Below, one piece after another: positions 1 through 33,080 of a stretch of DNA of 33,080 bases. Under the pieces are notes generated by a model. That model made no database searches. It saw nothing but the letters and a program-made list of their open reading frames with translations, and was not told the origin of the DNA. A program made the position numbers and the translations under genes. The stretch's first letter is position 1. Every line of letters begins with the position of its first letter. Source of the stretch: Gemmatimonadota bacterium (GTDB taxonomy: Bacteria > Gemmatimonadota > Gemmatimonadetes > Gemmatimonadales > Gemmatimonadaceae). The stretch is from contig JAJTGR010000054.1 of NCBI GenBank assembly GCA_021299375.1, forward strand, positions 1 to 33,080, written 5' to 3'.

Positions 1-1050
<1,050 letters not shown>

Positions 1051-1104
1051 AAGTACTGGTCTCCTGCGTATGTGTCAGGGAATCAAACGAGGACTCACTG
1101 GATG

Positions 1105-1131
1105 CTAGCACTCACAGTGAGCGAGTGCTAA
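1105..1131 (-). promoter_or_regulatory. CIRCE operator (HrcA binding site) of groESL
   Basis: On the minus strand the sequence is TTAGCACTC, nine bases, then GAGTGCTAG. It matches the consensus TTAGCACTC-N9-GAGTGCTAA at 17 of 18 arm positions, with only the last base differing. It lies just downstream of the predicted transcription start and about 55 bp ahead of the groES start, which is the usual place for HrcA to block the promoter. Confidence 0.95.
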
Positions 1132-1139
1132 CAGGCGGG

Positions 1140-1168
1140 AAAGTAGAGGTGGCCGTCAGCGGTGTCAA
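1140..1168 (-). promoter_or_regulatory. Housekeeping-type promoter of groESL
   Basis: On the minus strand a perfect -35 TTGACA (1163-1168) is followed by exactly 17 bases and a -10 TACTTT (1140-1145). The predicted start falls near 1133, so the CIRCE palindrome begins at about +2. Position, spacing and operator agree with one another. Confidence 0.85.
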
Positions 1169-1308
1169 GTCAGCCGAGCACCCTTGTAACACGCTGTAAT
1201 CAAACGACTTATATAATTGCCAGATCGGCAGGACCTCCCCTCAAACACTGCCAACGTGACACGCTCGGCCAAATTGACAGCGCCACACACGCTACTCGGC
1301 CCTGGCGA

Positions 1309-2076
1309 CTAGTCGCTTCCAGCAGGCTGCAGCGAGCCACTCCGCACCGCGTGCACCACGTCATCATCGTCGCGAATGAGCACCGCCCCATTCGGGGCAA
1401 TGCCTTGCACCACGCCCGCCACGGGGCCGAGAACCCGCTGCGCGCGCCAGGCATCACGCGCGTCCCACGCCGCACACTCGGCGTCGCTGAGCGGGCCGCC
1501 GCACGCGGCGGCCGCGCGCAGCACCGGTACGACCTCGACGAGCAGCGCGTCGCGCGTCACGCCGGCACGTACATGGGCTGCCATCGGGAAACCGGCCGGT
1601 GCCCTGAGATTGATTCCGACGCCAATGGCAACCCACTCCGGCTGGCCGTCACGCCAGCGCACTTCGATCAGGATACCCGCGAGCTTGCCACCGCCCGCCA
1701 CCAGGTCATTGGGCCATTTGAGGTGCACGGGGCCGTCGACGAAGGGTGCGACGGCCGACGCCAGCCCCAGCCCGACACGCAGGGCGAGCACGTCCAGTGC
1801 CCGCGGGTCCGCCGGCCGCTCGATGAGTGTGCACCACAGGCCGGCATCGGCTTCGGACGCCCACGCCTTTCCGCCGCGCCCGCGACCTGCCTCCTGCACA
1901 CCGGCCAGGATCAAGGTGCCGGCAGGAGCGCCGTGATCCGCCAGGGCGTGGGCCACATCCATGGTCGAGGTGGTCCGGGTGCGATACTCGACATGCGCGA
2001 GCCCGAGTCGTGCGGCGAGGGCAGGCTGCGCTCCGTCCACGAAGCGCCCCGCCGCCCCTGCGTTGCTCAGCGCCAT
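1309..2076 (-). CDS. birA: Biotin--[acetyl-CoA-carboxylase] ligase, catalytic-only BirA
   Basis: This enzyme activates biotin as biotinyl-AMP and attaches it to the carrier lysine of acetyl-CoA carboxylase and other biotin enzymes. The 255-residue protein has the class signatures in order: the biotinyl-AMP loop GRGRGGKAW (64-72), KWPND (120-124) and KLAGILIE (131-138), then the small C-terminal SH3-like domain. The N-terminal helix-turn-helix of the E. coli repressor form is missing, so this is a group I ligase and probably not a transcription factor. The ATG at 2076 lies 9 bp after the uppP stop. About 180 bp separate its end from the groES promoter, and I see no convincing terminator there. 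Confidence 0.93.
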   Translation of the reverse strand: MALSNAGAAGRFVDGAQPALAARLGLAHVEYRTRTTSTMDVAHALADHGAPAGTLILAGVQEAGRGRGGKAWASEADAGLWCTLIERPADPRALDVLALRVGLGLASAVAPFVDGPVHLKWPNDLVAGGGKLAGILIEVRWRDGQPEWVAIGVGINLRAPAGFPMAAHVRAGVTRDALLVEVVPVLRAAAACGGPLSDAECAAWDARDAWRAQRVLGPVAGVVQGIAPNGAVLIRDDDDVVHAVRSGSLQPAGSD

Positions 2077-2085
2077 ACGCCGCGA

Positions 2086-2889
2086 TCAGCCACGCGCCGC
2101 AAGCGTCGCAAACACGACGGCGGCGAGCAGGACGCGATACAGCGCGAACACGCCGAAACTGTGCTTGCTCACATAGCGCAGCAGGACGGTGATGGCGAGC
2201 CAGCTGCTCACCGCAGCCGCCGCCACGCCGGTCAGCAGCGGGGCCGACAAGCCTTCGGCGCGCAGGGCCTCCGGGGCCTCGAACACCACGGCCGCCACGG
2301 TGATGGGCATGCTCATGAGAAAGCTGAAGCGGGCAGCGCTTGGCCGGTCGAGGTGCAGCAGGCGCCCCGCCGTGATCGTCGATCCCGAACGCGACACGCC
2401 CGGCACCAGCGCCAGCACCTGTGCGCAACCGACGACGATCGCATCCCGCAGGGTGATTTCCTCGATCATGCGTGACCGTGGGCTCCGCTTGTCGACCGCC
2501 CACAGCAACACCCCGAGCACGATCAGCGTGGTCCCGATGATGTACGGCGACCGGAACGTGCTCTTGGCCAGGTCGTTGAGCAGCAGTCCGCCGAGACCGG
2601 CTGGAATCGTGGCGACGATGAGGTAGAGCAACCGCCGGTCGTGCATTGTCTCGATGCGCCGCGTACGCCCGATGCGCCACGCGCTGGCGATCATCTCGAG
2701 CCACTCGGCGCGGAAGTACCACACCAGCGCCAGCAGCGTCCCGAAGTGCAGCGCCACATCGAACGACAGCCCGGGATCCTGCCACCCCAACAGGTACGGG
2801 GTCAGCGCGAGGTGGGCGGAGCTCGACACCGGCAACAGTTCCGTCAGCCCCTGCACGAGGCCAAGGACGAGGGCCTGGAAGACCGTCAC
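2086..2889 (-). CDS. uppP: Undecaprenyl-diphosphatase UppP/BacA
   Basis: This integral membrane phosphatase converts undecaprenyl diphosphate to the monophosphate lipid carrier for peptidoglycan and other wall polymers. Both family active-site motifs are present: the glutamate-rich loop QGLTELLPVSSSAH at residues 13-26, and PGVSRSGST near residue 165. Several hydrophobic helices follow the family layout. The protein is 267 residues from the chosen GTG at 2887-2889, which places the first helix (TVFQALVLGLVQG) at the N-terminus as in homologues. An in-frame start farther upstream (2991) would overlap bshA and add an unrelated 34-residue leader. The gap to bshA is 28 bp. Confidence 0.93.
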   Translation of the reverse strand: MTVFQALVLGLVQGLTELLPVSSSAHLALTPYLLGWQDPGLSFDVALHFGTLLALVWYFRAEWLEMIASAWRIGRTRRIETMHDRRLLYLIVATIPAGLGGLLLNDLAKSTFRSPYIIGTTLIVLGVLLWAVDKRSPRSRMIEEITLRDAIVVGCAQVLALVPGVSRSGSTITAGRLLHLDRPSAARFSFLMSMPITVAAVVFEAPEALRAEGLSAPLLTGVAAAAVSSWLAITVLLRYVSKHSFGVFALYRVLLAAVVFATLAARG

Positions 2890-2917
2890 CAGGACGCCCC
2901 CGGCATCCAGCGGGTGT

Positions 2918-4060
2918 TCATCGGGTGGGGGCCGACGCGAGCGTCCGCTCGTAGAGTGCTTCGTACCGAGCGACGATGGCTTCCTCGGCAAAACGAGTCC
3001 GGGCGTCCACCGCCGCAGCCCGGCTCATCGTGCGCCACCGATCGGCGTCGCCGAGCACGGCGATGCCCGCTGCCGCCATGGCGTCGACATCGCCCACGGG
3101 ACGCAGCAATCCCGTGACGCCCTCCGTCACGACCTCCGGTAACCCACCGGCCCGCGCCCCAACCACCGGAACCCCGCTCGCCATGGCTTCGAGTGCGCTC
3201 AGCCCAAATGATTCCTTGTCGCTGGTCAGCAGGAACAGATCCGCCCCCGCGAGCAGGGGCGCAATGGCGTCGATCTTGCCCAGGAACAGCACGTGGTCCG
3301 CCACCTTCAGCTCGCGCGCTTCGGCCTCGGCGTCCACGCGCTCCGGACCGTCACCGACCATCACGAGCACCGACGGGATCACGGCGTTGATGCCGGCGAA
3401 GGTACGCACGATGTCCCGCACCCGCTTGACGGGCCGGAAGTTGGAGATGTGCATGATGACCTTGCGCCCACCGGTCACCTCCTGCGGAATCGGGAAGACG
3501 TGCTTCGCGCGGTCATACTGGGCCGGATTGATGAAGTTCGGGATGACCTCCACCTCACAGCCCACACAGCCGAAGGCGCGGTACGTTTCGTCGCGCAGAT
3601 AGTCGGACACCGCGGTCACGGCATCCGACCGTTCGATCGAGAAGCGCGTGATGGTGTAGAACGACCGATCCTGGCCGACGATCGTGATGTCGGTGCCGTG
3701 CAGTGTGGTGACCACACGGATGTCCCCGGCCCCATCCCGCAGCATTTCCCGCGCGATCCACGCGCTCGTGGCATGCGGGATGGCGTAGTGACAGTGCAGC
3801 ACGTCCAGCTGGTGATCGCGCACGACTTCGTGCATGCGCACGGCGAGTGCCAGATCGTATGGGGGATACTCGAACAGGGGGTAGCGACCGACGTCGACTT
3901 CGTGGAACCAGACGCGGGGCAGGAAACTCGGCAAGCGAAAGGGCTGGGCGTAGGTAATGAAGTGCACCTCGTGCCCTCGCGCGGCGAGCGCGATCCCGAG
4001 TTCGGTGGCGACTGCACCGGACCCACCATACGTCGGGTAACAGGTAATGCCGATCTTCAT
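2918..4060 (-). CDS. bshA: N-acetyl-alpha-D-glucosaminyl L-malate synthase, bacillithiol pathway (BshA)
   Basis: This GT4 glycosyltransferase joins GlcNAc from UDP-GlcNAc to L-malate, the first step of bacillithiol synthesis. The 380-residue protein follows the Bacillus enzyme almost motif by motif from memory: KIGITCYPTYGGSGAVATEL at the N-terminus, EYPPYDLALA, LHCHYAIPHA, TTLHGTDIT, then ISNFRPVKRV and the nucleotide-sugar segment SDKESFGLSALEAMASGVP. The start is ATG at 4058-4060, overlapping the miaA stop as ATGA, so coupling with miaA is likely. The other pathway genes (bshB, bshC) are not in the window. A generic GT4 enzyme is possible in principle, but the BshA-specific N-terminal motif makes this call strong. 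Confidence 0.92.
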   Translation of the reverse strand: MKIGITCYPTYGGSGAVATELGIALAARGHEVHFITYAQPFRLPSFLPRVWFHEVDVGRYPLFEYPPYDLALAVRMHEVVRDHQLDVLHCHYAIPHATSAWIAREMLRDGAGDIRVVTTLHGTDITIVGQDRSFYTITRFSIERSDAVTAVSDYLRDETYRAFGCVGCEVEVIPNFINPAQYDRAKHVFPIPQEVTGGRKVIMHISNFRPVKRVRDIVRTFAGINAVIPSVLVMVGDGPERVDAEAEARELKVADHVLFLGKIDAIAPLLAGADLFLLTSDKESFGLSALEAMASGVPVVGARAGGLPEVVTEGVTGLLRPVGDVDAMAAAGIAVLGDADRWRTMSRAAAVDARTRFAEEAIVARYEALYERTLASAPTR

Positions 4061-4992
4061 CCGGTCTCTCCGTTGGTCGACGATCGTGCCGCCATCCACC
4101 AGGCCTCTGCCACCGCCAGCGCGTCCGGCGACGTCGGATCCACGTGTGTCACGGTCGCCGCCGGCAGCTGGTGCCGGAACCACGTGCGCTGACGTTTGGC
4201 ATACTGCCGCGTTTCGATGATCACCCGCTCGACGGCGTCCCTCCGCGTGCGGAGCCCCGCGAGGTGCTCGCGCAGCACACCGTACCCGCTGGCATTCCAC
4301 GCGGGGGCCTCGGCTGGCAGACCCCGCTGCAGCCGAGCCACCTCCTCGAGGAATCCGGCCGCCAGCATCTCCTGCACCCGCCGTTCGATACGCGTGGCGA
4401 GCACCGCCCCCGGATCGACCAGAAGATAGCGGACCTCGCGCAGCGGCGACGCCGCCTGCCCCAAGGCCGTGCTGAGCCGTTCGCCTGTGAGCAACGCGGT
4501 CTCGACGGCGCGACTCAACTGGGTGCGGCCGAGATGGGCCCGCTGCGGATCGAGGCGCTGACACCAGCGCACCAGATCGGAACGCGAGAGGGTGGCCAGC
4601 CACGGTGCCAGTGCGGCACGTCGGCTGGCGTCGAGCGGCGGCACCGCATCGAGTGGCTGCACGAGCGTACGGACATACAGCCCTGTGCCTCCCACCACGA
4701 GCGGAGGGGTACCGGCGCGCGTCGCGGCCGCGATCCACCCCTCGGCCGCCTCGGCCCAGCGATGGGCGGAGTTGCGCTCGGTGGGCTCGACGACATCGAT
4801 ACCATAATGCGGTACCCGCCCGCGGTCGGACGACGAGGGCTTGGCGGTCCCGATGTCGAACCCGCGATAGACCTGCCGCGAGTCGGCGCTGACGATCGCC
4901 AGCCCGTGTCGCTCGGCCAGTGCCATGGCCAGCGCCGACTTGCCGGCGGCCGTGGGCCCGACGACGCAGCACAGTATCGACCGGTCGGGCAC
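4057..4992 (-). CDS. miaA: tRNA dimethylallyltransferase MiaA
   Basis: This enzyme transfers a dimethylallyl group to A37 of tRNAs that read codons starting with U. The sequence has the P-loop GPTAAGKS (residues 12-19), the conserved SADSRQVYRGFDIGTAKP block, the VVGGTGLYVRTL segment and the C-terminal RQYAKRQRTWFR motif. From the GTG at 4990-4992 the protein is 311 residues, a normal length, and that GTG overlaps the mutL stop by one base (TAGTG). A second GTG at 5028 would add 12 residues and overlap mutL by 37 bp; neither has a clear Shine-Dalgarno site. The gene ends in a 4-bp overlap with bshA. Function is certain, the exact start less so. Confidence 0.95.
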   Translation of the reverse strand: MPDRSILCCVVGPTAAGKSALAMALAERHGLAIVSADSRQVYRGFDIGTAKPSSSDRGRVPHYGIDVVEPTERNSAHRWAEAAEGWIAAATRAGTPPLVVGGTGLYVRTLVQPLDAVPPLDASRRAALAPWLATLSRSDLVRWCQRLDPQRAHLGRTQLSRAVETALLTGERLSTALGQAASPLREVRYLLVDPGAVLATRIERRVQEMLAAGFLEEVARLQRGLPAEAPAWNASGYGVLREHLAGLRTRRDAVERVIIETRQYAKRQRTWFRHQLPAATVTHVDPTSPDALAVAEAWWMAARSSTNGETG

Positions 4993-6812
4993 TACGCGCG
5001 ACCGAACCGTCGGTCGAGTTCGTCCCACGACAACCGCACGATCGTGGAGCGACCATGCACGTCGTGCGCTGGCAAGGTGGTTTCGGCGAGGGCGATGTAC
5101 AACGCCCGCATCTCTCCGGGCGAGAGGGCGTCGCCCGCCTTGATGGCCGCCTTGCAGGCAAACGTGGCGGCGAGCCGTTCATGGCGCGCCGCTTCGCTCG
5201 GGCTGCGATCGCCGGTCAACGCCGTCAACGTGTCGCGCAGGCAGCGTTCGGCATCGAAGCGCGGATGCGGCAGGGGGACGGCGTGCACCAGCAGCGTGTG
5301 CCCGCCGAACGGTTCGATCTCGAACCCCAGCTGGGTGAATGCCGACCGGCTGGCTTCGAAGGCCTCCGCCTCGTCGGGGCCCAAGTGCAGCGTGAGCGGA
5401 AAGAGCAGCCGCTGCGACGGCGCCTCCCCGCGCTGGAGCATGCCGAGGAACTGCTCGTACAGTACCCGCTCGTGTGCCGAGTGCTGATCGATGAGGATGA
5501 CGCCGTCGTCGTGTTCGAAGAGCAGATAGGTGCGCCGCAACTGCAGCAGTGGCGGCACGATGATGGGCTCGGGGTCGATCGCCACCGCCGGCTGCGTTGG
5601 CGCATGGTCCGGGGCGGGCTCGGCCTTCACGGTTCCGGGCTCATCCTCGGCTTCACGCCACGGCGGGCTATCGAAGGCGGGTCCCACGGCTGCCGTGGGT
5701 GTCGCGAAGAGCCCGTCGATCGGCCGGCGCGTACGCAACGCCGACGGCTCCAGCGCCAGGCCCTTACTTCGCCACGACGGCGTGGGGGCTGGTGTCCACG
5801 TGCGCCATCCGATGCCGGCGGACGCGTCAAACTGTCCGAGCGCCCGACGTACCGCCCCCTCAACTGCCCGCTCGATCGGCCAGCGATCGCGAAAACGGAC
5901 TTCGGCCTTGGCGGGATGCACGTTGACGTCCACATCGGCGCCCGGGAGTTGCACCTGCAAGACGAGCGAAGGGCGCACGCCGGAGGGAATCGTGGAGCGA
6001 TACGCCGCCTCGGCCGCGCGCACGAGGCCCTGGTCGCGGATGAGGCGCCCGTTGATGATGAGCAGAACGCGCCGCGTACTTGTGCCCACGTCGGCCGGCC
6101 GCTCGACGAGCCCCGACACGTGCACCGGCCCCTGCACGTCATCGACATCGACAAACCGTTCGATGTCCTTGGCGCCCCACAGCGACGCCAGACGTGCGCG
6201 CAACGTGGCGACGGCGGGCAGGTCGAGCGCGACACGGCCGTCATGACGCACGGTGAAGTGCACGTCGCGGCGCAACGTGCCGATGGCCTGCAGTATCTCG
6301 AGGATGCCGCGCCATTCGGAGCGGGCGCTGCGCAGGAATTTCTGACGGGCCGGCGTATTGTAGAACAAGCGATGCACCGACACCGTGGTGCCACGGCGGC
6401 GGGCGGCGGCGCGCGTCTCCAGCACGGCGCCCGCTGCGATCCGGACGAACGTCCCGGCGCCATCGTCGGGCGCGGTCTCGATCACGAGTTCGGACACCGA
6501 CGCGATTGCCGGCAGCGCTTCACCACGGAAACCGAAGCTGCGCACCCCAACGAGTTGGTCGGCGGTGGTGATCTTCGACGTCGCATGGCGCGACAGTGCC
6601 AGCACCGCATCATCGCGATCCATCCCACAGCCATCATCGGCGATCCGGATAAGCGCCCGCCCCCCCTCCTCGATCGTGATGTCGATGGTGCTTGCGCCAG
6701 CATCGATGGCGTTCTCGACGAGTTCCTTGACCACTGACGCGGGCCGCTCGACGACTTCACCGGCGGCAATCTGATCGGCGACGGCGTTGGGGAGGATGGC
6801 AATGCGCGGCAT
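4992..6812 (-). CDS. mutL: DNA mismatch repair protein MutL
   Basis: MutL is the ATP-dependent mediator of mismatch repair. The 606-residue protein starts at ATG 6812 (MPRIAILPNAVADQIAAGEV). The GHKL ATPase motifs are complete: KELVENAIDAG, DDGCGM and FGFRGEAL within the first 100 residues. A linker of about 100 residues leads to the C-terminal dimerisation domain. That domain carries the latent-endonuclease motif DQHSAHERVLYE (442-453) and an ACKAAIKAGD segment. The usual zinc-binding CPHGRP near the end reads DVHGRS (584-589), so one cysteine ligand is replaced. It lies 8 bp after the batD-type gene and overlaps miaA by one base. mutS is not in the window. Confidence 0.96.
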   Translation of the reverse strand: MPRIAILPNAVADQIAAGEVVERPASVVKELVENAIDAGASTIDITIEEGGRALIRIADDGCGMDRDDAVLALSRHATSKITTADQLVGVRSFGFRGEALPAIASVSELVIETAPDDGAGTFVRIAAGAVLETRAAARRRGTTVSVHRLFYNTPARQKFLRSARSEWRGILEILQAIGTLRRDVHFTVRHDGRVALDLPAVATLRARLASLWGAKDIERFVDVDDVQGPVHVSGLVERPADVGTSTRRVLLIINGRLIRDQGLVRAAEAAYRSTIPSGVRPSLVLQVQLPGADVDVNVHPAKAEVRFRDRWPIERAVEGAVRRALGQFDASAGIGWRTWTPAPTPSWRSKGLALEPSALRTRRPIDGLFATPTAAVGPAFDSPPWREAEDEPGTVKAEPAPDHAPTQPAVAIDPEPIIVPPLLQLRRTYLLFEHDDGVILIDQHSAHERVLYEQFLGMLQRGEAPSQRLLFPLTLHLGPDEAEAFEASRSAFTQLGFEIEPFGGHTLLVHAVPLPHPRFDAERCLRDTLTALTGDRSPSEAARHERLAATFACKAAIKAGDALSPGEMRALYIALAETTLPAHDVHGRSTIVRLSWDELDRRFGRA

Positions 6813-6820
6813 GCCGAATG

Positions 6821-9139
6821 CTACCGGGCGACCGACGGCGGCACGAGTGGGGCAAGCTGCGACACGGGCAGCCAGCCGCGCCGCCCGTCGTTGTGCGTCA
6901 CGCGGGCCCACCCTTCCTGGGTCGTCGTCAGTTGCACGAGGTCCCCGGTCCCGACACCGCCGACGGTATTGGCCGAGAATCCCGGTTGCTGGCGCAAGGC
7001 GTCCGGGCGGCGGACGATCGCAAGGCCACGACCATCGAGCGCGCGGGTTCCCCACCACGCCGCACTCCCCGAGACGAGCCCGAGGATCACCAGCAGCCCC
7101 CCCATGGTGCGCCGCGTGGCCGAAGCTGGCTTGTCATCACGCGGGGGGCGACGCCAGAGACCGAACAGCAGCGCCCAGCCCAGCGCCCACAGCACCGTGC
7201 CCCCGATGGCCAGCGACGACACGGGGACCATGGGGACGTCGCCCAGCGGTCCGCGTGCGCTGGACGGCAGCAACCGTAGGCGTTCCTGAAGGTCGGCCGC
7301 CAACGGATCGAGTCGTGCGCCCCTTTGCCACGCCATCACCGCCGACACGGTGTCACCAGCGACCCACGCGGCGGTCCCCCAGTTCACGAGCAGGTCGGTG
7401 TCGAAGGGGCGGCCCGCCGCGGCCTCCCCCAGACGTTCAGCGGCCTGCTGATAGCGGCCCCCTTCGAACGCCGCCATCCCGTCCTGCACGAGGCGCTCGA
7501 GCGCCGCGTCTCCTGCTCCGCCGGGAGCGTCGTGTACCTCCTGCACGAGCACCGGGAAGGACGCCGACGACTGCGCGGTGAGTCGACCATGGGGCAGGCC
7601 GGCGACGGCGAGGCCAGCGAGCGACAGCCAGCCCGCCAGCGTCGTCCCGCCGACCGATGGGGCGCGGCGGGCCCAACGGCGCGCACGCCCGCGTCCGACG
7701 GCCTCCGTATGCACGCGTTCGAGCACGGCATCGGCCTGCGCCTGCAGCGCCGTCGCGTCCCCCTCCTGCTCTCCCATTGGCGGCGCGCCGAACCCCCGTC
7801 GTGCAAGGTCGTCGAGCAACGTCAGCACGTCACGCGTCGTGGATCGAGTCACGCCGCGTCGGCGCAATGCCTGTTCCACGTCGCGGCGCCCCGTCAGGGC
7901 GAACACCGGCATCTCCAGACGGGTCGCCAGATGTTCCAGCGTGAGGCGCCGCACCCGTCGCGCTTCACCGGCAGGGCTCGCGTCGTGCGGCCGCTCGGGG
8001 CGCTGCACGCCATCACCGCCAGGCGAACGCGCCGCCGACATCTGCCCGCGACGCCGACGCTGCCAGAGTGCCAGCAACGCCGGGAGCGGCGCCAACAGCC
8101 AGAGCGCCCCCCCGCCAACGCGCCGGACCCGCGACCACGACGATGGGGGCGAGGCCTCCTGCCGTCGCCATGGCCGAAGCGGCAGCGTTGCGGGCTCCTC
8201 GCCTGCGACGGGCACGGCGAGTGCCCCCTCCGCGATCATGACGTCGGCCGGCATCGTTTCCGCCCACGCGTACTCGCCACGATAGGGGTCGAAGTAACTG
8301 TACCGAAGGCGCGGCAGGACCGCCGCTCCTGCCTGTGACGGCGTGAGCAGGTAGTCGAACTCCTTCGCACCGCGCACGCTGGGGCCGCTGCTGTCCACCT
8401 GCACGCGCTCACTGCCTGCCACCACCGTTGCCCACGACAGTTCAAGCGTTGGCCGGGGGAGCAGCTTGACGTTGCCTCGGCCCTCGACGCGTACGGTGAG
8501 CACCAGTGGATCGCCGACCCGCGCCGCGGCGGCGTCGACGCGGGTCGTCGCGCGCAACACCCCCACGGCGCCCGTGAACTCCGCGGGGCGACCTTCGTCA
8601 GGCAAGGGCCGCACCACTACCCGCGCGCTTTCGCCACGCACGACGAATGACTCTTCCTTGCTGAAGTAGCTGGCGGATTGCGGCAGGCTGTAGCTCAGTT
8701 GCGGGGCCGGCACCTCGACCGCGCCGGGCTTCACGGCGAACAACGCCCGCTGAAAGACATGGGCCTCGAAGACGCCCTCGCCGTACGTGCGCGGCGCCGC
8801 GTGGCGCGGTGTGCCGAGCTCGTAGGCGAGAAGGCCGCGCAGCTCGGGCGGCAGGAACTCCGGATTGCGACGCAGCCGGCTGCGAGCTTGTTCGCTCAGC
8901 AATACCGCCACCTGATAGGTGACCTGCTGACCGACGTACACGGTGTCCGGAAAGACGGCCGCGTGGAAGTCAATCGGTCGCCGGGCATCGGCGCGCAGTC
9001 CGTCGAGAATGGCCGTCGGTGAGGGTTGGGCGAGCAGCACCCCCGGGCCTGCGGCGGCCCACAACGCGGTCCACACGAGGTACCGCCGCAGGCGCGGGCG
9101 TGGCCGAGTGTCAGAACGAGGCTGGCGCCGACCCATCAC
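6821..9139 (-). CDS. batD: BatD-BatE fusion: membrane protein with BatD domain, TPR and SH3 domains
   Basis: The 772-residue protein begins with a signal peptide (hydrophobic to about residue 38, ending LLAQ). A BatD-like beta-rich extracytoplasmic part follows (PDTVYVGQQVTYQVAV and later blocks), then a transmembrane helix near residue 360 and a basic linker. The second half has another hydrophobic segment, a TPR-like region (MAAFEGGRYQQAAERLGEAA), two more helices and a C-terminal bacterial SH3 domain (last 65 residues, ending GRRGWLPVSQL). TPR plus SH3 is the usual make-up of BatE, so this looks like batD and batE joined. The ATG overlaps the batB stop by 4 bp. Its role is inferred from the operon: envelope complex assembly or stress tolerance with the MoxR ATPase. 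Confidence 0.82.
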   Translation of the reverse strand: MMGRRQPRSDTRPRPRLRRYLVWTALWAAAGPGVLLAQPSPTAILDGLRADARRPIDFHAAVFPDTVYVGQQVTYQVAVLLSEQARSRLRRNPEFLPPELRGLLAYELGTPRHAAPRTYGEGVFEAHVFQRALFAVKPGAVEVPAPQLSYSLPQSASYFSKEESFVVRGESARVVVRPLPDEGRPAEFTGAVGVLRATTRVDAAAARVGDPLVLTVRVEGRGNVKLLPRPTLELSWATVVAGSERVQVDSSGPSVRGAKEFDYLLTPSQAGAAVLPRLRYSYFDPYRGEYAWAETMPADVMIAEGALAVPVAGEEPATLPLRPWRRQEASPPSSWSRVRRVGGGALWLLAPLPALLALWQRRRRGQMSAARSPGGDGVQRPERPHDASPAGEARRVRRLTLEHLATRLEMPVFALTGRRDVEQALRRRGVTRSTTRDVLTLLDDLARRGFGAPPMGEQEGDATALQAQADAVLERVHTEAVGRGRARRWARRAPSVGGTTLAGWLSLAGLAVAGLPHGRLTAQSSASFPVLVQEVHDAPGGAGDAALERLVQDGMAAFEGGRYQQAAERLGEAAAGRPFDTDLLVNWGTAAWVAGDTVSAVMAWQRGARLDPLAADLQERLRLLPSSARGPLGDVPMVPVSSLAIGGTVLWALGWALLFGLWRRPPRDDKPASATRRTMGGLLVILGLVSGSAAWWGTRALDGRGLAIVRRPDALRQQPGFSANTVGGVGTGDLVQLTTTQEGWARVTHNDGRRGWLPVSQLAPLVPPSVAR

Positions 9140-10842
9140 CAGTCCTTGCCCCCGGGCGGCACCCGACTCTGGCGCTGCTTGCGTCCCTGCACATCACGCT
9201 CCTCGCGCGCCGCGCTGTTGAGCAGCGCCTCGGCCTGGGTCTGGTCGAGCCCTCCCTGCCCCTGCGGCTGTTCCTGTTCCTGCTGTTGTTGTGCGTTGCC
9301 CCCCCCACCGCCGCCACCGCCGCCGCCACCCTGAGGGGGCGACTTGCGGAGCGCGAGTTCGTAATTCCACTTGGCGTCGGCGTATCCCGGACGATCGGAG
9401 AGCAAGGCCCGATAGGCGGCGCGCGCCGCTGCCAGCTGGTTGTCACGGTCGGCGTTGCCCGGTGTACGTGCCATCTCGAGGGCGGCAAGTCCGGCATTGA
9501 AGCGGGCACGGAAACGCACCTCGCCGTCGCTGGCGCGCCGCACCTGCTCCAGGCGCTCGGCGGCCTCCTTCAGCGAATCGGCGCCGAGCACGGCAGTGCC
9601 GAGGTTGTAGCTCGTGCGCGCCGTCGTGTCGCCCTCCGCCACGAGCGCCCGATAGGCCGCGATCGCCTCGGCGACGCGCCCCTCCGCAAACAGCGCGGCG
9701 GGATCGGGCGTCTGGTGGCAGCCCAGCAGCGTCACCGGTACGAGGGCAACGAGCAGCAACGCCGGCACGGAGACCACCGGGGCGGCGCCTGGTCGCGCGG
9801 ACTGCGCTCTGACGGTGCGACGTGGGCGGCGCACGAACAGCCAGGTATCCCACGCCAGGAGCAGCAGCGCCGGAAGCAGGACCCAGAAAAAGCGCGGCAC
9901 ATGGTCCTCGCGCGCATCCACCTGACGGCGCGCGGTTCGCAATGCGCGCAACGCACCGCGGATGCGGGACGCCTTGTCGGAAACCTCGGCGTCGATGAAT
10001 GTGCCGTTGGCCGCCGTAGCGGCCTTCTGCAACAGATCAGGCGTATAGCGCGTGATCACGACGTTGCCCTCGTCGTCTCGTTTCTCGGAAACCACGGATC
10101 CATCGCGCACGGGGATGGAGCTGCCACGCGTCGTCCCGAAGCCGACGGTGACAAGACTCACCCGCTTGCTCCCGGCTTCGGCGGCCGCCGCTTCGACATC
10201 TTCCGGCAAGTCGAACGATTCGCCATCGCTCATCACCACCAGCGCGCGATCCGCACTGCCATCGCTGGCCAGCAACAGCTCCGTCCCCTGCCGAATCGCG
10301 CGCGCCAGCGAGCTGCCCGCCTGCCCCACGATGCTCGGGTCGAGGTTGTCGAGAAACAGCTCGAGCGCGCCATCGTCGCCCGTCAGCGGGGTGAGGATGT
10401 AGCTGCGGCCAGCGAAGGCGATGAGGGCGATCCGGTCGGCCTGGGACATGGCCCGCAAGCGCCGCACCTCCTGTTTCATGCGCTCGAGGCGGGAGGGCCG
10501 CTCGTCCGGCGCCATCATGGACAGCGAAGCGTCGAGGGCCAGCGCCAGGTCGATCCCGCGTGCGGTCATCGGCCCGCGCGTCAGGCCCCAGCGCGGCCCC
10601 GCCAGCGCGATGCCGATGAGGCACACGACCGCGGTGAGGCGCCACGTGCGCCCCTGCTCGCCGTCGTCGGCACCTGTCACCAAACGGGCCAGCGCGCTGG
10701 ACTCCGCGAAGCGGCCAAGTCGGCGCTCGCGCTGCGTGGCGCGCGCGCGACGCAGTGACCAGACCGCGAGCGGCAACAGCACCGCCGCCACGAGGAACCA
10801 TGGTGCGTCGAACACCAGTGGAGGCAGGGTCGGCAGCGCCAT
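9136..10842 (-). CDS. batB: BatB-BatC fusion: membrane von Willebrand A protein with TPR tail
   Basis: The protein is 568 residues from the ATG at 10842. Two N-terminal hydrophobic helices (10-30, 70-82) precede a von Willebrand A domain whose metal site DASLS is at residues 104-108, with VVMSDGESFD downstream. A third helix follows the domain. Another hydrophobic stretch ends in LLGC, then a TPR region (AEGRVAEAIAAYRALVAEG, YNLGTAVLGADSLKEAAERL) and a Gly-rich and Gln-rich low-complexity tail. TPR proteins called BatC usually follow BatB as separate genes, so this is probably a batB-batC fusion. The domain should lie in the periplasm, anchored near BatA. The start lies two bases beyond the position where batA would be expected to stop. 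Confidence 0.85.
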   Translation of the reverse strand: MALPTLPPLVFDAPWFLVAAVLLPLAVWSLRRARATQRERRLGRFAESSALARLVTGADDGEQGRTWRLTAVVCLIGIALAGPRWGLTRGPMTARGIDLALALDASLSMMAPDERPSRLERMKQEVRRLRAMSQADRIALIAFAGRSYILTPLTGDDGALELFLDNLDPSIVGQAGSSLARAIRQGTELLLASDGSADRALVVMSDGESFDLPEDVEAAAAEAGSKRVSLVTVGFGTTRGSSIPVRDGSVVSEKRDDEGNVVITRYTPDLLQKAATAANGTFIDAEVSDKASRIRGALRALRTARRQVDAREDHVPRFFWVLLPALLLLAWDTWLFVRRPRRTVRAQSARPGAAPVVSVPALLLVALVPVTLLGCHQTPDPAALFAEGRVAEAIAAYRALVAEGDTTARTSYNLGTAVLGADSLKEAAERLEQVRRASDGEVRFRARFNAGLAALEMARTPGNADRDNQLAAARAAYRALLSDRPGYADAKWNYELALRKSPPQGGGGGGGGGGGNAQQQQEQEQPQGQGGLDQTQAEALLNSAAREERDVQGRKQRQSRVPPGGKDW

Positions 10843-10844
10843 GG

Positions 10845-11899
10845 TCACGGCAGCACCCCCGCCGCGCCCGGAGCCACAGTTCCGCGAGCAAGGCCAGTAC
10901 GCCGAAAACCAGCGGCCACCGGAATCGTTCGGTGTACCGAATGTAGGCGCGAGCATCGACCGCCGAGCGCTCGAGCCGGTCGATCTGCTCGTAGATGGCC
11001 TGCAGGGCAGCGGCATCGCGAGCGCGGAAGTAGCGGCCACCAGTGCTGGTGGCGATCTCCGTGAGCAGCGCCTCGTCAATCTTCACAGGCCGGTTTTCAT
11101 AGCGCAGCCCGAACAACCCCCGGCCCACGGGGACCGCCGCCATGCCCTCCGTGCCGACGCCGATGGTGTAGATGCGGATGCCGAAGGCGCCCGCCGCCTG
11201 TGCCGCCGTGCGAGGGTCGATGGCGCCGCGGTTGTTCTCGCCATCGGTCAGCAGCACCATCACCCGTGAGCGACCGGGGGAATTGCGGAGCCGGTTGGCC
11301 GCGGTGGCAATGGCCGTACCGATGGCGGTCCCATCCTCGAGTTGGCCCACCTGCAGGTTGTCGATCGCCGCCAGGACCACCGGGTAGTCGGTGGTCAGCG
11401 GCACCTGTGTGAGGGCCTCACCGGAGAAGGCCACCAGCCCGACGCGATCTGCCTTGCGCCCCATCACAAAGCGCTTGACCTTCTCCTTGGCGACCTCCAT
11501 CCGGTTCTGCGGCTGGAAGTCCTCGGCGAGCATCGAGCTGGAGATATCGACGGTGAGCGCGATATCGATGCCCTCGCTGGACACGCGCTCCGCCCGCGCC
11601 CCTGAGCGCGGCTGGGCCAGGGCGAGGACGACGCCCGTCAACGCCAAGGCCCGCAACCATGGAATCCAGCGCGTCCATGCCAGTGTGGGCCTTGGGCCGC
11701 GGAGCAGCACATCGGCCCGCGAGAAGGGGATGGTGCGCTGCTGCGCCTCATGGCGACGCCACCACCACAGCCACAGCCAGACCGGCAACAAGAGCAGCAG
11801 CGCCTCAGGGTGCGCGAGATTGAAGCCGAAGAGCGTGACCAGCCCGCCGCGGCCGGCCCACCACTCACCGATCGGGAGCGCCCGCAACCACGCGGTCAT
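10845..11899 (-). CDS. batA: BatA: membrane von Willebrand A protein, stop codon apparently lost
   Basis: Homology covers a normal BatA of about 350 residues. There are N-terminal helices (GFNLAHPEALLLLLPVW, then LRALALTGVVLALA), a von Willebrand A domain with metal motif DISSS (118-122), LLTDGENNRG, and a C-terminal helix ending FGVLALLAELWLRARR. The ATG at 11899 overlaps the previous stop as ATGA. The frame does not stop where expected. It continues out of frame through most of batB to base 10037, adding about 270 Arg-rich residues of non-protein-like sequence. One extra base in the C5 tract at 10856-10860 would give a TGA at 10845-10847, two bases before the batB ATG. I therefore give the end as the restored stop. 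Confidence 0.8.
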
Positions 11900-12954
11900 C
11901 GCGCGCCCGCCTTCGGCCCACGCACGTCGCGTGACGGCCGGCGCGACGCCTTCCGAGCCGATTCCTCGGCGTCTCGGCGCGCCAGCGCTTCCGCGTCAAG
12001 CGCCGCTTGCTGTGCCGCCAACTCTGCCGCCCGTCGCGCCTGCTCGGATTGTTCGACGGCGTCGACGAGCGCCTGCGCCTCGGCCGCCATTTCCCGGGAA
12101 CGCGGCGCCGAGACCACGCGGGCCGCGAACTTGATGCTGTCGGCATCGACCAGCAGCGAGCGCAGACGATCGTGCGGGATACGGTCGTCGTCGGCCACGG
12201 CCGCCAGCAGTTCGTCGCTGGTCAGCGAGAGTTGGGCCGCCGGCACACGGGCCACGAGATAACGCCGCAGCACGTCGAGGGCGAGCGCCACGGCCCGCCC
12301 CGCTTCGCCCGCATCAGCCAACGCCAGCCGCTCGAGACGCGCGAAGGCGTGCTGCGCCCGCAGGTAGGGATCGAGGGGCACCGGCGGCGTGGCGGCCGCG
12401 GTGCGCCGACGTCGCCGCCACCACCACCACATCGCGGCCAGCGCGCCCAGCACCAGCAGCGCCGGCCACCACTGCTGCCACCATGGCACAACACGTGGGA
12501 ACAGTCCGCGCGCCGGCTTCGGCACATGCAGTGTACTGTCGCCGGGGAGCACACTGCGCACCACGACCTTGGCCTCGGAGAGCGGCACCCGCACCGAGGT
12601 GCTGCCGTGGCGCACTGTGGCCTCGTCGAGCCCGAGCGATAGGGCGCCCACATCCCACGCGGCAAGATCGTACTCCGCGCGCTCCCGCCGGGTGCCGAGC
12701 GTGGTGCCTTCATCGATGATGCGCACCGGCCCGCGCATGGCCACCACCGCCGTCGAGTCCCTGATCGTCGGCCATTCGACGCGCGCATCAGCGGGCACCG
12801 CAACCGTGACGACGAAGGTGAACGGATCACCCACTTCGACGGTATCGGGGCGCACGAGGGTCGCGACCTGCACCCGCGCGCCGGGCGCCGGGGTCCGTGC
12901 CTCCGGCGAGGCTGGCGGCTGCCACAGGATGAGCGCCAGGATGGCGCGGGTCAC
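11896..12954 (-). CDS. BatD-like single-pass membrane protein of the MoxR operon
   Basis: This 352-residue protein of the Bat operon has no clear named family that I can assign. A short N-terminal signal-like helix (AILALILWQPP) is followed by a beta-rich extracytoplasmic region (VEVGDPFTFVVTVAVPADAR) of the kind found at the start of BatD proteins. A strong Trp-rich transmembrane helix lies around residues 160-185, then a basic stop-transfer (RRRRR) and a helical, charged cytoplasmic part with long Ala/Glu/Arg-rich coiled coil. The chosen GTG at 12952-12954 gives a GTGA overlap with the DUF58 stop; an ATG at 12975 would overlap by 25 bp. The layout resembles the DUF4381-type proteins that sit between DUF58 and vWA genes in such operons. 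Confidence 0.75.
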   Translation of the reverse strand: MTRAILALILWQPPASPEARTPAPGARVQVATLVRPDTVEVGDPFTFVVTVAVPADARVEWPTIRDSTAVVAMRGPVRIIDEGTTLGTRRERAEYDLAAWDVGALSLGLDEATVRHGSTSVRVPLSEAKVVVRSVLPGDSTLHVPKPARGLFPRVVPWWQQWWPALLVLGALAAMWWWWRRRRRTAAATPPVPLDPYLRAQHAFARLERLALADAGEAGRAVALALDVLRRYLVARVPAAQLSLTSDELLAAVADDDRIPHDRLRSLLVDADSIKFAARVVSAPRSREMAAEAQALVDAVEQSEQARRAAELAAQQAALDAEALARRDAEESARKASRRPSRDVRGPKAGAR

Positions 12955-13922
12955 CGCCCCATCTCCGGTACCCACCCGTACTGCGCCGCCGCATCGCCCA
13001 GGGTTCCGCGCGGCCCGGTGCGCACTGCGCCGTGCGGCCGGCGCGCCCGTGCCCGGAAGAACGCCAGCAGGGCGTCGACGTAGCCATGCTCGGTGTGCAC
13101 GATGATCTCGTCGAGCCCGAGGCGGGCGAACAGCTTGCGCCGCGCTTCCTCCTCGGCGGCCACGCGGGCGGCAAAGGCCCGCCGCACGGCCGGGTGCGAC
13201 GTATCGACTTCGAGGACGGCGCCCGTCTCAGGGTCCTCGAGGCGCGCTGGCCCGATGTCGGGCAGGACCCGCTCCGACGGGTCCTCGAGCGTCACCGCAA
13301 TGACGTCGTGTTTCTGCGCCAGACGGGCGAGCGGTTTTTCGACGTCGTCACTCAGGAAATCCGAGGCGAGAAACACGACCGAGCGATGTGGTAACAGGCG
13401 CATGAGCCGATCGACGGCGGCGCCCATGGACGTGCCACGCCCCTCCGGCTGCACCGTGAGCAGATCGCGGATGAGGCGCAAGGCGTGCTTGCGCCCCTTG
13501 CGGGCGGGGAGCGCGTGTTCGACGCGATCGCTGAAGAGCAACAGCCCCACGCGATCGTTGTTGCGCACCGCCGCCATGGACAGCACGCCAGCCAGCTCGA
13601 TGGCCAGATCGTGCTTGAAGCGCGCTCTCGTGCCGAAGCGTGCCGACCCGGAGAGGTCGAGCGCCAGCATGATCGTGAGTTCGCGCTCCTCCACGTATCG
13701 CTTCACGAATGGCCGTCCCATGCGGGCCGACACGTTCCAGTCGATGGAGCGGACCTCGTCGCCGGCCTGATACTCGCGCACCTCGGCGAACTCCATCCCC
13801 TGCCCCTTGAACAACGAGCGATACTCGCCGGCGAAGCGCGAATCGACCAGGCGGCGCGTGCGCACCTCGATGCGCCGCACCTGCCGCAACACCTCGGCGG
13901 GCGCGATCGCCAGTACGCTCAC
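12951..13922 (-). CDS. DUF58 domain protein, von Willebrand A-like partner of MoxR
   Basis: The 323-residue soluble protein has the DUF58 signature: EYRSLFKGQGMEFAEVREYQ (33-52), then GDEVRSIDWNVSARMG (54-69) and KRYVEERELTIMLALDLSGS. The last part (DLSGS, 89-93) is the metal site of a vWA-like fold. No transmembrane helix is evident, unlike the longer DUF58 proteins. It is the usual second gene of MoxR operons and probably acts as an adaptor for the ATPase. The ATG overlaps the moxR stop (ATGA), and the stop overlaps the next start (GTGA). The family assignment is firm; the biochemical role in this organism is inference. Confidence 0.9.
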   Translation of the reverse strand: MSVLAIAPAEVLRQVRRIEVRTRRLVDSRFAGEYRSLFKGQGMEFAEVREYQAGDEVRSIDWNVSARMGRPFVKRYVEERELTIMLALDLSGSARFGTRARFKHDLAIELAGVLSMAAVRNNDRVGLLLFSDRVEHALPARKGRKHALRLIRDLLTVQPEGRGTSMGAAVDRLMRLLPHRSVVFLASDFLSDDVEKPLARLAQKHDVIAVTLEDPSERVLPDIGPARLEDPETGAVLEVDTSHPAVRRAFAARVAAEEEARRKLFARLGLDEIIVHTEHGYVDALLAFFRARARRPHGAVRTGPRGTLGDAAAQYGWVPEMGR

Positions 13923-14893
13923 GGCGCGTTCACCACCGTGAGCAACCGGGCCACGATGGCGTCGCTGGTCACGCCTTCCGCATCCGCCTCGAACGACGTG
14001 AGTACGCGATGCCGCAGCACATCAGGGGCGATGCTCTTCACGTCATCGGGAGCGACGAACGCGCGGCCGCGCAGGAACGCGTGGGCGCGCGCCGCCTGCC
14101 CGAGCGCGATCGTGGCGCGCGGCGATGCCCCGAACTCGATGAGTGGTCGCAGATCGGGCGCGCCGACCTCTGCGGGATGCCGCGTGGCGTGCACCAGGTC
14201 GACGATGTAATCGACGATGCGCTCGTCCATGTACAGGTCCGCGATGCGCCGGCGCGCATCGAGCAGCTCCTCCGGCGAGGCGACGGGGGCCACGGGGATG
14301 GATTCCCCGCCTGCCATGCGCCGCAGGATCTCCTTCTCCTCGGCGCGCGTGGGATAGCCAACGCGCAGCTTCATCATGAAGCGGTCGACCTGGGCCTCGG
14401 GCAGCGGGTACGTGCCCTCCTGTTCGATGGGGTTCTGGGTGGCCAGGACGAGAAACGGTTCAGCGAGCGGATAGGTGGTGCCGCCGATGGTGACCTGCTT
14501 CTCCTGCATGGCTTCGAGGAGCGCCGCCTGCACCTTGGCCGGCGCCCGGTTGATCTCATCGGCGAGGATGATGTTGGCGAAGATCGGGCCGTGCTTCACG
14601 CGGAACGCCCCGGTCTGCTGGTCGAAGATCTGCGTTCCGACCACATCGGCCGGTAGCAGGTCGGGGGTGAACTGGATGCGTTGGAAGGTGGTGCGGACGG
14701 TCTCCGCGAGGGTGCGCACCGTGAGTGTCTTGGCCAGGCCGGGCACCCCCTCCAACAGCACATGACCACCGGTGAGCAAGCTGATCAGCAAGCGCTCCAC
14801 CATGTACTCCTGCCCCACAATCCGGCGCCCGACTTCACGCAGGACGCCCTGCACCAGAGCCGCATCGTTCGATGCGGCGACGCTCGTGGTCAC
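13919..14893 (-). CDS. moxR: MoxR-family AAA+ ATPase
   Basis: This 324-residue AAA+ ATPase of the MoxR class is a chaperone-like ATPase that works with vWA proteins on cofactor insertion or envelope complexes. Visible motifs are Walker A GVPGLAKT (49-56), Walker B IILADEINRAP (108-118), the sensor region LVLATQNPIEQEGTYPLPEAQ, and the C-terminal lid with DLRPLIEFGASPR. The ATG at 14893 is followed by a variable 20-residue leader. It appears to be the first gene of the moxR-bat cluster and lies 61 bp downstream of the pseudouridine synthase gene. I see no strong promoter in that gap, so it may be read through from scpA-scpB. Confidence 0.95.
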   Translation of the reverse strand: MTTSVAASNDAALVQGVLREVGRRIVGQEYMVERLLISLLTGGHVLLEGVPGLAKTLTVRTLAETVRTTFQRIQFTPDLLPADVVGTQIFDQQTGAFRVKHGPIFANIILADEINRAPAKVQAALLEAMQEKQVTIGGTTYPLAEPFLVLATQNPIEQEGTYPLPEAQVDRFMMKLRVGYPTRAEEKEILRRMAGGESIPVAPVASPEELLDARRRIADLYMDERIVDYIVDLVHATRHPAEVGAPDLRPLIEFGASPRATIALGQAARAHAFLRGRAFVAPDDVKSIAPDVLRHRVLTSFEADAEGVTSDAIVARLLTVVNAP

Positions 14894-14954
14894 GTGTCCG
14901 TTGCTCCCGAAGAAAGGTCCCGCAGGGATACCCCAGCCGGCTCCATCTGCTCCA

Positions 14955-15890
14955 TCACCCGTTGGCGATGAGCGCCTCGATCATGTCCCGTTCCGACTTG
15001 GTCAAGGCGCGGGCCTCACCGGAGGGCAGGTCGCCCAGACGGACTGGCCCGAACCGGGTGCGCACGAGCCGCTCGACTTCGAGTCCGAGGGCATCGCAGA
15101 GGCGTCGCACCTCATGGGTCTTTCCCTCGGTGATCGTGACCTCGAACGCCCAGCGCCGGCCCCCGAGCGGGTGAGCGATGACCTCCCGCGGGACAACCAG
15201 ACCGTCCTCGAGTTCCACGCCGCGGCGAGCCCGCCGCGCCGCGGTCACGGCATCGCCCTGCACGGTGGCGACATACGTCCGTTCGACCTCGCGGCTCGGG
15301 TGCGTCAGCGTGTGTGCCGCCGTGCCGTCGGTGGTGAGGAGCAGCACGCCTTCCGTCATGAAATCGAGGCGTCCGACATAGACGAGCCCCGGCACATCGT
15401 CGACCAGATCGAAGACGGTGGGACGCTGCTGCGGGTCCTTGCGCGTCGTCATCACCGCGGCCGGTTTGTGCAGCACGATCCACCGATGGGCGGTGACTCT
15501 GGTGTCGATCGCCTGCCCATCGAGGGTGATGGTGTCTCGCCCCGGATGGACCTGCTGCCCGATGGTGGCCACGACGCCATTCACACTCACGCGCCCTTCG
15601 GCGACCGCCTTGTCGGCTTCGCGCCGTGAGACCGCACCGGCCCGGGCGAGCGCGCGCTGCACACGCATGGGCCCCTCGTTGCGGGCAGCGACGGTGCCGC
15701 CCGCCTTCGTCGTGGTCGGACGCGCACCGCGAAGGGCGGCCGGTCGTCGAGGGCCCGCCGCGGTGCGTTCAGGGCGGTCCGGGGTGGCCCCCCGCGGCCC
15801 ACCGCGGGGGGCGCTGGCGCCCTTCCGACCACCGTCGCCCCGCGGCGGTCGCCTGCCGCCGGACTCGCCGGACCGTCGCGACGGCGTCAC
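14955..15890 (-). CDS. rluB: rRNA/tRNA pseudouridine synthase, RluB/RsuA family
   Basis: This is a 311-residue pseudouridine synthase. An S4 RNA-binding domain begins at MRVQRALARAGAVSRREAD (near residue 75) and is followed by the RsuA-type catalytic domain. The catalytic aspartate is in GRLDFMTEGVLLLTTDG, with the ITEGKTHEVRRLCDALG motif nearer the end. RluB in E. coli modifies 23S rRNA U2605; the exact target here is inferred only from the family and from the scpA-scpB-rluB gene order seen widely. The first 74 residues form a Gly/Arg/Pro-rich basic extension. The GTG start overlaps the scpB stop (GTGA); an internal ATG at the S4 domain would remove the tail. Confidence 0.9.
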   Translation of the reverse strand: MTPSRRSGESGGRRPPRGDGGRKGASAPRGGPRGATPDRPERTAAGPRRPAALRGARPTTTKAGGTVAARNEGPMRVQRALARAGAVSRREADKAVAEGRVSVNGVVATIGQQVHPGRDTITLDGQAIDTRVTAHRWIVLHKPAAVMTTRKDPQQRPTVFDLVDDVPGLVYVGRLDFMTEGVLLLTTDGTAAHTLTHPSREVERTYVATVQGDAVTAARRARRGVELEDGLVVPREVIAHPLGGRRWAFEVTITEGKTHEVRRLCDALGLEVERLVRTRFGPVRLGDLPSGEARALTKSERDMIEALIANG

Positions 15891-16441
15891 TCCGGGGTGA
15901 CCGCGACGTTGCCGACACCACGGAGCGCAATGGCCAGTTCGTCGGCGCGCGGCAGCTCCTCGAGGTGACGCAGCGCGAACTGCTCCAGGAACTGGGGCGT
16001 GGTCCCATACAGCAACGGACGCCCGATGCCCTCACTGCGACCCACGATGTCGATCAGCCCCCGCTCGTGCAGCGACTTGAGCACGGACCCGACCGCCACG
16101 CCGCGGATCTCCTCGATCTCGGCGCGCCCGATGGGCTGCCGGTAGGCGACGATGGCGAGGGTTTCGAGCGCCGCCGCCGAGAGCCGCTGCGGCCGCACCG
16201 CGACCTGGGCGCGCTCAATGGCCTCGGCATACTCGGCGCGCGTGAGAATCTGCCAGCCCCCGCCCTGCTCGACCAGTTCGACGCCATGGCCATCGACATC
16301 GTAGTGCTCGCGCAGCTCATCAAGCGCCGCACTCACCGCCGCCGGGCTGGCCTCGGGATCGAGCGCTGCCAACGCCTCCAGCGGGATGGGCCGAGGCGCG
16401 GCGAAAAGCGCGGCTTCAAGCAGCTTCGCTAATGGCGTCAC
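15887..16441 (-). CDS. scpB: Segregation and condensation protein ScpB
   Basis: This is the kleisin-associated winged-helix subunit of the SMC-ScpAB condensin complex. It is 184 residues from the GTG at 16441, with the family features LAKLLEAALFAAPRPIPLEAL at the start, the central RLSAAALETLAIVAYRQPIGRAEIEEIRGV block and GRPLLYGTTPQFLEQF. An ATG at 16471 would add ten residues and deepen the overlap with scpA from 26 to 56 bp. The GTG gives the better family N-terminus. It lies between scpA and rluB in the classic order. Confidence 0.93.
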   Translation of the reverse strand: MTPLAKLLEAALFAAPRPIPLEALAALDPEASPAAVSAALDELREHYDVDGHGVELVEQGGGWQILTRAEYAEAIERAQVAVRPQRLSAAALETLAIVAYRQPIGRAEIEEIRGVAVGSVLKSLHERGLIDIVGRSEGIGRPLLYGTTPQFLEQFALRHLEELPRADELAIALRGVGNVAVTPE

Positions 16442-17165
16442 GTCGGATCTCCACTGAGCCAAAGGCGTCATGCTGCGCCAGCCGGACTTCCCCGAGCTTC
16501 GCCATCTCGAGCAGCGCCAGCAGGACCGACAGGATCTGCCACGGTTCGGCATCGCGTGCCACCAGGTCCGACCACCGGCACCCGCGGCGCATGGCGAGCA
16601 CCGTACGCACCGTCGTCATCGCACCAGCCACGTCGAGGGCTCGCGGCACGACTTCATGCAGCGCGGGCTCCCGGGTGACGCGCAACACCCGGTCCACGGC
16701 CGCCAGCAGTTCACCGAGCGACAACGCCAGCGGCGCGTTGATCGGCGCAATGTCCGCGGCCACCGGCACGAACCGGCGGGCGAACTGATGCCGGCGCGAC
16801 TCGCCCCGGTGCTCGAGCAGGTCGACGACTTCGCGCATCTGCTGGTACTCGAGCAGGCGGCGCACGAGTTCGGCGCGCGGGTCCTCCCACGCCTCCTCGC
16901 CGTCGGCCCGCGGCAGCAGCATCTGCGCCTTGATGCGCAGCAGGCGTGCCGCCATCTCGAGGTAGTCGGCCGCCTCGTCGAGCCCGAGCGTACTGATGCG
17001 CGCCAGAAACTGCTCGGCGATCCGCGCGATGGGGATATCGTAGATGTCCACCTGCTCATCGCGGATGAGCGACAGCAGGAGGTCGAGTGGCCCGGTGAAC
17101 TGGCTCAACTCGACGACGAACGATGGCGTCTCGGCCTCGATTGGACGGAAACTGGGAGCGATCAC
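16416..17165 (-). CDS. scpA: Segregation and condensation protein ScpA
   Basis: ScpA is the kleisin subunit that bridges SMC heads during chromosome condensation. The 249-residue protein has the family N-terminus FVVELSQFTGPLDLLLSLIRDEQVDIYDIPIARIAEQFL. This is followed by EAADYLEMAARLLRIKAQMLLP and a C-terminal winged helix with ILSVLLALLEMAKLGEVRL. The start is GTG at 17163-17165, the only suitable in-frame start; longer versions add a Cys-rich non-family leader lying inside the upstream gene. It begins 7 bp after the M50 protease stop and overlaps scpB by 26 bp. Confidence 0.94.
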   Translation of the reverse strand: MIAPSFRPIEAETPSFVVELSQFTGPLDLLLSLIRDEQVDIYDIPIARIAEQFLARISTLGLDEAADYLEMAARLLRIKAQMLLPRADGEEAWEDPRAELVRRLLEYQQMREVVDLLEHRGESRRHQFARRFVPVAADIAPINAPLALSLGELLAAVDRVLRVTREPALHEVVPRALDVAGAMTTVRTVLAMRRGCRWSDLVARDAEPWQILSVLLALLEMAKLGEVRLAQHDAFGSVEIRRDAISEAA

Positions 17166-17172
17166 GCAGGCA

Positions 17173-17856
17173 TCACGCGTCGAAAGGGTTGGGCAGCAGA
17201 TACGGGGCGAACACACCCTGGGCGACCCGGAACAACGCAACGGCCGGTGACATCCAGAGTGTGACCAGCGGGCGACCGAAGGACAGCACAGCAAAGAGGA
17301 GGAGCAGCCCGATACCCCCGAGCTGCTGGTACCGCAGCGACCACGCCGGCGGCAGCAGATACTTGAAGACGTGCGAGCCGTCGAGCGGCGGGATGGGCAT
17401 GAGGTTGAAGGCCGCCAGCGTGAGGTTGAGGATGATGCCCTGCACCAGCATCAGCTGGAGAACCCCAAGCGGACGGACCAGCTCCGGCACCCGCGCCGCG
17501 AGCAGGCCAATCAGCACGATGAGCGGCAGGCACAGCACGGCGATGACCACGTTCGTCGCCACCCCCGCCAGCGAGACGATGATGTCGCCCCGCTTGTAGT
17601 GCCGATAATTGCGCGGATTGACCGGGACCGGCTTGGCCCCACCGAAGATCGGGCCGCCGACGAACGCCAGGAACACCGGCAGGAGGACCGTCATGAAGGG
17701 GTCGATGTGCTTGAGCGGATTCCACGTCAGCCGACCCAGCTGGTAGGCGGTCATGTCTCCCTGCCTGTACGCCGCGTACCCGTGCGCATACTCGTGGGCG
17801 ACCATCGAGAACAGCAGCACGGGGCCGACAAGCGCGAGTTGCTGGGCGAAGTTCAC
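17173..17856 (-). CDS. Site-2-protease-like M50 membrane metallopeptidase
   Basis: This polytopic membrane protein has the zinc motif HEYAH at residues 21-25 in the first helix and the third ligand in NLMPIPPLDGSHVF, the hallmarks of short M50 proteases. From the GTG at 17854-17856 it is 227 residues and starts MNFAQQLALVGPVLLFSMV, typical of this subfamily. A longer TTG-start version reaches 17928, but that codon is only a few bases from the predicted transcription start, so I rejected it. The substrate is unknown; the short form lacks PDZ domains. It heads the scpA-scpB cluster and has a good promoter 84-112 bp upstream. Confidence 0.9.
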   Translation of the reverse strand: MNFAQQLALVGPVLLFSMVAHEYAHGYAAYRQGDMTAYQLGRLTWNPLKHIDPFMTVLLPVFLAFVGGPIFGGAKPVPVNPRNYRHYKRGDIIVSLAGVATNVVIAVLCLPLIVLIGLLAARVPELVRPLGVLQLMLVQGIILNLTLAAFNLMPIPPLDGSHVFKYLLPPAWSLRYQQLGGIGLLLLFAVLSFGRPLVTLWMSPAVALFRVAQGVFAPYLLPNPFDA

Positions 17857-17939
17857 CGGGCGGCGTGGGCGGATGGAGGCAAACGCGGAGCGGCCGACCA
17901 AGCTGATCGGAAACGCGAATGCAAGCAAATCGGAATGGA

Positions 17940-17968
17940 AAGGTAGCCGACCGTTCCGGGAGAGTCAA
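17940..17968 (-). promoter_or_regulatory. Promoter of the M50 protease-scpAB operon
   Basis: On the minus strand TTGACT (17963-17968), 17 bases, then TACCTT (17940-17945). The predicted start is near 17933, giving a leader of about 77 bases before the chosen GTG. The layout closely matches the groESL promoter of this window. Confidence 0.7.
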
Positions 17969-18065
17969 AAGTATTCCACAACGAAAGTTTTCCACATTCA
18001 CTGCGGTCGCGCCTCAGGATCCCACGGATCCACGGACGCCGGGTAACCTGCTGCAGCACCGCCGC

Positions 18066-18094
18066 TTGACCCGCGCTCCAGACGCGTCTAGGTT
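18066..18094 (+). promoter_or_regulatory. Candidate promoter of rpsT
   Basis: TTGACC at 18066-18071, 17 bases, then TAGGTT at 18089-18094. The -10 matches the consensus only at its first two and last bases, but the pattern TAnnnT at this spacing also occurs at the groESL and M50 promoters here. It would give a leader of about 100 bases. Confidence 0.55.
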
Positions 18095-18111
18095 TCTAGG
18101 TCTGTTCCGCC

Positions 18112-18177
18112 GTGGCCGGATCGCATCCGACCGGATGGGGTATCCAAGGCGGTTTTCCCAGGTCGGATTCCGGCCAC
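18112..18177 (+). promoter_or_regulatory. Structured 5' leader of rpsT (two-part stem with bulge)
   Basis: GTGGCCGGA (18112-18120) pairs perfectly with TCCGGCCAC (18169-18177). ATCCGACC (18125-18132) pairs perfectly with GGTCGGAT (18161-18168). The two helices stack with a 4-base bulge (TCGC, 18121-18124) on the 5' side. The 28-base loop holds a smaller GGAT/ATCC hairpin. The element lies between the candidate promoter and the ribosome site at 18194-18198. It has no following T-run, so it is more likely a leader element than a terminator. S20 represses its own translation in E. coli; that this element does the same is inference. Confidence 0.6.
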
Positions 18178-18204
18178 CGTTCAACTGGTTCTCAGGAGCG
18201 TTTC

Positions 18205-18447
18205 GTGCCCAATATTCAGTCCGCCAAGAAGGACCTGCGGAAGTCCCGTGCGGCGGCGGTGCGCAATCGTGCGCAGCGTTCGGCACTGCGGACCGCCGTG
18301 AAAAAGGCCAAGTCTGCGGCGGCGGCGGCAGAAGACCGTCTCACGGCGACCTCGCTGCTCGACCGCGCGGCTCGCAAGGGGCTGATCCACAAGAACGCGG
18401 CCGCCCGGCAGAAGAGCAAGCTCGCCAAGGCCGCGCAGAGCGTCTGA
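18205..18447 (+). CDS. rpsT: 30S ribosomal protein S20
   Basis: This is primary 16S rRNA-binding protein S20, 80 residues, very Lys/Arg/Ala-rich. It begins with the family signature (GTG start) PNIQSAKKDLRKSRAAAVRNRAQRS and ends in the usual helix KNAAARQKSKLAKAAQSV. The GTG at 18205 is preceded by AGGAG at 18194-18198 with six bases between, which fixes the start; longer in-frame versions lie within the leader. It is monocistronic on the plus strand between two minus-strand blocks. Confidence 0.97.
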   Translation: MPNIQSAKKDLRKSRAAAVRNRAQRSALRTAVKKAKSAAAAAEDRLTATSLLDRAARKGLIHKNAAARQKSKLAKAAQSV

Positions 18448-18465
18448 GCGGCCCTCATGGGTAGG

Positions 18466-18504
18466 CACGAAGGGCCGGTCTCTGCTGGAGTCCGGCCCTT
18501 CGTG
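18466..18504. terminator. Perfect 13-bp hairpin between convergent genes
   Basis: CACGAAGGGCCGG (18466-18478) and CCGGCCCTTCGTG (18492-18504) are exact inverted copies around a 13-base loop. The element lies 18 bp after the rpsT stop and 23 bp after the end of the convergent zinc-ribbon gene, so it can serve both strands. Neither side has a long T-run. Confidence 0.75.
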
Positions 18505-18527
18505 ATTGTGCGCATCCTCCGCCGCGG

Positions 18528-19697
18528 CTAGAGGGCGGCCAATTCCCCGCCGCAACGTCCGCAGTACCACTCGGTGGGCAGGTTCATCGTACCGCACTCG
18601 GTACAGCGGAGCGACTTCTGCGGATCCGCTCCCTCCGGGGACGAGGCAGCCGGCTGCGGTGACACGGACGAAACGTCCGGGGTGCCCGACTGCCCGGTGA
18701 CCGATCGCAGGAACGCCAGGTCATCGAATGGATCAGCAGCTTCCGACGGCGCCGCAGCGGTGGCCGCGGTCGCCAAGGGCGCTCCGTCGACGGACGCCGA
18801 GACTGCACGATCCTGTGGCATCGTGGCCTCATCCCCGTGGACCTCGATGCCCTCGAGCGATCGGATGAGCTCGGCATCCGGCTCGCTGGGCCGTCCGTCG
18901 AACACCGCCGGTGTATCGTCGAGTTCGGGATGCTCGATCACGGTGGCCGAGTCGACCTCGGCGACCACGTGTATCGTGACCGCGTCGCGGTACGACGCCG
19001 GCAGCATGTCGGGATCGTACGCGCTCCCCCGCTCATTCGGCGTCACCTCGGAGGATGGCATCGCTTCCGGCGCCGGAATGGCCGGGTTGGACTGTCCGAC
19101 CGTCAGGTCGAGCAGCTCATCGTCGACAACCGCCGGGGGCCTCGGCACCGATATCGACTCGGCCGCTTGGGACGGGGCATGGCTTGCCGCCGGCTCGGTA
19201 GCCGGCTCGGTAGCCGGCTCGGTGGCCGGCCTGGTCGTCACCGTCGCGGCGGCGCCCGGCTCGGCCCGAGCGCTGGCCAGCAAGGCCCGGACTTCATCGA
19301 CTTCGGTCTGCAGCACTTCGCGTTGGCCGCCAAGCGCCGCGATCTGTGCCTCGACCTGCTCGCACACGGCTTCCCACCGGGCCTGGTCGAACTCACCGAC
19401 GGCCGTCCGCAGCAGGGCCTCAGCGCGTTCGTCCGCAAGAGTGGTCAGCCGCCCTTCGAGGTTCTCCAGCCGCCGGTCGAGTTCCTGCGCGAAGCCGGAG
19501 AGCGGAGCGATGTACCCGTGCAGGCGCTCCAACACGCCCGTGCGACGGCCCACGTAGTCTGCGTACACCCGATCGAACACGCGGGCCGGTGTGTCGGCCC
19601 GCCGCGCCTCGAGCGCTTCCAGCCAATCATCGTACTTCAGGCGCTCGGCGACGAGCTCCCGCACTTCCTGAATCGACACGACATCCGGCTCCGTCAT
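18528..19697 (-). CDS. Hypothetical protein with coiled coil and C-terminal zinc ribbon
   Basis: This 389-residue protein is not one I recognise. Residues 1-165 are charged and helical with heptad-like stretches (FAQELDRRLENLEGRLTTLADE), suggesting a coiled coil. The middle (about 165-350) is acidic, low in complexity and probably disordered, with a short tandem TEPA repeat. The C-terminus has a zinc ribbon with Cys at 365, 368, 379 and 382 (CTEC, ten residues, CGRC). No signal peptide or membrane helix is seen. The ATG overlaps the stop of the small upstream gene (ATGA). A scaffold or regulatory role is possible but has no direct support. Confidence 0.75.
   Translation of the reverse strand: MTEPDVVSIQEVRELVAERLKYDDWLEALEARRADTPARVFDRVYADYVGRRTGVLERLHGYIAPLSGFAQELDRRLENLEGRLTTLADERAEALLRTAVGEFDQARWEAVCEQVEAQIAALGGQREVLQTEVDEVRALLASARAEPGAAATVTTRPATEPATEPATEPAASHAPSQAAESISVPRPPAVVDDELLDLTVGQSNPAIPAPEAMPSSEVTPNERGSAYDPDMLPASYRDAVTIHVVAEVDSATVIEHPELDDTPAVFDGRPSEPDAELIRSLEGIEVHGDEATMPQDRAVSASVDGAPLATAATAAAPSEAADPFDDLAFLRSVTGQSGTPDVSSVSPQPAASSPEGADPQKSLRCTECGTMNLPTEWYCGRCGGELAAL
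19189..19236. repeat. 12-bp tandem repeat inside the zinc-ribbon gene
   Basis: Three near-perfect copies of GCCGGCTCGGTA (19189-19224) are followed by a degenerate fourth. On the minus strand they encode repeated Thr-Glu-Pro-Ala. The 12-base unit keeps the frame, so copy number could vary without disrupting the gene. Confidence 0.8.
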
Positions 19698-19906
19698 GAG
19701 GGGCGAGGAATGGACTCCCGGGGAAACTCATGCGCCCGGCGCAGCGAAGCAAGCGCCTCCGCATCGCTGCGCAGGAGCCCCTGCGATCCGCGCTGCAAGC
19801 CCGCGACGGCGACGATGCGCGCCGCCTGTTCCACACTCTCCATTCGCACGAGGGCGGCGGTCAACACGGGGTCGAGCGCCAGGCCGGTACCTTGGTCCAC
19901 GCACAT
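19694..19906 (-). CDS. Small hypothetical protein upstream of the zinc-ribbon gene
   Basis: This 70-residue protein of unknown function starts MCVDQGTGLALDPVLTAALV and continues as amphipathic helix (ESVEQAARIVAVAGLQRGSQ, then DAEALASLRRAHEF). The ATG at 19904-19906 directly follows an unusually strong AGGAGGGAGG ribosome site, which favours it over the in-frame upstream start at 19960. It ends in a 4-bp overlap with the next gene, so the two proteins are probably made together and may interact. No membrane segment or known domain is visible. Confidence 0.6.
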   Translation of the reverse strand: MCVDQGTGLALDPVLTAALVRMESVEQAARIVAVAGLQRGSQGLLRSDAEALASLRRAHEFPRESIPRPS

Positions 19907-20093
19907 CCTCCCTCCTGGGAACATGGGTCCGCTGGGAGACCCTTCGCGACACCTCGACACGAAGCCTCGCCGGATGCCGACGATGGGCGACGCCGGACGT
20001 CACGCGAGTCGGCGTGATGGCCGTCACCATCACCCAGCCCGGACGCCGAACAGGAGCCACCAGGCCGCAATCATCACCCGTGGCGGGTGCGCG

Positions 20094-21395
20094 TCAGTCG
20101 GCGCGATAGACGACGCGCCCCCCGACGATGGTGATGCGAGCCTGCCCCGTGAAGCGGTGCCCGCCGTAGGGCGTGTTGCGCCCCTTCGACTTGAACTGCC
20201 GCGGATCGCAGGTCCACTGCCGCGACGGATCGAACAGCGTCACATCGGCGAGGCTGCCGCGAGCGAGTGTGCCGCCAGGCAGGTGGAAGACCTTCGCCGG
20301 CTTGCAGCTCATGGCATCGACCAACTGGGACAGCGTGAGGATGCCACGGTGCAGCAGATAGGTGGTGTTCACACCAAGCGCCGTTTCGAGCCCCACGATC
20401 CCGTTTGGCGCATCGGCGAACTCGCGCTCCTTTTCGTCGTAATGATGCGGCGCATGATCGGTGACGAGCAGATCGATCGTTCCGTCGGCGACGCCCTGCT
20501 GCAGGGCATCGACATCCTCCGCCGTACGCAGCGGCGGATTCATCTTGGCATTGGTGTTGTAGCCGTCCACCGCCTCTTCGGTCAGCGAGATGTGGTGCGA
20601 GCACACCTCGGCGGTGACGTTGATGCCGCGCTCCTTGCCCCAGCGCACGAGTTCCACCGAGCCCTTGGTGCTGAGATGGCAGAGGTGGATGTGTCCACCG
20701 GTACGCTTGGCGAGCAGGATGTCGCGAATGACGTAGATCTCCTCGGCCTCGGCGGGAATGCCCTTGAGGCCGAGCTTCGCACTCATGATGCCCTCGTTCA
20801 TGCTGCCGCCGCGGGCCAGCGTCATGTCCTCGCAGTGCTCGGCGATGGGCACGTTGAAGGCGCGGGCGTACTCGAGCGCGGTCCGCATCAGCTGCGCGCT
20901 CTCGACGGGCTTGCCGTCGTCGCTGAAGGCCACGGCCCCGGCGCCGACCATCTCGGCGATTTCCGCGAGGGTCTCGCCCTTCTGCCCCACGGAGATGGCG
21001 CCGTAGGGATACACGCGCGCAAAGCCTGCCGCTTCGCCCTGCCGCTTCACGAAGCCGACGACGGCCTGATTGTCGGTGACCGGTTTGGTGTTGGGCATGG
21101 CGCACACTCCGGTGAACCCGCCGGCCACGGCGCTGTGGGCGCCGGTGGCGATGGTCTCCACATCTTCCCGACCGGGCTCGCGCAGATGGATGTGCACATC
21201 GATGAAACCCGGGGCCACCACGAGGCCCGTCGCGTCGACGACCTCGGCGCCGTCAGGCCTCCCGAGGGTCCCGCCACAGGCCTCCACCACCCCGTTGCGC
21301 AGCAGCACGTCGCCCACGGCGTCGAGCCCCTGCGAAGGATCGATGATGCGCCCGCCCTTGATGAGCAGGTCGCGCGTTCCGATCGGGTGCGCCAT
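20094..21395 (-). CDS. pyrC: Dihydroorotase, type I (PyrC)
   Basis: This zinc amidohydrolase forms dihydroorotate from carbamoyl aspartate, the third step of pyrimidine synthesis. The 433-residue protein carries the metal motif DVHIHLREPG (66-75) and the type I motifs CAMPNTKPV, IAEHCEDM, GGHIHLCHLST, NTNAKMNPPLR and TDHAPHHYDEK. The C-terminus GRNTPYGGHRFTGQA is typical. The ATG at 21395 directly follows the pyrB stop (TAAATG), so coupling is tight. All metal-ligand motifs are intact, which argues for an active enzyme rather than the inactive PyrC-like partner found in some bacteria. Confidence 0.96.
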   Translation of the reverse strand: MAHPIGTRDLLIKGGRIIDPSQGLDAVGDVLLRNGVVEACGGTLGRPDGAEVVDATGLVVAPGFIDVHIHLREPGREDVETIATGAHSAVAGGFTGVCAMPNTKPVTDNQAVVGFVKRQGEAAGFARVYPYGAISVGQKGETLAEIAEMVGAGAVAFSDDGKPVESAQLMRTALEYARAFNVPIAEHCEDMTLARGGSMNEGIMSAKLGLKGIPAEAEEIYVIRDILLAKRTGGHIHLCHLSTKGSVELVRWGKERGINVTAEVCSHHISLTEEAVDGYNTNAKMNPPLRTAEDVDALQQGVADGTIDLLVTDHAPHHYDEKEREFADAPNGIVGLETALGVNTTYLLHRGILTLSQLVDAMSCKPAKVFHLPGGTLARGSLADVTLFDPSRQWTCDPRQFKSKGRNTPYGGHRFTGQARITIVGGRVVYRAD

Positions 21396-22355
21396 TTACG
21401 CGTTTCCTTTCTTGGCCGCTTCGGCCAGTTCGGGCTTGCCACCGGCAAGCAGGTAGAGCACCGCCATGCGGACGGCCACACCGTTCGTGACCTGGTCGAG
21501 GATCACCGAGTGCGGGCCATCGGCCACGTCACTGTCGATTTCCACGCCGCGATTCATCGGGCCGGGGTGCAATATGAGGAGATCTCGCGACGCCTTCTCG
21601 AGCCGCGCGCTGGTGACGCCGAATACGCGATTGTATTCGCGCAACGACGGGATGTAGCCGGCCTGCATGCGCTCGAGCTGGAGCCGCAGGATGTTGAGCG
21701 CATCGGCCCACTCGATCGCGTCCTCGATGCGATTGAACACCGTCACGCCCATCTGCTCGATGGCGTTGGGCAGCAGCGACCGGGGACCGCACACGGCCAC
21801 GTCGGCGCCGAGCTTGGTGAGTCCCCAGATGTTGGACCGGGCCACGCGCGAGTGCAGCACGTCGCCCACGATGCAGACGCGCCTGCCGGCCAAGTCGCCA
21901 AAGCGATCGCGCAGCGTGAGGATGTCCAGCAGGCCCTGCGTGGGGTGCTCGTTGGTGCCGTCGCCGGCATTGATGACGTTCGACTCGATGCGTTCGGCGA
22001 GGAACCGTGCGGCGCCGGAGGCCGAGTGGCGGATGACGACCATGTCGATCTTCATCGCCTCGAGATTGCGAGCGGTGTCGACAAGCGTCTCGCCCTTCGA
22101 CACGCTGGAGCCCGCGACGGCGACATTGACCGTGTCGGCACTGAGGCGCTTCTCGGCGAACTCGAACGAAATGCGGGTGCGCGTCGATGCCTCGAAGAAG
22201 AGGTTCACGATCGTGGCGCCGCGTAGCGTCGGCACCTTCTTGATCGTGCGTTCGGAGATCTCGCGGAACGGGACGGCTGTATCGAGCAGCAGGCGCAACT
22301 GGTCCGCGGAAAGCGGTGCGAGGCCCAGGAGGTCCTTGCCAAGGGGGCCAGCCAT
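21396..22355 (-). CDS. pyrB: Aspartate carbamoyltransferase catalytic subunit
   Basis: This enzyme catalyses carbamoyl phosphate plus L-aspartate to carbamoyl aspartate, the committed step of pyrimidine synthesis. The 319-residue protein has the carbamoyl-phosphate site STRTR (57-61), the SVSKGET loop, [22 protein letters not shown] and the aspartate-domain [10 protein letters not shown]. It is a class C-sized catalytic chain, and no pyrI regulatory subunit is in the window. The ATG at 22355 lies 4 bp after the pyrR stop. Expression should follow PyrR control if the cluster is one transcript. Confidence 0.97.
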
Positions 22356-22359
22356 GCGG

Positions 22360-22911
22360 TCAGCTCTCCCCGTCGCGGTCGGCGATCACCACCTCGTCAC
22401 GCCCATCGAGTTCCTCGACGAACACGTCCACCCGCTGGCCCGCGGCAACATCGACCCGCCGACCGACGACATCGGCATGGATGGGGAGCTCGCGTCCGCC
22501 CCGGTCGATGAGTACAGCAAGGGCGATGCGGGCAGGACGCCCGAAGTCTGCCAGCTCGTCGAGCGCCGCCCGTATGGTGCGTCCGGTGTACAGCACGTCA
22601 TCGACAATGACGACGCGTTGGTCATCGAGCGTCCATGGGAGCGTCGTGGCGCCGACGACCGGACGCGGCCCCACCGTCTGGAGGTCGTCGCGATAGAGCG
22701 TGATGTCGAGGGCGCCCCCCGCCACCGCAACGCCCTCCTGCGCCTTGATGATGCGCCCGATGCGCTCGGCGAGTTGCACGCCGCGGCGCTGGATGCCGAC
22801 CAGCACGAGGTTGTCCGTGCCGGCGTTGAGTTCGACGATCTGGTCGGCCATGCGACGGAGCGTGCGATCGAGCGCCCGCGCGTCGAGGACCGTCGTGGTC
22901 TTCGGATTCAT
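22360..22911 (-). CDS. pyrR: PyrR, pyrimidine operon regulator / uracil phosphoribosyltransferase fold
   Basis: PyrR binds UMP and pyr mRNA to control pyrimidine genes, and often has uracil phosphoribosyltransferase activity. From the ATG at 22911 it is 183 residues. The PRPP-binding motif [12 protein letters not shown] is at 101-112, and the family segments [15 protein letters not shown] and DITLYRDDL are clear. A GTG two codons upstream is an alternative start. It is the first gene of pyrR-pyrB-pyrC. I found no match to the Bacillus PyrR RNA-binding loop upstream, only a hairpin at 22924-22953, so the mode of control is open. Confidence 0.95.
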
Positions 22912-22923
22912 GAGCACAACATA

Positions 22924-22953
22924 ACCGCCGCCGGCCCAAGTGCCGACGGCGGT
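22924..22953 (-). terminator. Hairpin immediately upstream of pyrR
   Basis: ACCGCCG (22924-22930) and CGGCGGT (22947-22953) are exact inverted copies. CGGC/GCCG extend them inward after a single mismatch, leaving a 6-base loop. On the minus strand it ends 13 bases before the pyrR ATG and is followed by TATGTTGTG. It could terminate the upstream gene or shape pyrR translation. Confidence 0.4.
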
Positions 22954-23001
22954 CGGGTCACCGCGAACGCATCCGCCGGCCTGCCGCCCCGGCGCCGGTC
23001 A

Positions 23002-23475
23002 TCACCACTCGCGACGGGTGCGGGGCGCGTCGGTGGCCGCCGGCCGCGGTGTGTAGAGGCTCTGCAGTGGCGAAAGGTGCCGGGCGGCCGTGCGGGCGGC
23101 CCGCAGGCGCGCCTTGTCTACAGGCGGAACCGTCGCGGTCGCGGCGTACATGGCGATGTCGGCTGCGGCTTCCATGGTCGCCTTGGCGAAGCCCTGCGAC
23201 CATTCCGGGCCATAGGGGTGCGCCTCGGCGCGCTCCTCGACCCCACGGCCAAAGGCGAGACACTTGTCAGCCGCGTCCCTCAACGAACCGCTCGCGGCGA
23301 GGTGCGCGACCACCACGTGGTAACCGTCGCGCCGTCCCATCTGCCAGGATGGCGAGCGGACCTCGTCCGCGGGCGCCTCGACGACGCCGGAGGCGATCCC
23401 CGTGAGCATCACGCACATCTGGGAGAAATAGCCGCGGATGGGGTCGACGGGCGGCTCTTCAAGAATCCTGGACAT
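23002..23475 (-). CDS. Hypothetical protein upstream of pyrR
   Basis: This 157-residue protein is not one I recognise. It is soluble and helical, with a His/Tyr-rich middle (GRRDGYHVVVAHLAA) and an Ala-rich helix (GFAKATMEAAADIAMYAA), followed by a basic C-terminus. The ATG at 23475 (MSRILEEPPVDPIRGYF) is preferred; a GTG at 23508 would add eleven residues, and neither has a clear ribosome site. It ends 90 bp before pyrR, separated by a hairpin, so it may be a separate unit. About 230 bp between its start and the ATP-grasp gene hold nothing I can name. Confidence 0.6.
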   Translation of the reverse strand: MSRILEEPPVDPIRGYFSQMCVMLTGIASGVVEAPADEVRSPSWQMGRRDGYHVVVAHLAASGSLRDAADKCLAFGRGVEERAEAHPYGPEWSQGFAKATMEAAADIAMYAATATVPPVDKARLRAARTAARHLSPLQSLYTPRPAATDAPRTRREW

Positions 23476-23707
23476 GGGACGGGTACCGGCTCGGGGGTCC
23501 TGCGGCACCGCCCTCCGGCGGGCCGCTCCCCCCTATTTGAGCAAGGTGTGTGCCGCCCCCACCGATGGTCGACCGCCCTGCGCCCCTCTCTGCGACGCCA
23601 CGGTCGATGGCGCGTTCCGTTGCGCCAATACCACCGCGCGTGCGGCAGCGGCGCCACACCTTCCCACCGCGACGCTACCCGACACGCCTCGCTGGCGTGG
23701 TGCCGGG

Positions 23708-24934
23708 TCAGCCGGCGTACAGGTGCAGGTCGGTGCCCACGAAGTCGGCAAGATCCTTGGTGGTCTGCCAATCGGGGTGCCGCAGCGTCACATAGCCGTC
23801 CGACAGTAGGGTGGCCTTCCAGTCGCGTCGGTGGGCCCCAACGGGGAGCAGGTCGATGGCGCAGATGGCGTCGCCGCAGCGAGCCCGGATACGGTCAAGC
23901 CCCTCGATACGCTGGATGCGCCCCTGGCCGTGTGCCCGCTTCGTGATGCAGGCGGCGTTGTATTTCCGCTCCACCTTCAGGGAGAAGGTGCCATGCAGCT
24001 CCGCCTCGGCCCAGCCGGCGAACAGGTCGACATCGCTGGCGAAATTCATGAGGTCCACCGTGCGTGCGCCTGGAGGCCGGGCGCCGATCTCCCCGAAGAC
24101 CACCTCGCCATCCGCCTTGCGATACCACTCCATGTGGGTGAAGCCCGTGTCGTAGCCGAGGACCTTGATGACCTGTTCGCCGAGGGCGATGCCGCCGGTC
24201 ACCCATGGGTCGTCGACGTGACGGTAGCTCAGCGTCTGCGGCGAGATCCACTCGTTGGTACGGGCGATGAGCGGCCGCGGCCGATAGTGGCCGACGTGGA
24301 AGTACGTGATGTCCCCGCCGGCGCAGATCGTGTCGTAGGTGAACTCTTCCCCGTCGATGAACTCCTCGACGTCCACCACAGCGACGTGGCCGAGCTGGGC
24401 GATCGCGGCGGCCACGTCCTTGGCGTCATCGCAGCGGAAGGTGTCCATGGAGCCGGCGCCCGAGATGGGCTTGATGATGAGCGGATAGCCGACCCGCTCG
24501 GCGGCCGCCCACACCTCGGCAGCGGTGCTCGCCACGGCGTGAAAGGGTACGCGCACACCTCCCTCGGCCAGCGCCTGCTTCATGAGATCCTTGTTCCGGA
24601 ACTTGAGCGCCTGCTCGTACGATTGCCCCGGCACGCCAAGCGCTTCGCGGATCTGCGCCGCCACTTCGACGCCCGGCTCCCAGAGACAACAGACGCGATC
24701 GAGGGTCCGGCTGCCGAGCCACCGCTGGATCTGCGCAATGGCCGTCTCGGTGTGCGAGAACAGGTCAGGGACCTGCAGGTAGTCGCTCAAATGCCGGCGG
24801 GCGAGCTCGGGCAGGTCGTGCGCCGGACCATTGGCGATCCCGAGGACCGTTGCGCCCTGCTCGGAGAGGCCACGCGTGAAGAGCGGCATTTCGCCGGGAT
24901 ATCCCGGCGTGATCATCAGGACCGTCTTGGACAT
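23708..24934 (-). CDS. ATP-grasp ligase (first of a tandem pair)
   Basis: This is a 408-residue ATP-grasp enzyme of the carboxylate-amine ligase type. An N-terminal pre-ATP-grasp domain (VLMITPGYPGEMPLFTRGL) is followed by KFRNKDLMKQALAEGGVRVP, the ATP-binding lysine in PLIIKPISGAGS (155), and VEEFIDGEEFTYD. The magnesium-site block GEVVFGEIGARPPGA is near 276-290. A C-terminal extension ends with VTLRHPDWQ. The ATG at 24934 is chosen (MSKTVLMITP); a GTG at 24949 is possible. Such enzymes form amide bonds through acyl phosphates; the substrates here are unknown. It lies 81 bp downstream of a related ligase that shares the ARPPGA and LRHP/VRHP landmarks. Confidence 0.82.
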   Translation of the reverse strand: MSKTVLMITPGYPGEMPLFTRGLSEQGATVLGIANGPAHDLPELARRHLSDYLQVPDLFSHTETAIAQIQRWLGSRTLDRVCCLWEPGVEVAAQIREALGVPGQSYEQALKFRNKDLMKQALAEGGVRVPFHAVASTAAEVWAAAERVGYPLIIKPISGAGSMDTFRCDDAKDVAAAIAQLGHVAVVDVEEFIDGEEFTYDTICAGGDITYFHVGHYRPRPLIARTNEWISPQTLSYRHVDDPWVTGGIALGEQVIKVLGYDTGFTHMEWYRKADGEVVFGEIGARPPGARTVDLMNFASDVDLFAGWAEAELHGTFSLKVERKYNAACITKRAHGQGRIQRIEGLDRIRARCGDAICAIDLLPVGAHRRDWKATLLSDGYVTLRHPDWQTTKDLADFVGTDLHLYAG

Positions 24935-24948
24935 GTCAGCGGATTCCA

Positions 24949-24974
24949 CGCGCCGCGCCAGACTCGGCGGCGCG
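24949..24974 (-). other. Hairpin between the two ATP-grasp genes
   Basis: CGCGCCGC (24949-24956) and GCGGCGCG (24967-24974) are exact inverted copies with a 10-base loop. A second 6-base pair of GACGTC copies (24974-24979, 24994-24999) adjoins it. There is no T-run, so it could be an attenuating or processing structure rather than a full terminator. Confidence 0.4.
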
Positions 24975-25015
24975 ACGTCAGGGGAGGAAGGAAGACGTCT
25001 CGGCTCGGGGTTGGA

Positions 25016-26233
25016 CTAACCGAGGCGGACGCGCACGGTGGATACGATACGCTCCAGCGCATTTTGCACCACTGCCGTCTCGGGATGGCGGACGATGATG
25101 AACCCCTCGCCCTCGTAGCTCCCGGTGGGTACCTGGCCGGGTTGCGGCAGGCGGCTGTCGCAGATGATGGCACCGAAGTCGCGCTGTATCGCGTCGAGAC
25201 CATCGAGGCCCACGACGCGCCCCTGCCCTTGCCCGCGGAGATAGGCCGTACCCACGGCGAAGCGACGCTCCGGCACCGTGAACGTCCCGTCGATCATGAG
25301 GCGCACCCACGCCTGCACGAAGTCGACATCATGGGCACGCGAGATCATCGTGGTCATGTTGGCACCGGGGGGACGGGCGGCGATTTCGCTGATCGCGACC
25401 GAGCCGTCGGGGCGGCGGAACCATTCGCAGTGAGACACGCCCGTGGTCATGCCGAGCGCCCGCAGTGCGCGATCCCCGATCGTGCGGATGTCGTCGTAGC
25501 GGGCATCGTCGATTTCGCGCGGCAGCAAGACGGTCCATTGAATCCACGGATTCTCGAGCACCTCGAGCGGCGTGGGCGCATAGCGGGTCAATGAGTGCCA
25601 CACCGGGCGCCCATTGATCGAGACGGTCTCCAGCGAGTGCTCCGTACCGCGCAGGAACTCCTCCGCGAGCATCGGATCGGCGGGCGACGGTGCGTAGCGC
25701 GCCAGCATGGCCTCGAGCGCGGCGACATCGCGCACTCGCTCGGTGGCGCGCGCGCCGGCACCGGCCGGCGGCTTGACGACGATGGGGAAGCCCACCTGCG
25801 CCACAAAGCGACGGGCGTCCGCCACCGACGTGAGCAGTTGGTGACGCGCGACCGGGACACCGGCGGCACGGAGCACATTCTTCATCCGGGCCTTGTCCCG
25901 GAAGTTCAGCGCTGCAGCGCTGGGGAGGCCCGGGATAGCGAGGCGCTCGCGGACAAGGGCCAGCGGCAGTTGGGCCTGTTCATACGCGCCAAAGCAGCGG
26001 GCGGCTGGACCGTGTGCGAATTGCAGCGACCGGACCGCCCACTCGAGCTGCTCGCTCTTGGTGACGTCATCGATCTGCCAGTGCGCCGCGAGCCGCGAGG
26101 CCAGCGACGGCGGGAGTTGCTCGCGCGGCTGCTGGGCAACCACGCCGAGCTGCACATCGGGGAGGCCAAGAATGGCCTCGATCATCTGCGAGGCCGCGGG
26201 GGAAAAGAATGGCGCGACGAAGATCACGAACAT
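25016..26233 (-). CDS. ATP-grasp ligase (second of a tandem pair)
   Basis: This 405-residue paralogue has the same architecture as its downstream neighbour: a Rossmann-like N-terminus (MFVIFVAPFFSPAASQMIEA), LNFRDKARMKNVLRAAGVPVARH, the lysine in PIVVKPPAGAGA (154), and EEFLRGTEHSLE. The metal-site block SVAISEIAARPPGAN is near 278-292, with GEGFIIVRHPETA near the end. The ATG at 26233 has AGGAG nine bases upstream. Residue-level divergence between the pair is large, so they probably accept different substrates, perhaps in successive ligations or as a hetero-oligomer. The product is unknown; no transporter or synthetase lies close enough to name a pathway. Confidence 0.82.
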   Translation of the reverse strand: MFVIFVAPFFSPAASQMIEAILGLPDVQLGVVAQQPREQLPPSLASRLAAHWQIDDVTKSEQLEWAVRSLQFAHGPAARCFGAYEQAQLPLALVRERLAIPGLPSAAALNFRDKARMKNVLRAAGVPVARHQLLTSVADARRFVAQVGFPIVVKPPAGAGARATERVRDVAALEAMLARYAPSPADPMLAEEFLRGTEHSLETVSINGRPVWHSLTRYAPTPLEVLENPWIQWTVLLPREIDDARYDDIRTIGDRALRALGMTTGVSHCEWFRRPDGSVAISEIAARPPGANMTTMISRAHDVDFVQAWVRLMIDGTFTVPERRFAVGTAYLRGQGQGRVVGLDGLDAIQRDFGAIICDSRLPQPGQVPTGSYEGEGFIIVRHPETAVVQNALERIVSTVRVRLG

Positions 26234-26271
26234 CGACAGTGGCTCCTGTGAACGGACCCCCGGCAAGCGAA

Positions 26272-26331
26272 CGCGGTGCCACCCTGTCGGATGACACCGC
26301 GATCTGGAGACCCCGCCGCGAGGCGGTGGGG
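26272..26331 (-). terminator. Two hairpins after the exported-protein gene
   Basis: CGCGGTG (26272-26278) pairs with CACCGCG (26295-26301). CCCCGCCGC (26311-26319) pairs with GCGGTGGGG (26323-26331) apart from one position. Both lie between the end of the exported-protein gene and the ATP-grasp start. There is no T-run, so termination would be weak or factor-dependent. Confidence 0.4.
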
Positions 26332-26339
26332 CGCACGCG

Positions 26340-26747
26340 TTACTGACAGACCCAGGAACCGCCGTCGACGCGGGCGGTGGCCTTCACCCCGGTCGCCGAA
26401 TCGGCGGCCGTGATGGTGACGGGTGTGCTCTCGCCATCATCGGCGCGATTGGTGGTGCACAAGACGGTCTTGCGGTGCGTGAACTCACCCTTGTCGCTGG
26501 CATCGGCCATGCCGAAGTCCTGCGTGCCGTTGGCGGCCGGGGCGCGCGTACCGGTGAGCTTCACACGGGCACCGGCGGGCCAGTTCTTGCCCTTGATCGT
26601 GAGCTTTGCTCCCTGCGGGCTTCGCTCGGCCTCGGCGGTAATCTGGGGCTTGGGCTGGCCGCTGAACGCGCCAGCCGCGCTCGCCGAAAGCGTCAGGGCC
26701 GACACAGCGAGCACAGGAACCAGCATGCGGCGCACGAGATGCTGCAT
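26340..26747 (-). CDS. Small exported protein with Ig-like fold and two cysteines
   Basis: This 135-residue secreted protein is one I do not recognise. The signal peptide is clear: MQHLVRRMLVPVLAVSALTL, then ASAAGAFSG, with cleavage likely near residue 25. The mature part is short and beta-rich (KLTIKGKNWPAGARVKLTGT), similar in pattern to IPT/Ig-type domains. It has only two cysteines (VLCTTN and the terminal SWVCQ), which could form one disulphide. The ATG at 26747 has a strong GGAGGAG site five bases upstream; a longer start adds a basic leader without family logic. The nearby ligases and peptidase are on the same strand, but hairpins separate it from the ligases. Confidence 0.75.
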   Translation of the reverse strand: MQHLVRRMLVPVLAVSALTLSASAAGAFSGQPKPQITAEAERSPQGAKLTIKGKNWPAGARVKLTGTRAPAANGTQDFGMADASDKGEFTHRKTVLCTTNRADDGESTPVTITAADSATGVKATARVDGGSWVCQ

Positions 26748-26834
26748 CGCTTCTCCTCCGTGGTGATATCGCGCCGACGACGCCGGCGCGCGATGGGTTG
26801 GCTGGAAAATGGACCGTCGCCGGGGCCGGCGCAA

Positions 26835-28385
26835 TCACCGTTCCAGCTTGAAGCCCGGGTCGATTCCGGGGCGCTTCGGAGCGTTCGCGACGAACCAGCC
26901 GGTGAGGTACATCCACTGCGTCATTCGCGTGAGCTTGGGGTAATCGATGCGCTCCGGCTTGTCCCGCGGGGTGTGGTAGTCGTCGTGCAAGTTGGTGGTG
27001 TACATCACCGACGGTACGTTGAGGCGTGCGTACGGGACGTGATCGCTGCGGAAGTACCAGCCCTCGGGATGCGTCGGGCGGTCCCAGAGGGAGTCGAGGA
27101 CGAACTTCCCGGTGAGGGCGTTGGCGCGCAGCGCCATGGCCACGAGTTCCGCGGAGTTGCGGTGCGGCGGCTGGATGCCGAGCAGGCTTGCGGAGTCGGG
27201 GTGATTGCGGCCCATCATTTCGCCGTTGAGTACGGCCACGATCTGCGCCAAGGGCACGACCGGGTGGGCGGCATGCCAGCGCGACCCCAGCAGCCCGCGT
27301 TCCTCCGCACCATGATACACGAACAGCACGGACCGCTTGCCGGGCTGCTTGGCGAAGGCTCGTGCGGCCGCGAGGAGGGCGACGCTGCCGGTGCCATTGT
27401 CGTCGGCGCCGGCCCAGACCGAGTCACCGCCGATAACGTAGCGCACCCCGTCATGATCCTGGTGCGAGCTGTAGAGCACGTACTCGTTGCGCAGGACTGG
27501 GTCGGTACCGCGGAGGAGGCCCACGATGTTGGTGGACGGGGTCTCGAAGCGTTCGAGGCGCACGTGCAGCTCGGTAGTCGGCGTCTGCTGCAGGCGGGCG
27601 GCCATGACGCCACGCAGCAGGAACGCCGGCGTCCCGGCCTGGCGCGCCGGCACGGGCAGTTCCGCGCGCGTAGGCTGGTTGGCAAAGCGTCGAGCGGCGC
27701 GGTCCACGTCGTAGGTGCCCCGTGCCCGCAGGATCGCCAGCGGATCGAAGGCCCCGTCGGCCGTGTTGTCGGCCACGATGAGCAGCGCCGCCGCCCCGCG
27801 TCGCGCAAAGCGCTGCTGCGTCGCAGTCACCGCCGCCTGCGCGTAGCGCACCTCGGGGCTGTTGGTGGTGGTGCGGACACTCGCCGGGTTCGGCGCGACC
27901 AGCGGGGTGGCCACCACCTTTCCACGCACATCGATCGTGGTATCGGCGCTGTTGGCCACCCACACCACCGCGCCCGTGACGTCGGCACCGGCGTTGCCGA
28001 GGGGGATGAAGTCCTTCCACACTTCGAGGGGCTGGCCGGCCAGCGTACCGCTCGTGGACACGCTGGAGACGCGCGTCCGCACCATGGTGAACCACTGGAA
28101 GTACGACCCGTCGTCGCCCACCGGCCTGACGCCGATGGCGCGCAATTGCTCGGCCACCCAGACCGAGGCGCGCAATTCATCGGGCGTACCGGCCTCACGG
28201 CCACGCATGGCATCTCCGGCCATGGCGTAGAGGTCGCGCTTGAGGTCCGCCTCGCGGATGAGCGCGTAGGCGGCGGGGATCTCGGCGGCGCGCGCGGGGC
28301 GCCCTTGCGCGAGAGCGGGGCCCGCGAAGCCGACCACGGCGGCGACGCTGGCAAGGACCGACGTGGAACATGGAAGGCGGGACAT
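26835..28385 (-). CDS. Exported M28-family zinc metallopeptidase with PA-like insert
   Basis: This 516-residue secreted aminopeptidase-type enzyme has a signal peptide ending near ALA-QG (27). A PA-like domain spans about 110-290, followed by the M28 catalytic domain. Expected metal ligands are H308 and D310 (HQDHDG), the bridging D329 (ADDNGTG), E361/E362 (GAEERG), E389 (NGEMMG, where Asp is usual) and H471 (DYHTPRD). The ATG at 28385 (MSRLPCSTSV) is preferred over a longer in-frame start. It probably trims peptides in the periplasm or outside the cell. It is divergent from the thioredoxin gene with 90 bp between the starts. Confidence 0.9.
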   Translation of the reverse strand: MSRLPCSTSVLASVAAVVGFAGPALAQGRPARAAEIPAAYALIREADLKRDLYAMAGDAMRGREAGTPDELRASVWVAEQLRAIGVRPVGDDGSYFQWFTMVRTRVSSVSTSGTLAGQPLEVWKDFIPLGNAGADVTGAVVWVANSADTTIDVRGKVVATPLVAPNPASVRTTTNSPEVRYAQAAVTATQQRFARRGAAALLIVADNTADGAFDPLAILRARGTYDVDRAARRFANQPTRAELPVPARQAGTPAFLLRGVMAARLQQTPTTELHVRLERFETPSTNIVGLLRGTDPVLRNEYVLYSSHQDHDGVRYVIGGDSVWAGADDNGTGSVALLAAARAFAKQPGKRSVLFVYHGAEERGLLGSRWHAAHPVVPLAQIVAVLNGEMMGRNHPDSASLLGIQPPHRNSAELVAMALRANALTGKFVLDSLWDRPTHPEGWYFRSDHVPYARLNVPSVMYTTNLHDDYHTPRDKPERIDYPKLTRMTQWMYLTGWFVANAPKRPGIDPGFKLER

Positions 28386-28409
28386 GTTGTACGTTACCCC
28401 CAAAGTGCC

Positions 28410-28429
28410 GCCCGTGCTGTATCACGGGC
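28410..28429. promoter_or_regulatory. Inverted repeat in the divergent peptidase/thioredoxin promoter region
   Basis: GCCCGTG (28410-28416) and CACGGGC (28423-28429) are exact inverted copies around six bases. The element sits near the middle of the 90-bp divergent gap, a suitable place for a shared operator. No regulator is known for it. Confidence 0.4.
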
Positions 28430-28475
28430 AGGAATCCGGTACCTTGCGCGGCGAAGATCCAACGTCTCCCTCTCG

Positions 28476-29270
28476 ATGGCCAAGTCCGCATTCATCCAAG
28501 ACATCACCACCGCCAGCTTCACCACGGCGGTGGTCGAGCGCTCCCGGGACCTCCCCGTCCTGGTGGACTTCTGGGCCACCTGGTGTGGACCCTGTCGGGC
28601 GCTGGGGCCCATTCTGGAAAGGCTGGCCGAGGAGTACGGCGGCGCCTTCGTACTCGCCAAAGTGGACACCGACCGCGAGCAGGCGCTCGCCATGCAGTTC
28701 CAGATCCGGTCGATCCCCACGGTGATGCTGTTCAAGGGGGGCAAGGTGGCGGGCGGATTCCCCGGCGCCTTGCCCGAGGGACAGATCCGGAGCTTCCTGA
28801 CGCAGTACGGGGTGGTGGCCGGGGGCGGCACGGAGATCTGGTCCGACGACGTTGCCACACGGGTCGTGGAGCTTCGGGCGGCGCTGGCGGCAGACGGTGG
28901 GCGCACGGACCTGCAGCTGGCGCTCGCGGTGGCGCTGGCCGACGCGGGACTCGACGACGAGGCCGCGGTGGCACTGGAAGCGCTGCCGGCGGCGGTGTAC
29001 AGCGATCCGGCCGCCGTGCGCATGCGGGCCCGACTGCGGCTGCGGGCGCTGGCGGCCGCGCGACCGAGCGGCGACGCGGTGGGCGCCGGGCTCGAGGCCA
29101 TCATGGCGGGCGATGTCGTCACAGGACTCGACCGGCTGCTCGACGCGTTGCGTGAGGACAAGGGCGAGGACAGCCCGCCGCGTCAGGCGCTGGTGGAGGT
29201 CCTGCAGGCGATCGCCGACGACAGCGTCGTGCGCGAGGCGCGGCGGCGGATGGCGGCGATTCTGTTCTAG
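28476..29270 (+). CDS. Thioredoxin-TPR protein, YbbN/CnoX-like
   Basis: This 264-residue protein joins an N-terminal thioredoxin domain to a helical TPR-like C-terminal half. The active site WCGPC is at 36-40, inside VLVDFWATWCGPCRALGPIL, and the cis-proline is in SIPTVMLF. The C-terminal part has repeated helix pairs (ALAVALADAGLDDEAAVALEAL, then AGDVVTGLDRLLDALRE) and the family ending VREARRRMAAILF. E. coli YbbN, which lacks a CXXC pair, is a GroEL-linked holdase; the intact CXXC here suggests redox activity as well. The ATG at 28476 gives the family N-terminus. A much longer in-frame stretch upstream is antisense to the peptidase and is not coding. Confidence 0.92.
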   Translation: MAKSAFIQDITTASFTTAVVERSRDLPVLVDFWATWCGPCRALGPILERLAEEYGGAFVLAKVDTDREQALAMQFQIRSIPTVMLFKGGKVAGGFPGALPEGQIRSFLTQYGVVAGGGTEIWSDDVATRVVELRAALAADGGRTDLQLALAVALADAGLDDEAAVALEALPAAVYSDPAAVRMRARLRLRALAAARPSGDAVGAGLEAIMAGDVVTGLDRLLDALREDKGEDSPPRQALVEVLQAIADDSVVREARRRMAAILF

Positions 29271-29303
29271 CCCGCGGGGGGCGCGCGCCGGGGCGCCTGC
29301 GGG
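29271..29303 (+). terminator. GC-rich hairpin after the thioredoxin gene
   Basis: CCCGC (29271-29275) and GCGGG (29299-29303), with inner GGCGC (29280-29284) and GCGCC (29293-29297), can fold just after the stop codon. The stem is interrupted and no T-run follows, so confidence is low. Confidence 0.3.
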
Positions 29304-29328
29304 TCGGAGTTGCCAGTTGGCTGCCGTG

Positions 29329-29346
29329 ATGTCAGTTTACTGACAT
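29329..29346 (+). promoter_or_regulatory. Perfect palindrome over the tetR start codon, probable TetR operator
   Basis: ATGTCAGT (29329-29336), TT, ACTGACAT (29339-29346). The two 8-base arms are exact inverted copies, the usual length and symmetry of TetR-family operators. The right arm covers the first two bases of the regulator's ATG (29345-29347). Binding here would block transcription or initiation of its own operon. Confidence 0.75.
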
Positions 29347-29992
29347 GACCAAGCCCACCGGCCCCTCGGAACGTGAGCGCCTGCGCGCCGAGACGGCGCG
29401 TCGCCTCGTCGAAAGCGCCTTCGCCCTGTTGCGCGACACACCGGAGGCGCCGTTCTCGCACGAGGCGGTGGCGGCGCATGCCGGGATGGCGGCGCGGACG
29501 GCGTATCGGCACTTCCCCACCCAGGACGATCTGGTGGCGGCCGTCTGGCGCCACCTCCGTGACACGACCGGGACGCGCTGGCCGACGTGCGAAGCGGAGA
29601 TCCTGCCGCTCCTGCGCGCCCTGTACGCGCAGTTCGAGCGCAACGCCACACTCACGCGCGCGTTTCTCGCCGCCAGACCGCGGGCTGACTATGCGGTGCC
29701 CGGCTCGGCCGAGGGGCGGGCGGCGTTCCGGCAGGCGCTGGATGCGCGCCTCGCCCTGCTCTCGCGCCCTGTCGCCGATGAACTGGTCGGCGCCTGCGTG
29801 GCCATCTACAGCGCCCCGTTCTGGCAGATGCTGCGCGACCGCGGCCAGCTCGCTCCCAGGGCGGCCGCCGCGGCCGCGTGCCGCACGATGCAGGCCCTGA
29901 TCGCTGCGTCGGATGCGCCGGCACCGACGCCTTCCCCCCCTTCCCCGAGATCCGACCATGCCAACCCCCGCCGTCGTCCTCGCCGCAGCTGA
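29345..29992 (+). CDS. TetR-family transcriptional regulator
   Basis: The 215-residue regulator has an N-terminal TetR helix-turn-helix around residues 37-67 (FSHEAVAAHAGMAARTAYRHF, then PTQDDLVAAVWRH). The ligand-binding half is helical, and the C-terminal tail is Pro/Arg-rich and overlaps the next gene. The ATG at 29345 lies inside a perfect palindrome, and no Shine-Dalgarno site precedes it. The mRNA leader must therefore be short, or the true start is GTG/ATG-independent; no better in-frame start was found upstream of the helix-turn-helix. It heads a three-gene operon with a cupin and a membrane protein, which are its likely targets. Confidence 0.88.
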   Translation: MTKPTGPSERERLRAETARRLVESAFALLRDTPEAPFSHEAVAAHAGMAARTAYRHFPTQDDLVAAVWRHLRDTTGTRWPTCEAEILPLLRALYAQFERNATLTRAFLAARPRADYAVPGSAEGRAAFRQALDARLALLSRPVADELVGACVAIYSAPFWQMLRDRGQLAPRAAAAAACRTMQALIAASDAPAPTPSPPSPRSDHANPRRRPRRS

Positions 29993-30443
29993 AGGTCGGA
30001 CCGAAGCGCCCCTCAACGTGGTCGGCGAGGCCACCCTCGTGAAGTACGAACCGGAGGACTGCGAGGGGCGGATGGCCGTCTTCCACCTGGTGGCGCCGCC
30101 GATGAGCGGGCCGCCGTTGCACGTGCACTCGCGGGAGGACGAGTTCTTCTACGTGCTCGAGGGCGAACTCGTGTTCGAGGTGGACGGCGTCTGCCATACG
30201 GTGGGCAAAGGCGGTTCGGTGGGGCTGCTGCGTGGCGTACCGCATCGCTACCAGAACTTCACCGACCGCGACGCCCGCCTGCTCATCGTGACCACCCCCG
30301 GGGCGTTCTGCGGCTTCTTCAAGGAGATATCGGCCATGACCCCGGCCGGCGGGCTGCCCACGATGGACCAGTTGCTGTCGCTGGACGCCACGTACGGCCT
30401 GACCACCCTCGGGCCGCCGCTGTCGGCGGCTGGCGCGGCGTGA
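29958..30443 (+). CDS. Cupin-domain protein
   Basis: This is a single-domain cupin of 161 residues from the ATG at 29958 (MPTPAVVLAAAEGRTEAPLN). Motif 1 holds HVH (55, 57) and the nearby glutamate in REDEFFYVLEGE; motif 2 holds H96 in LRGVPHRYQN. Three His and a Glu can therefore bind a metal as in many dioxygenase-like and isomerase cupins. The proline usual in motif 2 is replaced. It overlaps the tetR 3' end by 35 bp, and its stop overlaps the next start (GTGA). The substrate is unknown; a small-molecule sensor or quercetinase-like role is possible. Confidence 0.85.
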   Translation: MPTPAVVLAAAEGRTEAPLNVVGEATLVKYEPEDCEGRMAVFHLVAPPMSGPPLHVHSREDEFFYVLEGELVFEVDGVCHTVGKGGSVGLLRGVPHRYQNFTDRDARLLIVTTPGAFCGFFKEISAMTPAGGLPTMDQLLSLDATYGLTTLGPPLSAAGAA

Positions 30444-31162
30444 CCGGCGGCGGCGTGCAGGGCGCTCGGATTGCGACCGTGCCCGTGAGTGCGCCGCAGT
30501 GGCTCGCCGCGATCGTCGTGATCACGGTGATCGGCTTTCAGCCGTCGTCGACGCGCACCACCACCCCCATCGACTGGGCGCATGCGCTGCACGGCATCAC
30601 GGCCCTCGGCTGGTCGACAACGCTTGTGGGGCAGGCCTGGCTCGCCGAGCAGCGCCGGCGCGAGGCGCATCGGCTGCTGGCGGTGGCCGGCGTGCTGTTC
30701 GCCGTTGGCCTGGTGGCCACGGCCCTGCCGATGCTGGCCTCACTCGCGTCGGGCGCCTTGGCCACTGCGGGGTTTCGGCCGATCGGCCTGCGGCTGCTGG
30801 CGATGGACTGCCTGCTGCTGGCGCTGTTCATGGTGCTCTTCGCGGTGGCGATCGCGTTCGTGCGCACCCCGGCCGTGCACGCCCGCGCGCTGGCCGCAAC
30901 CGGGTTGCTGGCGCTGCCGGCAGGGCTCGGGCGCCTGTACATGCGCCTGTTCGCCATCGACCCCATGCGCGGGTCGCACCTTGCCCTTGGCACGGCGGCG
31001 CTGCTGCTGGTGGCGTTGATCGTGGCGGATCGGCGAGCGGGCGTGCGCGACGTGGTGCATCCGCTGGTGCTCGGGGCCATGCTGGCAGTGGCACTGCTCA
31101 CGGGCGTCATTGCCGATGCGCCGTGGTTTGCATGGTGGGCGCAGCAGATCGCAGGCGCGTAA
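30440..31162 (+). CDS. Polytopic membrane protein of the TetR-cupin operon
   Basis: This 240-residue membrane protein is not one I recognise as a named family. It shows about six to seven hydrophobic helices, for example WLAAIVVITVIGF, LLAVAGVLFAVGLVATAL, MDCLLLALFMVLFAVAIAF and LGTAALLLVALIVA, with Arg-rich loops on what should be the cytoplasmic side. The GTG at 30440 overlaps the cupin stop by four bases. Its position suggests that its expression is tied to the TetR ligand and that it acts with the cupin, but its function is unknown. Confidence 0.75.
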   Translation: MTGGGVQGARIATVPVSAPQWLAAIVVITVIGFQPSSTRTTTPIDWAHALHGITALGWSTTLVGQAWLAEQRRREAHRLLAVAGVLFAVGLVATALPMLASLASGALATAGFRPIGLRLLAMDCLLLALFMVLFAVAIAFVRTPAVHARALAATGLLALPAGLGRLYMRLFAIDPMRGSHLALGTAALLLVALIVADRRAGVRDVVHPLVLGAMLAVALLTGVIADAPWFAWWAQQIAGA

Positions 31163-31209
31163 GGCGTTCGCGCGGGCGACCGCGTGCCGCCGCGGCGCGA
31201 TCGGGCACC

Positions 31210-31632
31210 GTGGGTCAGGCGCGCACAAAGACTCCCCACCTCTGGCGGCTTGTCATTAACGTCGTGAGCGGACTGTGCCTGTCCCCCACCCTCGCGAGCG
31301 CCCAGAGCGCCGACGCCGTGCGCATTCGGGAGGTGCGCGCCTGCTCAAACGCGGCGACCGCACAGCCCGGCACTGCCGAGGTCGCGCGGGAGGAACTGCG
31401 GGATGGGCGTGTGGTGTCGTCCATCAGCGCGCGAACAGCCGGGGCTGACGGGAACGCCCGCCCGATGGCGGAGACCGTTGCGCGCCGCCCGGACCCGAAG
31501 CGGGTGCGCACCCCCAAGCGGATCGCGGTGTGCGAGGCCTGGGGCGTGGCGAGTGAACGGGGCGACTGGGTGGGCACGCGGACCGAGCCGGACGGCGAGG
31601 TGCGCCTTGCCGGCACCCATCAGGCGCCGTGA
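31210..31632 (+). CDS. Putative small exported protein
   Basis: This 140-residue reading frame starts at GTG 31210. The N-terminal part resembles a signal peptide (WRLVINVVSGLCLSPTLASAQS) with an Ala-X-Ala site before the mature chain. The remainder is short, charged and has two cysteines (RACSNAAT and AVCEAWG) that could pair. A ribosome site is not clear, and a GTG further inside (VSGLCLSPT) is an alternative start. I do not recognise a family; the call rests on the leader and frame continuity only. Confidence 0.45.
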   Translation: MGQARTKTPHLWRLVINVVSGLCLSPTLASAQSADAVRIREVRACSNAATAQPGTAEVAREELRDGRVVSSISARTAGADGNARPMAETVARRPDPKRVRTPKRIAVCEAWGVASERGDWVGTRTEPDGEVRLAGTHQAP

Positions 31633-31759
31633 CGGCGGGTGGACGGCGGGTGGCGAATCCAGGCGGAGGTCTCCGTGCCGCTGCGGCGGGACGGGAGCGG
31701 GTACGGCACGCGGCGGCCGCGAAGTGTGTGCAGCCGAGCAGGCGGTGACTGCACGCTAG

Positions 31760-31870
31760 CCCCCCTGCCACGGCGCAGACGCCGAGGCGGCGCTGGTGGC
31801 GGCACTGCCGTACCCGGACGACGCGGCGCTGGTACGCGAGACGCGGCGGCGGATGGCGGCGGTGCTGTTC
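31760..31870 (+). pseudogene. Relic resembling the thioredoxin-TPR C-terminus
   Basis: The frame reads HGADAEAALVAALPYPDD, then ALVRETRRRMAAVLF, closely matching the end of the thioredoxin-TPR protein (VVREARRRMAAILF). Over the last 42 bases it differs from 29229-29270 at only about five positions. A stop codon lies directly upstream (31757-31759), and there is no thioredoxin domain, ribosome site or proper start. The stretch 31633-31965 otherwise holds nothing I can support. It is probably a decayed or duplicated gene end. Confidence 0.5.
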
Positions 31871-31965
31871 GAGCAGAGGCGCTGGCCGCCGACGATGTCG
31901 CGGGGAGAAGCCCGAGCGTGGGCCCGGGAGCGATCCGCACCGCCCGGGGCCGTGAGACACGCCCT

Positions 31966-32601
31966 TCAGAACCTCCCGAAGCGAAACACCAGGGTGCCGC
32001 TGGCGCCACTGAGCCGGTTGTCGGCAAGCCGGTCGGTATCGCTGCCGAACGCCGCGCGATAGCCGGCGGCTGCTCCCACACGGAACCATTGGGTCACGTT
32101 CAGCTCCAAGGCGACCTGGGGCTCGACGACGCCGAAGGTGTCATCCGCGTCGTTCCGGTCGCGCGGACGCATGGCGTCGGGGTAGGCCGACACCGAGCCG
32201 CCGCCGAGCAGCGCGCCGAACGTGGCATGCACGAGTCGTGAGGGGCGCGTGATGAACTCGAAGGTCACACCGCCGTAGCCGACGTCCATTTCGCCGCGCC
32301 GACGGGTACCGTCGAACACGACGTCCACCGCCCGCGTGCCGGCGAACCCGGCACCGCCGATGGCGAATCGCCGGTCGATGAGGAACGCACCACCGGCGCC
32401 ACCCATGACCATGGTCTCACCGGCGACCGTGGTGACGCGCGCCATCGGGCCACCGAACCCACCGAACTGCCTGGTCCCCGGCCGGATGAGCGTCTGGTCC
32501 TGTGCCAACAGTGTCGACGGCGAGGCACCGAGAGCGAGCAGGAACGCAATCACCGCGACCCTGCAGCGGGGCAAACGAATGGATGCAACTGATGCCATCA
32601 T
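31966..32601 (-). CDS. Exported outer-membrane-type beta-rich protein
   Basis: This 211-residue protein has a signal peptide (VAVIAFLLALGASPSTLLAQ) ending near an Ala-Gln site. The mature part is Gly-rich with alternating hydrophobic and polar residues and a C-terminal strand ending in Phe (SGTLVFRFGRF), as expected for an outer-membrane beta-barrel. The ATG at 32601 is followed immediately by a second in-frame ATG at 32598; a GGAG lies about ten bases upstream. The exact family is not recognised. It stands alone between the relic region and the tRNA genes. Confidence 0.75.
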   Translation of the reverse strand: MMASVASIRLPRCRVAVIAFLLALGASPSTLLAQDQTLIRPGTRQFGGFGGPMARVTTVAGETMVMGGAGGAFLIDRRFAIGGAGFAGTRAVDVVFDGTRRRGEMDVGYGGVTFEFITRPSRLVHATFGALLGGGSVSAYPDAMRPRDRNDADDTFGVVEPQVALELNVTQWFRVGAAAGYRAAFGSDTDRLADNRLSGASGTLVFRFGRF

Positions 32602-32714
32602 GACAAACCGCTCCGTTTGAGGGAATCGCTCCACCTGGAGTCAACTGCACCGGTTTCCCAGCATACGGAATTTCCTGAGACGGGTTTCGCCGGCTCGACA
32701 TGCGCGACGCGAAA

Positions 32715-32748
32715 GGCCCCGCCACAGCGGGGACGCTGCGGCGGGGCC
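32715..32748 (-). terminator. Terminator after the tRNA-Ser(GGA) gene
   Basis: On the minus strand GGCCCCGCC pairs with GGCGGGGCC (9 bp, exact). An inner CAGCG/CGCTG helix extends it after one mismatch. TTTCGCG follows, giving a short T-run. It begins three bases after the mature tRNA end. Confidence 0.75.
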
Positions 32749-32750
32749 AG

Positions 32751-32837
32751 CGGATGAGGGGGGATTCGAACCCCCGAGACGCTTTCGCGCCAACACGCTT
32801 TCCAGGCGTGCGCCTTAAACCACTCGGCCACCCATCC
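32751..32837 (-). tRNA. tRNA-Ser (anticodon GGA)
   Basis: The full cloverleaf is visible: acceptor GGATGGG/CTCATCC with a G-T pair, anticodon stem CACGC/GCGTG around CTGGAAA (anticodon GGA at 32801-32803), a long class II variable arm, and a T-loop GGTTCGAATC. The 87-base length and long variable arm are typical of serine tRNA. CCA is not encoded. Confidence 0.97.
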
Positions 32838-32848
32838 GGGACAAGCAA

Positions 32849-32878
32849 CGCGCCGCCGCGGCAAGCCACGGCGGCGCG
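32849..32878 (-). terminator. Hairpin between the two tRNA-Ser genes
   Basis: CGCGCCGCCG (32849-32858) and CGGCGGCGCG (32869-32878) are exact inverted copies with a 10-base loop. It could terminate the CGA tRNA or act as a processing structure in a joint transcript, as no T-run follows. Confidence 0.5.
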
Positions 32879-32915
32879 AGACTCGGTACGGCAATGTCAC
32901 TGCACCTGCAGACAG

Positions 32916-33002
32916 CGGACAGGGTGAGATTCGAACTCACGATACCGTTGCCGGTATGCCGGTTTTCGAGACCGGTGCCTTCAACCACTCGGCCACCTGT
33001 CC
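32916..33002 (-). tRNA. tRNA-Ser (anticodon CGA)
   Basis: The acceptor GGACAGG/CCTGTCC pairs perfectly. The anticodon stem CCGGT/ACCGG flanks CTCGAAA (anticodon CGA at 32966-32968). A long variable arm and a T-loop AGTTCGAATC follow. The length is 87 bases, class II, with G as discriminator base as in other serine tRNAs. CCA is not encoded. Confidence 0.97.
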
Positions 33003-33024
33003 TGCGGATTCACCTCAGCCTGTA

Positions 33025-33053
33025 GGAATACTCGAACACGCTCCTTGCGTCAA
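33025..33053 (-). promoter_or_regulatory. Promoter of the tRNA-Ser genes
   Basis: On the minus strand TTGACG (33048-33053), 17 bases, then TATTCC (33025-33030), about 22 bases ahead of the mature tRNA-Ser(CGA) 5' end. Spacing and position fit a stable-RNA promoter. Confidence 0.65.
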
Positions 33054-33080
33054 TCGGGGCGCGGCGCTCGCCGGGCACCC

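Follow-up and report, generated by a model that had tools for sequence, protein, structure and literature searches.

A conserved hairpin in the rpsT leader of Gemmatimonas, a candidate cis-regulatory element of the ribosomal protein S20 gene

The stretch of DNA analysed here, referred to as the window, is 33,080 nucleotides long and belongs to a Gemmatimonas species with a 4.48-Mb genome in 116 contigs. The gene of interest is rpsT, a monocistronic gene on the plus strand. The features of the window that bear on it, and a gene row downstream, are as follows; type 1 is one of two sequence types of rpsT leader described below.

17173-17928, minus strand: M50-like peptidase gene, upstream of rpsT and divergent from it, named from its translation only
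18066-18071, plus strand: -35 element TTGACC of the rpsT promoter, in a CTTGACC block conserved in the aligned relatives
18089-18094, plus strand: -10 element TAGGTT of the rpsT promoter, after a 17-nt spacer; relatives have TA-GTT at the same spacing
18099-18111, plus strand: 5' single-stranded tail of the leader, GGTCTGTTCCGCC; from GTCTGT onward the type-1 relatives are 100% identical
18112-18120, plus strand: 5' arm of the outer helix, GTGGCCGGA, identical in all type-1 relatives
18121-18124, plus strand: 4-nt bulge TCGC on the 5' side, unopposed; derived, the relatives having TTCC, largely paired with the 3' side
18125-18132, plus strand: 5' arm of the inner helix, ATCCGACC, with ATCCG conserved in type 1
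18133-18160, plus strand: loop of 28 nt, a species-specific expansion; the loop of the relatives has 5 nt
18161-18168, plus strand: 3' arm of the inner helix, GGTCGGAT, as read in the sequence
18169-18177, plus strand: 3' arm of the outer helix, TCCGGCCAC, all of whose lineage-specific changes improve pairing
18194-18198, plus strand: Shine-Dalgarno sequence AGGAG of rpsT, as read in the sequence, 6 nt before the start codon
18205-18447, plus strand: rpsT (ribosomal protein S20), GTG start, VPNIQSAKKDLRKS..., with a PF01649 match at 18208-18432 (E 1.4e-18)
18528-19697, minus strand: gene convergent with rpsT, taken from the list of open reading frames
20094-21395, minus strand: dihydroorotase-like reading frame
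21396-22355, minus strand: aspartate carbamoyltransferase-like reading frame
22360-22917, minus strand: PyrR-like reading frame

The last three reading frames, named from their translations only, appear to form a pyrimidine operon on the minus strand (20094-22917). Two tRNA genes (Rfam RF00005) lie on the minus strand at the end of the window, at 32751-32837 and 32916-33002. At 18468-18502, where rpsT converges on the minus-strand gene 18528-19697, CGAAGGGCCGG ... CCGGCCCTTCG form a hairpin of 11 bp that lacks a T run. It is probably a two-way terminator common to both genes; relatives have comparable GC-rich hairpins there.

The original prediction had placed a stem between a plausible promoter and the ribosome site of the S20 gene. 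Both boundaries stood up: the CTTGACC block and TA-GTT, separated by a 17-nt spacer, are kept in the relatives on its 5' side, and the Shine-Dalgarno sequence follows on its 3' side. From the conserved spacing of the -35 and -10 elements, the start of rpsT transcription is predicted at about 18100 (18099-18101), some 12 nt 5' of the stem, which would thus lie within the leader. A generic promoter scan of the window, which was too strict, missed this promoter, and a literature search found no published transcription-start data for Gemmatimonas. The GTCT-type start of the leader is also present in type 2 and in most of the genus.

The stem (18112-18177) is comprised of two exact helices with a 4-base bulge on the 5' side, just as had been read directly in the sequence. 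GTGGCCGGA (18112-18120) pairs with TCCGGCCAC (18169-18177) over 9 bp, and ATCCGACC (18125-18132) pairs with GGTCGGAT (18161-18168) over 8 bp. The 66-nt stem folds with -39.0 kcal/mol (z -4.75), and none of 200 shuffled sequences folds equally well. When the window was scanned for repeats with 17 or more Watson-Crick pairs, a single bulge no longer than 4 nt and a loop no longer than 30 nt, the stem was the sole inverted repeat of its strength in the 33 kb, against 0.05 expected by a chance estimate based on the window and on order-3 Markov surrogates of it. Its 3' end lies 16 nt before the Shine-Dalgarno sequence, and the ribosome site is not itself sequestered by the hairpin. The sequence inserted in the loop occurs once in the genome. 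A mobile or repeated element is ruled out by the single copy per genome, and an intrinsic terminator or attenuator was rejected, there being no T run after the stem and no terminator-like site.

The distribution of the stem was examined in the relatives, S20 having been located in 27 of 30 Gemmatimonas genomes and in 159 of 179 genomes of the family. A homologous hairpin lies upstream of rpsT in 18 of the 26 other rpsT-bearing Gemmatimonas species and occurs in two sequence types. Type 1, found in ten species including that of the window, reads GTCTGTTCCGCCGTGGCCGGATTCCATCCG-loop-CGGGTGG-TTTCC-CGTCACTG; type 2, found in nine species, reads GTCTGTCCGCAGTGGCCTGGGGC-GCC-GCCCCACCTCACTG. Both share a GUGG/UCAC outer helix and a small internal loop; the inner helix is present in both types but has a different sequence in each. 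In a tree of rpsT and its flanking genes each type is monophyletic, and the window is nested in type 1. Eight Gemmatimonas species with rpsT, L003 among them, have a leader of neither type.

Two covariance models, R1 built from the type-1 relatives with the window left out and R2 built from type 2, were searched against the 179 genomes. R1 matches the window at 18102-18181 (E 3.2e-5), which is its sole match in that genome, and its strong matches elsewhere fall in nine Gemmatimonas species, every one directly upstream of rpsT. The strong matches of R2 are in nine further Gemmatimonas species, again exclusively at rpsT and one per genome. R1 also matches type-2 leaders at the homologous position (L018, E 0.0098; L011, E 0.046), and the two types are therefore related. 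Neither model found the element in another genus of the family; the remaining matches are weak (E 5e-4 to 0.05) and no more than chance would give in 179 genomes. The leader element is thus conserved in sequence and structure and specific to rpsT, so that the proposal of a structured leader upstream of this gene is borne out by the searches and the alignment. That each genome has it once, and at this gene alone, speaks for an element acting in cis on rpsT. Its absence from the eight Gemmatimonas species and from all other genera examined indicates that it is not essential for control of S20.

Two further loci were noted. L028 (G016), which has neither type, carries a different, strongly folded rpsT leader of 122 nt (z -3.3), which may be a third leader type. 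L076 is a contig (CALQGY020000006.1) with the public label Candidatus Kuenenia stuttgartiensis, and its rpsT is that of a Gemmatimonas, with an 80% identical S20; the label looks wrong or the bin mixed.

Three features of the window species are derived: its bulge, its perfectly paired 9-bp helix and its 28-nt loop. In its nine nearest relatives the hairpin is imperfect, with helices broken by mismatches, and the position of the bulge faces nucleotides and is largely paired: their TTCC, which stands where the window has TCGC, faces GGTT or GGTG, lost in the window. The bulged two-part stem, taken at first as the key feature, is consequently a property of the window species and not a shared one, and the conserved bulge that was expected to support the leader is not what the relatives have. 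Three substitutions in the 3' arm (G>A, C>G and T>C) and deletion of a bulged A turned a C-C mismatch, two wobbles and the bulged A into a continuous helix in the window lineage. Internal mismatches common to both types are perfectly paired in the window, which would be odd if a protein reads them. The derived form is present in one 116-contig assembly only and has a small probability of being an assembly error in this stretch, although a chance error is not expected to improve pairing.

In type 1, identity is 97-100% over the first 38 nt or so of the leader, a stretch that begins at the predicted start and includes the loop. In rpsT itself the corresponding values are 0.93-0.98 at codon positions 1-2 and 0.77 at position 3; upstream of the promoter they are mostly 0.4-0.6. 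Identity above that of even the first codon positions of rpsT argues that the element is under selection, and, judged from this alignment, the untranslated type-1 leader segment is under strong purifying selection. Much of the conservation sits in the 5' arm and the tail, where it could serve another role.

The hairpins fold individually with z of about -1.3 to -3.7, L016 excepted. Type 2 shows three both-sided changes and 93% paired cells, and none of 500 column shuffles was as good; type 1 is too conserved for the shuffle test. Under a tree-based null, in which the same substitutions are redistributed over the same branches, pairing as good was reached in 1 of 2000 trials for type 1 and in 3 of 2000 for type 1 with the window, and type 2 alone was not significant (314/2000). 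At 15 homologous positions in all 19 species, 221 of 282 cells are paired, where the null gives 170 +/- 18 and is as high in 3 of 2000 trials. Double changes that preserve a pair within a single branch number 4.0 against 1.1 (49/2000). Among the compensating changes are G-C to U-A and A-U to G-C, in the basal part of the inner helix. The register of the alignment was set by the conserved GUGGCC and UCAC flanks, and the structural support is moderate because the structure was proposed from the same few sequences on which it was tested. Covariation in the rpsT leader thus appears present but modest. The compensatory changes anticipated by the original prediction are found in part: pairing of the arms exceeds the null in the combined set, in type 1 and in the type-2 shuffle test, but not significantly in type 2 alone under the tree-based null.

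A general switch in which the conserved 5' tail pairs with the Shine-Dalgarno region was rejected: own pairs were slightly better than swapped ones (56/2000), and shuffled tails were as good (147/200). In type 2 only (L011, L014, L018 and L023-L026), the invariant Shine-Dalgarno region CUGCUGGGGAG is a possible partner of the 5' arm UGUCCGCAG, with pairing energies of about -9 to -11 kcal/mol; for pairing of the 5' end of the leader with CUGCUGGGGAG the value is -10.7 kcal/mol. Such pairing in competition with the hairpin would make a possible two-state switch.

Several explanations other than binding of S20 have to be considered. The main rival, a real though doubtful possibility, is a hairpin near the 5' end that governs the stability of the mRNA or the access of ribosomes without binding S20, for example as a shield from 5'-end-dependent ribonucleases, and that is swapped for unrelated hairpins elsewhere. 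Several Gemmatimonas species lacking the element do carry unrelated hairpins near the same place (GUUGACG/CGUCGAC in L020; the folded leader of L028), the window has a remade inner helix and loop together with better pairing, which fits a role in stability alone, and no rRNA-like motif was found in the leader sequence. Classical 5'-end protectors, however, do not have some 12 unpaired nucleotides before the stem, and the near-perfect conservation of the type-1 tail and 5' arm exceeds what a generic hairpin needs. The perfection of the helix could also be mainly mutational, template switching at an older, imperfect inverted repeat having copied one arm onto the other, with no function beyond that of the weaker ancestral stem. 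Template switching has been reported to create and mend RNA hairpins (PMC8794818), and the 3'-arm changes of the window, confined to a short block, all make Watson-Crick pairs from mismatches or wobbles. Two blocks separated by a bulge, however, need more than one event, and the long-term conservation in the relatives is left unexplained. As a whole this account is unlikely. Selection for a stronger stem and template switching could both lie behind the perfected 3' arm, and the latter is compatible with a cis-acting leader.

An even less probable explanation is a feature of the DNA or of a coding sequence, namely an extended initial-transcribed or operator site of rpsT, a short peptide encoded in the leader, or an S20 lengthened at its N-terminus by a start at the GTG at 18112. 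The conserved block does begin at the predicted start site, and this GTG is in frame with rpsT in the window and in some relatives. The frame is nevertheless broken in others, by TGA in L021, by TGA at codon 3 in L011 and by shifts in L005 and L013, and the changes in it are mostly non-synonymous, third positions not being favoured. Both the extension and the leader peptide were rejected on the stopped or shifted frames, in keeping with the earlier statement that no gene explains the repeat. With one occurrence per genome the block does not resemble a typical transcription-factor site, and its substitutions respect pairing.

Rfam release 15 contains no family that matches the leader at the gathering score, nor any match around the leader at E up to 10, which agrees with the view that it is not a known leader motif. 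The 16S rRNA had been proposed for comparison with the bulge region; sequence similarity between leader and 16S rRNA is at chance, 191/200, 30/200 and 200/200 shuffles being as good, and no likeness above chance is found in the sequence. Autorepression of E. coli S20 had been taken as established, which is too strong: according to a 2024 review it is neither confirmed nor refuted, and no measurable affinity of S20 for its mRNA has been demonstrated (PMC10931766). The question has stayed unresolved for decades, partly through lack of a known conserved rpsT leader structure (PMC10931766). A survey of ribosomal-protein leaders lists no S20 leader among 20 candidates (PMC7247131); the sole 'rpsT' entry in its table belongs to the L20 leader of Deltaproteobacteria and is apparently a slip for rplT.

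The best reading of the locus is a lineage-specific cis-regulatory rpsT leader, a new candidate among the ribosomal-protein leaders with S20 as its putative ligand. The stem may well represent, in this species, a cis-acting element of the 5' leader that is found in a subset of Gemmatimonas and regulates rpsT, most likely through binding of S20; this is plausible, though short of probable. S20 is a primary 16S-binding protein, and it is the natural guess for the ligand because the element marks rpsT alone. To our knowledge, autocontrol by S20 has been proven in no bacterium. Transcription from the conserved promoter would start about 12 nt upstream of the stem and give a leader with the conserved tail GUCUGUUCCGCC followed by the hairpin, with its GUGG/UCAC outer helix and variable inner helix. 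The hairpin would then regulate rpsT expression after the start of transcription, most likely by being bound by S20 in excess of 16S rRNA. Since the hairpin ends 16 nt before the Shine-Dalgarno sequence, a protein bound there could hinder 30S loading at the nearby ribosome site. It is possible, though more tentative than the cis-acting role itself, that the hairpin and the conserved 5' tail together form an S20 binding site repressing its own mRNA, with a recognition that does not copy the 16S sequence. If so, this would be the first conserved rpsT operator. The leader offers a concrete RNA for testing S20 autoregulation in a genus for which complete genomes exist; it also illustrates, on a small scale, the remodelling of a ribosomal-protein leader inside one genus.

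The ompA mRNA, like that of rpsT an abundant one, also has a hairpin near its 5' end, a protective stem-loop; unlike it, the Gemmatimonas leader begins with about 12 unpaired conserved nucleotides and is conserved beyond pairing. Like the S15, L20, S4 and L31 leaders (PMC7247131), it is a structured, non-coding 5' leader of a single ribosomal-protein gene, lineage-restricted and conserved; its covariation appears partial. It lies in the 5' UTR of such a gene, downstream of the predicted start, and is constantly associated with one gene, rpsT, across species. In contrast to the known ribosomal-protein leaders, among which Rfam release 15 has none for S20, it shows no rRNA mimicry in sequence and its S20 ligand is putative. 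The closest comparison by gene is E. coli rpsT, for which translational control was studied by way of leader mutations and the UUG start (Parsons, Donly and Mackie 1988, as cited in PMC10931766). It is the same gene, monocistronic and with a weak start codon, UUG in E. coli and GUG here. No conserved leader structure is known for the E. coli gene (PMC10931766), whereas rpsT of Gemmatimonas is preceded by a conserved hairpin.
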